DNA from: Nitrosotalea devaniterrae
GTDB lineage: Archaea; Thermoproteota; Nitrososphaeria; Nitrososphaerales; Nitrosopumilaceae
Reading direction: 5' to 3'
NCBI GenBank assembly: GCA_900065925.1
Contig: LN890280.1
Span: forward strand, 798,451 to 862,450
DNA length: 64,000 nt
In this document: piece by piece, positions 1-64,000 of the stretch
How the letters are laid out: each line of letters starts with the position of its first letter
How positions within the stretch are numbered: position 1 is the first letter of the stretch
The notes under the pieces: generated by a model
What the model was told of the DNA's origin: nothing
The model's database searches: none
What the model saw: the letters and a program-made list of their open reading frames with translations, nothing else
Made by a program: the position numbers and the translations under genes

Positions 1-48
1 AAAAGACTCAAAATTGACCAAATTTTATTTGTTGTATGGTGACAATAA

Positions 49-1326
49 ATGATAATTAGAAATTTTCAACCAGTATCAACAAATTCTGCAAAAAAAGATG
101 CTCTATCCATCATTGATGCAGGCATTGGTGCTGCAGATCCACGACTGTATCTTAAAAAAATTATTGTAAATGATCACTTGGTTCTGCCTGGAAGAAAAAT
201 TGATCTTGCAAAATATGATCGTGTCTTTATCATTGCAATAGGAAAGGCGTCCTATGTGATGACTAGTACCGTAGACTCACTGACACGTATTGATGGAGGC
301 ATACTGGTGGTTCCAAATAAAATTGGAGTGACAAACAAGAAATTCAAAATAATCAAGGCAGGTCATCCCCTCCCAAACAAGAATAGTCTAGTTGCAGCAA
401 AAACGATCATACAGTTTCTTGGCAAAATAGATTCTAGTGACATGGTAATATTTTTGATATCTGGGGGCTCCTCATCTCTTGTTGCCATGCCAGATGGTAT
501 CACACTGGAAGAAAAACAGACAACAACTGATCTATTGCTAAAATGCGGTGCAAGTATTCGCGAAATCAACTGCATCCGAAAACACTTGTCCAAAATCAAG
601 GGCGGCAAGATGTTAGAGTATCTTAGATCTAATGCTGTGTCTCTTGTAATGTCTGATGTGGTAGGAAACGATCTCTCAAGTATTGCATCAGGAATGACTT
701 ACTATGATAAAACAACGTTTACTGATGCCTATAAGATCTTGAAAAAATATCGTCTGGAAAAACTTGTCCCAAAGAGTATCTTACAACATTTGTCCCTTGG
801 CATGAAAGGAAAAATCCCTGAGACTCCAAAGAAAGCAAAAATAAAAAATCACATTATTGCAACCAATAAGGACTGCCTTGATGCAATGAAATTGCGTGCA
901 AAAGATCTTGGATATTCAGCAAAAATGTTAGATTGTTTGTCTGGAAATGTACAAGATCTTGGTCCGAAAATATCTAAAACATTTTCTGGCAAAAAAATGA
1001 ATTGTATTATCTTTGGAGGTGAAAGCACTGTAGTTGTAACGGGAAAAGGAAAAGGCGGACGAAACCAAGAACTTGTCTTGTATACTGCATCTGATCTGTC
1101 CAAGAAATACAATGATGTTACTGTAGCATCAGTTGGCACTGATGGGATTGATGGTGTAACTGATTGTGCAGGCGCAATTTGGCAATCGGATCAAAAACTT
1201 GATACAATAAAACAATATCTTGACAAAAATAATTCATACAATTTTTTCAAAAAGTATGGAGGCCTGATATTTACTGGTCGTACTGGAACAAACTTGATGG
1301 ACATTGGTCTTGTGCTACGAAAGTAG
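49..1326 (+). CDS. Glycerate 2-kinase (MOFRL/DUF4147 family)
   Basis: A 425-aa protein of the archaeal glycerate kinase family, which phosphorylates D-glycerate with ATP to 2-phosphoglycerate in the cytoplasm. The N-terminal half has the family stretch IIAIGKASYVM (about residues 62-72) and AGHPLPNKNS; the middle has LISGGSSSLVAMP and KHLSKIKGGK; the C-terminal MOFRL-type part has GGESTVVVTGKGKGGRNQE and SVGTDGIDG. Length fits the family. The ATG is the only reasonable start: an ATG at 35 runs into a stop. Its 3' end overlaps the convergent gene at 1315 by 12 nt. Confidence 0.9.
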   Translation: MIIRNFQPVSTNSAKKDALSIIDAGIGAADPRLYLKKIIVNDHLVLPGRKIDLAKYDRVFIIAIGKASYVMTSTVDSLTRIDGGILVVPNKIGVTNKKFKIIKAGHPLPNKNSLVAAKTIIQFLGKIDSSDMVIFLISGGSSSLVAMPDGITLEEKQTTTDLLLKCGASIREINCIRKHLSKIKGGKMLEYLRSNAVSLVMSDVVGNDLSSIASGMTYYDKTTFTDAYKILKKYRLEKLVPKSILQHLSLGMKGKIPETPKKAKIKNHIIATNKDCLDAMKLRAKDLGYSAKMLDCLSGNVQDLGPKISKTFSGKKMNCIIFGGESTVVVTGKGKGGRNQELVLYTASDLSKKYNDVTVASVGTDGIDGVTDCAGAIWQSDQKLDTIKQYLDKNNSYNFFKKYGGLIFTGRTGTNLMDIGLVLRK

Positions 1327-1701
1327 TAACTTACTTGCCTTGTTTTCGCCTGGATCTACCATTTGATATCTGACATCAAGATCTCTTTGTCTGATTATCT
1401 GATCAATGAACTTTACTCTTGTTTCAATGAAGATGTCATCAGTTGGCTTATTTTTTACAAGACGATCAAACATTGATTTTTGATCCAGCATTACTTTTAC
1501 AGTGTCACCGTTTTTCACTATGAATCTACCAATGCTCCAAAAAATTCCAACGTGAAGTGCAATGTACTTTGATTGCTCTGGTGTTACGATGTTGTAAAAA
1601 TATTCTGCGTGTATTCTACTCTCGTCAGATCTTGTCTTGGAATTTTCAATTGTCCACGAGATCTTTTTTTGATCACCATCAAAAAAGTAAATGTGTTCCA
1701 T
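1315..1701 (-). CDS. Conserved hypothetical protein, 128 aa
   Basis: Family not recognised. The protein begins MEHIYFFDGDQKKISWTIEN, has no signal peptide or membrane segment, and looks like a small soluble alpha/beta protein with a basic end (DIFIETRVKFIDQIIRQRDLDVRYQMVDPG). It converges with the glycerate kinase and overlaps its last 12 nt. Codon use resembles the neighbours, so it is probably real. Confidence 0.6.
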   Translation of the reverse strand: MEHIYFFDGDQKKISWTIENSKTRSDESRIHAEYFYNIVTPEQSKYIALHVGIFWSIGRFIVKNGDTVKVMLDQKSMFDRLVKNKPTDDIFIETRVKFIDQIIRQRDLDVRYQMVDPGENKASKLLLS

Positions 1702-1775
1702 GTCAACATATTTACTAAATATGTCAATATATTTTCTGTAAACTACTGAATAAGAAAAATGAAAATTTGCTTATC

Positions 1776-1982
1776 GTGCTAGAAGCAAATTCCTTCTTTA
1801 CAAATATGGTCGACGAACTTGTCGATTTTTCAGAATATGACCCAGAGCTTGCTGAGGGACTAAAGTGGATTGATGGCGAGGCACAAAAAAGAGGAATTAC
1901 ATTTTATGAAATGGTATTCCATGTATTGCACAGACACGATGTTGATTCTAAAGCTAAAGACTGGCTTGCAAACAGAAACTAG
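1776..1982 (+). CDS. Small protein paralogous to the gene at 3314, 68 aa
   Basis: Function unknown. Aligns along its length with the 76-aa product at 3314: FTNMVDEL matches FVRMVDNF, and GEAQKRGITFYEMVFHVL matches RESQLLGISFYDMYCVVL. No ATG precedes the conserved part in frame. GTG 1776 gives an N-terminus of the same length before the conserved Phe as in the paralogue, so I prefer it to TTG 1767; ATG 1806 would cut into the conserved segment. The two paralogues flank citrate synthase. Acidic, mostly helical, no membrane segment. Confidence 0.65.
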   Translation: MLEANSFFTNMVDELVDFSEYDPELAEGLKWIDGEAQKRGITFYEMVFHVLHRHDVDSKAKDWLANRN

Positions 1983-2020
1983 TTTTTTGTAATTGTATCT
2001 TTTGTAAATATTTTGAAATT

Positions 2021-3193
2021 TTAAATCTGTGCCAGACGTTTTTCTATTGATACGTATTCGCATCCTGATGGCCCACAGTATTTTCCAACATAGACTGCCT
2101 TTGGTCTGTAAAGCATTGGTTTTGGTGCGGCCTCTGCAAATTTTTCTTCGATGATATGAGCAGTCCATCCTGATGCTCTGGAGATTGCAAATATTGGCGT
2201 GTTAAGATCCATGGGAATGTCTAGCATATAGTATGCTGATGCACTGTAAAGGTCAACATTTGGAAAAATATCTGAACTCTTGATCTTTTTCATCTCTTCT
2301 TCTGTTACCTCTTCTACTCTTTTTGTTATGGCATACCATGGTTGTCCTGTTTTTTCAGCAAGTTTTCTTGAAAGCTCTCGGAGGACTTCGGCTCTTGGAT
2401 CAAATGTTTTGTACACTGCATGACCCATGCCCATTATTTTTTGGCTTTTTGCAAGCTTGTCTTTTATCCACTGTTCAACTTTTTCTACAGAGCCAATTTC
2501 TAAAAGCATCTTCATTACCTGAAAGTTTGCACCTCCGTGTAGCTCACCGCTCAATGCACCAACCGCTGCACTGACTGCTGCATACATGTTGGCACGCGTT
2601 GATGCTACCTCTCTTGCTGCAAATGTTGATGCGTTGAAACTGTGTTCTGCATGCAATATTAGACAAATGTCAAAAATTCTTGAAGCCTCTGTATCTGGTT
2701 CTTTTCCTGTAAGCATGTATAGGAAATTGCCTGCATGATTTAGCTTCTTTGATGGCTGGATTATCTCTTTATCGTTTCTAATCCTATCCCAGCATGCCAC
2801 GATGATTGGAATTTTTGAAATCAGATCAATTGCTCTGTTATAGTTAGTTTCTCTGTCATCTGTTTTTTGAGTATCATAGACTGCCATCATTGATACTGTA
2901 GATTGTAATACATCCATTGGGTTTGCAGTTTTTGGGATGTTTCGCAGTGTCTTCTCTAAGCCTTCTGGAATTTCACGGGTCGCAACAAGTTTGTCTGAAA
3001 AGGCAGAAAGAACATCCTGTGTAGGCAAGTCCTCGTTGAGTAAAAGACATGCTGTCTCCTCAAAGGTTGATTTTTTTACAAGGTCTAGTATGTCATATCC
3101 TCTGTAAATCAGCTTGCCATTGATGCCGTCTATTGCAGAAATCTTGGTATCTGCTACCTCGATGTTTCGAAGGCCAATATTCTTTGTCTGCAC
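2021..3193 (-). CDS. Citrate synthase
   Basis: 390 aa; condenses oxaloacetate and acetyl-CoA to citrate, the entry step of the oxidative TCA branch and a source of 2-oxoglutarate. Typical motifs: IDGINGKLIYRGYDI near the N-terminus, LHAEHSFNASTFAAR, GALSGELHGGANFQVM (active-site His region) and MGMGHAVYKTFDPRAEVLRE (second catalytic His), with SRASGWTAHIIEE near the C-terminus. Length is that of the short (type I, archaeal/Gram-positive) enzymes. A GTG start (MQTKNIGL) is the only one that fits. 2-methylcitrate synthase activity cannot be excluded. Confidence 0.93.
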   Translation of the reverse strand: MQTKNIGLRNIEVADTKISAIDGINGKLIYRGYDILDLVKKSTFEETACLLLNEDLPTQDVLSAFSDKLVATREIPEGLEKTLRNIPKTANPMDVLQSTVSMMAVYDTQKTDDRETNYNRAIDLISKIPIIVACWDRIRNDKEIIQPSKKLNHAGNFLYMLTGKEPDTEASRIFDICLILHAEHSFNASTFAAREVASTRANMYAAVSAAVGALSGELHGGANFQVMKMLLEIGSVEKVEQWIKDKLAKSQKIMGMGHAVYKTFDPRAEVLRELSRKLAEKTGQPWYAITKRVEEVTEEEMKKIKSSDIFPNVDLYSASAYYMLDIPMDLNTPIFAISRASGWTAHIIEEKFAEAAPKPMLYRPKAVYVGKYCGPSGCEYVSIEKRLAQI

Positions 3194-3313
3194 GGGTTAC
3201 AATGGGAAAAATACGTATTAAATTATTACTAATCTAGTAAATAAAAAATTAAGCAGTTGGTCTAATCTAACAACTTTGGTAATTATAGCAAAATTTGACA
3301 TGAATTGGTAGAA

Positions 3314-3544
3314 ATGAGCCAATGGGATGACGAATTTGTCCGTATGGTGGACAATTTTGTGGTAGAGACCAAAGACCCTAGAGTCTTGCAAGAGATTTCT
3401 GATCTTGATAGAGAATCCCAATTACTTGGAATCTCATTTTATGACATGTATTGTGTAGTACTGCAGGATGTCAAGGGACACCAAACACTGGTTGCAGAAT
3501 TCAAAACATACATGAGCCTAAAGAAAGCAAAGTCTGTTTTTTAG
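3314..3544 (+). CDS. Small protein paralogous to the gene at 1776, 76 aa
   Basis: Function unknown. Start at ATG 3314 (MSQWDDEFVRMVDNF); a TTG three codons upstream is less likely. Shares the core F..MVD(N/E)(F/L)V and ..(S/A)Q..GI(S/T)FY(D/E)M..VL with the product of the gene at 1776. It is transcribed divergently from citrate synthase and precedes the DHH phosphoesterase by about 35 nt, so it may be co-transcribed with that gene. Confidence 0.7.
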   Translation: MSQWDDEFVRMVDNFVVETKDPRVLQEISDLDRESQLLGISFYDMYCVVLQDVKGHQTLVAEFKTYMSLKKAKSVF

Positions 3545-3578
3545 TTTAAATGAGGGGTTTTCATCCCGTGAATAATCC

Positions 3579-4559
3579 ATGGCGCGAACTAGAGTTGTCT
3601 GTGTTTCCCACAAAGAAGATGCTGATGGGGTAAGCTCTGCATCATTAATCAGAAAAGCGTTTGGTGGGGAAACAAAGCTAGTAGATTATCCTGGATTGAT
3701 GAATGAGCTTGAAGCATTAAAAAATGATGAAAAACTAAAGACATTATTCATTTGTGACCTTGGACTGAGCAAATCAAATCAGGACCAGTTTGTAGAATTA
3801 CTAAAGGCATTAAGAAAAAATAAAGTCTCCATTACATACATTGACCATCACGATATTGAAGATGCAATAAAAAAGAAGATCAAGGCTTTGAAAGTAAAAC
3901 TGATTCATACGGTAAACGAGTGTACTACCGTACAGGTGTACAATGCATTCAAGACAAAACTGTCTGACTATGGTTCATTCTTGGCAGCATGTGCTGCAGT
4001 AACTGATTACATGGAAGACAGGCCCATTGGAGCTGCGCAACTACAACGATTTGATAGACAGTTTGTACTGTTGGAGGCTACTGTTCTTACATTTACAATT
4101 ACAAGTCATCAAAAAGATCCTGAATTCCTATTGTATCTGGTAGATGAGCTAAGCGATTCCAAGTACCCACACCAAATAAACAACACATTTGAATTTGCAA
4201 GAATCCAGGCAGAAAGAATTTCTGGAGTCATACAAAAAGTCAAAGACAACATGAAGAAGATGAAAAATCTTTCCTACATGGAAGTGACAGATTCTGGTGC
4301 AAGCATGGCAGTAAACTTTGTCTTGGGATTATCAGGAAAAGAAGTTGGAGTGTCATACAAGTTACGAGAAGAACAAGGAATCTATGCAGTATCGGTCAGA
4401 GGTGCAAAATCATGCAAGGTACATCTTGGCAGAATTGTAAACCAATTGGCAACAGATCTTGGCGGTTCTGGTGGAGGACATGATAAGGCATGTGGTGCAG
4501 TCATTCCAAAAGAAAAGATTGGCTTGTTCTTGAAAAAGTTTAATTCAAAACTCAAATAG
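3579..4559 (+). CDS. DHH/DHHA1-family phosphoesterase
   Basis: 326-aa RecJ/nanoRNase-like protein. Metal-site motifs: SHKEDADGVSSASL (His11, Asp14, Asp16), FICDLGLS and the family-naming Asp-His-His in YIDHHD (residues 89-91). The C-terminal DHHA1 part has the glycine-rich GGSGGGHDKACGAVIP typical of the family. Probably an exonuclease or nano-RNase/cyclic-dinucleotide phosphodiesterase; substrate cannot be told by eye. Converges with the RidA gene and overlaps it by 8 nt. Confidence 0.85.
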   Translation: MARTRVVCVSHKEDADGVSSASLIRKAFGGETKLVDYPGLMNELEALKNDEKLKTLFICDLGLSKSNQDQFVELLKALRKNKVSITYIDHHDIEDAIKKKIKALKVKLIHTVNECTTVQVYNAFKTKLSDYGSFLAACAAVTDYMEDRPIGAAQLQRFDRQFVLLEATVLTFTITSHQKDPEFLLYLVDELSDSKYPHQINNTFEFARIQAERISGVIQKVKDNMKKMKNLSYMEVTDSGASMAVNFVLGLSGKEVGVSYKLREEQGIYAVSVRGAKSCKVHLGRIVNQLATDLGGSGGGHDKACGAVIPKEKIGLFLKKFNSKLK

Positions 4560-5007
4560 TCTCTGCAATCAAATCGATTTCTACTGCAGAATTCAAAGGC
4601 AGACTTGCAACTCCTAATGCAATTCTAGTATGTTTTCCCTTTTCTCCAAATATTTCAAAAAGAAGATCTGATGCGGCATTGATTATCTTTGGATGCTCGT
4701 AAAATTCTGGAGAACTGTTGACAAATCCTGAAACTCTCACAATCTTTGATACTTTGTCTAGTGTTCCAAGCTCTAGTTTTAGCTGGGCCAAGACATTTGT
4801 TATGCACAACTTGGCTGCCTTTTGAGCATCTTCAACAGAAATGCTTGTTGGTACCTGACCCTTGAATTGTACCTGTCCATCTTTTACTGGGATCTGTCCT
4901 GATACAAAGACCAAGTTTCCTGTTCTAACAACTGGAATGTACGAGCCTGCAGGCTTGGGTGGTGTTGGAAGGGTTATGCCAAGTGATTCTAGTTTTTCCT
5001 CAATCAC
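4552..5007 (-). CDS. RidA/YjgF family enamine/imine deaminase
   Basis: 151 aa, close to RidA-like proteins of the YjgF/YER057c/UK114 superfamily, which hydrolyse reactive enamines and imines released by PLP enzymes. Recognisable stretches: GSYIPVVRTGNLVFVSGQIPV, AQKAAKLCITNVLAQLK, VRVSGFVNSSPEF and RIALGVASLPLNSAVEIDLIAE. The length (longer than the roughly 128-aa archetype) and LPTPPKPAGSY match the RidA-like subgroup. GTG start. No neighbouring gene indicates a specific pathway. Confidence 0.88.
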   Translation of the reverse strand: MIEEKLESLGITLPTPPKPAGSYIPVVRTGNLVFVSGQIPVKDGQVQFKGQVPTSISVEDAQKAAKLCITNVLAQLKLELGTLDKVSKIVRVSGFVNSSPEFYEHPKIINAASDLLFEIFGEKGKHTRIALGVASLPLNSAVEIDLIAETI

Positions 5008-5071
5008 GGTATTACTCTATTGCCTGCCTTGATTTTAATATTCATATATCATACTGGGTAAACTCCACTTG

Positions 5072-5305
5072 ATGGACAAGACCAAACCTCATGGTCATGA
5101 GCTCAAAAAAGAACTTGATGTACTGATATCAAAAATTAGCGCATTGGAGGCAGCATCAACCGACCGTGAAAAAAAGTCTTTGATGGGTGTACTCAAAGTG
5201 CTTGCAGAAAACCAAAAACACTTTGTTGACGAGTTTGAGCATCTCAAAAAAGCACTAGATCTGATGATGGTACAGATCTTCAAAATGGATCAAGCCAAAA
5301 AGTAA
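5072..5305 (+). CDS. Small coiled-coil protein, 77 aa
   Basis: Unknown family. ATG 5072 chosen over the TTG directly before it. Highly charged, predicted almost wholly helical with heptad-like spacing (LKKELDVLISKISALEAA, then HFVDEFEHLKKALDLMMVQIFKM). No Cys and no membrane segment. Short intergenic gaps on both sides give no strong operon link. Confidence 0.55.
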   Translation: MDKTKPHGHELKKELDVLISKISALEAASTDREKKSLMGVLKVLAENQKHFVDEFEHLKKALDLMMVQIFKMDQAKK

Positions 5306-5373
5306 CCTAGTCTTGGATGTTCCATGTTCTCACAATAAAAGATTAAATTCAGCCCCCAATTGTTGGGAAACAA

Positions 5374-6366
5374 ATGTCCCATTCTGCCGAGCCATCAGAC
5401 AGCCCAAAACCTGTTGTAAAAGACAAGAATCCTCATAATTATAGAAAAGTCGGCTATTCACTGATTGTAATTTCTGTATCTCTGGTTCTCATAGGTTTGC
5501 TTATTTTATTCATAGGTGACAATTATCATTTCTCAGGTGATATCATGGCAAAACAAGAGATTGATTCCATGACTCCAAAGGCTGGTTATGACATTGTTGC
5601 ATTTGATTACACTCAGCCAATTGGTGCCAAGCTCCAACTCTTGGGTCATACAAGTACATTGGATGATGCAAAAAAACTACGAGCTCAACATACTCCAGAT
5701 TATAATGGTCAGAAAGGCCAAGTCCTAATCTTTGATACATCTATTGCAAATAATACGCAATCAATTTCTCTAGCCGAAGTCTATGCGATGACTCCTACGT
5801 CTGGATACAACGTAGTGTCTTTTAATACTATGATGCCTGTTGGTGCAAGACTTTCACCACAAACACTTGACGCAGTACTTGGTGCTGCAGTAAACGACTC
5901 TGCAAGATACAGTTCTGCAAATGTTGACAAGCAAATCGAAATACTCACTTTCACTTCATCATTTGAAGATAACCTACAGCAGATACTTGGTTCAAAATAT
6001 GATCCTATGATGGCAACTGAAAACATCAACCAGATTAAATTAACTCCTGCAAAACTGATACCTCCGCCACCAGCTCCGGTAGTACCAGCTAATGTTACTG
6101 TTGTAACACCAATACCACAAAATGTAACAAGTGCTACAACTCTAGTTAATTCTACCATATCCACAAATGCTACTGAGAAACTAGCTATCAGTACCAGTAT
6201 GAATCAGACAAATTCAACTAGTGAAAAATCAGGTATGCCAACAAACAATGCTGATCATGTTACAATAGCAGACCATGCATCTGTGTCTTCAAATCACACC
6301 TCTGTTAATAGTACCAAAACCGTATCTCTATCAGAAAATGTTACAGTCACTTCTTCGCCAAAATAA
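5374..6366 (+). CDS. Membrane-anchored extracellular protein with duplicated domain and sequon-rich tail
   Basis: 330 aa, unrecognised family. A cytoplasmic N-terminus of about 28 residues precedes one membrane helix (about 29-50, YSLIVISVSLVLIGLLILFI), so most of the protein should lie outside. Two copies of a module follow: DSMTPKAGYDIVAFDYTQPI (about 65 on) and YAMTPTSGYNVVSFNTMMPV (about 138 on), each ending in a VLIF/EILTF strand. After a Pro-rich linker (PPPPAPVVPANVT) the C-terminal third is Thr/Ser/Asn-rich with many N-x-S/T sequons, as expected of a heavily glycosylated stalk. Confidence 0.7.
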   Translation: MSHSAEPSDSPKPVVKDKNPHNYRKVGYSLIVISVSLVLIGLLILFIGDNYHFSGDIMAKQEIDSMTPKAGYDIVAFDYTQPIGAKLQLLGHTSTLDDAKKLRAQHTPDYNGQKGQVLIFDTSIANNTQSISLAEVYAMTPTSGYNVVSFNTMMPVGARLSPQTLDAVLGAAVNDSARYSSANVDKQIEILTFTSSFEDNLQQILGSKYDPMMATENINQIKLTPAKLIPPPPAPVVPANVTVVTPIPQNVTSATTLVNSTISTNATEKLAISTSMNQTNSTSEKSGMPTNNADHVTIADHASVSSNHTSVNSTKTVSLSENVTVTSSPK

Positions 6367-6369
6367 AAC

Positions 6370-6522
6370 TTAGACTAGCTCATCATCAATTTCTTCAATA
6401 GGCTCTAAAAATTGTGAACACGTACAAGTCCTTACAAGACACTTGCCAAATTTTACAAGAGACTTGCTTTCTTCAGATGGTATGTGCGCATCACTTGTGT
6501 GATGACATCTCTTGCAATTCAT
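6370..6522 (-). CDS. Small Cys-rich putative zinc protein, 50 aa
   Basis: A short gene read by hand: MNCKRCHHTSDAHIP at the N-terminus, then FGKCLVRTCTCSQFLE and an acidic tail EIDDELV. Two Cys clusters (CxxCHH and C-x4-C-x-C) suggest a single metal-binding site. ATG at 6522; an in-frame stop lies a few codons upstream and a TTAAATAA box lies about 30 nt upstream. It sits between two secreted-protein genes. Function unknown. Confidence 0.6.
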   Translation of the reverse strand: MNCKRCHHTSDAHIPSEESKSLVKFGKCLVRTCTCSQFLEPIEEIDDELV

Positions 6523-6552
6523 AACTGAACCATTTTCTAGTTTTATTTAACT

Positions 6553-7443
6553 CTAGTTTCCTACTTGGACTATGCCTTTTGTGATTAGCCACTGGATGCT
6601 TTGCACAAACTCATTGTCTGTAGTTTGACCGTCTGCCCACATTGAGGTGCTGTGTTTTAGCCATGTGGGAATTGTCTGAGACGAACTGCTTCCTGATGTT
6701 TGGTGTGGGATCTGCATTATTCCGTTTGATATCAAATACTGGATTGCATTAGTGAATTCCGAATCTTGTACATCTCCTTGGGACCACATCTTTGCAGTGG
6801 TTTTAACCCATTTTGGTATTGATACATTACTTTTCATATTTTTCATTGCATCAGAATCTGAGCTTATCATATTGGTACTAGCCAACTTGTCTGTAAAGTC
6901 TACAATCTCTGGATTCCCACCAATTGTAATAATTTCAGAAGAATGCTCCTCTAACAAAATTCCTGTTTCAATATCGTATACAATTTTTGATGTGCTGTTT
7001 TCACTAGAGTGGAATGCAACCAGGGCAGTTCTTTTGAATCCGTTAAAGTCTGTCACAAGTTGTGTGACTGAAGGATCTGACTTGCTGTAATTGATTGGTG
7101 ATGCCAAGACTTCAAGAAACGGTCTTACTGCATTGACATCTTGTGGACTGTGTGCAAAACCTGTTTTTAGATTTAGAATCATGGTAGTGTTTTGAACTCC
7201 ACTCTTGTCATCTTGGCTTTGTACTAGATTGATGTTATTTGCATCAACCATGTTTCCAAAACTGTAGGTCTGGGAACTATTCATGTCTCTTAATGAAATA
7301 TTATATTTTAGCATGTTACCAGGATGTGCACAAATGGTATTTGGCTGGCATGTATCTGCCTGCTGGGAAAATGCCGGTCCTGTATGTAAAGCGATACAGA
7401 ATATGGAGATTACAAAAACAAGAAAAATGGCTTTAAATTTCAT
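6553..7443 (-). CDS. Secreted protein with two C-terminal IPxW repeats
   Basis: 296 aa with a signal peptide ([20 protein letters not shown], cleavage probably after AFS, near residue 26). The central domain is not recognised; it has paired Cys near the mature N-terminus (DTCQPNTIC). The C-terminus carries two roughly 38-residue repeats: [19 protein letters not shown]...[11 protein letters not shown] and [19 protein letters not shown]...[11 protein letters not shown]. The same repeat occurs in the protease at 9945. It is probably a cell-surface interaction or anchoring module; that role is inference. Confidence 0.75.
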
Positions 7444-7517
7444 TACTTGAATTTGTCATCAAACCAAGTAAGATTATTGTTTCTGTTAAAGAGATCAATA
7501 CAAATACTGTAATTTTC

Positions 7518-9557
7518 TTGTATGGTATATTGCCAAATAATCTGATTAAAGAATCAAGTCCTTACCTTTTACAGCATGCAGAAAACCCTGTCCAGTGGTA
7601 TGCATGGGGTGAAGAGGCACTGGCCAAGGCAAAGCAAGAAAACAAGCCAATCTTTCTCAGTGTTGGATATAGTGCATGTCACTGGTGCCATGTTATGGCT
7701 CATGAATCATTTGAAAACGAAGAGATTGCCAAGGCAATGAATGATAATTTTGTCAATATCAAAGTGGACCGGGAAGAGCGACCTGATATTGATGATATCT
7801 ATCAAAAGGTGTGTCAACTAAATACTGGTAGTGGAGGATGGCCCCTTAGCGTATTTTTGACACCTGATCAAAGGCCATTTTATGTTGGAACATATTTTCC
7901 ACCACTTGACAACTATGGTAGGCCTGGATTTGGAAGTCTGGTGTTGCAGCTTGCACAAGCCTGGAAAGAAAAGCCTGGAAATGTAGAGCAAGCCGCTGAA
8001 AATTTTGTCAACACATTACAGAAAACAGAATCTATTGCACTTGATTCAAAACTAGAACGATCAATACTTGATGAAGCAGCCGTAAACTTGTTGTCAATTG
8101 CAGACATGACAAATGGGGGATTTGGACAAGCGCCCAAGTTTCCAAATGCATCAAATCTTTCATTTATGTTACGATACTCAAAATTGTCTGGAATTGCAAA
8201 GTTCCAAGACTTTGTCTTCAAGACATTATCTAAAATGGCAAACGGGGGATTGTACGATCAACTCGGTGGTGGATTTCATAGATATTCTACTGATTCAAGA
8301 TGGCTTGTACCACATTTTGAAAAAATGCTCTATGATAATGCGTTGTTGCCTCCAGTTTATGCTGAAGCGTACCAAATTTCAAAAGACCCACGATATCTTG
8401 AGGTCATACGAGATACACTACGGTATGTCTTGGGACAAATGACATCTCCTGAAGGTGGATTTTATTCTGCAGAAGATGCAGATTCTGAAGGGGAAGAAGG
8501 AAAATTCTATGTATGGAAGAAAAAGGAAGTTCAAGAAATACTGGGAAAAGACTCTGACATATTTTGTTTGTACTATGATGTGACAGATGGCGGCAACTTT
8601 GAGGGGCATACCATACTGTACAACAGCATGAATTTGTCCTCAATAGCATTTCACTTTGGCAAGCCCGAATCTGAAATTATATCAATATTGAAACAATCTC
8701 GAGAGAAACTCTATGCAGCAAGGGCAAAACGAGTGCGTCCTGGTAGGGATGACAAGATAATGACAAGTTGGAATTCGCTCATGATTACCTCCTTTGTAAA
8801 AGGTTACCGGGTATCTGGAGATGAAGACTTTTTACATGCTGCTAAAAATGGCATAAAATTCATCGAAGAGAAACTGACAAAAAATGGAGAACTGCTTCAT
8901 ACACATAAAGATGGCCAGTCAAAGCTCAAGGCATATCTTGATGATTATGCATATTTTGTAAATGCACTACTTGACTACTTTGAGGTTGCACCTTCAAAAA
9001 AATACCTTGACCTTGCTACATATTATGCAAATTACTTGCTTGACCATTTCTGGGATGAAGACCACAAGAACTTTTTCTTTACTGCTGACAACCATGAGAA
9101 ACTAATCATCAGAACAAAGAACATCTATGACTTGTCTTTACCGTCTGGAAACTCTGTTGCAGCTGGAGTAATGCTAAGGCTGTATCATCTAACACAAGAA
9201 AAAAAATACCTTGATGTATCAATCAAAGTAATGGAGTCTCTTGCAGTGATGGCTGCAGAAAATCCATTTGGATTTGGCCAGTTGTTAAATTCTGTATATG
9301 CATACTTGCAAAAGCCTGTAGAGATTACCATATTGAATACAATGAACTCTGATGTGAAAAATTATCTCTTGAAAAAATTCATACCAGAAGCAATCCTTGT
9401 CATGATTTCAAGAAAAGAAGATCTTGAAGACCTTCAAGGCTTGCAGTTTTTTGCAGGAAAAGAATACGATGGCACTAAAACCAAGGTCTATGTTTGCAGA
9501 GACTTTACATGTTCTTTACCTCTTGAGACCGTACCTGATATTGAAAAACTCGTCTAG
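7518..9557 (+). CDS. Thioredoxin-domain protein, YyaL/SSP411 (DUF255) family
   Basis: 679 aa, the usual length for this family. The N-terminal thioredoxin-like domain has [20 protein letters not shown] and a CxxC at residues 54-57 ([13 protein letters not shown]), then [10 protein letters not shown]. The rest is an (alpha/alpha) barrel resembling glycoside hydrolases/epimerases ([56 protein letters not shown]). The biochemical role of the family is not settled. No ATG starts the frame; TTG 7518 or TTG 7530 is used. The 3' end overlaps the convergent gene by 4 nt. Confidence 0.9.
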
Positions 9558-9874
9558 ATTTTTTTTATGTTAATTTCAAGTCTCTGGCCTACTGCAGGAC
9601 TGCCCATTCTCTCATATCTTCGCTTTGGCATCGTAATTACGATTGATGTCTGGGCATAGCTCTTGATTGCAATCGTAGGCTGGGCTTGAAGTATTGCCTC
9701 GATAAATGGTGCAATCTGGTCCCTGAGTTCTGGGTCTAGTTTTTGGTTTATTGCATCAAGCATTAGCTGTTTTTGTGAGACAGGTTCTGTCTGGACATCT
9801 TCAACAAGTGTCAATTGGACTGTCTGGCCATTGTCAACTAACTGTTGGATTTGATACTGGACTAGCTCTGACAT
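9554..9874 (-). CDS. Conserved hypothetical protein, 106 aa
   Basis: Not recognised. Starts at ATG 9874 ([16 protein letters not shown]); a TTG one codon upstream is possible. Soluble, with a helical middle ([29 protein letters not shown]) and a C-terminal strand region with a basic segment [10 protein letters not shown] followed by [11 protein letters not shown]. Convergent with the YyaL gene. Confidence 0.55.
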
Positions 9875-9944
9875 CAAGGTACCGTTGAAAATGTTTCAAT
9901 TTAACTTTTCACAAATTGTATCATATTTTTGTGTCTAGGGTTTT

Positions 9945-11312
9945 CTACTGTTGAACTGAAATCATCTTGTTGTCTGTCAAGTATTGTAGTCCTGCGACAA
10001 ACTCTTGGTCTGAGATTTGTCCTGATGCCCATAGACCCGCATTGTTTTTTACCCAGTTTGGAATGTGGTTTGAGTGACTAGAATCTGACTGGTTTTGCAA
10101 GATTATTTTATTGCTGATAAAATACTGTAATCCTTTAGCAAACTCATCATCAGATATTGAATTGCTTGCCCATTGCTTGGCATTGTCCTTTATCCATGTT
10201 GGAATCACTGTGTTATCTGTCTCCTGGTTTGCATCTTGGATCTTACTTGGAGTTCCTACTGTAAAACTTGTAAAATCAAAATCTCCTGTAATTGGATTTA
10301 TCAGTTCTGCCAGATATTTTTCGTTATTCTGATACTTGCCGTCTAAATATATCGTAGAATTTGTTTTGGAGACACCAATATTTTCCATCATTGTATTATT
10401 GGAATCAATTACAATAATTTCTGCAAATGAGTTTTGGCCAAATGTATTTGTGTCAAGGTTTAACGTTATTTTTTCACCTGGCTGGTATGATTGCCTGCTT
10501 GCACTCAACTCGTAGACTCGCTGATATCCTGATGTTTGCTTTGCTTGATTGTCAAACCCACCGTTTCCGTATATTGATTTGATTTGTGCCAAGTCAAGTG
10601 ATGTTATATCATAATGCTTTACACCAAGAACCGTAACGGTATCTATCATGATTGATGGCATGTCTTCTAATCCATTGATGATGCTGTGTAGCCTGTCATA
10701 TGGTACAATATAGTGTCCTAGTCCAAACGAATGGCCCATTTCATGCCTGATTGTGGAATCAAGTTGCGTGCTTGTGGCAACCAATCCTGTATAGTATGGC
10801 TTGTCAACATAAGCATAGTATCCTTGGCCATTTTCAATCCACTCTGTCTTGACCCAGTTTGGTTGTATGTCTAGATAGTAAATCTCAATATTGGTCTTAC
10901 CTGTCTCAAAATTCGGAATTGTTACTCCAGTTGCAATAAACCCATTTGGATTTTCCTGGGGTTGTGGCAAGTAGTGTATTGTGATGTCACACTTTGTATA
11001 GTCAAATCCGTTTTGTTGTCTCAGCGGAACTTTGACTAGGGTAATATTCCAAACAGGGTGTCTTCCCAGGCCCTCGTTTAGTTTTGTCTTCCAGTCAATT
11101 ACTGCATATTCTGTTTCATCAAGCAACTGTTTTCCAACTGTGGGAAATTTGGCATTTGCCTGTGGTTCGATGGCGCAAATTGTTGGACCATGTTGAACCC
11201 TAATTGGCATTAAAAGAAATTGGCCTGCTGCAAAGACTGGTGATGCTTCTACTCCAAAAATAAGGATGAAAACTAGAACAATTGTGATAACGTTTAAAAT
11301 TATTTTTTTCAT
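9945..11312 (-). CDS. Secreted metzincin-type zinc metalloprotease with two IPxW repeats
   Basis: 455 aa. A signal peptide covers about residues 1-29 (ends SPVFAAG). The catalytic signature HEMGHSFGLGH (His190, Glu191, His194, His200) is the HExxHxxGxxH zinc site of metzincins, and a Met lies in DMPSIMID (about 218-224) where a Met-turn is expected, so a matrixin-like fold is likely. Next comes a beta-rich domain (QSYQPGEKITLNLDTNTFG), then two C-terminal repeats (IPTWIKDNAKQWASNSISD.., IPNWVKNNAGLWASGQISD..) like those in the protein at 6553. Substrate unknown; it should act on the cell surface or outside. Confidence 0.85.
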   Translation of the reverse strand: MKKIILNVITIVLVFILIFGVEASPVFAAGQFLLMPIRVQHGPTICAIEPQANAKFPTVGKQLLDETEYAVIDWKTKLNEGLGRHPVWNITLVKVPLRQQNGFDYTKCDITIHYLPQPQENPNGFIATGVTIPNFETGKTNIEIYYLDIQPNWVKTEWIENGQGYYAYVDKPYYTGLVATSTQLDSTIRHEMGHSFGLGHYIVPYDRLHSIINGLEDMPSIMIDTVTVLGVKHYDITSLDLAQIKSIYGNGGFDNQAKQTSGYQRVYELSASRQSYQPGEKITLNLDTNTFGQNSFAEIIVIDSNNTMMENIGVSKTNSTIYLDGKYQNNEKYLAELINPITGDFDFTSFTVGTPSKIQDANQETDNTVIPTWIKDNAKQWASNSISDDEFAKGLQYFISNKIILQNQSDSSHSNHIPNWVKNNAGLWASGQISDQEFVAGLQYLTDNKMISVQQ

Positions 11313-11320
11313 GTAATGAA

Positions 11321-11602
11321 TTAGACCTTGGCATCAAGTATGCTGCGTTTTATCTGGGCTGCCCTGACTTTGATCATCTGTGCAAATTCTTGAGTGTCTT
11401 CTAGCAACGGAGTTTGTTTCTGGTTCTGGTATGCTTGCAGAAAAGCAGAGTAGATGCAACCTGTTATGATTCCAAATGCATTTGCATTGACATCTTCTAC
11501 CTCGTCAGAGTATGTCTTTGCCATCTGCTTGTAGGAGCCTGCCTCGCTGATGTAATAGTCAATTAGATTGTCAATGAATTTTCTTGTTGTCTGTGGAATC
11601 AC
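11321..11602 (-). CDS. Conserved hypothetical protein, 93 aa
   Basis: Not recognised. GTG start (MIPQTTRKFIDNLIDYYISE). Predicted all-helical and soluble, with two long helices (AFGIITGCIYSAFLQAYQNQ; FAQMIKVRAAQIKRSIL). Located 8 nt before the protease gene on the same strand, so probably co-transcribed with it. Confidence 0.6.
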   Translation of the reverse strand: MIPQTTRKFIDNLIDYYISEAGSYKQMAKTYSDEVEDVNANAFGIITGCIYSAFLQAYQNQKQTPLLEDTQEFAQMIKVRAAQIKRSILDAKV

Positions 11603-11728
11603 AAACTAGATTTTCCTTGCATTGTTTATAATGTTTGATTTTCGGTCAAGGATCTGTTCTAAGTAGACAAGTTGCAAACTAAATTTGACCACATGTGTTT
11701 TTGAAGAGTTTGCTCTCAAGAGTCAATC

Positions 11729-11872
11729 ATGCCAATTGAAGTTAATCGAGTAAACAAGGAATGCCCCAAGTGCAAAAATCCTACCATATTTAACACTGGA
11801 AAAGAGTATTTCTGTGGCAAGTGTCTTAGTACACTCAAAATAAATCAGGTAGCAGAGAAAGTCACTGCATAG
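11729..11872 (+). CDS. Small zinc-ribbon protein, 47 aa
   Basis: A short gene read by hand: MPIEVNRVNKECPKCKNPTI then KEYFCGKCLSTLKINQ, ending EKVTA. Two CxxC knuckles (Cys12/Cys15 and Cys29/Cys32) form a compact zinc ribbon that makes up nearly the whole protein. The stop lies 4 nt before the next gene's ATG, suggesting one transcript. The role (nucleic-acid binding or accessory subunit) is unknown. Confidence 0.7.
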   Translation: MPIEVNRVNKECPKCKNPTIFNTGKEYFCGKCLSTLKINQVAEKVTA

Positions 11873-11876
11873 TACG

Positions 11877-12332
11877 ATGTGGACCATAGACCAAGAAGAC
11901 GCTTATTTTAAGATCTACGATTCTCGCAAGACACTTGCAGGCTATTTTGCACCAGAATATGGTGATATCCAACCAGAAGACAAGGCAGAGCAAGTAATAC
12001 AGGAGATGCTAAAAAACCACGATCCTGTAAAAGGCGGATATCTTATGCTACCTCTTGTCAAGTTTAATATTTTTGAAGATGGAAAAGAAATGAATCTGGC
12101 TTATCTTGAGCAGCAATTACAAGAAGTCTACACCAGAGTGATGGCCTGGAAAAACTTGGTGACAGAAAAAGAAATTGAGCATCATAAAATTTTGATATCT
12201 CATACGGACCACGACATGTTGAGTATAACACTTGGAATAATTTTTCCATCCCCTGTCCCACTTGAGAAAAAAGAAATTCTTGGTAACTTGGGCGGCATTT
12301 TAGATTTTGCCAATCAAAAAGGCTTATTGTGA
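11877..12332 (+). CDS. Conserved hypothetical protein, 151 aa
   Basis: Not recognised. Starts MWTIDQEDAYFKIYDSRKTL four nt after the zinc-ribbon gene. Soluble, mixed alpha/beta, with an acidic helical middle and EHHKILISHTDHDMLSITLG near the C-terminus. Overlaps the convergent membrane-protein gene by 9 nt. Confidence 0.6.
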   Translation: MWTIDQEDAYFKIYDSRKTLAGYFAPEYGDIQPEDKAEQVIQEMLKNHDPVKGGYLMLPLVKFNIFEDGKEMNLAYLEQQLQEVYTRVMAWKNLVTEKEIEHHKILISHTDHDMLSITLGIIFPSPVPLEKKEILGNLGGILDFANQKGLL

Positions 12333-12833
12333 GCCGCCAGTTTTTGCGCTTTCGTATGATTGGAGTGCATTCATTTCATACTGGAATGATTGTTGTAACT
12401 GCTGGTCTGACTTTGCTCTAGTTGTATTATCTCCTGATACAACCCAGTCTCTTAGAGTCTCATCACTTTGAATCTGTGTTTCAGTAGATAGTTTGAATAA
12501 TTGCAATGACGGTCTGAATAAATCTGGAGCCTTTAGGTCCTCGTATCGTGGAAGTATATTTTTGACTACAAGTATGTGATCATCTGTAATCTTTAGCATT
12601 TGGTCTTTTGAAATCTGACCATTCTTGTATTGTGTGAGATGCTGATCAAAACTTTGGGTTTCATTTTTTAGGTCTGACTGGATCTGTGCTAGTTGGTCGC
12701 CAAATCTCTGGCCTGAAAGGCTTGTCTGATCAAGGTAATAGTTGACAAGTATAACGATAACCACTATTGCTATGCCTGAACCTATTGCTATTGGCATCAG
12801 TGGGATTTTACTTGGAGCCTTTTTTCGTCTCAC
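12324..12833 (-). CDS. Membrane-anchored hypothetical protein, 169 aa
   Basis: Not recognised. GTG start. A basic N-terminus (RRKKAPSK) precedes one membrane helix (about residues 10-32, PLMPIAIGSGIAIVVIVILV). The rest is a helical, Gln/Asp-rich extracytoplasmic domain with many charged repeats of coiled-coil character. It could be a small surface or cell-envelope helical-bundle protein. Confidence 0.6.
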   Translation of the reverse strand: MRRKKAPSKIPLMPIAIGSGIAIVVIVILVNYYLDQTSLSGQRFGDQLAQIQSDLKNETQSFDQHLTQYKNGQISKDQMLKITDDHILVVKNILPRYEDLKAPDLFRPSLQLFKLSTETQIQSDETLRDWVVSGDNTTRAKSDQQLQQSFQYEMNALQSYESAKTGGSQ

Positions 12834-12892
12834 GATAAAGCCAGAGTATAATCTGAAATAAATCTATTTGAAAACTAACTGTCTATTGATTC

Positions 12893-13483
12893 TCATTGAG
12901 TCGATGTACTTTTTTGTACCGTTTCCTTTTTCGTGATTATGAAACTTGAAACTCCAATTATGACAATTGCCGCAATTTCAAATACCAGCCAATCTATTCT
13001 TGGCAATTGAATTATTGTATTTACAAAAGGCGTTAAAATCGGAAATCCATATGGGCCATCAAAAATGTCATATGATATGTGGGTCAAAACACTTGTCCCA
13101 ACTATGGTTCCCAAACGATAATCTTTTCTTGAAAACACCAACATCAGAACAACTGTTGCAATTATGGCAAATGTTATCGAGTGACTCATTCGTGGTATTC
13201 CTTCTATGTGTAACAAACCCACTAGATGATCAGAGTCTATCAACACTGCAAGCAGTCCCCCAAGCAGTATGTATCGCACTCGAAGTGTTACAAACGCTGC
13301 AACAGCACCCCAAATGAAATGCCCGCCAATTTCCTTTATGTTCAGACTACCATATTCTATTGGGTTTATCATGGTTATCTTGTCTGGAAGAATAATGCTT
13401 GTAAGTGAGAAAACGGCAGACAAAGAACAGTAAACAACAGATACTCCAATTACAAAATAGATGTCTTTTCTTTCTATCTTCAA
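12893..13483 (-). CDS. Membrane-bound metal-dependent hydrolase-like protein (YdjM/DUF457 type)
   Basis: 196 aa with five or six predicted membrane helices. Features like the LexA-binding/YdjM (DUF457) family: LAVLIDSDHLVG, PRMSHSITFA and LTHISYDIFDGPYG, which give the Asp/His residues expected of a membrane metal site. The family is widespread but poorly characterised. Starts MKIERKDIYFVIGV. No operon partner is evident. Confidence 0.6.
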   Translation of the reverse strand: MKIERKDIYFVIGVSVVYCSLSAVFSLTSIILPDKITMINPIEYGSLNIKEIGGHFIWGAVAAFVTLRVRYILLGGLLAVLIDSDHLVGLLHIEGIPRMSHSITFAIIATVVLMLVFSRKDYRLGTIVGTSVLTHISYDIFDGPYGFPILTPFVNTIIQLPRIDWLVFEIAAIVIIGVSSFIITKKETVQKSTSTQ

Positions 13484-13567
13484 TTGTTTGTAAATAGGAA
13501 AGACCTGTCTAATTATGCGTTTAAAATCAATTACAAATGTGATAAATTGAAAAATTTGCCTGTTCTA

Positions 13568-13855
13568 CTAGTCTATGTATTTTCCTTCTGGATCTGCTTT
13601 TAGCTCTATTATCATTATACTACCACTGATGTAGGAATCGTTTCTTGTAGTTCTTACCTTGCCAACTTCAATGTGGTATGGATACACGTCAACTACTATG
13701 GTTCCCACTTTAACATCTGATGGAGCATCTGTAATTTGGATATCTTCTTTTTTTACTCCATGGTCGACTAATTTCTTGATGCAATGATCAAGTAAAGGCT
13801 GTGGCAAACCATGATTTATTGCCCAAACTGTACCTTCGTATTCGATTTTATCCAA
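13568..13855 (-). CDS. Hypothetical protein, 95 aa
   Basis: Not recognised. TTG start (MDKIEYEGTVWAINHGLPQP). Soluble, likely a helical N-terminus (PLLDHCIKKLVDHGVKKEDIQ) and a beta-sandwich-like C-terminus (VGTIVVDVYPYHIEVGKVRTT). Nothing in the neighbourhood suggests a role. Confidence 0.55.
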   Translation of the reverse strand: MDKIEYEGTVWAINHGLPQPLLDHCIKKLVDHGVKKEDIQITDAPSDVKVGTIVVDVYPYHIEVGKVRTTRNDSYISGSIMIIELKADPEGKYID

Positions 13856-13987
13856 CTAGATAACCCTCTGTTTACTAGTATAATTATCATACTCTAAGTG
13901 GATTATATTGCAAAACTGATAATCTTGACTAGTCGATCTGCTTATCACTGACTGGAAATACACAGGTGCTGGAGAAAATATTTTCTA

Positions 13988-14485
13988 TTATATCATGACT
14001 GACTGCATGTTAAGCGTGTTAATTGACTCGAATTTTAAATTGCAGACTCTGTAATCCTCAATGTATTCGCAGAACTTGTCAATAATCTGTTTTTCACATT
14101 TTTTTCCCAATTCGTCTTTTGCAGTCAAAATCAAAAGGTTCCAGTTTCCAGTAACTGTTGCAGTCATTAAACAATTTGGCAAGTCTTTGACAAAATTGCA
14201 TACCTGGTCTGTGAGATTTTCTGTAGATTTTGTTGCCTTGAATTTAAGATATAATGCCTCAAAATCCTCTACAACTGACTGGCGAATAATTGTCTCATAG
14301 CCTTTGATTATTTGCTTTTTCTCCAATCTCTCAATCCTGTATGCAACAGCCCTGTCCTGGATACTGTGTCCCTCATTTCGAAGCTTGATAGCTATCTGGC
14401 GTGCAGGAATTCTTGCATTTTCCATGAGCAACTCTAGTATCCTTCTATCGATGTCGTCAACTGCAGTCAAAAATGCGTCTGACAT
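13988..14485 (-). CDS. Lrp/AsnC-family transcriptional regulator
   Basis: 165 aa. An N-terminal helix-turn-helix (DIDRRILELLMENARIPARQ, recognition helix around RAVAYRIERLEKKQIIKGY) is followed by a RAM/AsnC-type ligand-binding domain (LYLKFKATKSTENLTDQVC.., CLMTATVTGNWNLLILTAKD). A transcription factor probably responding to an amino acid or other small effector as a dimer or octamer. The adjacent gene at 14601 encodes a stand-alone RAM domain that could hetero-oligomerise with it (inference). Confidence 0.88.
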   Translation of the reverse strand: MSDAFLTAVDDIDRRILELLMENARIPARQIAIKLRNEGHSIQDRAVAYRIERLEKKQIIKGYETIIRQSVVEDFEALYLKFKATKSTENLTDQVCNFVKDLPNCLMTATVTGNWNLLILTAKDELGKKCEKQIIDKFCEYIEDYRVCNLKFESINTLNMQSVMI

Positions 14486-14600
14486 TTGATGATATCAAGC
14501 GCAAAAACACACTTGAATTTGTGCGGTAATAATTTGAACAAGCTAAGTTTAGCACGATTATATCATAATATTTTTTGAAATTATCTGACAGGAAAATATT

Positions 14601-14843
14601 TTATTGTGATTCTGAGGTTGTGGCTTTCAAAGTCATGGTACTCATCACTTGTGACAAGACACGTATCTTGTGTGATAATATCTGATCGAACTCTTGAGAA
14701 TTTTTCGCCTGGATCTCCGCTATTACATCATATGCACCAAATGTGACATGGGCACTTTTTACCTGTGGTATTGTCTTGAGCTCTTCAATGATGTAATCTT
14801 CTGCACCTAGTTCGCAGTTGATTAGAATAAACCCTTTTTCCAC
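14601..14843 (-). CDS. Stand-alone Lrp/AsnC RAM-domain protein
   Basis: 80 aa, GTG start. Consists only of an alpha/beta ferredoxin-like RAM domain (GFILINCELGAEDYIIEELK, VKSAHVTFGAYDVIAEIQA, HKIRVLSQVMSTMTL) with no DNA-binding helix-turn-helix. Similar in layout to the protein at 24572 inside the purine operon. Such proteins are expected to bind small effectors and may modulate full-length Lrp regulators such as the one encoded next to it. Confidence 0.82.
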   Translation of the reverse strand: MEKGFILINCELGAEDYIIEELKTIPQVKSAHVTFGAYDVIAEIQAKNSQEFDQILSHKIRVLSQVMSTMTLKATTSESQ

Positions 14844-14900
14844 TCCATTTTAATCCAATTTACGTTACTTAACTTTTTGGCTTTTTTCCAACATTGATTT

Positions 14901-15806
14901 CTATTTTGTCAAACTCTGAATCCTTGGGTCATAACATATTGGAAAATATGGCTTGAGGGTACCATTGCAGGATTCATTGATTGTATTCTGAGAGTCAAGG
15001 CACTCTGTCTGGTTCAAGATTTTACTAGAACACTTGTCCAGAACAGTCTGCAGCTTGCTGTTTATCTGTTCTATCTTTGATATTATGACAGAGTTTAGGC
15101 CCATGTTTGCTATCTGTTGTAGTCTATCGTCATTGCACGCAGGGGTGGTACCAGTGTGACACAGGCTCATTACCTGTCTTGCAGTGGTGGCACATATGGT
15201 AATAGAATCATTTCCGCTTGCCTTGGAACATGTGTCAATAAACGACAAGACCTGGTCCTGAAAATAATCTGGATTTGTAGTATAGTTGATGTCTTTTGAG
15301 ATTATCATGTCAATTCGCGGGTCTTGGCAGGCCTGAACTGAGCCCAATTTTTCCATGGAACATTCTTGTTTTAGCTCCATCATTGTTGGCTGACATGATG
15401 AGATATCTGACTGGATGCACAGGTTGACTAGGTGTGCAATCGAACTGTTCAGCTCAGTTGATACTTCGGTCATTTGGTTCTGTGCAGAAATTATTTTAAA
15501 ATCTACTGTATCTAAAAATTGGTCAATTCTAGAGTCTTTACAAATTTGCATATCAGAATAATCTGGTTTTTTGCATTGCTCCTTTAGCTGAGAAATTGAT
15601 GCCTTGCAACTAGTTAGGCTGTCTAGTGTCTGAAACTGCATACAGTCATTTACAAGATTCAAGTTTTGTACATTGGACTGGGAAACTAGTTTTACAGATT
15701 CAGGTTTCTGGTTTTGTCCTGTCATATAGTAAAACCCAATGTCGCCTATGACTGCAATTGCAAAAACTGCTACTGCAATTGCTATTCCGTATGTTATCTT
15801 GCGCAT
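14901..15806 (-). CDS. Membrane-anchored protein with four 4-Cys repeats
   Basis: 301 aa, unrecognised. One N-terminal membrane helix (about residues 5-28) is followed by an extracytoplasmic part with exactly 16 Cys in four groups: 55/67/78/89, 130/138/149/160, 193/205/216/224 and 259/269/280/291. Each group has spacing near 8-12/11/8-11 and ends C-x-D-x-R-(I/L) (CKDSRID, CQDPRID, CNDDRLQ, CYDPRIQ). Two disulfides per helical repeat are likely. Function unknown. Confidence 0.7.
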   Translation of the reverse strand: MRKITYGIAIAVAVFAIAVIGDIGFYYMTGQNQKPESVKLVSQSNVQNLNLVNDCMQFQTLDSLTSCKASISQLKEQCKKPDYSDMQICKDSRIDQFLDTVDFKIISAQNQMTEVSTELNSSIAHLVNLCIQSDISSCQPTMMELKQECSMEKLGSVQACQDPRIDMIISKDINYTTNPDYFQDQVLSFIDTCSKASGNDSITICATTARQVMSLCHTGTTPACNDDRLQQIANMGLNSVIISKIEQINSKLQTVLDKCSSKILNQTECLDSQNTINESCNGTLKPYFPICYDPRIQSLTK

Positions 15807-15899
15807 ATCATTCTGATTGTAATCATTAGGTATATTGCAATTTACTTTTCAGATGTGTCAATCTATAGGAATAAAACTTGGGACAAGTATGGATAAAAC

Positions 15900-16448
15900 C
15901 TGACAGTTTCCACAAGCGCTGGTACAAAGGAATTTCCATGCATTTCATGTCATACCAACTGTTGCAAAGAGTATACGATATTTGTAAACGCACATGATGT
16001 TTACAGGCTTTCAGCAGGACTCGGATTGGCACCTGAGAGTTTTCTTGAGATTTATGGTGCAAAGGACTTTGATCTTGGAATCAAGGTAAAAGAAGGCTTG
16101 GTGGATCTTGTCTTGAAACAAAAAGATGGGGCCTGTACGTTTCTTGTGGGGTCTGGCGATATCTTTCGATGTACAGTAAATGAATTCAAACCCGGAGTGT
16201 GCAAGTCATACCCATTTCAGATGAAAAACGGAACACTGGTCCAGATGGATAGCAAACTGTGCCCTGTTGACTGGAATACAAAAGAATTCGAGTCCATGAT
16301 GGCAATTCACCTCAAAAAAGATGAAGCGGAATGGAAGTTCTATGATGAACTTATCTTGGAATGGAACAAAAAACATTGGATAAAAAAACCACTGTCTACC
16401 TTTCTAAAATTTGCCATGGATAAAGTGGAACATTCCTTAAAATCATGA
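15900..16448 (+). CDS. YkgJ-family Cys-cluster protein with a disrupted 5' end
   Basis: The open frame contains PCISCHTNCCKEYTIFV, the CxxCxxxCC metal-binding signature of the YkgJ/UPF0153 (zinc- or iron-chelating) family, then DIFRCTVNEFKPGVCKSYPF, the second conserved Cys region. No ATG, GTG or TTG exists in frame before the signature: the frame opens after a TAA at 15894 and the first standard start (TTG 16026) would delete it. A CTG at 15900 is the best literal start. Adding one A to the A-run at 15895-15898 would join ATG 15889 (MDKNLTVSTSAG) to this frame, so a one-base deletion or a sequencing error is likely. Confidence 0.6.
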   Translation: MTVSTSAGTKEFPCISCHTNCCKEYTIFVNAHDVYRLSAGLGLAPESFLEIYGAKDFDLGIKVKEGLVDLVLKQKDGACTFLVGSGDIFRCTVNEFKPGVCKSYPFQMKNGTLVQMDSKLCPVDWNTKEFESMMAIHLKKDEAEWKFYDELILEWNKKHWIKKPLSTFLKFAMDKVEHSLKS

Positions 16449-16452
16449 TTAA

Positions 16453-16526
16453 GCCAACGAAGGGATTTGGACCCTCGACCTTCTGATTACAAGTCAGATG
16501 CTCTAGCCAGGCTGAGCTACGTTGGC
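16453..16526 (-). tRNA. tRNA-Thr (anticodon TGT)
   Basis: 74 nt on the minus strand. Seven-base-pair acceptor stem GCCAACG/CGTTGGC, D arm with AGCTCAGCCTGGCTAGAGC, and anticodon stem TCTGA/TCAGA around loop CTTGTAA, giving anticodon TGT. T arm with GGGTCCAAATCCC. CCA is not encoded and no intron is seen. Confidence 0.93.
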
Positions 16527-16655
16527 ATTAGGTTATGGACTTGGGAAGGTGGTTTAAAATGTTATCACACTCAAAGAAATGATCGAATCCTGTCTTGACT
16601 AAATGTCATGGTATGCATCCAACGAAATTTATATCCTGATCTGATGGTTTTGGTA

Positions 16656-17297
16656 TTGGCAGACACAGAAATAAAATGTGATATTTGTGGAAGTATATTT
16701 GAAAATACAGACAAGTTACACCAGCATAAAAAAGAATCACACCAAGCAAAGTTTTCAAAAGAAAGACCTCAAGTTTCAAAATCCTCTAGATACAAGGCAA
16801 CTGCAATTGCAGCTGTCATTGCAGTGGCAATCATAATGGTAGTGTATTTCTCTGATGACACCTCAAATCCTACTGGAACCGTACAAGGGGTATTGTGCCA
16901 ACCAGTAGAGGCTACAGATTTTCATATTCATGCTCATCTTGACTTGATTGTTGATTCAAAATCTGTGACAATTCCAGCAGGAGTTGGAATCAAGCCAAAT
17001 GAATGTCTCTATTGGGTGCACACTCATGATACATCTGGTGTCATACACATCGAGTCTCCAAAACAGGACACATTTACACTTGGTCAGTTCATCGAGGTCT
17101 GGGATAACACACCTGGCATTTCGTCAAAGTTTGAAGACCTTACACATGGTGGAAATAACATCAAGGTATTTGTAAATGGAACCGAAGTGCCCGGCAACTA
17201 TTTTAATCTAAAATTATCTGCACATGATGAAATTGTGCTAGTGTCAGGAGATGTACCGCAGTCAGTTCCATCTTCTTATGAATTTGGCAGGCTGTGA
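16656..17297 (+). CDS. C2H2 zinc-finger membrane protein with His-rich extracytoplasmic domain
   Basis: About 213 aa. N-terminal C2H2-like finger (IKCDICGSIFENTDKLHQHK..H), then one membrane helix (TAIAAVIAVAIIMVVYF), then a domain with FHIHAHLDLIV, the Cys-containing IKPNECLYWVHTHDTSGVIHIESP and FTLGQFIEVWDN. The HxHxH and HTH clusters look metal-binding. A TTTATATC box at 16628-16635 lies about 25 nt before TTG 16656, so I chose that start (MADTEIKCDIC); ATG 16644 and ATG 16608 are alternatives. The stop overlaps the GTG upstream of the cupin ATG. Confidence 0.7.
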   Translation: MADTEIKCDICGSIFENTDKLHQHKKESHQAKFSKERPQVSKSSRYKATAIAAVIAVAIIMVVYFSDDTSNPTGTVQGVLCQPVEATDFHIHAHLDLIVDSKSVTIPAGVGIKPNECLYWVHTHDTSGVIHIESPKQDTFTLGQFIEVWDNTPGISSKFEDLTHGGNNIKVFVNGTEVPGNYFNLKLSAHDEIVLVSGDVPQSVPSSYEFGRL

Positions 17298-17305
17298 GTT
17301 GTACC

Positions 17306-17770
17306 ATGGCACAAAAAATCAACACATCGAAATTAAAGTCTGACACTGCTCTTGTCAAAAGCAAAAAGAGGTATTTTGTTGGAGATGCATGGCTAAATGA
17401 TATTTCACTTAAACTAAAAATTAAAGGGGAAAAGGCATATCTTGCAAATTTCAATAACGGTGCAAGAACCAAGGTCCACTACCACCAAGGTGGACAGATT
17501 CTAGTTGTGACAAAAGGAAAAGGAATGCTTGTGATTTACAAAAAAGCCCACATACACAAAGATACTGTTCCGATAAGAAAACTCTCCCAGACAAGTCTTG
17601 GACAAGGTGATGTTGCCTTTATTCCAAAAAATACACTGCACTGGCATGGTGCTCTAAAGGGGACAAACTTTGCTCATATCGCACTTAACATATTTACAGA
17701 AAAAGCTAAAGAATCTGAGACAATCTGGTACGAGTCTGATTTTACATCATACGCCAAGAAAATAAAATAA
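17306..17770 (+). CDS. Cupin-domain protein
   Basis: 154 aa from ATG 17306 (MAQKINTSKLKSDT); an in-frame GTG at 17294 overlaps the previous stop as GTGA and could couple translation. One cupin barrel: motif 1 TKVHYHQGGQILVVTKGKG and motif 2 LGQGDVAFIPKNTLHWHGA supply the His ligands of a metal site. Resembles small quercetinase/gentisate-like cupins without further assignment. Probably co-transcribed with the preceding membrane protein. Confidence 0.82.
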   Translation: MAQKINTSKLKSDTALVKSKKRYFVGDAWLNDISLKLKIKGEKAYLANFNNGARTKVHYHQGGQILVVTKGKGMLVIYKKAHIHKDTVPIRKLSQTSLGQGDVAFIPKNTLHWHGALKGTNFAHIALNIFTEKAKESETIWYESDFTSYAKKIK

Positions 17771-17775
17771 TTTTC

Positions 17776-18621
17776 TTATTGGTTAATTCCTGTTGCAACA
17801 AGTACAGTCCAAGGAAATACGATACTATCATCTTTCTCATATCTTGAGGCATTGTTTCTTGCATCATTTTTTATCTTCTCCATGACTGCATCCCCATGAC
17901 CTTCTATCTTGGAGCGAATCGAATTTGCAGTAGAGCGCATATAGTCAGTCCAGTATTCATCAAAGGTTCCAGGCTTGTAGACAAAATCATATTTTGTAAC
18001 TGTAATGTCTGAAAATCCACCGCTTGCCAATTCTGCTCTTAGAGAATCAGGATTGCCAAACCTGTGAACAGTGGGTGTTCCTTCTGGCCTGATGTCTGGA
18101 ATGTGCTCCAAAATAGGTTTCATTATTGTACTAAAGTACGGCACATCTTCTGCAAGTCCATGCACTGCAACAGCAAGCATCCCGTTATGGTTGAGAATAT
18201 TTCTGATTGACTCTAGTACTTTAACAGAATCTGGAAAAAACATCAACCCATACTGGCATGTGGCTTTATCAAACTTGAAACTAAACCCAATATTTTCTGC
18301 ATCCATTTCAACAAAATTTGAATTCTGAAAAGAGATTGATTTTTTTGCAATGGAAAGTGCGGTCCTTGACAAATCAATTCCTACCAAGAGTCCTTGTGGT
18401 CCCAAAAACTGGGATATTTCCTTTGAAACAACTCCTGTACCGCATGCAACATCTAGCACTTTATCATCAGGCTTGATCTTTGCAAGTCTTACAACTTCTG
18501 CAGTTGACTTGAACGGTCCCACTTGCTGGTCTGCCCAGTTGTAATGATACTCATGCGCAACAGTATTCCAGTTTGCCTTGGAGGTTATCTTGTACTGGGT
18601 TGGATCAAAAACAGGTTTCAT
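17776..18621 (-). CDS. Class I SAM-dependent methyltransferase
   Basis: 281 aa. The SAM-binding motif KVLDVACGTGVVSKEI (about residues 54-69) is followed by LLVGIDLSRTALSIAKK (motif II, acidic Asp) and FVEMDAENIGFSF, with a C-terminal region resembling the UbiE/COQ5-type fold. Substrate unknown; small-molecule methylation is likely. Convergent with the cupin gene and divergent from purS. Confidence 0.88.
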   Translation of the reverse strand: MKPVFDPTQYKITSKANWNTVAHEYHYNWADQQVGPFKSTAEVVRLAKIKPDDKVLDVACGTGVVSKEISQFLGPQGLLVGIDLSRTALSIAKKSISFQNSNFVEMDAENIGFSFKFDKATCQYGLMFFPDSVKVLESIRNILNHNGMLAVAVHGLAEDVPYFSTIMKPILEHIPDIRPEGTPTVHRFGNPDSLRAELASGGFSDITVTKYDFVYKPGTFDEYWTDYMRSTANSIRSKIEGHGDAVMEKIKNDARNNASRYEKDDSIVFPWTVLVATGINQ

Positions 18622-18671
18622 TTTCCAATATCTTTCTCAAAGCTTAAATTGATTATGAATGAACGCATTTT

Positions 18672-18929
18672 ATGCCTTCCTTCAAAGTCAATGTAATAAT
18701 TGAAAACAAGCCAGAAATTGTAGACCCAGAAGGTGATACCATCTTAAACGACCTAATCCTAAAAGACAAGAAAACCCATGTCAAAAAGGTGCGCTCTGCC
18801 AAGATGCTCAGGTTTGTAATTGATGCAAAAAATAAGGAATCTGCAGAAAAGGCAGTACTTGGCATATGCAATGAATTTAGAATATTCAATCCTCTTGTAA
18901 GTAAGGTATCAGTTGAGACGCTGACCTAA
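18672..18929 (+). CDS. purS: Phosphoribosylformylglycinamidine synthase subunit PurS
   Basis: 85 aa, the size of PurS. MPSFKVNVIIENKPEIVDPEGDTI and VKKVRSAKMLRFVIDA match the PurS fold, including the ...DPEG(D/x)TI... stretch. PurS bridges PurQ and PurL in the FGAM synthase complex, which converts FGAR to FGAM in purine synthesis. A TTAAATT box at about 18642-18650 lies roughly 26 nt before the ATG, suggesting its own leaderless promoter. It is separated from purQ by two genes on the opposite strand. Confidence 0.85.
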   Translation: MPSFKVNVIIENKPEIVDPEGDTILNDLILKDKKTHVKKVRSAKMLRFVIDAKNKESAEKAVLGICNEFRIFNPLVSKVSVETLT

Positions 18930-19366
18930 CCGCTTTTTATCACTTTTCTATTAAGTGCAGTAACATCATCTAGTGCGCCCTCTATGAGCAGTTTACTTCT
19001 CAAGTATTTTGCCAAATCAGTCTCTGTTATGATTCCAACCAAGTTGTTGTTGTCCAAAACTAACAGTCTTCGCACATTCTTGTTTAGCATCTTTTGTACA
19101 GCATCCTCGATTTGTGTCATTGGCTCTACCCACCTAAAGTTGGCAGACATTATCTCAGATAATGGAACTTCGGTACTTTTTCTATCTGTAGTTGATACCT
19201 TGCGAGCAAGATCTCTTTCTGTTACTAGTCCAATTGGCTTGCCGTCTTGGACTACAACAAGTGAGCTTATTCCCTTTTCTGCAAAAAGCAATGCAACATC
19301 TTTTGCAGTCTTGTCGTGCTCTATTGTGATTACTGTTCTGACCATGATGTCACGAACTAGACCCAT
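18926..19366 (-). CDS. CBS-domain protein
   Basis: About 146 aa with a tandem CBS pair: first RDIMVRTVITIEHDKTAKDV..GISSLVVVQDGKPIGLVTERDL, second IMSANFRWVEPMTQIEDAV..NVRRLLVLDNNNLVGIITETDL. These modules bind adenosyl ligands and sense energy state. No catalytic domain is attached. Start ATG 19366 (MGLVRDIM) is preferred over GTG 19378. Overlaps purS by 4 nt at the 3' ends. Confidence 0.88.
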   Translation of the reverse strand: MGLVRDIMVRTVITIEHDKTAKDVALLFAEKGISSLVVVQDGKPIGLVTERDLARKVSTTDRKSTEVPLSEIMSANFRWVEPMTQIEDAVQKMLNKNVRRLLVLDNNNLVGIITETDLAKYLRSKLLIEGALDDVTALNRKVIKSG

Positions 19367-19498
19367 AGCTAGTACCACCGAATATTAGAATAAAAACGAT
19401 TCCACTCTTTGAACCAAAAACAATATCTAATTTTGTTTACAATATTTTTCACAAACTAATTCTTGATCTTTTTTCTAAACTGGATATGAAAAATCACA

Positions 19499-20206
19499 TC
19501 ACGCCAAATCTTTGTATGGATTTCTCTTGCGGCGTTCCATCTCGATCAAGAGTTTGGTCATGGCAAGTCCTGCGATAAATCCACCAACATGTGCTGCAAA
19601 TGCTATTGAAAGTGATGCAACAGAGCCTATGAATACGTAAAGCACTTGGATTGCAAGCCAGTAATATCCGCGAATGTCTCCAAGTGCTGCTGAAATTCCA
19701 AGAATGCCAGAAATTGCACCTGATGCTCCGATTAATACAGAATCTCCATTTCCGAGTAGAAATGATGCAATCACTCCATGAAACAGAGCACCACCCAGTC
19801 CTGCAAGAAGGTATATTGCAATAAATTTTGGCTTGCCAATTGACCTTTCTGCAAATCCGCCCATGTATGCTAGTGCAAACAGGTTGAATGCAATGTGGGC
19901 AATGCCTGCATGAATAAACATAGAGGTAAACAGTCTCACTATGCTGTCTCCTAGGTAGCCATCTTTGAACAGGCCGTTTGGGACAAACCCGTACTGGGAG
20001 ATTATTGTATTCTGAGTGTTACTTAGTATACCATATGCAAAAACTAGGACATTTACAACAACTAGAGCTGTAGTAACTGGAGGTGGAATTCCTAACTTTA
20101 GCATTCTCTCTGAGAACAAATCACTGTAATAAAACGATAGGGCCCAGAGTACATCTAATCTAACATGTGATATTTCTGATCGCTTTACTAATAACGCGAT
20201 CACCAT
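19499..20206 (-). CDS. Rhomboid-family intramembrane serine protease
   Basis: 235 aa with six or more membrane helices. The family signature is present: HIAFNLFALAYMGGFAERSIG in the second helix region, the catalytic GxSG in LIGASGAISGILG, and the partner His in FAAHVGGFIAG. It cleaves membrane-spanning substrates inside the bilayer. The N-terminus before MLKLGIPPPVTTALV may be over-extended, as rhomboids usually begin near that point. Lies between purS and purQ on the opposite strand. Confidence 0.88.
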   Translation of the reverse strand: MVIALLVKRSEISHVRLDVLWALSFYYSDLFSERMLKLGIPPPVTTALVVVNVLVFAYGILSNTQNTIISQYGFVPNGLFKDGYLGDSIVRLFTSMFIHAGIAHIAFNLFALAYMGGFAERSIGKPKFIAIYLLAGLGGALFHGVIASFLLGNGDSVLIGASGAISGILGISAALGDIRGYYWLAIQVLYVFIGSVASLSIAFAAHVGGFIAGLAMTKLLIEMERRKRNPYKDLA

Positions 20207-20283
20207 ATCTGGATAAAATCAATGTGATTCCAATTTAGTTTTTAAAAATTATTGCCGATTCAATTTAATATGTCTGAAAAGTA

Positions 20284-20973
20284 ATGAAGACTGTGAAGGT
20301 TGCAGTAATAGTCTTTCCTGGGAGCAATTGCGATCGTGACATGCACCATGTACTAACTGATGTTTTTCATTTACAATCACAACTTGTCTGGCATACTGAT
20401 GCATTGCCAAAAAATATCGACGCCATAGTTTTACCAGGTGGATTTTCTTATGGTGACAGGCTCAGAGCGGGAGTGATTGCAGCACACAGTCCTGTCATAA
20501 AAGATGTAAAAAAAATGGCTGAAAAGGGAATGCCAATTCTTGGAGTATGCAACGGTTTTCAGATACTAGTAGAATCAGGACTTTTACCAGGTGCATTACT
20601 CAAAAATACATCCTTGAATTTTATGTGCAAATGGACTGAAATCATAGTTCAAAACAACAAGACTCCATTTACTAACAAGCTAAAACTTGGCCAGAAAATT
20701 CCAATTGCAATTGCAAATGGTGAAGGAAGATACTATGCAGACAAAAAAACCCTGGAATTATTAAAGAAAAATAATCAGATTGTCTTTACTTATGGAGAAG
20801 AAGTAAACGGCGCATCACTTGGAATTGCTGGTATCTCAAACAAGCAAGGAAATGTTGTCGGCATGATGCCACACCCTGAAAGGTCTGCAGAGCAAATCAT
20901 CAACCCCAATAATGCAAAGCCCGCATCGCTAATTTTTGAGTCTTTACTGAATACATTGGGCGTAACAGCATGA
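20284..20973 (+). CDS. purQ: FGAM synthase glutaminase subunit PurQ
   Basis: 229 aa, class I glutamine amidotransferase that supplies ammonia to PurL. Motifs: VIVFPGSNCDRDM, VLPGGFSYGDRLRAG, the nucleophile Cys89 in LGVCNGFQILVE, and HPERSAEQ with the catalytic His-Pro-Glu. First gene of purQ-purL-purF-RAM-purC; its TGA overlaps the purL ATG (ATGA). Confidence 0.95.
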   Translation: MKTVKVAVIVFPGSNCDRDMHHVLTDVFHLQSQLVWHTDALPKNIDAIVLPGGFSYGDRLRAGVIAAHSPVIKDVKKMAEKGMPILGVCNGFQILVESGLLPGALLKNTSLNFMCKWTEIIVQNNKTPFTNKLKLGQKIPIAIANGEGRYYADKKTLELLKKNNQIVFTYGEEVNGASLGIAGISNKQGNVVGMMPHPERSAEQIINPNNAKPASLIFESLLNTLGVTA

Positions 20974-23135
20974 GTCTTACTCCTCAGGAGTCAGAATATC
21001 TTGAAAACAAGATAGGCAGAAAGCCAAATCCTTTGGAGTTGCAGATTGTTGCAGCCGAGTGGTCAGAGCACTGCTCCTACAAGTCTTCAAAAAAACATCT
21101 CAGAATCTTGCCAAAAGAAGGAAAGCGAGTGATATCTGGTCCTGGTTATGATTCTGGAGTTCTTGATGTGGGAGATGGTTATGTTGTAACAGTACACATT
21201 GAAAGCCACAACCATCCGTCTGCAGTAGAACCATACGGCGGTGCTGCAACTGGTGTCGGTGGTGTCATCCGAGATATTTTATCAGCTGGTACTAGACCTA
21301 TTGCAATTTTAGATGGACTGCGATTTGGGAATATAGAAAAAGATAATCATGCCATGTGGCTTTTCAAAAACGCAGTACGTGGAATTGCAGACTATGGTAA
21401 CTGTCTTGGTATTCCTACCATTGGTGGAGAGATAGAGTTTGACAAGTGTTTTACAAACTATGCCCTAGTTGATGTTGCATCAATAGGGTTTGGGAAAAAA
21501 GAGAATCTGATAAAAAATAAAGCAGAAAAGGGAGATTATGTTGTTTTAATTGGCGGTTCTACTGGTCGCGACGGAATTGGAGGTTCACAATTTGCCTCTG
21601 ACAAACTAGAGGCAGAAAATCGTTCTGCAGTGCAAATTCCTGATCCATTTATTGAAAAATTGGTAATCGAAGTAATACTAGAGGCACGAAACCAAAAATG
21701 CATCAAGGCAATGAAGGATTTGGGAGGCGGAGGATTATCATGTGCCATATCTGAGACTGCTGATGCACTAGGAGTTGGAATTGAACTTGACTTGTCACTT
21801 GTCCACAAGAGGGAGCAGAACATGTCTCCTTCAGAGCTAATGGTATCTGAATCACAAGAAAGAATGCTTGTTATCACTGATCTGAAAAAACTTGTTTCAC
21901 TAAAGAAAATATGTGAAAAATTCCGAGTTCCGTATTCTGTAATTGGGCGAGTAAAAGAAGACAAACTAATGAAAGTAAAACTTGACAAAAGTACCATTGC
22001 AAACCTTCCAAGTCAGATAGTTGCAAACGCACCGCTACTTGACAGACCTTCATCTTTACCAAAATATCTAAAAAATATTGAAAAAATAAAAAAACCAAAA
22101 ACGCCCCAGGACCTTTCCAAGACCCTTTTGAGGATGCTTTCTAACCCTAACATTGCAAGTAAACATTGGGTATACACCCAGTATGACCATGAGGTAGGAA
22201 TACGAACCGTGGTCAAACCAGGTAGTGATGGTTCAGTTCTCAGGCTTGACAATGGCAAATTCTTGGCTGCAAAAATTGACGGAAATTCAAAACATTGCTA
22301 TGTCAACCCGCGAGATGGTGTAATGGGATGCTTTGACGAAGCCTGTAGAAATGTAATCTGCACTGGAGCAAAACCAATTGGAATGGTTGACCATTTACAG
22401 TTTGGAAATCCAGAGGATCCTGAAATATTTTGGACATTCAAAGAGTCAGTCCAGGCAATTACTGATTATGCAAAGTATTTCCAAATTCCATGTGTGGGAG
22501 GAAAGGTCAGCTTGTACAATGAAACAGACAAGGGTCCAATCAAGCCTACTCCATTAATTGGAGTACTGGGTCTAATTGAGAAAAAACCGCTGGTATCGCA
22601 GAAAATTGAAAACGGTGACTTGGTCATCATTGTTGGGACAACAAAAGATGAGCTTGGCGGCTCAGAATATTATGAATATGTCCACAATGTAACTGGCGGC
22701 AAGTGCCCTTCAGTTGACATGAAAACATCAAAGAAAATTCAAGATGCCGTACTAGATTTAATACAAAGTTGTACCATTAAAGTTGCACATGATTGCTCAA
22801 AAGGTGGACTGGGTATTGCAGTGTCAAAACTGTGTATTACAAATGATATCGGATGTACAATATCTCTTGAAAAAATTCCTTCAGAAAAATTATCTCATGA
22901 TGAATTGTTGTTCTCTGAATCACATTCAAGATTTTTGCTTGTAATAAAACCACAAGACGAAAATAAAGTCATGGCACTTCTTGCAAAAAGTGCAGTGCAG
23001 CATGCACGTGCTGGTGTGTTTTCAGGAAAAGATATCGTATTTCAACAAAAGACAAGCGCAATAGTTCGAGTAAGGGTTGATAAAGCACAAGAAAAATGGT
23101 TAAACTCGTTGGGGGCACTGGTGACACATGGTTAA
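20970..23135 (+). CDS. purL: FGAM synthase subunit PurL (small type)
   Basis: 721 aa, the length of the small PurL that works with separate PurS and PurQ, both encoded nearby. Motifs include EWSEHCSYKSSKKHL, HIESHNHPSAVEPYGGAATG, AMKDLGGGGLSCAISETA and, in the second half, HDCSKGGLGIAVSKL. Catalyses ATP-dependent amidation of FGAR. Overlaps purQ by 4 nt and purF by 8 nt, implying translational coupling. Confidence 0.95.
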   Translation: MSLTPQESEYLENKIGRKPNPLELQIVAAEWSEHCSYKSSKKHLRILPKEGKRVISGPGYDSGVLDVGDGYVVTVHIESHNHPSAVEPYGGAATGVGGVIRDILSAGTRPIAILDGLRFGNIEKDNHAMWLFKNAVRGIADYGNCLGIPTIGGEIEFDKCFTNYALVDVASIGFGKKENLIKNKAEKGDYVVLIGGSTGRDGIGGSQFASDKLEAENRSAVQIPDPFIEKLVIEVILEARNQKCIKAMKDLGGGGLSCAISETADALGVGIELDLSLVHKREQNMSPSELMVSESQERMLVITDLKKLVSLKKICEKFRVPYSVIGRVKEDKLMKVKLDKSTIANLPSQIVANAPLLDRPSSLPKYLKNIEKIKKPKTPQDLSKTLLRMLSNPNIASKHWVYTQYDHEVGIRTVVKPGSDGSVLRLDNGKFLAAKIDGNSKHCYVNPRDGVMGCFDEACRNVICTGAKPIGMVDHLQFGNPEDPEIFWTFKESVQAITDYAKYFQIPCVGGKVSLYNETDKGPIKPTPLIGVLGLIEKKPLVSQKIENGDLVIIVGTTKDELGGSEYYEYVHNVTGGKCPSVDMKTSKKIQDAVLDLIQSCTIKVAHDCSKGGLGIAVSKLCITNDIGCTISLEKIPSEKLSHDELLFSESHSRFLLVIKPQDENKVMALLAKSAVQHARAGVFSGKDIVFQQKTSAIVRVRVDKAQEKWLNSLGALVTHG

Positions 23136-24570
23136 GGTCAAGGAAAACTGTGGTGTAGTTGGAATATTCAGCCTAGATGGCGCAAATGTCATTCCTATGG
23201 TAATTGATGCATTACGTGCACTCCAGCATAGGGGCCAAGAAGCATGGGGTGTAGCCGTGCCAAAAAAACAACCATACAAGCAACTAGGACTGGTATCTTC
23301 TGCAGTATCCGAGTTTGACAAGGTAACACGCGAATACGAATCTCCTTCAGCAATAGGACATGTAAGATATTCTACAATGGGTAAAAGCAATCTGGAAAAT
23401 GCCCAGCCGCTCAAAGTAAAGGATCTCTGCGTTGCCCATAATGGTACAATATCAAATGTCGAGGAACTTACAGGAATGGTTGGTGGATGCACCTTTACTC
23501 CTCAAAATGTAAGTGACACCCTGATTGCAGCACAAAGGCTTGTTTCACTGATGGCAGATAACGGAAAGCTTGGAAATGCATTATCAATTTTAAAAAATGA
23601 GATGGTTGGCTCGTTTTGTTTTACATTTGTATCTGATGATAACGCAGTCTATGCAGCACGGGATCCAAAAGGATTCAGACCAATGGTACTAGGTTACAGA
23701 AAAGACAACAACACGTACATCGTAGCTTCTGAATCATCTGCACTTTCTGCAGTAGGGGCACAGCTTGTAAGGGATGTAAAACCTGGAGAGCTAATCAAAA
23801 TTAGCAAGGCAGGATTAGAGTCTGAAATGTTTGCACAGGATACAAAACCCGCACATTGTTCTTTTGAATTTACTTATTTTGCACATCCATCAAGTGTTAT
23901 GGAAGGCTCTAACATTTACTTGGCAAGAAAAAGAATTGGACAGTTCCTTGCAAGAAAGTTTGCAATAAAAGATGCAGACATTGTAATTCCAGTTCCAGAC
24001 TCTGCAAGACCTGCCGCACTGGGATATGCACAGGAACTTGGTGTGCCATTTGAAGAAGGGCTACTAAAAGATAGATACAGCAGAAAAGGACCACTGCGCA
24101 GCTTCATTGAACCTCACCAGGCAGACAGGGTGGAGATTAACCGCTGGATAATTCCAATCACACAGGTAATTTCAGGAAAACATGTAGTTGTAGTAGACGA
24201 CAGCCTTGTTCGAGGTACCAGTTCCAAGGCAATCATAAAAGCTCTGAGAAGATCAGGTGCAAGAAAAATAAGCATGGTGATAACATTTCCACAAATTCAA
24301 TACCCGTGCTATGCTGGAATTGACTTTCCATCACAAGATGAACTTGTCACATACATGGGTGATGGTAAGAAATACTCTGAAGACGAGATTACAGAAAAAG
24401 TACGACAACTAATTGGCGCTGACTTTCTTGGGTACAATGATGCCAAGAATCTTGCAGATGCAGTTGGCATGGATTATGATTCCATGTGCTTTACTTGTTC
24501 TAGTGGAGATTATTCCACATTGGGAATAAAGCCTATGTTTAAAACCCGGGCCGAAATCAAGGGTGAATAA
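23128..24570 (+). CDS. purF: Amidophosphoribosyltransferase PurF
   Basis: 480 aa; commits PRPP to purine synthesis by forming phosphoribosylamine with glutamine. The N-terminal nucleophile Cys8 (KENCGVVGIF) follows a short propeptide to be removed. Glutaminase motifs RALQHRGQEAWG, GHVRYSTMG and AHNGTISNVEEL; the PRPP motif VVVVDDSLVRGTSSKAII; C-terminal Cys-containing segments (DSMCFTCSSGDYS). Overlaps purL by 8 nt. Confidence 0.95.
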   Translation: MVKVKENCGVVGIFSLDGANVIPMVIDALRALQHRGQEAWGVAVPKKQPYKQLGLVSSAVSEFDKVTREYESPSAIGHVRYSTMGKSNLENAQPLKVKDLCVAHNGTISNVEELTGMVGGCTFTPQNVSDTLIAAQRLVSLMADNGKLGNALSILKNEMVGSFCFTFVSDDNAVYAARDPKGFRPMVLGYRKDNNTYIVASESSALSAVGAQLVRDVKPGELIKISKAGLESEMFAQDTKPAHCSFEFTYFAHPSSVMEGSNIYLARKRIGQFLARKFAIKDADIVIPVPDSARPAALGYAQELGVPFEEGLLKDRYSRKGPLRSFIEPHQADRVEINRWIIPITQVISGKHVVVVDDSLVRGTSSKAIIKALRRSGARKISMVITFPQIQYPCYAGIDFPSQDELVTYMGDGKKYSEDEITEKVRQLIGADFLGYNDAKNLADAVGMDYDSMCFTCSSGDYSTLGIKPMFKTRAEIKGE

Positions 24571-24571
24571 C

Positions 24572-24817
24572 ATGGAACTTGCATTTGTACTGGTAAAAAG
24601 CAAAATGGGACATGAAATGGATGTCATGAACGATATTTTAAAAATTGACGGCGTAAAAGAGGCAACAGGAACGTTTGGCCAGTATGACATATTTGTCAAA
24701 GTCCAGGCTCCAACAAGAGTAGAACTAGACAAAGTCATAACAAAAAAAATCCGTACAGTGTCAAATGTACTTTCAACCACTACATTACCAGCACTTCCTG
24801 GCAAAAATACCGTATAG
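24572..24817 (+). CDS. Stand-alone Lrp/AsnC RAM-domain protein in the purine operon
   Basis: 81 aa from ATG 24572 (MELAFVLVKSKMGHEMD); an upstream GTG at 24563 overlaps the end of purF. A RAM effector-binding domain without helix-turn-helix: VKEATGTFGQYDIFVKVQA and KKIRTVSNVLSTTTLP align with the protein at 14601. Its place between purF and purC suggests it senses an amino acid or purine intermediate for this operon (inference). Confidence 0.8.
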   Translation: MELAFVLVKSKMGHEMDVMNDILKIDGVKEATGTFGQYDIFVKVQAPTRVELDKVITKKIRTVSNVLSTTTLPALPGKNTV

Positions 24818-24898
24818 GCAAAAACTGCAAATCCTGACCTGCCTATTTTTATGGTACAAATCATGAATTGTATATCAGTTTAAATCCAAGCCTGTTCA

Positions 24899-25738
24899 AT
24901 GACCGCCTGTTTGAAGTTTTTACGCTCAGGAAAGGTAAAAGACATTTACGAGCTTCCAGACGGGGATATCTTGTTTCATTTCTCAGACAGGGTATCTGCA
25001 TTTGATGTAAAATTTCCAACTCCTATTCCAAGAAAAGGAGAGGTGCTGTGCAGATTTGCAGAATTTTGGTTTAAAAAATTGCCAATCAAAAACCACTATG
25101 TCAGAACAGAGGGAAAAGACCGGATTGTAGTAAAAAAGATGAAAATGATCCCAATTGAATGTGTAGTGCGCGGATATTTCTATGGCAGTTTGGTTCAAAG
25201 GTGGAAAGACGGGCAAGTTACATTGCCAGAAGGCTCGCAAACACAACTTGCAGCAAAACTACCAACACCAATCTTTGATCCTACTACAAAATCTGAAACC
25301 CATGATATTGCAATATCAAAAAAAGATGCACTTGAAAGAAATCTTGTAACCCAAAACGAGTACGAGTGGCTAGAAAAAACATCTCTTGAAATTTATCATC
25401 AAATGTATCAGGCTGCAGATGCCGCAGGATTTGTGCTGGCTGACTTGAAGCTAGAATTTGGCAAGATTGGGGATGAAATTGTACTTGGTGATTCCATTGG
25501 TCCTGATGAATACAGGCTGTGGCCAAAGGACTCTTACCAAGTGGGAAAGATTCAGGAAAGCTTTGACAAGCAACTGTTGCGTGACTGGCTTGCAGCAAAC
25601 GGATACCAAAAAAAGTTTGAAGATGATAGAAACGCAGGAAAAGAACCTGTTGCACCACAGTTGTCTGATGCGTTGTGCAATGAATTGTCATCAAGATACA
25701 TCACTGCATACGAAAAGATAACTCAAACCAAGTTTTAA
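24899..25738 (+). CDS. purC: SAICAR synthetase PurC
   Basis: 279 aa. Joins CAIR and aspartate using ATP. Motifs: LRSGKVKDIYELPDGDILFH at the N-terminus, DRVSAFDV, VRGYFYGSL, TKSETHDIAIS, LADLKLEFGK and GDSIGPDEYRLWP with the nucleotide/metal-binding acidic residues. Length slightly above bacterial PurC, similar to archaeal/yeast-type enzymes. Last gene of the purine cluster; T-rich sequence follows. Confidence 0.95.
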   Translation: MTACLKFLRSGKVKDIYELPDGDILFHFSDRVSAFDVKFPTPIPRKGEVLCRFAEFWFKKLPIKNHYVRTEGKDRIVVKKMKMIPIECVVRGYFYGSLVQRWKDGQVTLPEGSQTQLAAKLPTPIFDPTTKSETHDIAISKKDALERNLVTQNEYEWLEKTSLEIYHQMYQAADAAGFVLADLKLEFGKIGDEIVLGDSIGPDEYRLWPKDSYQVGKIQESFDKQLLRDWLAANGYQKKFEDDRNAGKEPVAPQLSDALCNELSSRYITAYEKITQTKF

Positions 25739-25815
25739 CTCGAATTTCTAATTTGATGCCCTAGTACATTTGCCACCACTGCTACCCATTTGACCCCCCA
25801 GGTCCGCCAAGTTTT

Positions 25816-25857
25816 CCAGATTTTTTATTTTTTTGAAATTTTTAGTATTTTTTGTAC
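25816..25857 (+). terminator. T-run cluster after purC
   Basis: Three or four T-tracts (TTTTTTATTTTTTT, then ATTTTT and ATTTTTTG) lie within 120 nt of the purC stop with no strong hairpin. Archaeal transcription commonly ends at such U-rich runs. Assignment by position and composition only. Confidence 0.45.
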
Positions 25858-25939
25858 AGGTATGATATTGATTGTAGTGGTACTAGATTGATAACACTGT
25901 TACTGGTTTGATTCAAGTGCTATCATTTCTGTTGTTATG

Positions 25940-25961
25940 TATGATACAATATAGTATCATA
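25940..25961. promoter_or_regulatory. Perfect 8+8 bp inverted repeat, probable operator
   Basis: TATGATAC and GTATCATA are exact reverse complements separated by 6 nt (AATATA). The site is about 115 nt before the ArsR-like gene and far from purC, so it may be the regulator's own operator. Its near-symmetric spacer also gives a TATA-like core. Confidence 0.5.
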
Positions 25962-26076
25962 TTTGGATAAATTGATGTGGCATGACCAAACTTGGAGCAT
26001 AAAAAAAAATTACGTATTGGACAAAAAAATATGATCTCTTGATCTTTTAGGAGAACTAGAAAAGTGAAGTCATAAA

Positions 26077-26613
26077 ATGTCTACATTGCTCCAAAAAGAA
26101 ATTAAAATAAGCAAAATACTTAGCACAAACGCAGACCAAGCAAAAGCCCTTGATGATACTGCCAGAATAAAAATTCTACAAATCTTGTACCACAAACAAC
26201 TTGCAACAGAACAAATTGTTGACGAGCTAAACAAAATGGGATACAAAAAAGCAACCACTACAATTCGACATCATATTGATGTTTTAAAAAATGCAGGACT
26301 GATTGAAATTGTAAAGATGGAAGAAGTTCGAGGTGCCGTCATGAAATATTATGGAACTTCAGTTAGAGTAATGGGGACAAAACTTCCAGCAAACTTTGAA
26401 GCTGACTTTTCAAAAACAATTGCAGACACTTCAGTCAAACTGGAAAAAGTAATAAAAAATATCATAGAAAGTTCAGGTTCTAAAATCAAGAAAAAAAGTT
26501 CCAAGAATGCATCTTCTGAATCAAATTATGAAGAGCACATCATGATGGAAATTGTAAACCGTGCAATGACCAAAGTGTTTGAAAACAATGGACAGTTGAT
26601 TTTACAAAAGTAA
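26077..26613 (+). CDS. ArsR-like winged-helix transcriptional regulator
   Basis: 178 aa. The N-terminal third is a winged helix: ALDDTARIKILQILYHKQLA, TEQIVDELNKMGYKKATTTI (recognition helix) and RHHIDVLKNAGLIEIVKMEE with the wing RGAVMKYYGTS. The rest is helical and Lys/Ser-rich with no visible metal-binding Cys, so it does not look like a classical metal sensor. It has an unusually long upstream region (338 nt) containing a perfect dyad. Confidence 0.8.
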   Translation: MSTLLQKEIKISKILSTNADQAKALDDTARIKILQILYHKQLATEQIVDELNKMGYKKATTTIRHHIDVLKNAGLIEIVKMEEVRGAVMKYYGTSVRVMGTKLPANFEADFSKTIADTSVKLEKVIKNIIESSGSKIKKKSSKNASSESNYEEHIMMEIVNRAMTKVFENNGQLILQK

Positions 26614-26615
26614 AA

Positions 26616-27032
26616 TCACTTTACTTCTATTCTAAAAATTCCACGGGCCTTGGGATTTTGCAAGGCCTTGATTATCTGAGGTGGGATGGAATCTGATGCC
26701 GCATCACATCCAATTGATAGTGTTCTGGGACATGTGAAATTGCTTTTCCTAATTACAATATCGTGTGGATTTTTCAGCGTAAGTTTCTCACTGCCATGAC
26801 CTGTTATCTTGAACGTCATATCTCCAACTAGTATTGTACATGTGATCTCTGACTCTGGTTTTTGCAACAATGTTTTCATTTCATCTGGAATTCCAAGACA
26901 ACCACATGAAGCTCCAACTCCGATGATACAATCTCCATTTACTGTAAGATCTGGATCAGTTGTTATCTCAATTGATTTTGGATGAAGTGATCTGACATTT
27001 TCATGACCATGAAATGAGATCTCAAAACGCAC
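26616..27032 (-). CDS. DUF371-family protein
   Basis: 138 aa, an archaeal DUF371-type protein of unknown function: FEISFHGHENVRSLHPKSIE, DPDLTVNGDCIIGVGASCGC and TFKITGHGSEKLTLKNPHDI are typical. It has four Cys in the middle and C-terminal half. Convergent with the ArsR-like gene and divergent from the proteasome gene. Confidence 0.8.
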   Translation of the reverse strand: MRFEISFHGHENVRSLHPKSIEITTDPDLTVNGDCIIGVGASCGCLGIPDEMKTLLQKPESEITCTILVGDMTFKITGHGSEKLTLKNPHDIVIRKSNFTCPRTLSIGCDAASDSIPPQIIKALQNPKARGIFRIEVK

Positions 27033-27071
27033 AATTTCGAGTTGTATAAACTTAAATTAAACCTTCAAAGG

Positions 27072-27821
27072 ATGAATTTTGAAATGCTACCAGCCGCAGC
27101 AGGTTATGATAGAGCAATTACAGTCTTTTCTCCTGATGGCAGACTTTACCAAGTAGAATATGCTATAGAGACAGTAAGACGTGGTACTCTAGCAATTGGT
27201 ATCAAAAGCAAGGATGGAATCATACTTGCAGTAGAAGAAAAACCACGAAAATTACAAAATTCTGATATTACACAAAAAATATTCCAAGTAGACGATCACA
27301 TTGGAGTTGCAGCAGCAGGTTACATTCCAGATGCAAGATCTCAAGTAGACAATGCAAGATTCTTTTCACAAAGTAACCGAATGATATACGACGAGCCAAT
27401 CGAAGTAGAGGCAGTAGCAAAACACTTGGCAGACCAAGCACAACAATATACACAATATGCCGGTGTAAGACCATTTGGTGTTGCACTGATTATAGCAGGA
27501 ATTGACAAAAGTGGCAGTACCATATACCTGACTGACCCAAGTGGAACATACATCTCATATGATGCAGTTGCAATTGGTGCAGGCGCAGACCAAGTCACAG
27601 AATTCCTAGAAAAGAATTACAAAAAGGACATGTCAGTAGAAGATGCAGCAGCAATGGCAATCGAATCAATCTATCTTGTTAGCGAAGAAAAGGATGGCAC
27701 AAAACACATCAAGATGGCACAAATCCCAATTGCAACAAAGCAATTGACAAGAACAAGCGAGAAAGATATTGAACAATTTGCAGTCAAGGCAAAAGACAAT
27801 ATCGCCAAGAGACCAAAGTAG
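27072..27821 (+). CDS. psmA: Proteasome alpha subunit
   Basis: About 249 aa. The diagnostic alpha N-terminus GYDRAITVFSPDGRLYQVEYA gates the 20S core; then RRGTLAIGIKSKDGIILAVE and SDITQKIFQVDDHIGVAAAGY. The reading frame extends to 27042, but ATG 27072 (MNFEMLPAAAGYD) or ATG 27084 (MLPAAAGYD) fits family N-termini better; a TTAAATTA box lies at about 27051-27058. Followed by the SPOUT gene, a neighbourhood seen in many archaea. Confidence 0.95.
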   Translation: MNFEMLPAAAGYDRAITVFSPDGRLYQVEYAIETVRRGTLAIGIKSKDGIILAVEEKPRKLQNSDITQKIFQVDDHIGVAAAGYIPDARSQVDNARFFSQSNRMIYDEPIEVEAVAKHLADQAQQYTQYAGVRPFGVALIIAGIDKSGSTIYLTDPSGTYISYDAVAIGAGADQVTEFLEKNYKKDMSVEDAAAMAIESIYLVSEEKDGTKHIKMAQIPIATKQLTRTSEKDIEQFAVKAKDNIAKRPK

Positions 27822-27860
27822 CATCTCATATTTTATAGCGCTACAATATCAGGACATACA

Positions 27861-28676
27861 TTGAAAATTTCAATAGCTATTCCAGATTCATCGTTATCTG
27901 AAGAGCCAACTCCGCTTGACAAGGCAATGAAGATATCTCAGATTGCAAGGGCATGCTCAATATTTCGTGTAAATACAATTCACATTTACAAAGAATCAAG
28001 CGGATCAGACAGAGACAGATCGCTTCTTCGAAATCTTTTACGTTATCTTGAAACACCACAGTATCTGCGCAAAATACTTTATCCAATAAGTGACGAGTTT
28101 CAATTTGCAGGCAGCCTAAGCCCGCTCAAGATTCCATCACACGTACAGACATCCGATCCAAAAAAGATCAAGGCAGGTGATGTACGAGATGGAGTTGTGG
28201 TACAATACAAAGGAAAAAAGTTTGTAAATGTTGGCTTTGAACAACTAATTCCATTTTACAGCAAGGACGAAGACGGAAAAAGAATTTTGGTAAAATTCAA
28301 GGAAGGATATCCTGCTTTGGTTGTAAAACAAATAGAAAAAGAAGAGATCTCACAATATTGGGGATATGATGTCAAAGAAGTCTCAAATCTTGGAACATTT
28401 CTTGCCACTTGGGGCTTGCCAATCATACTTGCATCAAGAAAAGGCAAGCCAATTCACAAGACACAAAAATATTTTGACGAGATCGCACGCGAACACGTCC
28501 TAATTGTCTTTGGCTCCCCAAAAAAAGGAGTCTATGAGATCCTGGGAAAAAATATTGGAAACATTCCACGATCTAGCATATTGAATTTCTTTTCAGACCA
28601 GGCAACAGAAACAGTCCGACTAGAAGAGGCAATTCTTGGCACTTTGGCAGTTTTGAACACTTTGACTCGAAACTAG
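27861..28676 (+). CDS. SPOUT-superfamily RNA methyltransferase-like protein
   Basis: 271 aa, TTG start (MKISIAIPDSSLSEEPTPLD). Resembles the archaeal COG2106-type SPOUT proteins: N-terminal MKISQIARACSIFRVNTIHI, inserted OB/beta domain (GDVRDGVVVQYKGKKFVNVG), and a C-terminal knot region with HVLIVFGSPKKGVYEIL and IPRSSILNFFSDQATETVRLEEA. Probably modifies rRNA. Lies upstream of the rpl3 cluster, as such genes often do. Confidence 0.75.
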   Translation: MKISIAIPDSSLSEEPTPLDKAMKISQIARACSIFRVNTIHIYKESSGSDRDRSLLRNLLRYLETPQYLRKILYPISDEFQFAGSLSPLKIPSHVQTSDPKKIKAGDVRDGVVVQYKGKKFVNVGFEQLIPFYSKDEDGKRILVKFKEGYPALVVKQIEKEEISQYWGYDVKEVSNLGTFLATWGLPIILASRKGKPIHKTQKYFDEIAREHVLIVFGSPKKGVYEILGKNIGNIPRSSILNFFSDQATETVRLEEAILGTLAVLNTLTRN

Positions 28677-28709
28677 TTTTAATGTGGGATCTTTTGGGTG
28701 ACAAGATAA

Positions 28710-28829
28710 TTGGATAAAAAAGAACTAGACAAAAAGAAATTTTTACTTTTTGCAATGATTGCAGGTGTTGCAAGTATTATCATAGGTGGCATATTTGCAG
28801 TAACCAACCTAATGCATTTGTGGCACTAG
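28710..28829 (+). CDS. Tiny single-span membrane protein, 39 aa
   Basis: A short gene read by hand: TTG start, charged N-terminus DKKELDKKKF, one hydrophobic helix (FLLFAMIAGVASIIIGGIFA, about residues 11-30), ending VTNLMHLWH. Single-span topology suggests a tail-anchored or accessory subunit. Lies between the SPOUT gene and rpl3. Function unknown. Confidence 0.5.
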   Translation: MDKKELDKKKFLLFAMIAGVASIIIGGIFAVTNLMHLWH

Positions 28830-28904
28830 ATCTATTGAAAAATAAAAACTTGCTGTTCTCTAATTATAGACTTATAATGGGCTTTTCGACAATTTCGTTT
28901 AACA

Positions 28905-29903
28905 ATGGGTCATAGGAAGCATAGTCAGCCGAGGAGGGGAAGCCTTGCATATTTGCCAAGGGGTAGAGCGAAGAGCATGGAAGCCCGAATACGAACTTGG
29001 CCTGATGTAAAAACAGATCAACCAAAACTTCTCGGTTATGCCGGTTTCAAAGCTGCATGCATGAGAATTGCAAGCATTGACGATCGTGAAAAGACTCCAA
29101 ACTTTGGAAAACAGCTTGTCGGACTTGGCACAGTTGTAGTTACTCCACCAATGTCAATAATTGGAATCAGGGGTTACTCTAGGGATAGATACGGAATTGA
29201 TTCAACTTTTGATGTTTATGCTAAAGATTTACCAAAAGAACTTTCAAGACTTTTCAAAACAAAGCTAGATGAAAAAGCAATTGATAAAGCAGAAAAATCT
29301 CTTTCTTACATTGATGAACTTTTTGCAATTGCAGCAATTCTTCCACGCAAAGCAGGACTTGAACAAAAGAAACCATATGTGTTTGAAGTTGCAGTAAAAG
29401 GCGGAGATATTCCAAAACAATTTGCATTCTTAAAAGATCTTATGGGAAAAGAAGTAAAAATTGATCAAGTATTCCAAAAAGGTGTTGAAGTTGATGTTGC
29501 AGCAATTACAAAAGGAAAAGGTATCGAAGGTCCAATCACAAGATGGGGTGTCAAGAAGAAACAACACAAGTCAAGAAAAAGTGTCAGAGCTCTTGGTACA
29601 CTAGGTCCAATCAGTCCTGCAACAATCATGTACACTGTCCCAAGAGCAGGACAAAGAGGATTCCATCAAAGAACACAATACAACAGCAGAATAATGATAG
29701 TAAGCAATACTGCAAATGAAGAATTAAAAATTAATCCAGCAGGTGGTTACAAACACTTTGGTCTAGTTCAAGGCGATTACATTGTAATACGCGGTTCAAT
29801 TCCAGGAACTTATCGAAGACTAGTAAAACTTCGTGCTCCTGTCAGACCAAAATTGTCAAAGGTTACACAACCAAAAATACTAGAGGTAATGATTAACAAA
29901 TGA
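28905..29903 (+). CDS. rpl3: Ribosomal protein L3 (uL3)
   Basis: 332 aa, archaeal/eukaryotic length. N-terminus GHRKHSQPRRGSLAYLPRGR, the loop region PRAGQRGFHQRTQYNSRIM and C-terminal GGYKHFGLVQGDYIVIRGSI are typical of L3, a 23S-binding protein near the peptidyl-transferase centre. First gene of the ribosomal cluster; its stop overlaps the rpl4 start by 4 nt. Confidence 0.97.
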   Translation: MGHRKHSQPRRGSLAYLPRGRAKSMEARIRTWPDVKTDQPKLLGYAGFKAACMRIASIDDREKTPNFGKQLVGLGTVVVTPPMSIIGIRGYSRDRYGIDSTFDVYAKDLPKELSRLFKTKLDEKAIDKAEKSLSYIDELFAIAAILPRKAGLEQKKPYVFEVAVKGGDIPKQFAFLKDLMGKEVKIDQVFQKGVEVDVAAITKGKGIEGPITRWGVKKKQHKSRKSVRALGTLGPISPATIMYTVPRAGQRGFHQRTQYNSRIMIVSNTANEELKINPAGGYKHFGLVQGDYIVIRGSIPGTYRRLVKLRAPVRPKLSKVTQPKILEVMINK

Positions 29904-30715
29904 AAGTTCCAGTCTTTACAACAACGGGTACAAGCGATGGCGATATTGAATTGCCTCTAGTATTTTCAACTCCTGTTAGAAATGAATTAATCCACAAGGC
30001 ATACATCCACTTGGAATCTCACGCTTTCCAAAGACAGGGTAGATATCCAAACGCAGGTATGGACGTAGTTGCAGAATCAAACAGCCCTCCAACAGGTCAT
30101 CACCAAGCAAGAGTTGCAAGAATGGCAGGTGGTGGAGGTGGAAGACAAGGCCAGGCCGGTGGAGTTGCAATGACACGTAAAGGTAGACAGGCACATCCTC
30201 CAACATCCGAGCGAGTCATACACAAAATGCTAAACAAGAAAGAAAACCGTCTTGCTTTATGTTCTGCATTGGCAGCAACAACATCATCTACATTGGTAAA
30301 ACTTAGAGGCCATAAAGTAGACAAGATTGCATCATTTCCAGTTGTAGTATCAGATCAGATTGAATCAATACACAAATCAAAAGAATTGGCTAAAGTTTTC
30401 GACTCGTTGAATTTATCACAAGACATTGAAAGACTACGAAGCAGACTAAAGGGTCGCTCTGGAAAACCTCTCCTCAGAGGCAGAATGACAAAGGTCGGAA
30501 AAAGTATCTTGCTTGTAGTAAAAGATTCCAAGAATTTGTCCAAGGCAGCTCATTCCCTTTTAGGAGTGGATGTGGTTGATGCAAAAAACCTCAGCGTTTT
30601 AGACTTGGCTCCAGGTGCAATGCCAATAAGATTAACAGTATTTACAAAAGGTGCAATCGAAGAGATTTCAAAAATAAAATCTCCACACCTTGAAATCATG
30701 GTGACTACAAAATGA
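29900..30715 (+). CDS. rpl4: Ribosomal protein L4 (uL4)
   Basis: 271 aa. Contains the extended exit-tunnel loop RMAGGGGGRQGQAGGVAMTR and RKGRQAHPPTSERVIHKMLN. The archaeal form carries a C-terminal domain GVDVVDAKNLSVLDLAPGAM. Overlaps both neighbours by 4 nt. Confidence 0.96.
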   Translation: MKVPVFTTTGTSDGDIELPLVFSTPVRNELIHKAYIHLESHAFQRQGRYPNAGMDVVAESNSPPTGHHQARVARMAGGGGGRQGQAGGVAMTRKGRQAHPPTSERVIHKMLNKKENRLALCSALAATTSSTLVKLRGHKVDKIASFPVVVSDQIESIHKSKELAKVFDSLNLSQDIERLRSRLKGRSGKPLLRGRMTKVGKSILLVVKDSKNLSKAAHSLLGVDVVDAKNLSVLDLAPGAMPIRLTVFTKGAIEEISKIKSPHLEIMVTTK

Positions 30716-30978
30716 ATATTGAAGAAGCAAGCCACATAATACTAAAGCCGTACATTACTGAAAAGACATTTGCACTAGTTGAAAACCAAAGTAGAATCTG
30801 CTTTTTGGTAAGAGAAGAAGCAACCAAGCCAAAGATTATGGAAGCAATAAAACTTCTCTACAAAGAAGATCCAATAGGACTTAACATATGCAGAACCGTA
30901 TACGGAAAGAAAGCGTTTGTAAAATTCCAGACAGTTGAAAAGGCAAGAGACTTGGCTACAAAGATAGGAATGCTATAA
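30712..30978 (+). CDS. rpl23: Ribosomal protein L23 (uL23)
   Basis: 88 aa: IILKPYITEKTFALVENQSR and VYGKKAFVKFQTVEKARDLA are L23 motifs. It forms the nascent-chain exit/SRP docking site. In most archaea rpl2 follows; here only about 41 nt separate it from rps19. Confidence 0.95.
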   Translation: MNIEEASHIILKPYITEKTFALVENQSRICFLVREEATKPKIMEAIKLLYKEDPIGLNICRTVYGKKAFVKFQTVEKARDLATKIGML

Positions 30979-31019
30979 TATGGTCAAACTTGAATCAACT
31001 AAAGTAATGGTGAGCATAA

Positions 31020-31415
31020 ATGGTTAAAGAGTACAAGTATAGAGGACTGGCACTAGAAGAAATGCAAGGTCTTTCATTAGAAAAACTCTTTGAACTCTTG
31101 CCATCCAGAGCACGACGATCACTTACAAGGGGAATTACAGACGGTAAAAGAAAACTTTTAGAAGAAGTCAAATCTGCCAAGGCCGGAAAAACAAGCGGAC
31201 AAATCAAGACTCACCTAAGAGATGTCATAATTTTGCCTTACTTTGTAGGATTGACAATTCATGTTTATTCAGGAAAAGAATTCTTGCCAGTTACAATCAG
31301 ACAGGAAATGGTTGGACACTATCTCGGAGAATTTGTGCGAACCAACAAGAGAGTTATTCACGGTGCACCTGGTGTAGGAGCATCAAGGTCTAGCTTGTAC
31401 GTACCATTAAAGTGA
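31020..31415 (+). CDS. rps19: Ribosomal protein S19 (uS19)
   Basis: 131 aa, archaeal length with an N-terminal extension. Conserved THLRDVIILPYFVGLTIHVY and GHYLGEFVRTNKRVIHGAPG (decoding-head region). Follows rpl23 directly with no rpl2 between; its stop overlaps the alternative GTG of rpl22. Confidence 0.96.
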   Translation: MVKEYKYRGLALEEMQGLSLEKLFELLPSRARRSLTRGITDGKRKLLEEVKSAKAGKTSGQIKTHLRDVIILPYFVGLTIHVYSGKEFLPVTIRQEMVGHYLGEFVRTNKRVIHGAPGVGASRSSLYVPLK

Positions 31416-31420
31416 TATCT

Positions 31421-31876
31421 ATGCATTTTAGCTACGCTTTCCAAAATTATGATAAGACAAGACACGTCAGAGCTGCATTACGAGAAAAGACAATATCACA
31501 CAAGCACGCAAGAGAAATTGCACATGCAATAAAGGGTAAGTCTATTGAATCTGCAAGAAGTTATTTACAATCTGTCACTAATTTAGAACGCGCAGTTCCA
31601 TTCAAAAGATACAACAATGAAGTAGGCCACAAGTCAGACACTGGTGTAATGGCCGGAAGATATCCAGAAAAAGCAGCATCTGAATTTCTCAGATTGCTTG
31701 ATAATTTAGAATCAAACGCAGAATATCGCGGAATGGATCTTGACAGATTAAAAATAGTTAATGCAACAGTACACAAGGGAAGAAAACTCGAACGATTCAC
31801 ACCACGTGCAATGGGACGAGCATCACCTAAAGTGGATATTCTTACACATGTAGAGCTAGTAGCTCAGGAACTATAG
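31421..31876 (+). CDS. rpl22: Ribosomal protein L22 (uL22)
   Basis: 151 aa from ATG 31421 ([12 protein letters not shown]); GTG 31412, overlapping the S19 stop as GTGA, is the other candidate. Typical regions: [38 protein letters not shown] and the tunnel-loop ARGRxx-like stretch [12 protein letters not shown]. Confidence 0.95.
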
Positions 31877-31878
31877 TC

Positions 31879-32640
31879 ATGTCTTCAGTAAAGAACGTAA
31901 TCAATGATAGTTACAAATTGATGCTCTTGAAAGATTATCTAAGAGAAGCAATCAAAGAAGCAGGTTTTTCAGAAGTTGATATTCAAAAAACTCCAACCGG
32001 AACCAGAGTAGGATTACATGTCACAAGACCTGGAATCGTAATTGGAAGAAAAGGAAGTGGAATCCGAGATCTTACCAAAGTTCTTGAAACAGACTTTGGA
32101 CTAAAGAATCCGCAAATCTCAGTAATTGAAATCACAAAACCAGAACTTGAACCAAGTGTAATGTGCAACAGAATGTCACAACACTTGGCAAGAGGTACAG
32201 CATTCAGACGTGCAGTCATGTGGACCATGCAGACAATCATGGAAGCAGGTGCAATGGGTGTACAAATTACAACTTCAGGTAAACTCAGAGGTGACCGTTC
32301 TAGTTTTGAAAAGCACAGCAAAGGTGTACTTCCAAGAGCAGGACACCAAGCAACCGTTATAGTTTCAGAAGATATCGTACACGTCCAGACAAAAATGGGT
32401 CTTATCGGAGTTCGAATCAGAATTGCAAGAAAAGAGCGATTCATACCAGAATTTGAATTAAAGGTAGTAAAGAAAGATGCAAAACCAAAGGTTGAGGAAA
32501 TTCCACAAGAGATAGAAATTGTAGAAGAAGCACAAATTGACCCAACCAAGCCACGCACTGAAAGTGAAGTAATTGAATTGGAAGAAAAATTGATTGAAAC
32601 TGTAGAAACATTCGAAGAAGTAGAAGAGGAGCTCAAGTAA
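31879..32640 (+). CDS. rps3: Ribosomal protein S3 (uS3)
   Basis: 253 aa. KH domain with [17 protein letters not shown], then the C-terminal domain [20 protein letters not shown]. The last 45 or so residues form an acidic Glu-rich tail ([14 protein letters not shown]...EEVEEELK), longer than the core fold needs. The stop codon shares one nucleotide with the rpl29 start. Confidence 0.96.
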
Positions 32641-32843
32641 TGGCCCGCATAAAGATGAAAACAGTTCGAGAATTCAATGAAACTGATCTCAAAGACAGAC
32701 TTGGACAATTGCGTTCTGAATTGACAAAATTAAAGATTGAAGCATCAAAAGGAACTCTAAGAAAAGACAGTGGAAAAGTAAAGCCTCTTCGAAGAGATAT
32801 CGCAAGAGTATTAACTAGACTAAATGAGATGAAAACCAAATGA
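32640..32843 (+). CDS. rpl29: Ribosomal protein L29 (uL29)
   Basis: 67 aa, helical hairpin: LKDRLGQLRSELTKLKIEAS and PLRRDIARVLTRLNEMKTK. Overlaps rps3 by 1 nt and the RNase P gene by 4 nt. Confidence 0.94.
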   Translation: MARIKMKTVREFNETDLKDRLGQLRSELTKLKIEASKGTLRKDSGKVKPLRRDIARVLTRLNEMKTK

Positions 32844-33106
32844 TTACAATTGAAAATATTACACGTCATGAGTTAATTGGACTTGAAACATCTATTGTAC
32901 AATCTAGCAATTTACAGGTAATTGGTTTGAGCGGAAAAATAATTGATGAAACAAAATCCATGTTTTCAATTCAAACCAGCACTGGTGTAAAACTAATGCC
33001 AAAATCAAATTCCACTTGGCAATTTACTATCAATGGTGCAACTGCTATTGTAGATGGAAAAACAATTGCAAAAAGATCTTATGAAAGAATGGGAGTAAAA
33101 GCATGA
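32840..33106 (+). CDS. rnp1: RNase P protein component 1 (Rpp29/Pop4)
   Basis: 88 aa, Sm-like barrel of archaeal RNase P subunit p29: HELIGLETSIVQSSNLQVIG, SGKIIDETKSMFSIQTSTG and the conserved C-terminal IAKRSYERMGVK. It processes tRNA 5' leaders with the RNase P RNA. Its location between rpl29 and rps17 is the standard archaeal context. Confidence 0.93.
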   Translation: MITIENITRHELIGLETSIVQSSNLQVIGLSGKIIDETKSMFSIQTSTGVKLMPKSNSTWQFTINGATAIVDGKTIAKRSYERMGVKA

Positions 33107-33426
33107 CCAAAAATATCGGACTTTCAGTCAAGGCACCAAAGACAGAGTGTGATGATGACTTGTGTCCATTCCACGGTATTCTAAGTATCAGGGGTAAACT
33201 TGTTCAAGGCAAAGTAGTCAGTGCAAAAGCACCAAAGACAGTTGTGGTACAACAAGAATTTCCAAGATTAGATATCAAATACAAGAGATATGCACGTAGC
33301 CAAAGCAAGTTGCACGCACACAGACCTCAGTGTATTGATGTAAAAGAAGGCGATGTTGTTCTTACTGCTGAATGCAGACCACTCTCAAAGAGTGTATCTT
33401 TTGTTGTAGTTGAGGTAGTATCCTAA
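33103..33426 (+). CDS. rps17: Ribosomal protein S17 (uS17)
   Basis: 107 aa OB-fold protein: CDDDLCPFHGILSIRGKLVQG, VVQQEFPRLDIKYKRYARSQ and CIDVKEGDVVLTAECRPLSK match archaeal S17. Overlaps its neighbours by 4 nt and 1 nt. Confidence 0.95.
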   Translation: MTKNIGLSVKAPKTECDDDLCPFHGILSIRGKLVQGKVVSAKAPKTVVVQQEFPRLDIKYKRYARSQSKLHAHRPQCIDVKEGDVVLTAECRPLSKSVSFVVVEVVS

Positions 33427-33863
33427 TGGGCGCAACAAAAAGTCGTGCAGTATCTGCAAAAGGAGTTCAAGAATTCCGTCCATATGTTACAAGAGCACTT
33501 CCATTGGGAGCTCAAGTAGTATGTGCAGATAATACTGGTGCAAAGATTTTAGAAATTGTGATGGTTCAAAAAACAAAGACTAGAGTTGCTCGTTATCCAG
33601 CGGCAGCAGTTGGAGACTTTTGCAACGTTGTAGTAAAAAAGGGGCCTGGTGAACTAAGAGGACAGATATTTGGTGCAGTTATTGTTAGACAAAAATATGC
33701 CGTAAGAAGATTAAGCGGAGTACGAGTAACATTTGAAGATAATGCAGCTGTTCTTGTAACACCTGAAGGTGAAATCAAGGGTACTGAAATCAAGGGACCA
33801 GTAGCAGTAGAGGCAGCAGAAAAATATCCAAGAATTGCAAACTTGGCATCGATGGTGGTATAA
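33426..33863 (+). CDS. rpl14: Ribosomal protein L14 (uL14)
   Basis: 145 aa. Five-stranded barrel signature VVCADNTGAKILEIVMVQ, then VGDFCNVVVKKGPGELRGQI and VIVRQKYAVRRLSGVRVTFE. The N-terminal extension of about 20 residues is usual in archaea. Confidence 0.96.
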   Translation: MGATKSRAVSAKGVQEFRPYVTRALPLGAQVVCADNTGAKILEIVMVQKTKTRVARYPAAAVGDFCNVVVKKGPGELRGQIFGAVIVRQKYAVRRLSGVRVTFEDNAAVLVTPEGEIKGTEIKGPVAVEAAEKYPRIANLASMVV

Positions 33864-33866
33864 AAA

Positions 33867-34385
33867 ATGAAACCGACAACAATCCGAAAAAGAATGCTTT
33901 ACACTGCTTCAGCACACCTACTTAGCAAACAATTAGGTTCACATCTTGCTAAAGATCTTAAAGAAAAATATCATTGCAAAAGCTTGCGTGTTGTAGAAGG
34001 CGACAGCGTCAAGGTATTGCGAGGCGAGTTCAAGGGAATTGAGGGTAAAGTTACCAAAGTATCTACTGAAAAAAGAGGAATTGCCATAGAAGGTATCAAG
34101 CGTGAAAAACTCAAAGGCGGAAATGTTGACATTTACATTCATCCATCAAACGTAATCATCACTTCATTGAATCTTGAAGACAAGTGGAGACAAAACAGAC
34201 TAGAAGGACAAAGACCAAAGCCTGCAAAAAGTGCTCCAGCTGAAACTAAAGAAGCAAAACCAAAAGAGGTAAAACCAAAAGAACAAAAAGAGGTTAGCAA
34301 GGAAAAACCAAAGGAAGCAAAAAAGGAAGTAAAAGTAGATGATAAAAAAGACAAATCTAAAACTGAAAAAAAGGGGACTAAGTAA
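33867..34385 (+). CDS. rpl24: Ribosomal protein L24 (uL24) with Lys/Glu-rich tail
   Basis: 172 aa. The core has the KOW motif region VVEGDSVKVLRGEFKGIEGK and YIHPSNVIITSLNLEDKWRQ. A C-terminal tail of about 55 residues (PAETKEAKPKEVKPKEQK...KDKSKTEKKGTK) is low-complexity and longer than usual archaeal L24. The tail may contact rRNA or be disordered. Confidence 0.94.
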   Translation: MKPTTIRKRMLYTASAHLLSKQLGSHLAKDLKEKYHCKSLRVVEGDSVKVLRGEFKGIEGKVTKVSTEKRGIAIEGIKREKLKGGNVDIYIHPSNVIITSLNLEDKWRQNRLEGQRPKPAKSAPAETKEAKPKEVKPKEQKEVSKEKPKEAKKEVKVDDKKDKSKTEKKGTK

Positions 34386-35101
34386 TGGTTAGCATTTCTG
34401 GCAGTAAAAAACTAAAAAGACAAATGGCTCCACTTTTCTGGGGAATTACTAGAAAAGACAAGAGGTTTGTAGTTACAGTCAAGCCGGGTGGTCATAAAAA
34501 AGATGTATCAATCCCAACTGCAGTATTTATCAGAGACACACTAAAACTTGCAACTTCACTTAGAGAAGCAAAATCTGTAATCTATGGTGGTAAAGTCAAA
34601 GTAGATGGTGTTGTAAGAAACTCACTTCATCATGGAATTGGTTTAATGGATGTAGTAGAACTAGATGGAGTTCCAGACATTTACAGACTTGTTCCAAAAG
34701 ATTTGACTGTGTTAAAACCAATCAAGATTAATTCTTCTGAAAAATCAAAGAAATTACTCAAAGTAACCAAAAAAGTAACAATCGCAGGCAAGAAAACTCA
34801 ACTTGGATTCCATGATGGAAGAACACTAATTTCTGACACCAAGGTAAGTGTAGGAGATACATGTGTAGTTGAAGTGCCTGGAACAAAAATTCTAGATGTT
34901 ATACCTCTTGAAAAAGGAGTACAAGTTATGATCACAAGTGGAGTAAACGCAGGACGTATGGGTAAACTCATAGAACTAAAATCAGGAACATTCATCTTGC
35001 CAAAAAGAGCAGATGTTGACTTGGGCGAAAGACAAATTGAAATTCCAGCAAATCTGGTAATGGCAGTAGGAAAAGACAAACCTGTCATACAAATTCAGTG
35101 A
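34385..35101 (+). CDS. rps4e: Ribosomal protein S4e (eS4)
   Basis: 238 aa, archaeal/eukaryotic-specific. S4-like domain LREAKSVIYGGKVKVDGVVR plus a KOW segment GVQVMITSGVNAGRMGKLIE. N-terminus SGSKKLKRQMAPLFWGITRK is typical. Its TGA overlaps an upstream GTG of rpl5. Confidence 0.95.
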   Translation: MVSISGSKKLKRQMAPLFWGITRKDKRFVVTVKPGGHKKDVSIPTAVFIRDTLKLATSLREAKSVIYGGKVKVDGVVRNSLHHGIGLMDVVELDGVPDIYRLVPKDLTVLKPIKINSSEKSKKLLKVTKKVTIAGKKTQLGFHDGRTLISDTKVSVGDTCVVEVPGTKILDVIPLEKGVQVMITSGVNAGRMGKLIELKSGTFILPKRADVDLGERQIEIPANLVMAVGKDKPVIQIQ

Positions 35102-35106
35102 TAGAT

Positions 35107-35628
35107 ATGGCACAACAAACAGAATCTCCAATGAAGAAAATTTCCGTTGCCAAAGTAGTTTTGAACATGGGTGTAGGTAAATCTGGTGAACCAATTGAAA
35201 AAGCAAAACGTGCACTAAAGCACATTTCAGGTCAACAACCATCTCCAAGATATGCAAAAGCCACTCAACGTGACTGGGGAGTACACAAGGGAGAACCAAT
35301 CGGTGTTGCAGTTACACTAAGAAATGAACCAGCGATTGCACTAATCAAAAGATTGTTTGCAGCAAAGGGTAATCAAATGAAAGGATCATCATTTGACAAC
35401 TTTGGTAATCTTTCATTTGGTATCAAAGAACACATCGATATTCCTGGAGTAAAATACGATCCACAAGATGGAATCTTGGGTCTTGATATTTCCATTTCAC
35501 TTACAAGACCAGGTTTTAACATCAGATTGAGAAGCAAGCACAAAGCAAGTGTTGGTAAAACTCATATCATTACTTCAGAAGAAGCAAAAGCATTTCTAAC
35601 CCGTGAGTTTGGGATTCAGGTAGTATAA
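35107..35628 (+). CDS. rpl5: Ribosomal protein L5 (uL5)
   Basis: 173 aa from ATG 35107 ([17 protein letters not shown]); GTG 35098 overlapping the S4e stop is the alternative. Conserved [40 protein letters not shown] and [18 protein letters not shown]. It binds 5S rRNA. Confidence 0.95.
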
Positions 35629-35629
35629 C

Positions 35630-35806
35630 ATGAAAAATCGTGATTACAAGGTAACAGGAAGAACAGTCCATAAATTTGGAAAAGGTTCTCGATGGTGTAA
35701 AAGATGCGGTGACTATAATGCAGTAATTCAAAAATATGATCTAGATTTATGCAGACGATGTTTCAGAGAAGTTGCAGACTCGTTAGGGTTTAGGAAGTTC
35801 AAGTGA
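35630..35806 (+). CDS. rps14: Ribosomal protein S14 (uS14), zinc form
   Basis: A 58-aa gene read by hand: starts [20 protein letters not shown], contains [20 protein letters not shown] then [18 protein letters not shown]. Two CxxC pairs (Cys23/26 and Cys41/44) make the zinc site. Lies 1 nt after the rpl5 stop and 7 nt before rps8. Confidence 0.94.
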
Positions 35807-35813
35807 GATAGAT

Positions 35814-36206
35814 ATGCCAGCAACTAATATTCTAGCAAACATGTTTGTAACACTATACAACACAGAGGCAAGAAGAAAAGGAGAATGTGTCGTACTGCCT
35901 ACCTCAAAACTTGCAACTGATGTACTCAAGACACTACAAAATCACAATTACATCGGTGAGTTTGAACACGTAGATGACAAAAAGGGCGGCAAGTTCAGGA
36001 TTCAGCTATTGGCAAAAATCACAAAATGTGGCGCAATTACACCTAGATTCAAGGTAAAAAAAGACGGTTATGCTAAATGGGAGCAACAATATCTACCGTC
36101 ATACTCACGTGGTATGTTGATTGTAACTACAAATCAAGGAGTAATGTCGCATCATGAAGCAATTAAGAGTGGCTTGGGAGGGCTATTGATAGGATTTGTC
36201 TACTAA
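35814..36206 (+). CDS. rps8: Ribosomal protein S8 (uS8)
   Basis: 130 aa: NILANMFVTLYNTEARRKGE and the C-terminal signature SRGMLIVTTNQGVMSHHEAI ... GGLLIGFVY are characteristic of archaeal S8, a 16S central-domain binder. Overlaps the TTG start of rpl6 by 11 nt. Confidence 0.95.
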   Translation: MPATNILANMFVTLYNTEARRKGECVVLPTSKLATDVLKTLQNHNYIGEFEHVDDKKGGKFRIQLLAKITKCGAITPRFKVKKDGYAKWEQQYLPSYSRGMLIVTTNQGVMSHHEAIKSGLGGLLIGFVY

Positions 36207-36753
36207 AACAACCGAAGTCCACGAAGTGTCAATACCAATTCCTGATGCTGTCAAGGCATCAGTAAGTCACAAGATATTGCATGTTCAGGGTCCACTTGGA
36301 AAGACAAGAAAGACATTCAAAAAAATACCTGTAGATTTACAAATCGAAGGAAAAAATGTACTTTTAAAATCAGTTGGTATGCGTAAAAGAGATTATGCAA
36401 TATTCAAGACTTCAGAATCTATAATCAACACATTATTCAAGGGCGTACAAAGTGGCTATACTTTTAAAATGAAAATCGTATATGCACACTTTCCAATCAC
36501 TGTAAAGGTAAAAGATGGTTCTATCCATGTGGAAAACTTCCAAGGTGAACGTGCAGCACGTGTTTCAAGAATATTTGGTGAAACCAAAGTAGTTCCAAAA
36601 GGCGATGATGTCATCATCACTGGACCTGTATTGACTGACGTATCACAGACTGCAGGAGCTCTACAACAAAACACCAAAGTCAAAAACAAAGATCACAGAG
36701 TCTTTCTTGACGGTCTTTATCTTTTTGAGAAACTCGACAAGATCGAAAAATAG
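36196..36753 (+). CDS. rpl6: Ribosomal protein L6 (uL6)
   Basis: 185 aa, TTG start within rps8 (MSTKTTEVHEVSIPIPDAVK). Two L6 repeats: SHKILHVQGPLGKTRKTFKK and, in the second domain, HFPITVKVKDGSIHVENFQG, ending DHRVFLDGLYLFEKLDK. Last ribosomal gene here: the rest of the usual spc order (L32e, L19e, L18, S5, L30, L15) is not in the following sequence. Confidence 0.95.
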   Translation: MSTKTTEVHEVSIPIPDAVKASVSHKILHVQGPLGKTRKTFKKIPVDLQIEGKNVLLKSVGMRKRDYAIFKTSESIINTLFKGVQSGYTFKMKIVYAHFPITVKVKDGSIHVENFQGERAARVSRIFGETKVVPKGDDVIITGPVLTDVSQTAGALQQNTKVKNKDHRVFLDGLYLFEKLDKIEK

Positions 36754-36797
36754 ATTCAGCAAAGAATAAATCCGCTTATCCTACGAACAAGTTTGTT

Positions 36798-36871
36798 GCC
36801 GCCCTAGCTCAGCGTGGTAGAGCAGCTGGCTGTTAACCAGCGGGTCGCCAGTTCAAGTCTGGCGGGCGGCG
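36798..36871 (+). tRNA. tRNA-Asn (anticodon GTT)
   Basis: 74 nt. Acceptor stem GCCGCCC/GGGCGGC with G as discriminator, D arm AGCTCAGCGTGGTAGAGC, anticodon stem GCTGG/CCAGC around loop CTGTTAA (anticodon GTT), T arm CGCCAGTTCAAGTCTGGCG. CCA not encoded. Confidence 0.95.
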
Positions 36872-36877
36872 CTTTAA

Positions 36878-36903
36878 TATTTCTAAATTCGAATTCTGAA
36901 ATA
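36878..36903. repeat. 26-bp palindrome, copy 1
   Basis: Half-site TATTTCTAAATTC meets GAATTCTGAAATA; two mismatches between the 13-nt arms. It begins 6 nt after tRNA-Asn. Five copies share the arm TGTTTCTAAATTC and the TTCGAA (or TTCGAG) centre. Confidence 0.8.
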
Positions 36904-36959
36904 TTTATTTTTGATTATGGCAATTCATTGGTCAAAAACTTGCAGGTTTCATTATCCTG

Positions 36960-36985
36960 TATTTCTAAATTCGAGTTTAGAAACA
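36960..36985. repeat. 26-bp palindrome, copy 2
   Basis: TATTTCTAAATTC followed by GAGTTTAGAAACA; two mismatches between arms. Ends about 90 nt before the zinc-ribbon gene at 37075. Confidence 0.8.
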
Positions 36986-37060
36986 TTGTAATGCGATCAC
37001 GCTTTGGTTTATTCTATTAGACAATATGGATCTAATACGGATCATATTATGATGATACAT

Positions 37061-37067
37061 GCAGGAG
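37061..37067 (+). promoter_or_regulatory. Strong Shine-Dalgarno site
   Basis: AGGAGGT lies about 8 nt before the TTG at 37075. Most genes here lack such a site (leaderless type), so it supports translation of this gene from a leadered transcript and fixes its TTG start. Confidence 0.65.
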
Positions 37068-37074
37068 GTCCGCA

Positions 37075-37338
37075 TTGGCCAGAACAAGACGCGCAAATAG
37101 ATATTGCGTGGATTGTGGGGGTAGATTAGTTTACTATCCTCGCCTTTCAAACCCAAAAGCTCCCAATGAATATAGGGTTCTGGTTTATGCTTGTCCCGAC
37201 TGCACTAAAGATTTTGATAAACCAAAGATGTTCTCAATCAAACGAAATGTGGTAGATGAGCCAATAGAAACAGTAGAAATAGAAATTGTCCAAGCCCGAG
37301 AAAAAATTCCAGAAATGGTCAAGACAGCTACTGTCTGA
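37075..37338 (+). CDS. Zinc-ribbon protein, 87 aa
   Basis: Unknown function. TTG start placed by a strong ribosome-binding site. N-terminal basic segment MARTRRANRY, zinc ribbon CVDCGGRL ... YACPDCTKDF (two CxxC pairs), and an acidic C-terminus (VDEPIETVEIEIVQAREKIP). Preceded by two palindrome copies. Could be a nucleic-acid-binding or accessory protein. Confidence 0.7.
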   Translation: MARTRRANRYCVDCGGRLVYYPRLSNPKAPNEYRVLVYACPDCTKDFDKPKMFSIKRNVVDEPIETVEIEIVQAREKIPEMVKTATV

Positions 37339-37523
37339 CAAAAATGCTAAGGTATCACTTGAAATATTTTAAAAACTGTTGAGAGTCTTCTATACTCAAA
37401 AACTGGACGACATTCTTGAAAAAATTGAACTAACAGACTGGAGGCAGCGTCTCTGCGAACCGCTTACTGTTTCAGAGCAATACCATGTCTGACAATTAGA
37501 AGTCATGTACACTGGGGGAGCGG

Positions 37524-37811
37524 ATGAAAAAAGAAGGCCGAGATCTTGACAGGGTAAAGAACCTGACTCCAGATGCCGTAAAACTAGGATTTGATTTTGC
37601 AACTGCTATCAAAAAAAGGGATAGTAGTACAGCATTAGAAATATTGGAGCAAATAGAACGACTCCCCACAATATGGCGTAACCAAAATATTTTCAATAAA
37701 TTACCAGTCATCTTTTTTGGGCATCTTTTGCCAACTTTTGGTCCAAGACCCCCTGGTTTGTACCATAAAACCAGGCCAAGTTTTCAAATTTTTCATGCGT
37801 GGATATGGTGA
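37524..37811 (+). CDS. Possible small gene or gene remnant, 95 aa
   Basis: A GGGGGAG site precedes ATG 37524. Residues 1-50 (MKKEGRDLDRVKNLTPDAVK ... EILEQIERLPTIWRN) look like real helical protein; the last 40 (VIFFGHLLPTFGPRPPGLYH...) look like translated non-coding DNA. A separate short frame at 37379-37492 (37 codons, LDDILEKIELTDWRQRLCEP) lies just upstream. The pair may be a decayed gene. Function unknown. Confidence 0.3.
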   Translation: MKKEGRDLDRVKNLTPDAVKLGFDFATAIKKRDSSTALEILEQIERLPTIWRNQNIFNKLPVIFFGHLLPTFGPRPPGLYHKTRPSFQIFHAWIW

Positions 37812-38184
37812 TAATATTTTGTGATATTTTTGATTCCAAAAATTTGGGCCAAAAACCTAGGGTTTAGCTTTTCTTCAGGGGCTGAAAAGAAAACAGAACT
37901 CTTACTGGGCAATGGGGGTGTTTTGGCCCTTGGCGGTTATTAGCACGCTCAAGTGTTACACCCCCCCTAAAATCAGTCATTTTTGAAAAAATCACATTAT
38001 GCCTATCTGGTCGAAAATAATTAGGGGTTTAACTTTTGAGCATAAATTCAGAAAAATGGATATTTTTTAAAATCGACCATTTTAGACCATTTTTTGAGCA
38101 AAATTTAGGGTCATGATCAAAGCAAGTTTTGTGGTAAATAGGGGGGTAGAAATAGACCAAGATGCCATCAAGTGTTAGATTTCC
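37812..38184. other. 373-nt non-coding block with G-tracts and repeats
   Basis: No gene-like frame on either strand. Contains TAGGGTTTAGCTTTT at 37858-37872 and a near copy TAGGGGTTTAACTTTT at 38022-38037; G-runs (GGGGGTG, TAGGGGG); a C7 run; and an inverted repeat GGGGGTGT (37914-37921) / ACACCCCC (37958-37965). Base composition differs from neighbouring coding DNA. Could encode a structured RNA or be decayed DNA. Confidence 0.5.
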
Positions 38185-38337
38185 ATGGTTATGTGCTACA
38201 AATGCTTTGAAGGAAAACATGATACCTGCATGGGAAAGCAGGGCTTGTTTGTTTGTGACTGTGAGCCTTGCAAGAAAGATTCAAAATCTATCAATAATGT
38301 CATGCCAGAATCTGTAAAGTATGTCGAGAAACACTAG
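38185..38337 (+). CDS. Small Cys-rich protein, 50 aa
   Basis: A short gene read by hand: MVMCYKCFEGKHDTCMGKQG, then LFVCDCEPCKKDSKSINNVM. Six Cys arranged CxxC, C, CxC and C, with a His, suggesting one or two zinc sites; no membrane segment. ATG 38185 or ATG 38191 may be the start. It lies in the gene-poor stretch downstream of the G-tract block. Confidence 0.55.
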   Translation: MVMCYKCFEGKHDTCMGKQGLFVCDCEPCKKDSKSINNVMPESVKYVEKH

Positions 38338-38382
38338 GTTTTACATTTTCAAACTATCTGATATTTTTTGGTAAAAGTAATT

Positions 38383-38413
38383 ATCGTGAGAGAATCACAA
38401 AAACCCTCACGAT
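38383..38413. promoter_or_regulatory. 8-bp perfect hairpin, 15-nt loop
   Basis: ATCGTGAG pairs with CTCACGAT. A competing pairing AGAATC/GATTCT is formed by adjacent bases, so two mutually exclusive stems are possible. Position, 46 nt after the Cys-rich gene, fits a 3' end hairpin; no T-run follows directly. Confidence 0.4.
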
Positions 38414-38531
38414 TCTAGGCCTGGTCAGTTATGGGTAGCCGAACATAAAATGTCACCATGATATCTTAAGTCTCTAGTAGAACTTTTTGGATATTTAGCT
38501 AATTCTTTTCAAACTTGAGTTTTTTGATATG

Positions 38532-38828
38532 TCATACATGCACTGTATGGTCATGTCTATAGTTGCATGACTGGCACAAAAATATCTGGTGCAAATCTCC
38601 GTTGATGTCTTTTTCAATGCTGGAAACTAGCTTGTCCATGGCAAGGCCATTTCTTGGACAATCTTGGGTGGGGCAAATCATGTCATAGTCAAGTATGTGA
38701 TCAAGACAAAAGTATCCAAGTTTTGAAGAATAGATTCCTTCTTTACTGCACAAGCCTTTTTCGCATTTTCTTTCCTTGTGTAAAAAACCCTTTGGAATTC
38801 TGTTTGCACGAATGTCTGACTCATCCAT
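38532..38828 (-). CDS. Cys/His-rich hypothetical protein, 98 aa
   Basis: Not recognised. Cys and His are spread as C-x4-C (KCEKGLCSKEG), C-x2-H (YFCLDHIL), C-x4-C (ICPTQDCPRN) and C-x2-C with His (LCQSCNYRHDH), enough for two zinc sites. Soluble, ATG start (MDESDIRANRIPKG). Opposite in orientation to its neighbours. Confidence 0.6.
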   Translation of the reverse strand: MDESDIRANRIPKGFLHKERKCEKGLCSKEGIYSSKLGYFCLDHILDYDMICPTQDCPRNGLAMDKLVSSIEKDINGDLHQIFLCQSCNYRHDHTVHV

Positions 38829-38899
38829 GGTATTGTAAAATCCTGGTGAAATTTTAAACTAGGCCTGGGACTGTTTTTACTTGTTCATTACAGGCATAA

Positions 38900-38925
38900 T
38901 GTTTCAAAATTCGAATATGGAAATA
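38900..38925. repeat. 26-bp palindrome, copy 3
   Basis: TGTTTCAAAATTC followed by GAATATGGAAATA. Nearly identical to copy 4. Ends about 73 nt before the ATG at 38998. Confidence 0.8.
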
Positions 38926-38997
38926 ATGGTATCAGCGCATGTTGTCAGGTCGTGATACAAACAAGTGGATATTAAGTTCAATTTTGTCTGTTGTATA

Positions 38998-39744
38998 ATG
39001 AGGCTAGCATTGGTAATTGCAGGTATGTTACTTGCAGTTATTTCAGTTCCATTGCATTCCTACCTACCTTCCACGTTATCTTCTATGACGCATTCATTTG
39101 TTAGTACCATGTCTCTCGGAAATATGAATTCAGTATCAATGCTACGCCAGATGGGGTATCCGTCAATGCATCAGATACTCTATGTTTTACAATATGTGAT
39201 AATAGGAATGGCAGTTGCAGGCATAGGTCTTATGATATTTGGAGTGTTGGCAAAAAAAGTGCCAAAAGCAATATCTGTAAAACTGGTCACAGACGAATCT
39301 TTCAAAGAATTGCATGTTGGAGGACAGTCTGTTGGCACAAAAACTGCGAAGAATGCGCCAAATCCCGAACAATCAAAGGTGATGCTAGACTCTGTAAATG
39401 ATGTTCTTGGCAAATTAGAAAATGAACTAAAAGACATGAAAACAGGCTATGAAGATCACAAACAAAAAATTGAAAGTGAGAAAAAAAAACTGGAACAAAA
39501 ACAACGTGAAAAACTGGCTAAAATCATTGCTACTGGAGAGGTTTTAATCAAAGAAATCACACCTGATAGATTCGAAGAGCGAATATCTCATTATGTTGAA
39601 TTGAAAAATACCGAGACAGGACAACTAGTAGATCTTTCACTACTTGCTGAAAAGTTTGCCAAGATGAAGAAAAAGATGGATTCTACCAATAATGACTATT
39701 CCCCAAGTGAATTTGAAAGCATGAAAAGATTCCTTGATGAGTAA
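38998..39744 (+). CDS. Two-helix membrane protein with cytoplasmic coiled coil
   Basis: 248 aa from ATG 38998 (MRLALVIAGMLLAVISVPLH); GTG 38965 would add 11 residues ahead of the first hydrophobic helix. A second helix is at about residues 64-86 (YVIIGMAVAGIGLMIFGVL). The remainder is a long charged coiled coil (ENELKDMKTGYEDHKQKIES...KLEQKQREKLA) ending in SPSEFESMKRFLDE, which resembles a SHOCT-like helical hairpin. Function unknown; a membrane scaffold is possible. Confidence 0.6.
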   Translation: MRLALVIAGMLLAVISVPLHSYLPSTLSSMTHSFVSTMSLGNMNSVSMLRQMGYPSMHQILYVLQYVIIGMAVAGIGLMIFGVLAKKVPKAISVKLVTDESFKELHVGGQSVGTKTAKNAPNPEQSKVMLDSVNDVLGKLENELKDMKTGYEDHKQKIESEKKKLEQKQREKLAKIIATGEVLIKEITPDRFEERISHYVELKNTETGQLVDLSLLAEKFAKMKKKMDSTNNDYSPSEFESMKRFLDE

Positions 39745-39766
39745 AATAACTGGATTTTATTTGTAA

Positions 39767-39997
39767 CTAATTTTGTGATTGAGAATTACGTAAACTTTCT
39801 GCCAATGCTAGTTTTGCATCCATTATGCCCTTTAGCGCATTGTCTATTCTTGCCAGGTGCTCGTTTACTCCATCTGCATCGCTTTTTATGTTTCTTAATT
39901 TGATTGCCTCAACTTCAAGTGAAATGTCTGAAAGATACTCTGTGAATATCTCTGAGAACGAGGGTAATTTTCCACCAAGTGTGAGACGGTGAGTCAT
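39767..39997 (-). CDS. Small helical protein, 76 aa
   Basis: Not recognised. MTHRLTLGGKLPSFSEIFTE followed by amphipathic helices (YLSDISLEVEAIKLRNIKSD; HLARIDNALKGIMDAKLALA). No Cys. Convergent with the coiled-coil membrane gene. Confidence 0.55.
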   Translation of the reverse strand: MTHRLTLGGKLPSFSEIFTEYLSDISLEVEAIKLRNIKSDADGVNEHLARIDNALKGIMDAKLALAESLRNSQSQN

Positions 39998-40132
39998 TGA
40001 TTATACTCATAGTGCGTAGTATAAAAAAATGGTCTGCCAAAAATGGAAATATAGTTTTCATGAAAAATTGGCGACAAATCTAGTTTACATGGTAACTGGG
40101 TACAAGTTAACCCCTACACTAATTAGATAGTA

Positions 40133-40158
40133 TGTTTCAAAATTCGAATATGGAAACA
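40133..40158. repeat. 26-bp palindrome, copy 4, covering a start codon
   Basis: TGTTTCAAAATTC followed by GAATATGGAAACA; two arm mismatches. The downstream gene's in-frame ATGs at 40132 and 40150 lie at or within this copy. Confidence 0.8.
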
Positions 40159-40491
40159 TGTGAAATCACACTGCGCACGTCAAAAAAGCCAACTGATGCC
40201 CAAGTTAAAAAGATCCAAGAGTATTTTGCCGAAATACCTGTAGAAGAGATTCTGTCTGGATTACATTTTGCAAAAAATAGGTGGACTGCAAAAGATGCAG
40301 GTGTGCTCAAAGTAGGAAGAAAAAGTATCATCAATAAAGAAATTCATTCTGTGACATCAGAGCAGGCACAGTGGAGGCTAAAAAATTGGAAGATGATGAT
40401 TGCAAATTATAGAAAACTAGGATACAGTTATCCTACAATATCTAGAATAAAGAAACACTTTGTAGAATTGAGTAAAAAGCGCTCTAGATAG
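40150..40491 (+). CDS. Hypothetical protein, 113 aa
   Basis: Not recognised. ATG 40150 gives METCEITLRTSKKPTDAQVK; ATG 40132 would add six residues (MFQNSN) encoded wholly by the palindrome. Basic, helical C-terminus (WRLKNWKMMIANYRKLGYSY) with a possible DNA-binding character (YPTISRIKKHFVELSKKR). Overlaps the CdvB paralogue by 8 nt at the 3' end. Confidence 0.55.
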   Translation: METCEITLRTSKKPTDAQVKKIQEYFAEIPVEEILSGLHFAKNRWTAKDAGVLKVGRKSIINKEIHSVTSEQAQWRLKNWKMMIANYRKLGYSYPTISRIKKHFVELSKKRSR

Positions 40492-41152
40492 ATTCTGGCG
40501 CTTTGGTTGTAGAACCAAGTATCGGAGGAAGGTCAGGTAAGGACTGTCTCACATGTCCTTCTAGAATTGATTGTGCCTCCTCTAGTATTTGGTTTGTCTC
40601 GGAATTTGTAGTGTCTACGGTAAAGTTGTTCTCTCCGTTCACTGATGCACCAGACATGATTTCTCCTAATATGTTGGATAAGTCCGACATGGATGAATCT
40701 GCGGCTGGCATTAGACCGTTCAGGCCTGCACCTAATCCCTTTATGATTGACATACAGGGGCTTAGTGTTACAACCACGTCTCCAAGTTCTGATATTGTGT
40801 TTAATCTCAACTGGATTTGCTCCATTGCTAATTTTGCACCTGTTACCATACCGTTCATTTTTCTTATTTCATGTAATTCGGTAGCATAAGCATTAGAGTA
40901 TGCCTTGTTGTGTGATCTTACTGCCTCTACAACTTTTTTAAAGATAAAATCATCTTTTTCTTTTAATTTTTTTGAAATGGAATCAAGTTTTATAATTTGT
41001 AATTGTAATTTCTTTTGTGCCTCATCAATCTTTGGCTTTAATGGTGCATCTGGCTTTACCTTGTCGATTACTCGCTGAGAAATGCTTTCTTTTTGGACGT
41101 TCCATTTGTTTGTAAAGTTCATTTTTAATTGTGTCTTGATTTGAAATGTCAT
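40484..41152 (-). CDS. CdvB/Snf7 (ESCRT-III-like) protein
   Basis: 222 aa. The charged helical core resembles ESCRT-III: WNVQKESISQRVIDKVKPDA, DEAQKKLQLQIIKLDSISKK, FIFKKVVEAVRSHNKAYSNA and MNGMVTGAKLAMEQIQLRLN. CdvB proteins polymerise in thaumarchaeal cell division and membrane remodelling. The C-terminus has SLPDLPPIL, which resembles a MIM2 that recruits the Vps4/CdvC MIT domain. No winged helix is seen. Other CdvB paralogues and CdvA/CdvC are not in this window. Confidence 0.78.
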   Translation of the reverse strand: MTFQIKTQLKMNFTNKWNVQKESISQRVIDKVKPDAPLKPKIDEAQKKLQLQIIKLDSISKKLKEKDDFIFKKVVEAVRSHNKAYSNAYATELHEIRKMNGMVTGAKLAMEQIQLRLNTISELGDVVVTLSPCMSIIKGLGAGLNGLMPAADSSMSDLSNILGEIMSGASVNGENNFTVDTTNSETNQILEEAQSILEGHVRQSLPDLPPILGSTTKAPESI

Positions 41153-41239
41153 TTTAAACAGCCTTGTTCTTACTTGGTGTGTAACTGTAGTGACAGCAAG
41201 CTTGGGTTACAACTATGTATCGCATTAATCGATTTAATA

Positions 41240-41265
41240 TGTTTCTAAATTCGAATTTGGAAACA
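41240..41265. repeat. 26-bp palindrome, copy 5
   Basis: TGTTTCTAAATTC followed by GAATTTGGAAACA; only one mismatch between the 13-nt arms. Lies 87 nt upstream of the CdvB start on the minus strand. Confidence 0.85.
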
Positions 41266-41276
41266 TTATATCTTGA

Positions 41277-42413
41277 CTAGCCAAAGGTAAATGTGTAGAT
41301 TTCAAAACCCGGGTGTGCAATTATGGCAAGTGTGTGACTGCCTGCCTGCTTTGATGATATGATATTGTATAGTCTATTCTCTGAGATTATGGCAGTGCCA
41401 TTTTTGGTATCCTGGCCTGCATCATTACTTGTAACAGGTTTGCCGTCAAGTAGTATCTGTATTGCAGTATTTTGACCTGATGCCACAATGTGTACATCTT
41501 GTGCAGTATATGGTAAGATTATTTTTCCATTGTCTGATGATAACTTCATACTGTCATGGAGATTTTGCCACTGTCCGTCAAGATAGAAATGATCTTTTTC
41601 CAAGTTTGACGGAATTGTATAACTTACTGTATTTTCTGGTGAAAATCCTTGCGAGTTTCCAAAATAGTTTCGTCCATCTGCAAAGTCATAACCAAAATAA
41701 AGTTCTGGAGTCTGGTCTAGTGAAAACTCGTGTGATTCCAAGTTGACAACACTTTGATCTGCTGTGATGTTTAGTCCAAGTCTTTTTGCTCTTTGATCAA
41801 GTAACTGTTGGATGACTTTTTCTGTCTGATCATATTCTCCTTCTCCAAAGTGGGTATGTCGTATGTGGCCCAAGTCATCAGTGATGTATTCTGCTGGCCA
41901 ATATCTGTTTGAAAATGCATCCCATGTCTTGTGGTCGCTGTCAAGAACTATTGGATATGTCAAACCATATTTTTGCGCTGCCATTTTTACATTGTTTGGA
42001 TCTTTTTCAAATTCAAATTCTGGGGAGTGTACTCCAATTATCAACAAGCCCTTGTCTGCATACTTGTCATTCCATGCTTTAAGGTATGGAAAAGTTCTGA
42101 TACAGTTTATGCAACTATATGTCCAAAAATCATACAACACTACCTTGTCCTTCATTTTTTCTTTTAGCTCCTCTGGTATGGTGTTGATGTAACTTGCAAT
42201 GCCCGTCAAATCTGGTGCTTGTGGATAATTACTTTCATCAGGATATGCTGCAAAGTTACCTTGTGGTGTAGTATTGTTTTTACCAGTTGTATCTATCTGG
42301 TTTCCTGAATTTTGCACTGTTTTATCAAGTGACGTAAAAAATACCCCGATGCCACCTATTGCGATTATGATGATTATCGCACCAATTATTGCGGTTTTAA
42401 TCTCTTTTCTCAT
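41277..42413 (-). CDS. Membrane-anchored thioredoxin-like protein (DipZ C-terminal type)
   Basis: 378 aa. One N-terminal membrane helix (about 8-27) then an extracytoplasmic redoxin domain with CxxC at 101-104 (VVLYDFWTYSCINCIRTFPY) and HSPEFEFEKDPNNVKMAAQK. The C-terminal domain (ESHEFSLDQTPELYFGYDFA, FYLDGQWQNLHDSM, LAIIAHPGFEIYTFTFG) matches the carbohydrate-binding-like domain that follows the thioredoxin domain in DipZ. It should be re-reduced by the adjacent CcdA-like protein, from which it is 5 nt away. Confidence 0.85.
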   Translation of the reverse strand: MRKEIKTAIIGAIIIIIAIGGIGVFFTSLDKTVQNSGNQIDTTGKNNTTPQGNFAAYPDESNYPQAPDLTGIASYINTIPEELKEKMKDKVVLYDFWTYSCINCIRTFPYLKAWNDKYADKGLLIIGVHSPEFEFEKDPNNVKMAAQKYGLTYPIVLDSDHKTWDAFSNRYWPAEYITDDLGHIRHTHFGEGEYDQTEKVIQQLLDQRAKRLGLNITADQSVVNLESHEFSLDQTPELYFGYDFADGRNYFGNSQGFSPENTVSYTIPSNLEKDHFYLDGQWQNLHDSMKLSSDNGKIILPYTAQDVHIVASGQNTAIQILLDGKPVTSNDAGQDTKNGTAIISENRLYNIISSKQAGSHTLAIIAHPGFEIYTFTFG

Positions 42414-42418
42414 GATAT

Positions 42419-43150
42419 TTACCCTAATAGTATGTTATTTAGCAACGGAAAGCTTGCAATTGTAGCCAGTTGATTTGTGTAAACCAAGACTCCCAAGATT
42501 ACAATAAGTGATCCCATTATTATTGAATAGTATTTCAAATGTTTGCTCATTGATTTGATAAATCCTGTGAATCTTGAAAAGAATACTCCCATCAGGATAA
42601 ATGGAATTCCCAGTCCTAGGGAATAACTAAGAAGTAAAATAAATGCATGACTTGGCGATGTTGCAGCAAGAGTCAGTATACTTCCCAAGATTGGTCCTAT
42701 GCATGGAGTCCAACCTGTTGCAAACGCAAGGCCAAATACAAATGAAAGAGGATAACTTGATTTTGTCCTGTTTGGTAAAATCTTTTTCTCAAAATTCAGT
42801 TTTGAAATCTTTGATGACAATAACATGAAAACTCCAAATGCAATTATTATAATCCCACCAACATGATTGAACCCTGCAAGCAATGGTCCTGCTGATGCTG
42901 CAAGTATGCTGTTTAGAATAACTCCAAGTATTGAAAAAACAATCGTAAACCCTGCAACAAAAAATAGCGTATTTAGTATTATGTTTAGTCTGCTTGCAAC
43001 TAAATTTACAGTGCCGTTATTTTTTTGAAGATCTGTAAGTGTTGTTCCAGAAATGTATGCCAAAAATGCTGGAATCATTGGTAGTATACATGGCGCAAGA
43101 AATGAACCCAGTCCTGCTATGGCTGCAATTCCTACAGTTAGTTCTACCAT
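42419..43150 (-). CDS. CcdA/DsbD-type transmembrane electron transporter
   Basis: 243 aa with six predicted membrane helices. Two Cys sit in conserved Pro-rich contexts: FLAPCILPMIPAFLAYISG (Cys21) and ATGWTPCIGPILGS (about 145). These carry reducing equivalents from cytoplasmic thioredoxin across the membrane. Gene order CcdA then redoxin (transcription runs 43150 to 41277) makes a split DipZ-like system for extracytoplasmic thiol reduction. Confidence 0.9.
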   Translation of the reverse strand: MVELTVGIAAIAGLGSFLAPCILPMIPAFLAYISGTTLTDLQKNNGTVNLVASRLNIILNTLFFVAGFTIVFSILGVILNSILAASAGPLLAGFNHVGGIIIIAFGVFMLLSSKISKLNFEKKILPNRTKSSYPLSFVFGLAFATGWTPCIGPILGSILTLAATSPSHAFILLLSYSLGLGIPFILMGVFFSRFTGFIKSMSKHLKYYSIIMGSLIVILGVLVYTNQLATIASFPLLNNILLG

Positions 43151-43211
43151 GATTCCATTGATGCTGTTTTTTTATTAATACCTTGTTCCAAATCTCCTCC
43201 AAATCTGGGTA

Positions 43212-44339
43212 TCATGTAATGCCAAACTTTCTGCCTGCTTTTTCAAAAACATCAAGTGACTGTACTATGATATCATCTGTCAGCCAGTTTGTGACTGATA
43301 CTCTGATTCTTGCCGAGCCCAAATTTACGGTGGGATATCGTATGGGTTGGGCAAATATGCCATTATTTCTTAGATATTTGCCAAATTCAAGCGTCTTTTT
43401 TTCATCTCCTATTATGATTGGAATAATCTGACTTTGAGATTCAATTGAATACCCCATTGATCTTAGGCCGTCACTAAGATACCTTGTCTTTTTCCATAAT
43501 TCTAGTCTGTTTTTTTCCCTGTTTGACTGGAATCTTTCTAGTGCCAACTCTGCCAAAAAACTGGGCAATGCTGATGTGTAGATAAATGGCCGTGATGTGT
43601 TTACGGCAAGATCAATTATTTCCTTGCTTGCTGCAATGTACCCACCAAATGCGCCAAGTGCCTTGCTTAGACTGCTGATGTAAATATCCACATTTTTTGA
43701 AACTCTAAAATGATCTGCAGACCCTTTACCATCTCTGCCTGCCACAAAATCTCCATGCGCATCATCTAGTAGGAGAAATGCATTATTTTTCTGACACAGT
43801 TTTGTAATTTCATCCAGTCTTGCATAGTCTCCATTCATTGAAAATATTCCTTCTGTTATCACAAACTTGCGTTGTGATTTTTTTTGCAATTTTTTTTCCA
43901 GATCTGACATGTCATTATGTTTGTAGACTGTTTTTTTTGCACGAGTCAGTTTGCATGCATCAATTATGCTTGCGTGATTTAGCTCATCGCTTAGAATCAA
44001 ATCATTTTTTTGTGCCAGAATTGAAATTGCACCCAAGTTTGCCATATATCCAGTTGGAAATACAAGTGCAAAATTTTTTGATTTGTGCCGTGCAAGGTTT
44101 TTTTCAAGTTTTTCAAATGAAATGTCATTTCCTGCAATCAGCCTTGAGCTTGATTGTATCTGTGAAGGGTGGTGTGCAGAATCAAGTCCCAAGTAATCGT
44201 TTGATGATAAATTGACTAGTTTTTTTCCTAGAATTGTAATATATGGACCTGAGATTTTGTTGTAAACAAGTGTTCGATACAGGTTTGCACTCTTGAGATG
44301 CTTTAACTTGTCTTTGACAAAATCGGTTCTAGGCTTCAA
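43212..44339 (-). CDS. bioF: 8-amino-7-oxononanoate synthase BioF
   Basis: 375 aa, PLP-dependent alpha-oxoamine synthase. Motifs: NLSSNDYLGLDSAHHPSQIQ, NHASIIDACKLTRAKK, LLLDDAHGDFVAGRDGKG and the PLP lysine region ISSLSKALGAFGGYIAAS. Condenses pimeloyl-CoA/ACP with alanine. Start overlaps the end of bioB by 11 nt, so the two are co-transcribed. Confidence 0.93.
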   Translation of the reverse strand: MKPRTDFVKDKLKHLKSANLYRTLVYNKISGPYITILGKKLVNLSSNDYLGLDSAHHPSQIQSSSRLIAGNDISFEKLEKNLARHKSKNFALVFPTGYMANLGAISILAQKNDLILSDELNHASIIDACKLTRAKKTVYKHNDMSDLEKKLQKKSQRKFVITEGIFSMNGDYARLDEITKLCQKNNAFLLLDDAHGDFVAGRDGKGSADHFRVSKNVDIYISSLSKALGAFGGYIAASKEIIDLAVNTSRPFIYTSALPSFLAELALERFQSNREKNRLELWKKTRYLSDGLRSMGYSIESQSQIIPIIIGDEKKTLEFGKYLRNNGIFAQPIRYPTVNLGSARIRVSVTNWLTDDIIVQSLDVFEKAGRKFGIT

Positions 44340-45309
44340 GGCCTATCTTTGATATCATCTGGAAATCATCTGTTGGTCTGTTACCACCAATTGTCAAATA
44401 TCCTCCCGTTATGATGCCGTTTGCACCTCCTAGGAGCACTTTTTCCTGGTCATTTGAAAGGTAAACCTCTCTTCCTCCAGCAATCTTGAGTATTGTTTTT
44501 GGCATCAAAAATCTAAAGACTGCAATTGTACGTAGTATTTCAGTTATTGAGAGTCTTGTTTGTAGTTCAAGTGGAGTTCCCTTTTGCGGTACTAGCATGT
44601 TTATCGGGCATTCCTCTGGACTGAGCCCTGCAAGATCTAGTCCTAACTCTAATCTTTGCATTCTTGTTTCACCCATGCCAATTATTCCTCCACAGCATAA
44701 CTCAAGACCCACATCTTTGACAATGTGGTTTGTCTTCATCCTGTCATCGTATGTGTGAGTAGTACATATTTTTTCAAAAAAGCTTCTTGGTGCTTCCAAA
44801 TTGTGGTTGTAGCGTTTGACTCCAAGTTTTTTTAGTTTTATTGCCATGTCTTGATTGATAAACCCAAGTGAGCAGTTTACTTCAATTCCAACATCCTGGT
44901 TTATTTTTTCTATGATTGAAGAAATTTGTTCAAAATCTTTTTCTGTCGGACCACGCCATGCACAAACAAGACAAAAACTCTTTACACCATCTTCTTTTGC
45001 AAGCATTGCATTTTGTACTATTGTCTCTGGCGGTAACAACTTGTATGTGTCAATACCTGTCTTGAAAAATGCAGATTGGGAGCAAAACGAGCAATCTTCC
45101 TGACACTTACCTTTTTTTGCATTTATCAAGGCTTCAACATCTACTACGTCGCCACACAATTTTCTGGTAATTTCATTAGCTGCATCAGATAGGACATGAA
45201 GGGAGTCATCTGGTGTATTTATGAGTCTCTCGGCTTCCTCTTGTGATATCTTGTGTCCTGATAATACTTTGTCTTTGCAAGAAATTATAAATTCAGTTTC
45301 GCTATTCAA
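44329..45309 (-). CDS. bioB: Biotin synthase BioB
   Basis: 326 aa, radical SAM enzyme. The CxxxCxxC cluster is at residues 69-76 (KGKCQEDCSFCSQS); further family stretches SFCLVCAWRGPTEKDFEQIS, GLELCCGGIIGMGETRMQRL and GANGIITGGYLTIGGNRP. Inserts sulfur into dethiobiotin. TTG start: a TTAATTAA box at about 45331-45340 lies roughly 27 nt upstream, suggesting a leaderless transcript, and a BirA-like operator is just beyond it. Confidence 0.94.
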   Translation of the reverse strand: MNSETEFIISCKDKVLSGHKISQEEAERLINTPDDSLHVLSDAANEITRKLCGDVVDVEALINAKKGKCQEDCSFCSQSAFFKTGIDTYKLLPPETIVQNAMLAKEDGVKSFCLVCAWRGPTEKDFEQISSIIEKINQDVGIEVNCSLGFINQDMAIKLKKLGVKRYNHNLEAPRSFFEKICTTHTYDDRMKTNHIVKDVGLELCCGGIIGMGETRMQRLELGLDLAGLSPEECPINMLVPQKGTPLELQTRLSITEILRTIAVFRFLMPKTILKIAGGREVYLSNDQEKVLLGGANGIITGGYLTIGGNRPTDDFQMISKIGLEA

Positions 45310-45351
45310 TGCTTATTCTATTTTAAATCCATTAATTAAGATTATTTTTAA

Positions 45352-45383
45352 TTGTCAACCAGGTACAAGATATGGGTTTACAA
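45352..45383. promoter_or_regulatory. BirA-type biotin operator upstream of bioB
   Basis: TTGTCAACC, 14 nt spacer, GGTTTACAA. This matches the known BirA consensus TTGTAAACC-N14/15-GGTTTACAA with one change in the left arm. It sits immediately upstream of the inferred TATA box of the bioB-bioF transcript, about 43-74 nt before the TTG start. Biotin-dependent repression by a BirA with DNA-binding domain is the implied mechanism. Confidence 0.75.
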
Positions 45384-45457
45384 TGATATCCGTACTAGAT
45401 TTTTGGCACAAACACATGGCCTTGATTTTAGATATTTTTCACCAGTATTGTGGCATT

Positions 45458-46768
45458 TTATGTCTGAGATGAGACGTTTTTTATCGTCTTGATTGTTCCA
45501 TCTAGCAGAAAACCCAGTTCTTTTTCGGAGATGGCAAGTGGTGGGACTAGCATTACTATGGGCCCCAATGTCCTTTGATAGATTCCATGTTTTTTTGCTT
45601 CGACAAAAATCTTTTGTGGTAATTTTTTTGTGGGAGATATTGGAGTCTTTTTCTTTTTGTCAGATACTAGTTCTATTCCCATTAGCATGCCTGCATGTCT
45701 TACATCACCTACCATGTCAAGACTTGATATTTCCTTAATACGCAATTCCATTTGTATTGCGCGTTTTTTTATCTTTGATATGAGATTGTATTTTTTGTAC
45801 AATGAGATATTTCTAAGTGCTGTTGCGCATGCTAAAGGATTTCCGGTGAACGTATGTCCATGGAAAAAGTGTTTCATGTCTTGGTACTCACCAAGAAAAG
45901 AATCATAGATCTTTTTGCTTGCAAGTGTTGCAGCAAGCGGAAGATATCCACCTGATAGCATTTTTCCAAATGATACTATGTCTGGAGTACTTTCTTGTTT
46001 TTGGTATTCTATCATTGATCCCAGTCTTCCGAAGCCTGTTGCAATCTCATCTAGTATGAGTAAGACATTGTGCTTTTTGCACATTTTGCTTATTTTTTTC
46101 TGGAATCCTTTTGGATAAATGACAACTCCTCCTGCTATTTGTGCTCCACTTTCCATTACAAACGCTGCAATGTCGTCATTTTTTGAAAATGTCTGCTCGA
46201 TTTTTTCTAGACAAAACTCTTGATAGTCCTCAAACGAATATCCTTTTGGGATTCTGTATCGATTTGGAGTTGGAGTTCTCAAAACTTGAAACAATACTGA
46301 CTTGAATTTTGAAAAGAAAAGAGGCACATATCCAAGTGACATGGCACCTATCGTATCCCCATGATATCCATTCTCAAGTGAGACAAATCTTGTCTTTTTC
46401 TCACCAATGTTATTCCAGTACTGTAATGCCATTTTTGCAGAAATTTCCATTGCAGTTGAACCATCATCAGAGTAAAACACTCTGTGCATCTCTGGTGCAA
46501 GTTTTACTAGTTTTTCTGCCAAGTCTTCTGCTTTATCATTTGTCAAATTAAACAGGGATGAATGCTGCAAGTTTTTTGTCTGTTTTATGATGGAATCTGT
46601 CAATTCCTTGTTAGAGTGGCCCCACACGTTGCACCACATACTTGCAACTCCATCCATCAGTGCATTACCCTGTTTGTCATAGAGCCACATTCCCTTGCCT
46701 TTTGAAATTACATCAAATTTTTCCCAATCATTCATTTGTGTATATGGGTGCCAAACAAAACTACGCAT
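45458..46768 (-). CDS. bioA: Adenosylmethionine-8-amino-7-oxononanoate aminotransferase BioA
   Basis: 436 aa class III aminotransferase. N-terminal VWHPYTQMNDWEKFDVISKG (typical of BioA), LENGYHGDTIGAMSLGYVP, LLILDEIATGFGRLGSM and the PLP lysine in DIVSFGKMLSGGYLPLA. Uses SAM as amino donor to make 7,8-diaminopelargonate. Diverges from bioD. Confidence 0.93.
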   Translation of the reverse strand: MRSFVWHPYTQMNDWEKFDVISKGKGMWLYDKQGNALMDGVASMWCNVWGHSNKELTDSIIKQTKNLQHSSLFNLTNDKAEDLAEKLVKLAPEMHRVFYSDDGSTAMEISAKMALQYWNNIGEKKTRFVSLENGYHGDTIGAMSLGYVPLFFSKFKSVLFQVLRTPTPNRYRIPKGYSFEDYQEFCLEKIEQTFSKNDDIAAFVMESGAQIAGGVVIYPKGFQKKISKMCKKHNVLLILDEIATGFGRLGSMIEYQKQESTPDIVSFGKMLSGGYLPLAATLASKKIYDSFLGEYQDMKHFFHGHTFTGNPLACATALRNISLYKKYNLISKIKKRAIQMELRIKEISSLDMVGDVRHAGMLMGIELVSDKKKKTPISPTKKLPQKIFVEAKKHGIYQRTLGPIVMLVPPLAISEKELGFLLDGTIKTIKNVSSQT

Positions 46769-46839
46769 GGAATTTTTCTAGTGCGTCGGGATTAATAATG
46801 ATAAGGTGGATTCTTAAATGACACTGGTGACTGTCTTTT
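46769..46839. promoter_or_regulatory. Divergent promoter region of bioA and bioD
   Basis: A TTCTTAAATG box at about 46811-46820 lies roughly 25 nt before the bioD ATG; on the other strand ATTATTAATCC lies about 26 nt before the bioA ATG. Both fit leaderless thaumarchaeal promoters. No BirA-like half-sites are seen here, unlike upstream of bioB. Confidence 0.55.
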
Positions 46840-47532
46840 ATGAAATCATACTTTATCACTGCAACTGATACAGGTGTTGGAAAAACAACAGTTACTGCGG
46901 CACTTGCTTCATGCATTAGAAAACTTGGAGTAGATGTTGGTGTGATGAAACCTGTAGCAACTGGAGTATTGCAAAAGACCGGTTTCAAATCATCTGATGT
47001 ATCTGTCTTGTATCATGCAGCAGGTGTGCATGACACAGAAGATGAAATAAATCCTGTATTTATGCCACTTCCTGTCTCTCCGTATGATGCAAGCAAGGCA
47101 CTTGATATACAATTTGATAAAAAAGTGATCTTTGAACAGTTTGCAAAATTACAAAACAGACACCAGATGATGCTAGTTGAGGGAATAGGCGGTATTCTGA
47201 CTCCTCTGACTAGAGATTACTTTGTAGCAGATTTGATAAAAGACATGGGCCTTGAGACTATAATCATTACACGGTCAACACTTGGGACTCTAAATCACAC
47301 CATGATGACAGTCAAGACATGTCTTGATAATGAAATTCCAGTCAAGGGAATACTTGTCAATAATTATGACGAAAATGGTGGACCTGAAGAAAAGAATGCA
47401 CCACTTACAATACACGAAATTACAAATATTCCAATCTTGGGAGTGTTACCGTTTATCAAATATTATGACAATCCTGAGATGATGGTATCACATGTTGAAA
47501 AAAATATTGATATAAAATCTCTTATATCTTGA
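46840..47532 (+). CDS. bioD: Dethiobiotin synthetase BioD
   Basis: 230 aa. P-loop variant SYFITATDTGVGKTTVTAAL at the N-terminus, KPVATGVLQ, VEGIGGILTPLTRDYF and ITRSTLGTLNHTMMTVK. Closes the ureido ring of dethiobiotin with CO2 and ATP. Converges with the gene at 47522 and overlaps it by 11 nt. Confidence 0.93.
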   Translation: MKSYFITATDTGVGKTTVTAALASCIRKLGVDVGVMKPVATGVLQKTGFKSSDVSVLYHAAGVHDTEDEINPVFMPLPVSPYDASKALDIQFDKKVIFEQFAKLQNRHQMMLVEGIGGILTPLTRDYFVADLIKDMGLETIIITRSTLGTLNHTMMTVKTCLDNEIPVKGILVNNYDENGGPEEKNAPLTIHEITNIPILGVLPFIKYYDNPEMMVSHVEKNIDIKSLIS

Positions 47533-48103
47533 AGATCTTTAGCTTGGATTGTTTTTTACCTGATGTAAAACCAATCAAGTCATTTATTATGTTTGAAAAC
47601 GTCATGGATCCTTTGAGTGTGTATGTTTTTGAATCAAGTGGAATGTCGTTTTCAAGAACAACCCATATGTTGTTCTGATTTGGTTGGATTTTTTTCATCT
47701 TTTCAACTTGAGATTTAATTATATTGATATCACCTGTCTTTGGAAAATAAATAACAATGACATCCTGTGGTGATGACCCAAGTGTTACTGTATCCGGAAC
47801 TGCAATATCAATGTCAACTGATTGGAACACAGTTTTGCGTTTGCTTGGAATCATGGCTGCAGTGAGCAAAAAGTGCATTATTCCCTCAGAGATTGTGACA
47901 GGTGTATCAGGTTTTACATCCTCTTTTTCTATCTTTGACAAGCATTGCTCAAAGATGTTCTTTATGACATCTACACTCTCACCCTGGACTATATCTGAGA
48001 GTAGTCTGTGTTCTCCATACTCTGAGATGGCATTGTGCAAAATCTCGCTTAATTCCAAGACATCCTTACTTGGGATATCGTAAATTAAAGTTATGATTGG
48101 CAA
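47522..48103 (-). CDS. Conserved hypothetical protein, 193 aa
   Basis: Not recognised. MPIITLIYDIPSKDVLELSE start; mixed alpha/beta with a basic C-terminus (GFTSGKKQSKLKIFKI). The segment PQDVIVIYFPKTGDINIIKS suggests a Rossmann-like strand-turn. Divergent from the PII-cyclase gene with about 70 nt between, so a shared control region is possible. Confidence 0.55.
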   Translation of the reverse strand: MPIITLIYDIPSKDVLELSEILHNAISEYGEHRLLSDIVQGESVDVIKNIFEQCLSKIEKEDVKPDTPVTISEGIMHFLLTAAMIPSKRKTVFQSVDIDIAVPDTVTLGSSPQDVIVIYFPKTGDINIIKSQVEKMKKIQPNQNNIWVVLENDIPLDSKTYTLKGSMTFSNIINDLIGFTSGKKQSKLKIFKI

Positions 48104-48172
48104 TTACCTGAGACGAAAATCAAAAACTAGTTTAAATTACTACCTTGGATAACTAACCTAGAACATCTAGAA

Positions 48173-49450
48173 ATGATCCGAATCGAAGCCGAGTTGCCAC
48201 GAAATGATTTGGCTGCTGTAACTGACGCGCTTGACATGATGGGAATTACTGTAAATATCACGAAAGCAAAAAGCAGAGGAACCACAGTTGGCTCTGAAGT
48301 TCATGCAGCAAAAGGTACTGGCATGTACAGATCTGAATTTCGGGACAAATTCATACTGCAGACAACTGTATCTGACAACTCTGAGCATGATGTAATTGAA
48401 GTAATACGATCAAACTCTAACACTGGAAAAATTTCAATATTTCCAATCTCTCGTGTAATTGACATTAGTTCTGGAGTTGAAAATGAACAAGGACTTGCCT
48501 TAAGCGAATACGATAGTGTGATACTAATTGCAGCAAAAAAACAAGAAACATCTTTTCCATTTGGCCTGACAACTAGCAAAGTAAAACTTGAACCACAGGC
48601 AATTGAGGGAGAAAAGGGATACTATGATGTAATAGAAAAAAAGTTTGTTCCACTTGAAAACTTGGAATCTGTAATTGCTCAAGTAAAACCTATTGAAAAA
48701 TTTCAAATCATGACACCTGATGATGCATTTTTGATTCAAAGTCTGACTAGAATCCAGAGAAACTTTTCTTTATACAAAAGAAAACAAAGCGATTCCTACT
48801 CTCAGGCATTTCTCAAGTATATATCAAACAGATTTCTGAGTCTGTGGCCTGAAAATGAGATTAACACTGCAGTTCTCTATGTTGACATCGTTGGATCTAC
48901 TAAGATTGCAACCTCTCTTAGCTCAGAAGAACTCTCTGGTCTCATCAAGGTCTTCTCTGAAGAGATGGCAGTTGTGGTGTCAAAGCATGCAGGGTTTGTA
49001 CTCAAATATGCAGGTGATGCAGTGATTGCATTTTTCCCAGAGCTTAAAGATTTTGGAAACATGGCAGAAAATGCTGTACGATGTGCACGGTCAATGAACA
49101 TGCTTGTGAACCATTCGTTGAATCCCATGTTTGCAAGTTTTGGATTGCCAAAAATTAACGTAAGAATAGGAATTGATGTTGGTAAAAACAGGATTGTAGT
49201 TTTAGGTTCCGAGCCTGATTTGATAGGACACAGCATAACAATTGCTTCAAAAATTTTACCACTTGCTCAACCCAATCAAATGACAATAGGAGAGGAAACA
49301 TACAAAATGTTGTCACAAGAAATGGCAGTCCAGTTTATGAAAATTGATCCTCAGGATAAGCGATGGAATTACAATCACCCTACTACGGGAAAAATATACC
49401 CCATATATTTTTCAATTCCTGTGATGCAGATATCAAATCGTGGAAATTAA
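48173..49450 (+). CDS. PII-like domain fused to class III nucleotidyl cyclase
   Basis: 425 aa. Residues 1-108 align with PII (GlnB): MIRIEAELPRNDLAAVTDAL, YRSEFRDKFILQTTVSDNSE and NTGKISIFPISRVIDISSG, but the GDG after TGKI and the two Arg of the ATP site are missing. Residues about 228-415 are a class III cyclase: metal Asp238 (YVDIVGST) and Asp282 (KYAGDAVIAFFP), adenine-selecting Lys278 and Asp349. The transition-state Asn and Arg are Thr356 and Lys360 (IGHSITIASK). A central linker (109-227) is unassigned. Soluble. Likely cAMP synthesis or a sensor under nitrogen-type control (inference). Confidence 0.75.
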   Translation: MIRIEAELPRNDLAAVTDALDMMGITVNITKAKSRGTTVGSEVHAAKGTGMYRSEFRDKFILQTTVSDNSEHDVIEVIRSNSNTGKISIFPISRVIDISSGVENEQGLALSEYDSVILIAAKKQETSFPFGLTTSKVKLEPQAIEGEKGYYDVIEKKFVPLENLESVIAQVKPIEKFQIMTPDDAFLIQSLTRIQRNFSLYKRKQSDSYSQAFLKYISNRFLSLWPENEINTAVLYVDIVGSTKIATSLSSEELSGLIKVFSEEMAVVVSKHAGFVLKYAGDAVIAFFPELKDFGNMAENAVRCARSMNMLVNHSLNPMFASFGLPKINVRIGIDVGKNRIVVLGSEPDLIGHSITIASKILPLAQPNQMTIGEETYKMLSQEMAVQFMKIDPQDKRWNYNHPTTGKIYPIYFSIPVMQISNRGN

Positions 49451-49452
49451 AT

Positions 49453-50025
49453 TTATTTTTTAAATTTCTTGCTTGCAAATTTGGCAAGACCGAGTTTTTT
49501 CATCTCATCTGATTCCTTTAGAACTGACTTGTGTTGGACTTCCTTGTGGTTTTTTAGTTTATTTTTTAATTCTGGAAATTCATTTGCAAGAATCTTTACT
49601 GTATACAGGCCTGCATTTGCAGCCTTGTTGACACCTACTGTTACAACTGGCGAGCCTGTTGGCATCTCAGATATTGATAGCAGTGCGTCAAGTCCCCCAA
49701 ATGCTGAAAACTTGAACTTGTCAGAGTTTGCCTTGTCATTATACACCATTATTGGTACTCCTATTACGGGAATTGTTGTATGGGATGCAATCATTCCTGG
49801 CAAGTGGGCAGAGCCTCCTGCTCCTGCAATGATGACTCTGAATCCTTGTTTTTCTGCATGTTTTGCATACTCTAGTAATCTTGTAGGCGTTCTGTGTGCA
49901 GAGACAATCTGATCTTCATGTTTTATTCCAAACTCGTCTAGTGCTGTTGCGGCAGAATGCATCACTTTGCTGTCTGAACTTGACCCCATGATGATGCCAA
50001 CTAGCGGTTTTTTCAAATAAGACAT
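49453..50025 (-). CDS. purE: N5-carboxyaminoimidazole ribonucleotide mutase PurE
   Basis: 190 aa. Class I PurE signature: VGIIMGSSSDSKVMHSAATA, VSAHRTPTRLLEYAKHAEKQ and IAGAGGSAHLPGMIASHTTI. Converts N5-CAIR made by PurK into CAIR, the PurC substrate. The C-terminal tail of about 25 residues is basic. Convergent with the cyclase gene; purK lies beyond one plus-strand gene. Confidence 0.93.
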   Translation of the reverse strand: MSYLKKPLVGIIMGSSSDSKVMHSAATALDEFGIKHEDQIVSAHRTPTRLLEYAKHAEKQGFRVIIAGAGGSAHLPGMIASHTTIPVIGVPIMVYNDKANSDKFKFSAFGGLDALLSISEMPTGSPVVTVGVNKAANAGLYTVKILANEFPELKNKLKNHKEVQHKSVLKESDEMKKLGLAKFASKKFKK

Positions 50026-50140
50026 CGAATATGACAGAATCGAATTAAATAATTAAACTCAACGTTTTTGGGTGATAGTATTTTCTACTAGAGTGATTCA
50101 ATCTCTTAAATTATATCTGAGATAAATCTGACTTGGAATT

Positions 50141-50701
50141 GTGCAAAAATCTCCCATAGAAGTAAGACGCGCATTTGGAGTCTTGTTTATAGGCGTAGCA
50201 ATAGCAGTTGGCTCTGCTTCTATTCTAAGTGAGATATCATTTGAGCACCATGAACCAATCTTTTACTATGGAATAATCTGGTTTGCAAGTTTTGCAATAA
50301 CATTTGGAATAATTCTTGGAAAATTCAGGACTTTACTATCATCTATCAAAGGAAGGATGAAAAATAGTGTTTCATGGCCTTCCATGGTCAAAGCCATTAA
50401 CGGTTTGTGTTGGGCTGCTCCGTTTGCAGCAATTGGAATCGCACCTACATTTTACCAGTATCTCATATTATTTGGAATTGGGCTTGGGAACACATCAACA
50501 TTTTTCTTTATGAAAAAGTATAGCAACCTTGTAAATCTTGAACAAATAATCGTAGGTGCAATATCGTTAGCCGCAATACCTCTTGCCATTGTACTTGATA
50601 CCTCGCTTATATCAAACCAGACAACAGCTGTTATCACCTCTAGAATAATGATTGCAGTTGCTTATGGTGCAGGCGGCATATTTGCTCTAGTCAAAAAATA
50701 A
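50141..50701 (+). CDS. Polytopic membrane protein, 186 aa
   Basis: Not recognised. GTG start with a TTAAATTATA box about 30 nt upstream. Five predicted membrane helices (VLFIGVAIAVGSASI; FYYGIIWFASFAITFGIILG; AINGLCWAAPFAAIGIA; YLILFGIGLGNTSTFFF; plus a C-terminal pair). No catalytic motif is visible. Lies between purE and purK but on the opposite strand. Confidence 0.55.
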   Translation: MQKSPIEVRRAFGVLFIGVAIAVGSASILSEISFEHHEPIFYYGIIWFASFAITFGIILGKFRTLLSSIKGRMKNSVSWPSMVKAINGLCWAAPFAAIGIAPTFYQYLILFGIGLGNTSTFFFMKKYSNLVNLEQIIVGAISLAAIPLAIVLDTSLISNQTTAVITSRIMIAVAYGAGGIFALVKK

Positions 50702-50702
50702 A

Positions 50703-51854
50703 TTAATCCGCAATAAATTTAATGGAATTTTTTATTTTTCTTGTCTTTTCTAGTAACGCGTCCACATCTTTTGTGTCTTGCTCGTCTACGACATTAAAGT
50801 GGCCTAGTTTTCGCTGTGGTTTTGCCTCCTCTTTGTGGTACATCTTGAGATATACTCCATCTTTTTGCTCAAGTGTGATTGGCTTGTATTTGCCGACAAA
50901 ATCCTTTGGACCCAAGATATTGCACATGACTGTGGTATGTTTTAGTCTTGTACTGCCAAGAGGCAATCCCAGTATTGCCCTGAGGTGCTGTTCAAACTGT
51001 GACGTCTCACTTGATTGCAACGTATGGTGTCCTGAATTGTGTACTCGTGGGGCAATCTCATTTATTAGCACCTTGTCATCTTTTGTCACAAACATTTCAA
51101 TTCCAAACACTCCTGCTCCATGTAAAACATCCATCGTCTTTTTGGCAATCTTGTCTGCTTCTAATGAAATCTTGCTGTCTACTCGTGCAGGTGCAATCGT
51201 AACTTCTAGTATATTGTTTTTGTGAATGTTCTCTACTAGTGGATATGTTGCAATCTCACCGTGAATATTTCTTGCTGCTATGACTGATACTTCCATTTTA
51301 AAGTCTACAAATTTTTCAATCATGGTCTGCCTTCCAGTAAATTGTTGATATGCTGTTTCTACTTGGGAATGATTTTCTATCTTGAAATTTCCTCTTCCAT
51401 CATATGCATCACGTCTAGCCTTTAATAGTGCGGGATATTGAAATTTGGTAATTTTTTTTTCTAGATCTTCTAGTGATTCTATTATATCAAACTCTGCAAC
51501 AGGGATATTGTTTTGACGCAAGAATTGTTTTTGAAGATACTTGTCTTGGATTATTCTAAGTGTAGTGGGAGATGGATTTATCGAGACTTCACCATGTAAT
51601 GATTCTAACACTTTGCTGTCGCCTGATTCTATTTCATATGTAATGATATCTGACTGGAGGGATAACTCTACTATGGAGTTTTTATCTTTGAAATCTGCAA
51701 TGATCTGTTTTGCCCCCGCTATTGATGCAGGGCATTTTGGTGTGGGATCAAGTACTGTTACACCTGAGATGTAATCTGGCATTTTTTTTGCAGCCTCTGC
51801 AAGCATCATTCCAAGCTGTCCACCTCCAATTATGCCAAGACTTTTGGTCACCAT
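50703..51854 (-). CDS. purK: N5-carboxyaminoimidazole ribonucleotide synthase PurK
   Basis: 383 aa ATP-grasp enzyme. SLGIIGGGQLGMMLAEAAKK at the N-terminus, KARRDAYDGRGNFKIENHSQ, INEIAPRVHNSGHHTLQSSE (metal/phosphate region). Carboxylates AIR with bicarbonate and ATP. With PurE and PurC it completes the CAIR branch seen in this window. Confidence 0.93.
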   Translation of the reverse strand: MVTKSLGIIGGGQLGMMLAEAAKKMPDYISGVTVLDPTPKCPASIAGAKQIIADFKDKNSIVELSLQSDIITYEIESGDSKVLESLHGEVSINPSPTTLRIIQDKYLQKQFLRQNNIPVAEFDIIESLEDLEKKITKFQYPALLKARRDAYDGRGNFKIENHSQVETAYQQFTGRQTMIEKFVDFKMEVSVIAARNIHGEIATYPLVENIHKNNILEVTIAPARVDSKISLEADKIAKKTMDVLHGAGVFGIEMFVTKDDKVLINEIAPRVHNSGHHTLQSSETSQFEQHLRAILGLPLGSTRLKHTTVMCNILGPKDFVGKYKPITLEQKDGVYLKMYHKEEAKPQRKLGHFNVVDEQDTKDVDALLEKTRKIKNSIKFIAD

Positions 51855-51989
51855 GCTGATGCATAATCTGTTTTAAAAATAGTTATCGAGTGGGCATGGT
51901 TTTCATATTTTGGTTATTTTCACATGTTACACTATGTCATTTGTAAAAGCTTCCTCTTCTTTAAATACAATTTTCCAGATTTTCACGTG

Positions 51990-52724
51990 ATGGATGAAGT
52001 AATTGAGGTCAGAACTGGAATTCCAGGATTTGACTCTGTATTGGCTGGAGGACTAAAACAAGGAAAGACAATATCATTGTCAGGACCACCTGGCAGCGGC
52101 AAGACTACATTTGCAATGCAATTTCTATATTCTGGTGCAAAAGATTTTGATGAGTCTGGAATTTTTGTAACACTTTCACAAAGTCCATCTGAAATAAAAA
52201 ATGACTGCAAATTGCTTGGATGGGATATTCAAAAATTAATTGATGCAGGTCAGTTGATGATTATTGATGCAAGACCTTTCAAGAAAAAAGAGGGCTTTAT
52301 TGCATTGGATGAGTCCTTTTACCATGGAGAACCGTTGCCGTTTATGCACCTTACACAACTCATACTTAGCAGCATAAAAAAAATAGGTGCAAAGCGCGTT
52401 GTCGTTGACTCGCTTACAGTTCTTACCTTACAGTATGTGAATAATTTCTATATCAGGCAGGGTCTACAAGGCTTAGTCTATGCACTAGAAGATCAAAACT
52501 GCAGGTCCATATTAATTTCAGAAGTGGATTCATATGAAAAATCTCCTGTTGAATGGTATGTATCCTCTGGAGTAATATTGCTGTGTCATGTACGAAAAGA
52601 ATATTCAATGGAGCGAACAATCCAAGTTCTCAAGATGCGAGGTTCAAAACACAGTGAACAAATTTTTCCAATAAAACTAAATGAAATGGGTATCCAGATT
52701 GTGTATCCTAAAATGATGTCGTAG
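51990..52724 (+). CDS. KaiC/RadA-like ATPase, single domain
   Basis: 244 aa from ATG 51990 (MDEVIEVRTGIPGFD); a CTTTAAATAC box at about 51960-51969 lies 25 nt upstream, supporting a leaderless start here. Walker A LSGPPGSGKTTFAMQ, Walker B RVVVDSLTVLT, then SEVDSYEKSP and the C-terminal VLKMRGSKHSEQIFPIKL typical of KaiC-like archaeal ATPases. Function unknown: signalling or a filament regulator are both possible. Convergent with the TrmB regulator. Confidence 0.8.
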   Translation: MDEVIEVRTGIPGFDSVLAGGLKQGKTISLSGPPGSGKTTFAMQFLYSGAKDFDESGIFVTLSQSPSEIKNDCKLLGWDIQKLIDAGQLMIIDARPFKKKEGFIALDESFYHGEPLPFMHLTQLILSSIKKIGAKRVVVDSLTVLTLQYVNNFYIRQGLQGLVYALEDQNCRSILISEVDSYEKSPVEWYVSSGVILLCHVRKEYSMERTIQVLKMRGSKHSEQIFPIKLNEMGIQIVYPKMMS

Positions 52725-52726
52725 GT

Positions 52727-53602
52727 TTACACGTGCACGTTCTCAGATGTGGACCAAAACAAGTCAAAAAGTGTCTTCATGGAATACACCAATGTTTCTG
52801 AATCTGTCCACATGGCATTCATTTGCTGTGATGTCTGGTTTGCATTTTTGATAAAATGAATTATTTCCCTGCCGTCTTTTATGAGAAAACAGAGATTGTC
52901 ATGTACTCCTGATGGAATCCTTCTTATCTTTGATCTGTCCATGTCATCAAAAATGTATGATGCGTTTTCAGAAATAGATGATAGTAATTTGAAATTAATC
53001 TTAGAGTCTTCAAAATTTTCAAGATGATTTGCATGGTAGAATTTTAAAAAGTCTTTTTCTGCACCTAATATGAGAAATTCACTGTTTGTACTTTTGATCA
53101 TTTCTTTTATCTTGCTGTTTATTTGGTTAGTTCCCTCAAGCATTTGGAATTTTTCTTCTCTGGTTTCCTGAACTGAATTAAATTCCGGAATGGAATCCCA
53201 CAGTTTTTTTATTTCATTTTCTTGACTCTCCAGGGTATTGACTCGTTCTTTTTCTGCATTGACAAGAACCCATATTGCTTTATTCAACGGCTCTGCTGAG
53301 AATCTAGTAGGATGCTGAAACGTTGCTGATACCAGTCCTTTGTTTTGTAATGTAGTTAGTAAGTGATATGTTTCAGTTCTTGGCATCTTTAGTGCCTTGC
53401 ATACTTCAGGAGCTGTCTTGGAGCCATATTTTCCCAAGTAGATGTAGACCTTGCTTTGGTTTGCTGTGAGTCCAAATTTTGCAAGTTCATCTTTTAGTTT
53501 GTCACATGTTATCTTTTGTTCGTATCTGACAGAGCCTGAATTTGCATCAAAGATTGATACTGAAAGTTCATCTTCTTTCATTTCCAAATGTGGGTCCATC
53601 AT
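52727..53602 (-). CDS. TrmB-family transcriptional regulator
   Basis: 291 aa. A winged helix near residues 35-100 (ELAKFGLTANQSKVYIYLGK, APEVCKALKMPRTETYHLLT, LQNKGLVSATFQHPTRFSAE) is followed by a coiled-coil linker (EKERVNTLESQENEIKKLWD) and a C-terminal sensor-like domain (FLILGAEKDFLKFYHANHLE). TrmB proteins regulate sugar and other metabolic genes in archaea; ligand unknown. A 9+9 bp dyad lies 115 nt upstream. Confidence 0.82.
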   Translation of the reverse strand: MMDPHLEMKEDELSVSIFDANSGSVRYEQKITCDKLKDELAKFGLTANQSKVYIYLGKYGSKTAPEVCKALKMPRTETYHLLTTLQNKGLVSATFQHPTRFSAEPLNKAIWVLVNAEKERVNTLESQENEIKKLWDSIPEFNSVQETREEKFQMLEGTNQINSKIKEMIKSTNSEFLILGAEKDFLKFYHANHLENFEDSKINFKLLSSISENASYIFDDMDRSKIRRIPSGVHDNLCFLIKDGREIIHFIKNANQTSQQMNAMWTDSETLVYSMKTLFDLFWSTSENVHV

Positions 53603-53716
53603 ATTTCTCCGGCTGGTCTTGAAGTTTCTAGTTTCAATGACTGGATCTCATTTTTTGTTCCTTTAAGTGATGTGCGCCATATGATGTCATGTTGCGTCAA
53701 ATCTACGATTTTATTT

Positions 53717-53740
53717 TTTTACCTCTACCACGAGGTAAAA
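53717..53740. promoter_or_regulatory. Perfect 9+9 bp inverted repeat, probable operator
   Basis: TTTTACCTC and GAGGTAAAA are exact reverse complements with a 6-nt spacer (TACCAC). Placed between the TrmB gene start and the 3' end of the gene at 53840. It lacks the downstream T-run of a terminator on the minus strand and more resembles a transcription-factor site. Confidence 0.5.
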
Positions 53741-53839
53741 TGATCAAAACTGGTTTTTGATGGAATACTGTATCCGTTGCATAATGCTTGATAAAATTTG
53801 TATTATTTGATACCTTGTTAGATGACGTTTATAGTCACA

Positions 53840-54376
53840 TCAAATCTTGATTTCATGAATTATCTCACTGGGTATGATAAAACTTGATTTGTACGCAAAT
53901 TTGCTTTTTGGTTTCCCCGTCTTTACAAAACATATCTGAAGTGTTAAATCCTGATTTAGCAGTGCAATACATCCAAGTTCTCTTTTGATGCCCTTTGAAA
54001 TCAGGTTGTCTATGGAATTTTTTATCTTTTCTATCTTTTCTATCTCAGTTTTTGTTTTTTCTAATGCCTTGAAATAAATTTCAAGCTCTCCCTTGGTTCC
54101 GATTCCATCATAAAATGAAATTGGGCCCAAGTCATGCCAGTTAGTTGTTTGATCTCGCCTCTTTACTGTTTTTTTCTTCTTTGAATCTGATACACCTTCG
54201 AGTTTTTCTTTTAGTTCTGAAATTTCTGTAGAGTCATTTGTTGTATTTTCAAACCGGATCTTCTCTCCTATTATCTCTGAATATTCTTCAGATTTTTCTT
54301 TTAGTTCCTTTAAACTATTTCCAAGATGTAATTGAAGTGCCTCAATTGAGTGAAAATGTGATATTTCTTCTTTCAA
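53840..54376 (-). CDS. Coiled-coil hypothetical protein, 178 aa
   Basis: Not recognised. Long charged coiled coil in the first half (LGNSLKELKEKSEEYSEIIG, ELKEKLEGVSDSKKKKTVKR), then NWHDLGPISFYDGIGTKGEL and another coiled coil, with a C-terminal beta-like domain (GCIALLNQDLTLQICFVKTG). Follows the gene at 54382 by 5 nt and is probably co-transcribed. Proximity to the filament locus suggests but does not show a link. Confidence 0.55.
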   Translation of the reverse strand: MKEEISHFHSIEALQLHLGNSLKELKEKSEEYSEIIGEKIRFENTTNDSTEISELKEKLEGVSDSKKKKTVKRRDQTTNWHDLGPISFYDGIGTKGELEIYFKALEKTKTEIEKIEKIKNSIDNLISKGIKRELGCIALLNQDLTLQICFVKTGKPKSKFAYKSSFIIPSEIIHEIKI

Positions 54377-54381
54377 ATTTA

Positions 54382-54876
54382 TTATACTCCTTCTACATGA
54401 AGCGATGAATCATTGACAATCATGTCTTCTGTGCTAGAGCCTGGTAATCGTTTTAATCTATGGGTAGCTTCTCGCACAAATGCAATTTTTTGATTCTTCA
54501 AAATCCTGTCGGCTCTTGTCATGCTTATCAAGTTTGGAATTACTGATTTTAGAATGTTTGATGTTTCATCCAAGCTAAGTTGGTCTAGTCTTTTTTGTTC
54601 TGATTTAAAATTAGGTTTTATGATGAGCAAATCAAGGGACGGCATGAGAATTATTCGGGTATCTTGAGACAAGCTCAATAGTCTGGGATCAACATCCATT
54701 GAAAATCCTAGGTAGTTAGTTATTGTTCTCAAAGAATTGTATAACTCATCTGTCAAGTTGGTTTTTTCATTGTCTAATTCATAAATCTGGATGGCTTCTT
54801 CTACAAGTTCATCTATTGCCTTTATTGATGATACTAGTTCGTCTTGGTCCGTATTGTCTGGCATAGACATGCACAA
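54382..54876 (-). CDS. Hypothetical protein, 164 aa
   Basis: Not recognised. MCMSMPDNTDQDELVSSIKA start, acidic N-terminal helices, then DPRLLSLSQDTRIILMPSLD and a helical C-terminal part (MTRADRILKNQKIAFVREAT). Divergent from the first pilin gene with about 170 nt between; first gene of a two-gene unit with the coiled-coil gene at 53840. Confidence 0.55.
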   Translation of the reverse strand: MCMSMPDNTDQDELVSSIKAIDELVEEAIQIYELDNEKTNLTDELYNSLRTITNYLGFSMDVDPRLLSLSQDTRIILMPSLDLLIIKPNFKSEQKRLDQLSLDETSNILKSVIPNLISMTRADRILKNQKIAFVREATHRLKRLPGSSTEDMIVNDSSLHVEGV

Positions 54877-55043
54877 AATTTGGTTTTTTATATGAAAAAA
54901 CTATGTATGTATTTGTACATTACACTATTAGTTTCAACCGTATGCTTGATTGTAAAAAATGTCGTGCATTTATTGGCAACTAGTTAGTTTCAGACAAGAC
55001 ATATCTATCAATATTAGTAACAAAGTGACCAAAAACTCAGAAA

Positions 55044-55490
55044 ATGATGATTTTTTCTAGTCGTAAGGCATTAAGCTCAATTGTAACTGGAATGGTGCTT
55101 CTTGTAGCTACTGTGATTCTTGGCTCTGCAGTAGTCATGTGGTCTAATGGTAACTTTTCCATCTCAAAATCTATTACAACGGCACTTTATACTACAAATG
55201 TAAACAAGTTTACTGAACAATTGGTAATAGAAAATACGTGGTTTGGTAGTACTCCTTCAAAGTTCGTCAATGTTACACTGTATAACATTGGCTCTACAGG
55301 CATAACTGTTACAGATATACAAATTAAAAACTCGACAAATACTGTGGATCTTCCTATAGTACACGGGAATATTTTACCGCAGAAAACAAACTCTACAAAA
55401 ATTTCTTATGGGTGGAAAAGTAAAGTTCCTCTGAGCATAATAGTAACTACTGCAAAAGGTTCGGTCATTACTACTGATGTATCACCATGA
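55044..55490 (+). CDS. Type IV prepilin-like protein 1 (class III signal peptide)
   Basis: 148 aa. The N-terminus SSRKALSSIVTGMVLLVATV is an archaellin/pilin signal: basic segment, predicted cut after Ala (RKA-LSSIV) by a FlaK/PibD-type peptidase, then the helix that packs into the filament core. The exposed domain is beta-rich with N-x-S/T sites (NVTLYNIGSTGITVTDIQIK). ATG 55044 or 55047. First gene of the filament locus. Confidence 0.8.
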   Translation: MMIFSSRKALSSIVTGMVLLVATVILGSAVVMWSNGNFSISKSITTALYTTNVNKFTEQLVIENTWFGSTPSKFVNVTLYNIGSTGITVTDIQIKNSTNTVDLPIVHGNILPQKTNSTKISYGWKSKVPLSIIVTTAKGSVITTDVSP

Positions 55491-55578
55491 AAGCAAACTT
55501 GTAAAATAAAAACATGTCACATTATAATACTCACACTTGTTAATTATCACTCTTTGATATAATTGCGCATATCAACAT

Positions 55579-57030
55579 ATGAGACAGTGGGACAAAAATA
55601 ATTCGTTTAGACATTTCAATCATTACAAAAAAGGAGTATCCACTGTAATTAGTGGGGCCATACTACTCGTCGGTATTTCACTAATTGGAGTCATTGGTGT
55701 TTCATGGGCTAAAGATAATCTAAATACAAATGAAAAAATCATAGATAATACTTATTCTACAAACATAAATAAAATTAAAGAATCAATTGCACCACAACAC
55801 GAATGGTACAAGACTTCGCAAAAACAACTTAATGTCACTTTTATAAACACTGGAATTGATGGCCTCAATGTTAACGAAATTGAAATTAAAGGAATTCATT
55901 CTGTAGATTTACGAATTCCACCAATAGCGGTTCCTCCTGGTAAAACTTTTTCTAAACTGGTAAGTTATGATTGGGCAGGAGATCCGATTGACATTTCATT
56001 AATTACTGCACGTGGTTCTATTTTTACACATCATCTAGGTACTCCTGCAGATGGGCAATTGATAATTAACAAGATAGCAAAACAAGCAGATGGTAACTTT
56101 ACTTATTATGGTGATCTTGGAACTTTCTCAATTAGTACTTCTGGTAATCATAATACTGTGAACCTAGACGCAAATGGTAACATGGTACTTACAGGTACTA
56201 TCAGGGATTTTAATGGTTCAGCATGGACACATGGTGGTGCAGACCCTGATTTTGAGGCGGTTTGTCCTTGCAATTTTACCGTAGTCAAAAATATTGTTAT
56301 GCCAAATCTTGGTTCTGACGAAGAACCGGTTTACAACAACGGAACTTTTTATTCTCTTGATCATGGCTATAAATGGTTTAACCAATGGTTTCATGATAAT
56401 TCAACTCTTAATGTAAAAAAACAATTGAATGTTACACTGATTGAACAAGGCACCAATCCACAAACGTGGAAATATGACAATCAAGCATTCTTTCCTATAG
56501 ATAATCAATTATTTGGAAACAGTGGCAATGATGCACAAAATCCTCCAAAACCACATAATTTTGGATTCACTTATGAGATTCACAGTTCATTTACCTATCA
56601 GGGTGGCGAAACTTTTGACTTTGCAGGAGATGACGATGTATGGGTCTTTATCAACAAAAAACTTGCTATGGATTTAGGAGGAGTTCATTCAACAGCTACT
56701 GGCACAATAAATCTGGATGCCCAAGCTAATGCTCTTGGAATCACACGAGGAAATGTATACTCATTTGACTTTTTTTATGCAGAGCGTCATACGACAGGTT
56801 CTGACATGAAGATTACCACTTCCATACAGCTTGGAAATCCCGGAACAGGAAAGTCAGGTGTATTTTTTGTAGATCCTGGAGTGTATACTGTAGGTGAAAC
56901 CCCTGCGCCTGGGTGGACACTACAAGGTGTAACATGTGACAATACATACTTCCAACCCAATGCTACAAAAGTTACAGTAACAGTACCTAAAGGAGTAACT
57001 ACCTGCACTTTTACAAATTTCCATAATTAA
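55579..57030 (+). CDS. Prepilin-like protein with fibro-slime domain
   Basis: 483 aa. Class III signal HYKKGVSTVISGAILLVGIS (cut probably after Gly19), then a pilin-like stalk of about 130 residues similar in plan to the first pilin. Residues about 280-425 show a fibro-slime/PA14-like domain: FFPIDNQLFGNSGNDAQNPP, FDFAGDDDVWVFINKKLAMD, LGGVHSTATGTINLDAQANA and FDFFYAERHTTGSDMKI. The C-terminal 60 residues (PAPGWTLQGVTCDN, VTVPKGVTTCTFTNF) resemble a prealbumin-like fold. An adhesive tip or minor pilin is likely. Confidence 0.78.
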   Translation: MRQWDKNNSFRHFNHYKKGVSTVISGAILLVGISLIGVIGVSWAKDNLNTNEKIIDNTYSTNINKIKESIAPQHEWYKTSQKQLNVTFINTGIDGLNVNEIEIKGIHSVDLRIPPIAVPPGKTFSKLVSYDWAGDPIDISLITARGSIFTHHLGTPADGQLIINKIAKQADGNFTYYGDLGTFSISTSGNHNTVNLDANGNMVLTGTIRDFNGSAWTHGGADPDFEAVCPCNFTVVKNIVMPNLGSDEEPVYNNGTFYSLDHGYKWFNQWFHDNSTLNVKKQLNVTLIEQGTNPQTWKYDNQAFFPIDNQLFGNSGNDAQNPPKPHNFGFTYEIHSSFTYQGGETFDFAGDDDVWVFINKKLAMDLGGVHSTATGTINLDAQANALGITRGNVYSFDFFYAERHTTGSDMKITTSIQLGNPGTGKSGVFFVDPGVYTVGETPAPGWTLQGVTCDNTYFQPNATKVTVTVPKGVTTCTFTNFHN

Positions 57031-57188
57031 CTCATAAAGTAATGTTATTTGTAATTATTTTATGTGACACCCAGAATCATTTATTGAAGATTAAAACAAT
57101 TTTTATTGTATGATGTTTAAAGTAATGTTTTCAAATATCAATACAGATTATGGTGATCTAACTTGTATCTTTTACACAGATGATTGTC

Positions 57189-58388
57189 ATGAATAGAAAA
57201 GGTATCAGCACAGTAGTAGGTGCTGTCTTTTTTATCATAATCTTTACCACCGCAGTAACATTTGTTACTTATGATATGAATCTGTTGAATAATTTTACTA
57301 GTGCATTTGTAACAAAAAGTCAAGCCGATGCAGATGCAAATCATGAGGAATTTTCAATAACCAAAGTAACAATTGATAACAATAAATTCAATATTACTGT
57401 TCAAAACTCTGGAAGTATTCCTGTAAGCATCAATAGATTATGGGTGCAGAATAAATCTGATATTACTTGGGGTACTTCAAAATATGATGTTAACCAAGTT
57501 GTATATCCTGGCAATTCTCTTTCTAAAATAGGACAAAGCATACCACTTTATGCTAAACCTACTCAGGGGTATGATCTTAAACTAGTCACAATGCGTGGAA
57601 ATATCAAGGAATTTTTTGTAAACTCTGCAAGTCAAGCCCCGGTATATTTACAATTATTTGCATTGCCAAATTCTGGACCTAATAATTTCAATACTACCTT
57701 ACTTCTTGGTGTCACAAATAATATGACAAATGGTGGTGCACTCTCAAACATCCAAGCAAATATTGTTGCCAAAAATGTCACAGGCTTTGGTAAAACTACT
57801 CTAATTTCAGGCCCTACTCCAACTTCGTACCCTCTTTTGAATAATGGTGATGTGACGTTTTTCAAGTGGGATTATAAAATTAATGGTACTAGTGGCTATA
57901 AAGTAAATTTCCAAGCGTCACTTCAAAACGGATATCTCTATAACAATGCCTCACAAAATGTTGTAGTAAATACTGTTGTAAAACCTCAGATTAATTTCAC
58001 AAATCCTGTAAATCCAGCCAACGAAACTAACGGAATTGGTCACATGAGTAATTTGTTAGCTACGATAACTCCTCAAGTTACCGGCAGAATTGAAATTACT
58101 GTTTCAGGATTTACGTTTCATACTGCAAAAAATGGTACATGTAATACAGATATTAGGATAGGCACATCGTTAATTGCTCCACAAGGCATATTGGGTAATA
58201 CCAAGGTTGGTGTTTCAATTAATAGCACGAGTCCTACTGCTAATGCAAAGATTCCATTTGCAAATACTGTTCAAATTTCTGGACTTGGTATTGGAACAAA
58301 GGAATATGTCCAAATAGGTAAACAAGCAGGTGGTACATCTGGTATCTGCGCTTGGAGAAATCTCAATATATCTGTGAAAGAAATATGA
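57189..58388 (+). CDS. Large prepilin-like surface protein
   Basis: 399 aa from ATG 57189 (MNRKGISTVVGAVFFIIIFT); ATG 57180 is possible. Class III signal with predicted cut RKG-ISTVV and a hydrophobic filament helix. The exposed part has beta-sandwich-like repeats and many N-x-S/T sites (NFNTTLLLGVTNNMTNGGAL, VQISGLGIGTKEYVQIGKQA). One Cys pair near the C-terminus (NGTCNTDIR and GTSGICAWR). Probably another filament or cell-surface subunit. Confidence 0.75.
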   Translation: MNRKGISTVVGAVFFIIIFTTAVTFVTYDMNLLNNFTSAFVTKSQADADANHEEFSITKVTIDNNKFNITVQNSGSIPVSINRLWVQNKSDITWGTSKYDVNQVVYPGNSLSKIGQSIPLYAKPTQGYDLKLVTMRGNIKEFFVNSASQAPVYLQLFALPNSGPNNFNTTLLLGVTNNMTNGGALSNIQANIVAKNVTGFGKTTLISGPTPTSYPLLNNGDVTFFKWDYKINGTSGYKVNFQASLQNGYLYNNASQNVVVNTVVKPQINFTNPVNPANETNGIGHMSNLLATITPQVTGRIEITVSGFTFHTAKNGTCNTDIRIGTSLIAPQGILGNTKVGVSINSTSPTANAKIPFANTVQISGLGIGTKEYVQIGKQAGGTSGICAWRNLNISVKEI

Positions 58389-58465
58389 TTGAACAAAAAT
58401 TGTAGTGATAATTAAAAAATTGTAACGATGAGAATTTTTCTTAAACTTTAGTATTATCCAATCAT

Positions 58466-58975
58466 TTACACGTGTTGTTCTATGATTTGTTCTTGATCTA
58501 GTGGTGATGTGAGTTCAACTTGTGTGTGCAATTCACTTTGCTTAGAAAATCCGTCTACTACGTCGACATTATCTGATTCATGCAATGTTTCGGATATGCT
58601 CTTTTCTACCTGTGGGACATACGACATTTGTGATAGTCTATACGCGGGACATGGTATTTGCATACTCTTTGACATGATAAAAAATAACGGAAAGATCTCT
58701 TGGTATATCAAATTTAAAACCACTGGTATGTTTTTCTCATCTGGACTTAGTTGCTTTGATATCTCATTCTGGTCTCCATGGAGTGTAGCCATTCCTTCTA
58801 CAGTTATTTTGGCATTTGTGGGGTTTGACAAGAGAATTAGTCTATATTTTAGTATAATTTCAGAATCTCTATTTTCCACTTCATCAAGTGATGCCTCTAT
58901 GTTGTATTTTACAAAACCCTGTTCCTTTTTTAACTTTGAAAATGTTACTGAGTTCAATTCTATTTTTAGATTCAT
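58466..58975 (-). CDS. Hypothetical protein, possibly SecB-like fold, 169 aa
   Basis: Not firmly recognised. MNLKIELNSVTFSKLKKEQG, then alternating strands (ILKYRLILLSNPTNAKITVE) and the helix NLIYQEIFPLFFIMSKSMQI before PCPAYRLSQMSYV. The strand pattern and the FPL..(helix)..P motif are reminiscent of SecB-like export chaperones, which would suit its location among secreted filament genes, but sequence similarity is weak. Opposite strand to all neighbours. Confidence 0.45.
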   Translation of the reverse strand: MNLKIELNSVTFSKLKKEQGFVKYNIEASLDEVENRDSEIILKYRLILLSNPTNAKITVEGMATLHGDQNEISKQLSPDEKNIPVVLNLIYQEIFPLFFIMSKSMQIPCPAYRLSQMSYVPQVEKSISETLHESDNVDVVDGFSKQSELHTQVELTSPLDQEQIIEQHV

Positions 58976-59067
58976 AGATGTAAGAAAATATTATGAAACT
59001 TAACCCCCTGTCTGTAGTATGATGATACATGTCATGTGTTTTAGTATGCTTGAGATAATTCAAACAT

Positions 59068-60078
59068 GTGAGTATCAAAAATCCGCCTGATCAACGGATG
59101 AAGGAAGTCATAAATTCTAAGATTCACGATGAAAATTTCACCCTGAATATTCATGTTTCTACGTTAAAAAAAAGTACTCATGCTCTGTCTAAAAATTATG
59201 ATATAAAAAAATATCTTGATCCAGAAAAGTTTTCATTTTCACCTGAGATTTCCGAACTCATACCTAGAGATACTCCTCCTTATCTTGATAATGGAGAAAA
59301 ATATGTAGAACGAATTGCTAGAGCCTTATCATTTTTCAAACAATGTGCACTTATTGGGCCAAGCGGTACTGGGAAAACACATATTGTATATCTAATAGCC
59401 GAACTTGCTGGTCTTCCAATATGGGAGATTAACTGTGGCTTACAAACATCGGTTTTTGATCTTTTTGGAAGATATGTTGGTCTTGGAAAAGAAAACTGGA
59501 TTGATGGACTGATAACATCCTGGAGTAGACATGGTGGAATACTGTATCTTGATGAGGCAAACATGATGAAGCAGGATATTGCTACCAGACTGAATCCTAT
59601 TTTGGATCAACGGGGTCACATGGTTCTGACAGAAAAAGATAATGAAATAATTCAACGTCATAAATATGCGTTTTTAATAATCAGTATGAACCCCGTCTCT
59701 TCTGAATTTGCCGGCACTAAGCCAATAAACGCAGCAATGAGAAGAAGAATGAGTGTCTGGCTAAACTTTGACTATATGAGTGTGGGTTCAAAGATTGACG
59801 AAAAAGAAGTGGATCTTTTGATTAAAAAAACTAATGGCTTGAGCAGACAAGATGCTGAAATAATAGTTAGAGTGGGTGCAGATCTACGAAAACAATACAA
59901 GTCTGGAGATCTTCCCTATGGTCCTTCTATAGGGGATCTCTTAAACTGGGCATTATTGATTTCTGATGGTGCCTCATTAAAAGATGCAGCAGAAGAAACC
60001 ATAATCTCTCTTACTAGTGACGATGTTGAAGTACAAGGAATGGTAAGAAGAATAATTTGTAAAATAGCTGGAATCTGA
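59068..60078 (+). CDS. MoxR-type AAA+ ATPase
   Basis: 336 aa, GTG start. Walker A IGPSGTGKTHIVYL (residues 97-104), Walker B GGILYLDEANMMKQD (158-164), sensor 1 FLIISMNPVSSEF and the arginine-finger region NAAMRRRMSVWLNFDY. MoxR proteins with a partner VWA protein act as metal-insertion or chaperone-like remodelling pairs (CbbQO, NorQD type). Its TGA overlaps the next ATG (TGATG), so the two are translationally coupled. Confidence 0.88.
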   Translation: MSIKNPPDQRMKEVINSKIHDENFTLNIHVSTLKKSTHALSKNYDIKKYLDPEKFSFSPEISELIPRDTPPYLDNGEKYVERIARALSFFKQCALIGPSGTGKTHIVYLIAELAGLPIWEINCGLQTSVFDLFGRYVGLGKENWIDGLITSWSRHGGILYLDEANMMKQDIATRLNPILDQRGHMVLTEKDNEIIQRHKYAFLIISMNPVSSEFAGTKPINAAMRRRMSVWLNFDYMSVGSKIDEKEVDLLIKKTNGLSRQDAEIIVRVGADLRKQYKSGDLPYGPSIGDLLNWALLISDGASLKDAAEETIISLTSDDVEVQGMVRRIICKIAGI

Positions 60079-61631
60079 TGAAAGAAAAAGAATCCAGTTT
60101 TTTAGGCTTGGCAGAAAATATTTTCTACAACTTTTCTCAGATAAAACCTGGCAGTCTAAATCTTGTCTTCTCAAAAAGAACGATATTTCCAGTGATAAAA
60201 TATGATTCTGAATTAGAAATCATCATCCCATTGCCACGAAAACAGAATGGCAAATATTTGTTTGAAGGTATGTTATATGATGATAATTTCAATGAAAGAC
60301 AAAACCTTTGGTGTCTGTTTCTAGCCACGATTTATCATCTTGCAGCTCATGCTTGCGTTTCAGGATATTCTATATATGATTCTTGGAAAAGATCTAAAAC
60401 CGAAGATATTTGCTTACGTGTAATCGATTACATTGAAGATATGTTTGTTGAACAATATATTTCTCATACTGATTATGAGATATGGAAAAGTATGAAAAAT
60501 ATTGAGAATGAACTCATGTCGAAAAATCAAAAAAATTCTTCTAAATCCTTTAATGTCGAACATCCTAAAATTTTCGGCTTGTCTGATAAAGAAAAAATCG
60601 CAAAAATACGAACAAATGTGATGCACAAACAAAATGATGTCATTTTATTTGCAAATTTACTTTATAAAAATAGGGAATTGTTGTCTAGGGAAATCATGCC
60701 TTATTATGAAAGACACGATGTTCAACAAATGCTGGAAACTGGACAAAAAAGTCCAGATTTTAAACCAAATGGCGTATTTCAAGAAAACACGGTGAAACTT
60801 GATGATCTTTGGTTAAAAGATGCACAATTAAAATTAAAAATACTTGGAAAATATAAAAAGAATTTAAAAGATCTTAATTTTGATTCAATTGTAGTTCCAC
60901 GAGGAAATTTTTATAATTTTTTGCAAATTAAAGAAAAAATATCTCCATTATTGAGAAAGATTCATCAACAGATGCGAATGGTGGGAAATAATTTCGATGA
61001 TCCTAAAACTGATGAACGTGGTTATCTGAACATGCAAATGGTTATCCAATCTATGGCATCCGAATCGCAATCTGTTGATGTTTTTGAGCGTGATGAAATT
61101 CGACGAGTTGAGGAAGCATGGGTAATTTTAATAGACAATAGTGCAAGTATGGGTTTACGATTTGAACAAATAAAAGAATTTACTGTTTGTATCGCAGAAG
61201 CAGCAAATGATCTAACAGGAAAATCTGATGCATGGGCTTTATTCAGTTTTGATAATAATTTTAAAATTTTAAAAGATTTTGAAGAAAGATATGATCACGA
61301 AGTACAAGCACGTATCGGTTCATTAAAAAATAATGGTTTGTCATTATTACCAGATGCGATAGAATTAGCACGTAGGGTGCTATTGAATGATGCCCGCGAG
61401 AGAAAATATATTTTTCTTATCACTGACGGGCATCCATCTGGTTATGAAAAAATAAATCATCATCTTGTTAAAATTACAAAAAAACTTGATGCTTCTGGTG
61501 TGTCATTAATTGCTATTGGTGTATCAAAATCCACTTCGAAGCATTTTAGACATAATGTACGCGGATCATCTAATCTTGGACAACTTGTAGCCAAATTCAT
61601 TACTGCCTACAAGACTGTTTCATCAGACTAG
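60078..61631 (+). CDS. VWA-domain partner of the MoxR ATPase
   Basis: 517 aa. The C-terminal von Willebrand A domain has a complete MIDAS: EAWVILIDNSASMGLRFEQI (Asp353, Ser355, Ser357), a Thr-like middle (LSLLPDAIELARRV) and ITDGHPSGYEKINHH. The N-terminal 340 residues are helical, resembling CbbO/NorD/CoxE-type proteins with YHLAAHACVSGY. No signal peptide or membrane helix, so it acts in the cytoplasm with the AAA+ partner. Target unknown. Confidence 0.85.
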   Translation: MKEKESSFLGLAENIFYNFSQIKPGSLNLVFSKRTIFPVIKYDSELEIIIPLPRKQNGKYLFEGMLYDDNFNERQNLWCLFLATIYHLAAHACVSGYSIYDSWKRSKTEDICLRVIDYIEDMFVEQYISHTDYEIWKSMKNIENELMSKNQKNSSKSFNVEHPKIFGLSDKEKIAKIRTNVMHKQNDVILFANLLYKNRELLSREIMPYYERHDVQQMLETGQKSPDFKPNGVFQENTVKLDDLWLKDAQLKLKILGKYKKNLKDLNFDSIVVPRGNFYNFLQIKEKISPLLRKIHQQMRMVGNNFDDPKTDERGYLNMQMVIQSMASESQSVDVFERDEIRRVEEAWVILIDNSASMGLRFEQIKEFTVCIAEAANDLTGKSDAWALFSFDNNFKILKDFEERYDHEVQARIGSLKNNGLSLLPDAIELARRVLLNDARERKYIFLITDGHPSGYEKINHHLVKITKKLDASGVSLIAIGVSKSTSKHFRHNVRGSSNLGQLVAKFITAYKTVSSD

Positions 61632-61688
61632 GTGTAAGTCAAAATTACATGCTAGGTGAGATATTCTTCATTACTATACTTGCTAATA

Positions 61689-62342
61689 ATGAATATGTTC
61701 CTTAGAACAAAGAACAGAAAGGCAATCAGTGCCGTGCTTACTACACTGATCATCTTGGTTGCATCAGTAGTTCTTGGAACGGGTGTTGTACTGTATGGTA
61801 CTAGCCTCTTCCAGACAGGCGCCCAATCCTCGGGCATAGCAGTTCAAGGTAGTCATGTGTGGGTAAACTCTACGAGTTCGCCAACATATGTGTGGGGAGC
61901 TGCAGAGATTAGAAATAGTGGTGACAAGATTCTGTCTGTAGACCAGATTAATGTACGCGGTACTCAGGTACCATTTGCAAGCTGGTACTATAGCAATAAT
62001 CAAACAGCCGTTACCGCAGCAAACTTTCAATCTCAGCTAACATACACTGGAACTACAGGTACTGGACTCATGAAGAGCTTTGCCTCGGGAGCACCAACTG
62101 GATGTACAACTGCCACCACTCAATTCTATATCAACGAATTTGGTTTGGGTAGTAGCAATCCTACAGTGTGTTTCACGCAAGCATCTGGTCCAATTTCATT
62201 GAAGCCAGGTGATAGAGCCATAGTGTATTTCCAAGTGCCAAATGGCATATTGAGTACAGTGGATGCAGGTTCCCAAAGTAGTGTTGCAGTATATGCTGGT
62301 AGTGTAGGTGCACCGCAGTCTGTTACTGTAGAAAGCAAATAG
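61689..62342 (+). CDS. Archaellin/type IV pilin-like protein 4
   Basis: 217 aa from ATG 61689 (MNMFLRTKNRKAISAVLTTL); GTG 61656 gives an implausible extension. Class III signal with predicted cut RKA-ISAVL, followed by the typical hydrophobic helix LIILVASVVLGTGVVLYGTS. Exposed domain beta-rich with two Cys (PTGCTTATTQ, PTVCFTQASG) and ends SVGAPQSVTVESK, archaellin-like. Candidate main filament subunit. A T-rich tract follows before the ATPase. Confidence 0.8.
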   Translation: MNMFLRTKNRKAISAVLTTLIILVASVVLGTGVVLYGTSLFQTGAQSSGIAVQGSHVWVNSTSSPTYVWGAAEIRNSGDKILSVDQINVRGTQVPFASWYYSNNQTAVTAANFQSQLTYTGTTGTGLMKSFASGAPTGCTTATTQFYINEFGLGSSNPTVCFTQASGPISLKPGDRAIVYFQVPNGILSTVDAGSQSSVAVYAGSVGAPQSVTVESK

Positions 62343-62363
62343 AGGGGGTTTAAAAAAATGCCC

Positions 62364-62387
62364 AACTTCTCTTCTTTTTTATTTTTG
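62364..62387 (+). terminator. Pyrimidine/T-rich tract after the pilin
   Basis: CTTCTCTTCTTTTTTATTTT lies about 22 nt after the pilin stop and just before the ATPase ATG. Archaeal termination is favoured at such runs; partial read-through would allow much pilin and little ATPase. Assigned from composition and position. Confidence 0.4.
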
Positions 62388-62398
62388 GTGACTAGCAA

Positions 62399-63949
62399 AT
62401 GAAAGACAGATCAAAAAAATCTCAAGAAATTGAAACTTTTCTGGAACGTCAAATAATTGATGAAGGTCAAAGTCAGATTCCATTTGGTTATGAAATTGTA
62501 AAAAAATATCCATTACAGCCTCCATTTAGTTATGCGAATATATTGTATAATAAAGAAAAATCCACATATCTTTATTTTGTAGATGAATTACGTCTAAACA
62601 GGGAAGACACAACAATCTTTCAAACACTCTACAAACTCATTGAAGAAAGTCTTGAATCTCCATCAAAATCTGATGGCAGTCAAAATTTTGAAGATCATTT
62701 GAATAAAATCCTCAAGGATAATGAAAAGATGTTTCTAAATCACTCTAGTATGAGTAGTATGGAGAAGGTGAAATATTATTTGAAACGCGATATTGTGGGA
62801 TTTGGCCTGATAGATCCAATAATGCATGATGTAAATATTGAGGATGTAAGCTGCAGTGGAACTGACAAACCCATTTTCATATGGCATCGAAATTATGACA
62901 GCATCCCAACAAATATCCAGTATGCATCAAATGAACAATTAAATTCATTTGTTTCTAGAATTGTGTTTCGAGCTGGAAAACATATCAGTACTGCATTTCC
63001 AATATCGGATTTGGCATTACAAGGAAATCATAGAATCTCAGTTCTATATCAAAAGGAAGTAACTCCCAAAGGAACTAGTTTTACAATACGAAAATTCAGA
63101 GAAGATCCTTATACTGTAATTGACCTGATAAAATTTGGAACAATAAGCATTTCAATTGCAGCATATTTGTGGATGCTGGTAGAAGCAAAACAGTCTTTTA
63201 TAATAATAGGCTCAACTGGAAGTGGAAAGACTACAATACTTAACGCAATCACGGGTCTTGTTCACCCTGACTATAAAATTTTCTCAGTAGAAGATGTTGC
63301 AGAAATCAACATCAATCATGAAAACTGGTTCACTCTGGTTTCAAGAAGTGGGTTTGGTTTGAGTGGGGAAGGTGAAATAGGAATGTATGATTTGATAAAG
63401 GCCGGAGTACGACATAGGCCTGACTATATTGTAGTGGGAGAAATCAGAGGCTCTGAGGCGTATGTCATGTTTCAAGCCATGGCTACAGGTCACGGTGGTT
63501 TGTGTACCATGCACGCAGATGGTCTTGAATCTGCAATAAAGAGATTGCAACAAAAACCAATGGATATTCCGCCTGCATATATTTCTCTAATGAACTGCGC
63601 CGTAGTCATAAAGAGAGTAAAAGAAAGTTCTACGGGCCAGAGCAGCAGAAGAGCAATTGCGGTATCAGAAATAATATCTTCCAGTAATTCACATGCAGCT
63701 TTTTCATGGAACCCAAAAACTGATAATTTTGATGATAATCTAAAAGATAGCAATCTGTTCAAAAAAATGGCAGATGCGTCAGGTCGTGATCTAAACGAAC
63801 TGCTTGAGGAACATGAAAAAAGAATCATGATTCTCAAATGGATGCTTGAAAATGATATTAGAAATTATAGAAAAGTAGCTGAAGTGGTTGGAAAATATTA
63901 TCGAGATCCCGAATCATTATTACAAAAAATAGAATTAGGAAATGTCTAA
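62399..63949 (+). CDS. Type II/IV secretion ATPase (PilT/ArlI family)
   Basis: 516 aa. Walker A IIIGSTGSGKTTILN (271-278), Asp box FSVEDVAEININHE, Walker B PDYIVVGEIRGSEAYVMFQA (343-350) and His box GHGGLCTMHADG (about 365-374). The N-terminal domain (DIVGFGLIDPIMHDVNIEDV) is the ring-forming part. Powers filament assembly at the membrane. Similar to ArlI/FlaI and archaeal PilT-like ATPases; which filament cannot be decided without ArlG/F/H, absent here. Confidence 0.92.
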   Translation: MKDRSKKSQEIETFLERQIIDEGQSQIPFGYEIVKKYPLQPPFSYANILYNKEKSTYLYFVDELRLNREDTTIFQTLYKLIEESLESPSKSDGSQNFEDHLNKILKDNEKMFLNHSSMSSMEKVKYYLKRDIVGFGLIDPIMHDVNIEDVSCSGTDKPIFIWHRNYDSIPTNIQYASNEQLNSFVSRIVFRAGKHISTAFPISDLALQGNHRISVLYQKEVTPKGTSFTIRKFREDPYTVIDLIKFGTISISIAAYLWMLVEAKQSFIIIGSTGSGKTTILNAITGLVHPDYKIFSVEDVAEININHENWFTLVSRSGFGLSGEGEIGMYDLIKAGVRHRPDYIVVGEIRGSEAYVMFQAMATGHGGLCTMHADGLESAIKRLQQKPMDIPPAYISLMNCAVVIKRVKESSTGQSSRRAIAVSEIISSSNSHAAFSWNPKTDNFDDNLKDSNLFKKMADASGRDLNELLEEHEKRIMILKWMLENDIRNYRKVAEVVGKYYRDPESLLQKIELGNV

Positions 63950-64000
63950 ATGATTTCACTAAAAAAACTTGATCAGGCAGATTACGAAAAAAAACAAAAT
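63950..64000 (+). CDS. Start of next gene, probably the ArlJ/TadC-type platform protein (partial)
   Basis: Seventeen codons are visible (MISLKKLDQADYEKKQN), starting 1 nt after the ATPase stop. The rest lies beyond the right edge. A PilC/ArlJ membrane platform is the usual next gene, but identity is inferred from position only. Confidence 0.4.
   Translation, partial: MISLKKLDQADYEKKQN

Follow-up and report, generated by a model that had tools for sequence, protein, structure and literature searches.

The protein encoded by a single gene at positions 48173–49450 (+ strand) of the 64,000-nucleotide stretch of DNA analyzed here (the window) joins a PII domain to a class III cyclase domain. With moderate confidence, we read it as a PII-gated cyclase, probably of the adenylyl type. 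The open reading frame has an ATG start and 425 codons for amino acids, and it is supported by a 21-row ortholog alignment and a conserved locus. The PII domain (residues 1–108, 48173–48496, +; residues 2–107 for the domain proper) was assigned from profiles, Pfam, a fold match and alignment. The linker (residues 109–228, 48497–48856, +) was delimited from the ortholog alignment and its match to PII-less cyclases, and the cyclase domain with its C-terminal extension (about residues 229–415, 48857–49417, +; about residues 229–401 without the extension) from Pfam, PADLOC and a family profile. In favor of this reading are the PII identity by profile and fold, the class III identity, the monophyly of both halves, purifying selection, the invariance of D238, D282, K278, D349 and K360, the amt-adjacent PII genes, and a gene cluster in one other genome (G128, see below). 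Against it count the non-standard residues at the transition-state Asn and Arg positions, the loss of most canonical PII ligand residues, the lack of a recognizable CNBD receptor, and the position of the gene away from amt.

The host genome is a single contig of 1,805,304 bases and belongs to Nitrosotalea, an acid-loving ammonia-oxidizing soil archaeon. The locus is conserved across the genus, with bio, orf193, purE and purK genes as neighbors. The purE gene is convergent and downstream of the fusion gene in every genome compared, and bioD-orf193 is located upstream in most of them. No amt gene is adjacent, the neighbors being biotin and purine genes. A frame or assembly artefact as the source of the fusion is ruled out by the 21 in-frame rows and their low dN/dS. 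One copy is frame-broken (L081, Nitrosotalea sp. TS); as bioD, purE and purK in the same contig are also split, the break likely reflects sequencing indels. The 193-residue conserved protein (47522–48103, − strand) is encoded divergently from the fusion gene and beside bioD in most genomes of the genus, and no Pfam or NCBIfam family matches it. A few genes downstream of the fusion, a KaiC-type ATPase gene is convergent with a TrmB-type regulator gene (51924–53602 of the window).

The fusion appears to be confined to this genus. A search of the domain architecture among relatives, as suggested with the original prediction, covered 200 genomes of the class and found full-length matches in this genus alone, in 15 of its 19 sampled genomes (including the host genome). 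When 85,462 species genomes were scanned with the PII half, 20 intact loci and the frame-broken one were recovered, every one of them from a record titled Nitrosotalea, Thaumarchaeota archaeon or Nitrosopumilaceae archaeon; neither search found a fusion outside the genus. The scan used sequence patterns of this Nitrososphaerota PII subfamily, and independent PII-cyclase fusions in remote phyla could therefore be missed by it. No plasmid record in the plasmid search carried both halves. Both trees recover the fused clade as monophyletic, with support of 100/100 for PII and 100/99 for the cyclase; in the cyclase tree, its sister is a PII-less paralog of the same genus. By these trees, the fusion has a single origin, in the Nitrosotalea lineage. 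Where synonymous sites are unsaturated, dN/dS between orthologs is 0.005–0.144 over the PII domain, the linker and the cyclase, with some comparisons saturated. Judged by these ratios, all parts of the protein are under strong purifying selection. In most ortholog comparisons, the two halves have accumulated amino-acid changes at similar rates, or the cyclase half has changed more slowly.

The assignment of the N-terminal 108 residues to the PII family, made originally from the sequence of this gene, is borne out by profiles and by the predicted fold. The isolated domain scores 26.2 bits with Pfam P-II (E 1e-5, residues 2–100; cut-off 25 bits), and within the full-length protein the score is 22.7 bits (E 1.3e-4), just under the cut-off. 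P-II is matched by all 31 relatives of the domain, and a profile of these relatives finds PII proteins in the PDB over all 109 positions, with an E value of 2.4e-14. The AlphaFold2 model of the domain, a monomer with pLDDT 74, has the order strand-helix-strand, T-loop, strand-helix-strand. With this model, all 50 PDB matches listed by Foldseek are PII, GlnK or GlnZ proteins (E about 1e-7 to 1e-6). The profile match and the Foldseek result together rule out a chance similarity or another ferredoxin-like fold. The full-length model from close orthologs has a pLDDT of 44, and the structural match thus covers the PII half only.

Known PII proteins are trimers, and clefts between the subunits of the homotrimer are a feature of the family. 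The residues that recognize ligands in GlnB/PII, including Gln39 and Lys58 for 2-oxoglutarate, were taken from the literature (PMC8395244). The T-loop of the fused domain, HAAKGTGMYRSEF (residues 44–56), is conserved in the orthologs. The B-loop is five residues shorter, and the alignment confirms the predicted absence of GDG and of both ATP-site Arg residues. The Arg101 position is Asp in 48 of the 48 rows (fused and single Nitrososphaerota PII relatives), and the Arg103 position is Ser or Gly in the fused rows, so that none of the three elements of the ATP site is present. For the 2-oxoglutarate site, Gln39 is lost in all relatives and Lys58 is kept. The cleft lysines (equivalents of Lys58 and Lys90) are retained throughout the subfamily, including the fused domain.

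There are also changes found exclusively in the fused clade, namely Thr29 to Asn, Val64 to Thr, and Phe92 to Ser or Thr. The Tyr51 position is Tyr in this clade (His in one row) and Phe in the single PII proteins. On the alignment, the adenine pocket of the fused domain is further altered beyond the losses common to the subfamily. These losses and clade-specific changes suggest that the ligand has probably changed or that binding has been lost, and canonical ATP/ADP/2-oxoglutarate sensing by this domain appears unlikely. The domain might serve for oligomerization or docking only, neither sensing a ligand nor controlling the cyclase, as the B-loop deletion, the Asp at R101, the loss of R103 and Q39, and the T29 and F92 changes would allow. 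We consider this improbable, however, as the T-loop and the cleft lysines are conserved and purifying selection acts on the PII half; moreover, PII-like proteins, SbtB among them, use different side chains to bind adenyl nucleotides (PMC10117731).

Four further PII genes are located in the same genome. The nearest relatives of the fused domain among them are a tandem pair (G000:C1:977310-978014), with 39–40% identity over the whole domain, and this pair is divergent from an amt gene. An amt gene adjoins a stand-alone, B-loop-less PII gene in 24 of the 27 loci fetched, and the other three loci are near a contig end. The stand-alone proteins of this Nitrososphaerota subfamily, the Amt-linked, GlnK-like PII proteins of ammonia-oxidizing archaea, share with the fused domain the HA(A/S)KGTE T-loop, the five missing B-loop residues, Asp for Arg101 and the loss of Gln39. 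They differ from it in being unfused, in keeping the equivalents of Thr29 and Phe92, and in having Phe at the Tyr51 position. These features place the PII half in this usually Amt-adjacent subfamily, and indicate that the B-loop and both ATP-site Arg residues were lost in the subfamily before the fusion arose. A 490-residue open frame in another genome (G029:C94) at first looked like a second fusion, but it lies in GC-rich DNA and is in fact a stand-alone PII beside Amt. Elsewhere in the host genome (L037:361-1788, near 330 kb of G000), the gene of an SbtA-type bicarbonate transporter (PF05982, E 1e-102) is followed by an adjoining short PII gene, an SbtAB-like pair.

The second half was predicted to be a class III cyclase, and the profiles agree. 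Pfam Guanylate_cyc (PF00211) matches residues 231–388 with an E value of 7e-12, and a profile of the cyclase family finds CyaB and CyaC with E values of about 1e-19 to 1e-18. The roles of the metal Asp residues, the adenine-selecting Lys and Asp, and the transition-state Asn and Arg are established for class III cyclases. Alignments with orthologs and homologs put the first and second metal-binding Asp at D238 (codon 48884–48886, +) and D282 (49016–49018, +), and the adenine-selecting Lys and Asp positions at K278 (49004–49006, +) and D349 (49217–49219, +), in agreement with the original assignments. In place of the transition-state Asn and Arg, the protein has T356 and K360 (codons 49238–49252, +, from T356 through K360), again as predicted. 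D238, K278, D282, D349 and K360 are invariant in the 21 orthologs, and residue 356 is Thr, with Ser in one of them. In comparison, CyaB and CyaC (PDB 3r5g, 1wc1) have the same catalytic core, metal Asp pair and adenine Lys, but retain the standard transition-state Asn and Arg and carry other N-terminal regulators.

The description of these catalytic residues as altered holds in that T356 and K360 are non-standard, but this is a trait of the lineage and does not mark out this protein as degenerate. In all 33 archaeal rows, among them two cyclases of haloarchaea and PII-less relatives drawn from several families of the order, Lys occupies the Arg position; the Asn position holds N, S or T. Every homolog tabulated has the metal Asp pair. 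With this and the PII fold of the N-terminal half, the original prediction withstood both of the checks named as able to refute it. K278 and D349 occur throughout the Nitrososphaeria rows, and the two haloarchaeal rows deviate at these positions. Since Lys for Arg is common to every archaeal homolog examined, it is a mark of the family, and decay of the cyclase half is not favored.

Alternatively, the cyclase half could be a catalytically dead receptor: on binding ATP or a cyclic nucleotide it would signal through its conformation, and the PII half would be the output, docking on a partner. The non-standard Asn and Arg positions, the genus without a recognizable CNBD receptor, and a conserved T-loop suited to an output role would all be consistent with this. 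Both metal Asp residues are important for catalysis, however, and they are invariant in the orthologs and kept in the homologs; the cyclase half also changes no faster than about the PII-half rate in most comparisons. We regard a dead receptor as possible but doubtful.

The best profile score for the cyclase half comes from a PADLOC model of Pycsar PycC (PDLC02367, 88 bits, E 1.6e-25), above that of Pfam Guanylate_cyc, and the closest plasmid homolog adjoins a gene annotated as a Pycsar effector. The protein might therefore be a pyrimidine (Pycsar-type) or other non-cAMP cyclase with cUMP or cCMP as its product, possibly derived from a defense gene. PycC profiles, however, also match an ordinary cyclase paralog of the same genome. 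Moreover, the adenylyl-type K278 and D349 are retained. In AnPycC, the base-selecting Lys104, the pyrimidine-selecting Lys of clade D, precedes the second metal Asp by two residues (PMC11224242), and the equivalent residue here is A280, with Thr in some orthologs. The fusion protein also differs from PycC in having a PII domain, and its gene has no effector gene beside it. Unlike a mobile defense system, the gene has a fixed place in the chromosome, surrounded by housekeeping genes. A Pycsar-type product thus appears quite unlikely.

The linker, a conserved part that the original prediction does not mention, is shared with the PII-less cyclases of Nitrososphaeria. It contains a conserved motif, GYYD...F-(V/I)-P, that is common to these cyclases (KGYYD at residues 148–152 is invariant in the ortholog alignment), and a near-invariant, helix-like segment, DSYSQAFLKYISNRFL (residues 207–222), directly before the catalytic core. 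Matches of the PII-less cyclases to the fusion protein begin near residue 121. The common linker indicates that the cyclase had this stem before PII joined it. The PII-less cyclases share the catalytic set as well, including Lys for Arg. They differ in lacking a PII domain and in often having a GvpD/KaiC-type partner gene, which is absent beside the fusion. Five class III cyclase-like loci are present in the host genome.

In one genome (G128), a PII-less sister cyclase is clustered with a GvpD/KaiC-type ATPase, a tandem PII pair and amt, a hint of an older functional link. The link of a PII-less cyclase to PII and amt was found in this genome only, whereas the pairing of cyclase and GvpD recurs in several others. 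A GvpD-like gene is near the PII-less cyclase in six of the contigs examined, including those of G128 and G138. The gene of this P-loop ATPase follows or is near the cyclase gene at L110:5099-7390 (G128:C169), L113, L115, L026 and L023. The spacing is wider in L114, and the pairing spans at least two families of the order; from gene order, the pair looks like a conserved module. On the Haloterrigena salifodinae plasmid pHTS138 (L117:2345-4615), two divergent cyclase genes have an annotated Pycsar effector gene as their neighbor, and one of these cyclases has Asp at the expected adenine-Lys position.

As a PII-gated cyclase, the protein would be a one-protein signal converter, produced by a single fusion of an Amt-type PII to an archaeal class III cyclase. 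The cyclase half would dimerize and synthesize a cyclic nucleotide; the likeliest reaction is ATP to cAMP, with Lys360 standing in for the usual transition-state Arg. The PII half would oligomerize. It may use its conserved T-loop to dock on a partner, for example Amt or the stand-alone PII proteins, bind a ligand in its remodeled cleft, or do both. Its state would pass through linker residues 109–228 to the cyclase dimer, which would open or close in response. Joining a PII of three-fold symmetry to a two-fold cyclase suggests either a hexamer or a disruptive switch. What is signaled would be ammonium supply rather than the classical ATP/2-oxoglutarate readout. Of the sensing originally proposed, a coupling of nitrogen status to cyclic-nucleotide synthesis is plausible; energy sensing by the canonical route is unlikely, because the ATP site was lost before the fusion.

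A CNBD (PF00027) was recognized neither in the host genome nor in 24 other genomes of the genus, some of them incomplete; most control genomes were positive in this search. The reader of the cyclic nucleotide, if one is made, would thus be something else. Cyanobacterial SbtB binds cAMP (PMC10117731), and by analogy the SbtB-like PII beside SbtA is a speculative candidate. SbtB and other PII-like binders of cAMP or c-di-AMP (PMC10117731, PMC4316997) resemble the fusion protein in reusing the PII fold for non-canonical ligands and in linking PII-like proteins to cyclic nucleotides. They differ in being stand-alone receivers of the messenger, unfused to its synthase. In such a circuit, an Amt-type PII would read ammonium and gate its own cyclase, and a PII-like protein such as the one beside the SbtA-type transporter, rather than a CRP-type receptor, would read the product. 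We consider the complete circuit a long shot.

Ammonium is both fuel and nitrogen source for ammonia-oxidizing archaea and, to our knowledge, its sensing in these organisms is poorly known. In many lineages, archaeal cyclic nucleotides have no assigned synthase (PMC8646023). No PII-cyclase protein is described in the open-license texts searched, in line with the lack of precedent noted originally, and as far as could be found, no characterization of the archaeal Lys-type class III cyclases is present in that literature. In this expanded archaeal family, Lys is what normally occupies the transition-state Arg position. With a PII domain and a cyclase in a single soluble protein, ammonium sensing and archaeal cyclic-nucleotide synthesis become approachable with one enzyme, whose putative activity could connect ammonium status straight to a second messenger. 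If the circuit from PII to cyclic nucleotide and back to PII is true, nitrogen supply would be coupled to carbon uptake in an ammonia oxidizer.

Follow-up and report, generated by a model that had tools for sequence, protein, structure and literature searches.

A type IV pilus locus of Nitrosopumilaceae with a MoxR–VWA gene pair and a SecB-fold protein

Why should a MoxR–VWA gene pair lie inside a pilin locus? Most such pairs known so far serve to activate metalloenzymes or other complexes. In the 64-kb stretch of DNA analysed here (the window), from a Ca. Nitrosotalea-type genome, a pair with a CbbQ-type MoxR protein, four class III prepilins and a PilB-like ATPase share positions 55044–63949. 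On the plus strand these are prepilin 1 (55044..55490; signal SRKA/LSS, weak UpsA match of 4e-7), a prepilin with PA14/fibro-slime and prealbumin-like domains (55579..57030; YKKG/VST, Fibro_Slime 4.7e-36, PA14 1.2e-8) that is a probable adhesive minor pilin, prepilin 3 (57180..58388; NRKG/IST, weak ArlF and UpsB matches), the AAA+ ATPase Q (59068..60078; AAA_5 3.1e-19, CbbQ_C 1.6e-11), its VWA partner O (60078..61631; VWA 8.1e-14), prepilin 4, or Pil4 (61656..62342; NRKA/ISA), and, adjoining Pil4, the pilus assembly ATPase (62399..63949; T2SSE 2.5e-35). An earlier note on this DNA had described four class III prepilins and a secretion ATPase around a coupled AAA/VWA pair; the reading frames, Pfam matches and signals agree with it, and the stop of Q and the start of O overlap by one base, position 60078 being common to both genes. 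It had missed a minus-strand gene between the pilins and the pair (h169, 58466..58975), with a predicted SecB fold, and the upstream partners conserved in Nitrosopumilaceae loci. The latter comprise h164 (54382..54876) and h178 (53840..54376), both on the minus strand and both soluble proteins with no predicted transmembrane segment, a TrmB-family regulator (52727..53602, minus strand; Pfam TrmB 4.3e-13) and a KaiC-family ATPase (51924..52724, plus strand; Pfam KaiC 2.3e-59), which is a neighbour in most of these loci. Beyond the end of the window, genes for TadC, an Ig-like surface protein (IgS) and a prepilin peptidase follow on the same strand as the ATPase.

The first step is to decide which filament this is. 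Eight class III-like patterns were recovered by a mechanical scan of the 67 non-overlapping ORFs of at least 100 amino acids in the window; four are true-looking pilin N-termini, all in the pilus locus, and the other four are of different form. Class III prepilins, a PilB-type ATPase, a TadC-like platform and a prepilin peptidase are all present, as in a non-archaellum archaeal type IV pilus, and the suggestion that the locus need not be an archaellum holds. The locus ATPase scores 366.8 bits for ArlI (cut-off 550) and the locus TadC 27.8 bits for ArlJ (cut-off 400). An archaellum operon, which the earlier note had counted against its reading should it lie just downstream, is literally there, 7.4 kb further downstream on the opposite strand, but it has its own ArlI, ArlJ and ArlH and exceeds both cut-offs (591.9 and 594.4, respectively). 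Although the two systems share ATPase and TadC/ArlJ ancestry, the locus ATPase is far from ArlI in the tree, in a clade also separate from other type IV pilus ATPases, and on these scores and this tree an archaellum identity was rejected for the locus. The Ups pilus and the bindosome were likewise rejected, their equivalog cut-offs being missed (UpsA 30.2 against 130, UpsF 91.5 against 400, BasE 238.7 against 1000). We refer to this pilus as type A; Pil4, which occurs in one to three copies, is its signature pilin. The roles of pili in ammonia-oxidising archaea are still to be elucidated (PMC7554672).

The next step is whether the pair belongs to this pilus. Comparison among ammonia-oxidising archaea, which the earlier note had proposed, shows the order h169–Q–O–Pil4–ATPase–TadC–IgS–peptidase repeated in almost all of the Nitrosopumilaceae loci read. 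In a sample of 200 genomes of the family, O was found in 48, Q in 48 and the cognate ATPase in 47, with all three in 44. Across 300 genomes of the phylum, which are not phylogenetically independent of one another, the type-A TadC (TadC-A) and Q each occur in 30 and together in 28, with two exceptions each way. A cassette lacking the type-A pilus was not encountered among the near-complete genomes sampled, and other type IV pilus ATPases (of the G030 type) and the archaellum are found in genomes without the Q–O pair. VWA matches in two genomes (G124 and G175; E about 1e-6) represent a different MoxR–VWA pair and were excluded; no pilus genes are seen at the locus in G124 (L069). Shared ancestry makes all the distance correlations high, and they give only hints, at Q–ATPase and O–h164; after subtraction of the KaiC/TrmB background the top values are for Q–ATPase and ATPase–TadC (both 0.88), which is weak evidence.

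Both the conserved order and the co-occurrence indicate that the pair belongs to the pilus locus, as the earlier note had supposed, but its physical linkage is looser outside the family. There, about one genome in two has the cassette at a distance from the pilus genes, so that a pair placed elsewhere, which the earlier note had counted against its reading if unlinked to pilin genes, is indeed met with, but these genomes still carry the cognate pilus; in the phylum sample, the co-occurrence is kept in eight genomes in which the two are not close together. This separation counts against a pilus-specific role and would suit a general system for protein handling or conflict in the cytoplasm that is simply inherited along with the pilus, and bacteria do possess MoxR–vWA ternary conflict systems (PMC7159879). 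Such an origin is nevertheless highly improbable given the nearly one-to-one presence and absence with a single TadC/ATPase clade, even when unlinked. No variable effector genes were seen, PADLOC gave only weak generic matches for Q and none for O, and no third component of a ternary system (VMAP, iSTAND, FtsH or beta-propeller) was recognised in the locus with a profile set that did not include VMAP.

What kind of ATPase is Q? Its CbbQ_C domain (PF08406) scores 44.7 bits against a cut-off of 20.6, and among PDB sequences it matches NorQ at 81 bits and CbbQ at 73 bits. The Walker A and B motifs, sensor 1 and the arginine residues, including the arginine finger, are intact and conserved in 87 sequences. 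The near-invariant pore hairpin (H2i) reads GR[YF][VI]GLGKENW, whereas the motif of NorQ is GRXLL/IXXXXT (PMC13036017); Q keeps GR, but the second L/I and the T are replaced by G and N, a departure from the NorQ/CbbQ motif that counts against the explanation favoured below. Midasin was rejected as the closest PDB match, its top E-values being sums over many AAA modules, each of which reaches about 42 bits at best. GvpN (TIGR02640, 34.9 bits, E 1.1e-8, cut-off 266.8) and the cobaltochelatase subunit CobS (TIGR01650, 24.6 bits, cut-off 558.55) were also rejected as identities.

The VWA partner O consists of an N-terminal domain, a finger-equivalent and a VWA domain with a MIDAS. All MIDAS residues (D353, S355, S357, S/T422 and D450) are conserved in each of 85 sequences. 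Its fold matches the NorD VWA and finger (Z 21.9) and the Rea1 MIDAS domain (Z 21.5); the VWA domain took up the matches listed, leaving no place among them for the N-terminal domain. The finger-equivalent (about residues 301–345; 60978..61112, plus strand) is a low-pLDDT, helix-containing stretch directly N-terminal of the VWA domain and inside the range aligned to NorD; two of its residues, G315 and Q324, are invariant in the 85 sequences.

Q and O resemble NorQD of Paracoccus and Jhaorihella in combining a MoxR AAA+ protein with CbbQ_C and a VWA partner with MIDAS and a putative finger, but differ in the H2i motif, the pilus neighbours and the SecB-like partner, with no nitric oxide reductase gene. 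CbbQO, the Rubisco activase, also joins a CbbQ-type AAA+ protein to a VWA adaptor, but the locus is without Rubisco. GvpN is a related AAA+ protein, but no gas vesicle genes occur in the pilus locus; Midasin/Rea1 is a MoxR-clade ring working with a MIDAS VWA domain, but in that eukaryotic protein, which serves ribosome assembly, several AAA modules are joined in one large chain. Insertion of a metal into a pilus component, as performed by NorQD and CobST, could be envisaged because NorQ and CobS are among the closest relatives, 14 of 30 O sequences match CobT_C, and H87xxxH91 and D121 of O are conserved; it is very unlikely, no metalloprotein being recognised among the pilus genes. In some Bathyarchaeia, sufS/iscU-like genes are conserved beside Q on a reading by eye, which we take as incidental.

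The third component is h169. Its AlphaFold2 model has a core pLDDT mostly above 90, every top Foldseek match is SecB, and alignment to SecB gives Z 9.6 over 109 residues at 2.8 Å, whereas no chain other than SecB or SecB-like proteins scores higher than 5.6; on this model, h169 has the SecB fold. SecB and the SecB-like chaperone Rv1957 share this fold (Z 9.2–9.6), but their identity to h169 is only 9–13%, and the C-terminal tail of h169 is variable and often acidic. No toxin–antitoxin genes were recognised. A Pfam scan of the SecB-like alignment found nothing consistent, the fold search alone giving the answer, and profile–profile comparison of h164, h169 and h178 found no relationship. Counted at 45 bits or more, SecB-like proteins occur in 31 genomes of the phylum sample, including all 30 with TadC-A; the single genome without TadC-A (G098) retains the cognate ATPase. 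Two TadC-A genomes (G291 and G437) carry the SecB-like protein but have no intact Q and O; the pair may therefore be dispensable, which is a point against its being a required part of the system. Outside Nitrosopumilaceae, h178 adjoins Q–O in many genomes.

These data bear on what the SecB-like protein might hold. It could bind either the prepilins, which are hydrophobic, or the large IgS protein, and Q–O would release these to the membrane, with the motor not acting as client; this would be a special case of the assembly reading given below, differing from it in the client. The fold of h169 and its presence in every TadC-A genome, including those with a broken or missing Q (G437 and G291), are in keeping with it, but the background-corrected distance correlation of the SecB-like protein is low with Pil4 (0.29) compared with the ATPase (0.67) and TadC (0.74). 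Archaea, to our knowledge, lack SecA, which also tells against targeting of this type, and we regard it as rather unlikely. The AAA, VWA, SecB-like, h164 and h178 proteins have neither signal nor convincing membrane segment by prediction; since they look soluble, maturation of adhesins at the surface, one of the roles raised by the earlier note, is unlikely, and filament assembly or subunit activation is the part of that proposal that stands as the best reading. Literature joining SecB and archaeal pilins was searched for with nothing relevant found.

The linkage between such a pair and pili is itself already known. Makarova et al. (2016) reported a vWA/MoxR pair, with an ATPase that they called GvpN-like, as "strongly linked" to thaumarchaeal type IV pilus loci (PMC4858521), and the present locus very probably belongs to that group. 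Their text proposes regulation and does not mention SecB; the phylum-wide co-occurrence outside ammonia-oxidising archaea is added here. Also new are the near-constant gene order in Nitrosopumilaceae, the co-occurrence of the pilus TadC with Q, the SecB-fold gene and the residue features of Q and O; neither a SecB-like chaperone with a pilus nor the near-perfect phylum co-occurrence was found in the literature searched. A module in which the pair switches pilus expression or activity, proposed by those authors by analogy with the vWA protein ArnB (PMC4858521), gains from the TrmB and KaiC neighbours, TrmB lying beside the cassette outside Nitrosopumilaceae too. We consider it improbable nonetheless: the layout of O, with its N-terminal domain and putative finger, is NorD-like, the SecB-fold protein fits protein handling better, and the scans of locus proteins turned up neither an FHA nor a kinase family.

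That the filament is almost always accompanied by the Q–O pair and a SecB-shaped chaperone suggests that its assembly calls for a helper of its own in the cytoplasm. The explanation that we favour, with some reserve, is that the locus specifies both a type IV pilus distinct from the archaellum and a cytoplasmic chaperone cassette dedicated to it (SecB and MoxR–VWA), which would assemble or activate the pilus machine in a NorQD-like manner. We infer a complex in which Q would form a MoxR-type AAA+ ring and the finger of O, ahead of its VWA domain, would enter the pore, while O would hold a client through the MIDAS and also through its N-terminal domain. As for NorQD (mechanism: PMC13036017, PMC9976466) and CbbQO, ATP hydrolysis would twist O and so remodel the client, and the SecB-fold protein, h164 and h178 may keep or present the client in the cytoplasm. 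The likeliest client would be the part of the pilus machine that faces the cytoplasm (the ATPase/TadC platform) or the prepilins before insertion, and with such a client the effect would presumably run from cassette to pilus, as an assembly or activation factor for one pilus type only. As a precedent, PMC7159879 cites an archaeal system for phage-tail assembly in which MoxR and VWA are coupled.

We tentatively propose that ammonia-oxidising and Bathyarchaeia-type archaea possess a dedicated SecB and MoxR–VWA machine that would have to act in the cytoplasm to remodel either the motor of one particular type IV pilus or its prepilins. We know of no ATP-driven assembly factor of this kind for any characterised pilus. 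With the pair tracking one pilus type across the phylum, and a SecB-fold protein in organisms without SecA, the question of the client would become directly testable; if true, the proposal would bring a chaperone step in the cytoplasm into the biogenesis of archaeal type IV pili.

Every open reading frame that the earlier note had claimed for the locus was found in the sequence. The prepilin genes at 55044-55490, 55579-57030 (with PA14/fibro-slime and prealbumin-like domains) and 57180-58388 are followed by a minus-strand gene for a protein here called h169 (58466-58975), the AAA+ gene Q (59068-60078), the VWA gene O (60078-61631), which overlaps Q by one base, a further prepilin gene, Pil4 (61656-62342), and the secretion ATPase gene (62399-63949). 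The window represents bases 798451-862450 of one 1.805 Mb contig, and among named organisms Ca. Nitrosotalea is the nearest to it. Downstream, on the strand of the ATPase gene, come a TadC-like platform protein (T2SSF; contig from 862400 on) and, past the window end, an Ig-like protein of 810 aa, which has hydrophobic segments at its two ends, and then a prepilin peptidase (Arc_PepC_II). Q through the Ig-like gene thus form a co-directional run in which no gap exceeds 57 bases. Close relatives of the PA14/fibro-slime prepilin are confined to a handful of Nitrosotalea loci (L038, L039, L040 and L073); in the other loci its position is taken by ordinary Pil1/Pil3 pilins, frequently in inverted orientation.

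The window locus is a second filament, not an archaellum, a possibility that the earlier note had left open: its ATPase and TadC score below the Arl profile cut-offs, and the tree places the ATPase, with full support, outside the ArlI clade. An archaellum operon with ArlJ (594 bits; cut-off 400), ArlI (592 bits; cut-off 550) and FlaH/ArlH (262 bits; cut-off 194), together with archaellins, weak ArlF/ArlG and ArlX-like proteins, does exist beyond 64 kb, but it lies 7.4 kb past the window's ATPase on the opposite strand, separate from the pilus locus. A genome search for ATPases of this kind returned only two, the window's and ArlI. The archaellum operon (L003:12303-17568; G000:C1:874302-879567) contains several archaellin genes, two of which flank a gene for a 335-aa cupredoxin-like secreted protein.

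Among 200 Nitrosopumilaceae genomes, O and Q each occur in 48 (two more weak O matches, belonging to another pair, were left out), the cognate ATPase (at least 59% identity) in 47, and all three together in 44; Fisher's test for O versus the ATPase gives 1e-38, with ancestry ignored. Exceptions are mostly incomplete genomes. Gene order in other ammonia-oxidizing archaea bears out the association, since the order KaiC-TrmB-h178-h164-(pilins)-h169-Q-O-Pil4-ATPase-TadC-IgS-peptidase, where IgS is the Ig-like surface protein, recurs with local rearrangements in the Nitrosopumilaceae loci read on contigs of sufficient length. The set is patchily present inside genera, including the window's own, and therefore tends toward joint gain or loss. 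Q is conserved among the family loci (66-96%); the fast-diverging members, by distance, are O, h169 and the Ig-like protein. In genus g18 (L052-L056) the Q protein is longer (428 aa) and its gene inverted, leaving the SecB-like gene immediately upstream of O. In two genomes, at L042 (genome G079) and at G097:C25, a stop or a change of frame interrupts Q, representing a pseudogene or an assembly error.

Across 300 genomes of the phylum, the TadC profile sets this pilus type (type A) apart cleanly, scoring at least 602 bits in 30 genomes and 339 in the next. Strong Q also occurs in 30, and both in 28; the exceptions are a genome without Q (G291), one whose Q is a fragment lying 9 kb from the TadC gene (G437), one that keeps the ATPase and Pil4 without this TadC (G098), and one that is 89% complete (G408). 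In G098 (L063) a response-regulator-like gene and others come after the ATPase, in place of TadC. All 16 genomes outside the family that carry O have type IV pilus ATPases, located approximately 7-13 kb from O in seven and farther off or on a different contig in the others. The type-A ATPases and that of the window form a single clade (moderate support, 86/87, with two long branches), separate from 'type B' and also from the ATPases at 42% identity, which are also present in genomes without the Q-O pair. In the non-family genomes Q-O is often accompanied by h169, TrmB and the soluble proteins h178 (53840-54376, minus strand) and h164 (54382-54876, minus strand). Since the pair often keeps the same partners, and the pilus type is present even when the two are not close, Q-O is part of a separable cassette that tracks this pilus type, adjacent or not. 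The h178 protein has a weak PADLOC PbeC match (4.7e-6, 23 bits), perhaps through coiled-coil similarity.

The h169 protein has no Pfam match, and its predicted structure (core pLDDT mostly >90) matches SecB: the top Foldseek matches of the model are all SecB or Rv1957, and further comparison gave Z 9.6 for E. coli SecB versus 5.6 for the best chain that is not SecB or SecB-like. Strong relatives (at least 45 bits) occur in 31 of the 300 phylum genomes, namely each of the 30 TadC-bearing genomes and also G098, and a variable, often acidic tail follows the SecB core. Weak SecB-like matches (21-36 bits, approximately 135-180 aa) are also found away from the cassette in other phylum genomes, and SecB-fold proteins may be commoner in archaea than annotated.

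The best single-module relative of Q is NorQ (81 bits), followed by CbbQ and CobS. In the O model an N-terminal domain precedes a low-confidence segment that contains a helix (at about 304-342), and this segment leads into the VWA domain; the segment and the VWA domain together align with NorD (Z 21.9) and the Rea1 MIDAS domain (Z 21.5). In NorQD the equivalent segment is a finger inserted into the pore of the ring, where it touches the H2i hairpin; the MIDAS is required there for the client (PMC13036017, PMC9976466). Over 85-87 phylum sequences, O conserves its MIDAS residues along with G315 and Q324, and Q its Walker, sensor and arginine residues; H2i of Q is GR[YF][VI]GLGKENW, nearly without exception, compared with GRXLL/IXXXXT in NorQ. 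Q-O thus looks NorQD-like in most testable respects, yet is not NorQ. In the N-terminal domain of O, H87xxxH91 (80 of 85 sequences) and D121 are kept, in a pattern reminiscent of a metal site or a degenerate zincin; residues 87-121 correspond to 60336-60440, and E120 is found within the family.

The linkage of the pair to thaumarchaeal type IV pilus loci has been published (Makarova et al. 2016, PMC4858521), and the observation of the earlier note is therefore a rediscovery. What is added to it here, as far as the searched literature shows, is the SecB-fold partner, the co-occurrence across the phylum and the analysis of the H2i and the finger. Abby et al. (2020) described four type IV pilus types in ammonia-oxidizing archaea, whose functions still await elucidation, and comparable diversity in Bathyarchaeota.

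No membrane segment or signal was predicted for Q, O, h164 or h178, and h169 has a single borderline segment, namely the long helix in its SecB core. On these predictions the client should be met in the cytoplasm, which disfavors adhesin maturation outside the cell, one of the roles first considered for the pair. The cassette very probably serves this pilus, and Q-O probably works in the manner of NorQD; that its client would be the motor or platform rather than the prepilins is a tentative suggestion.
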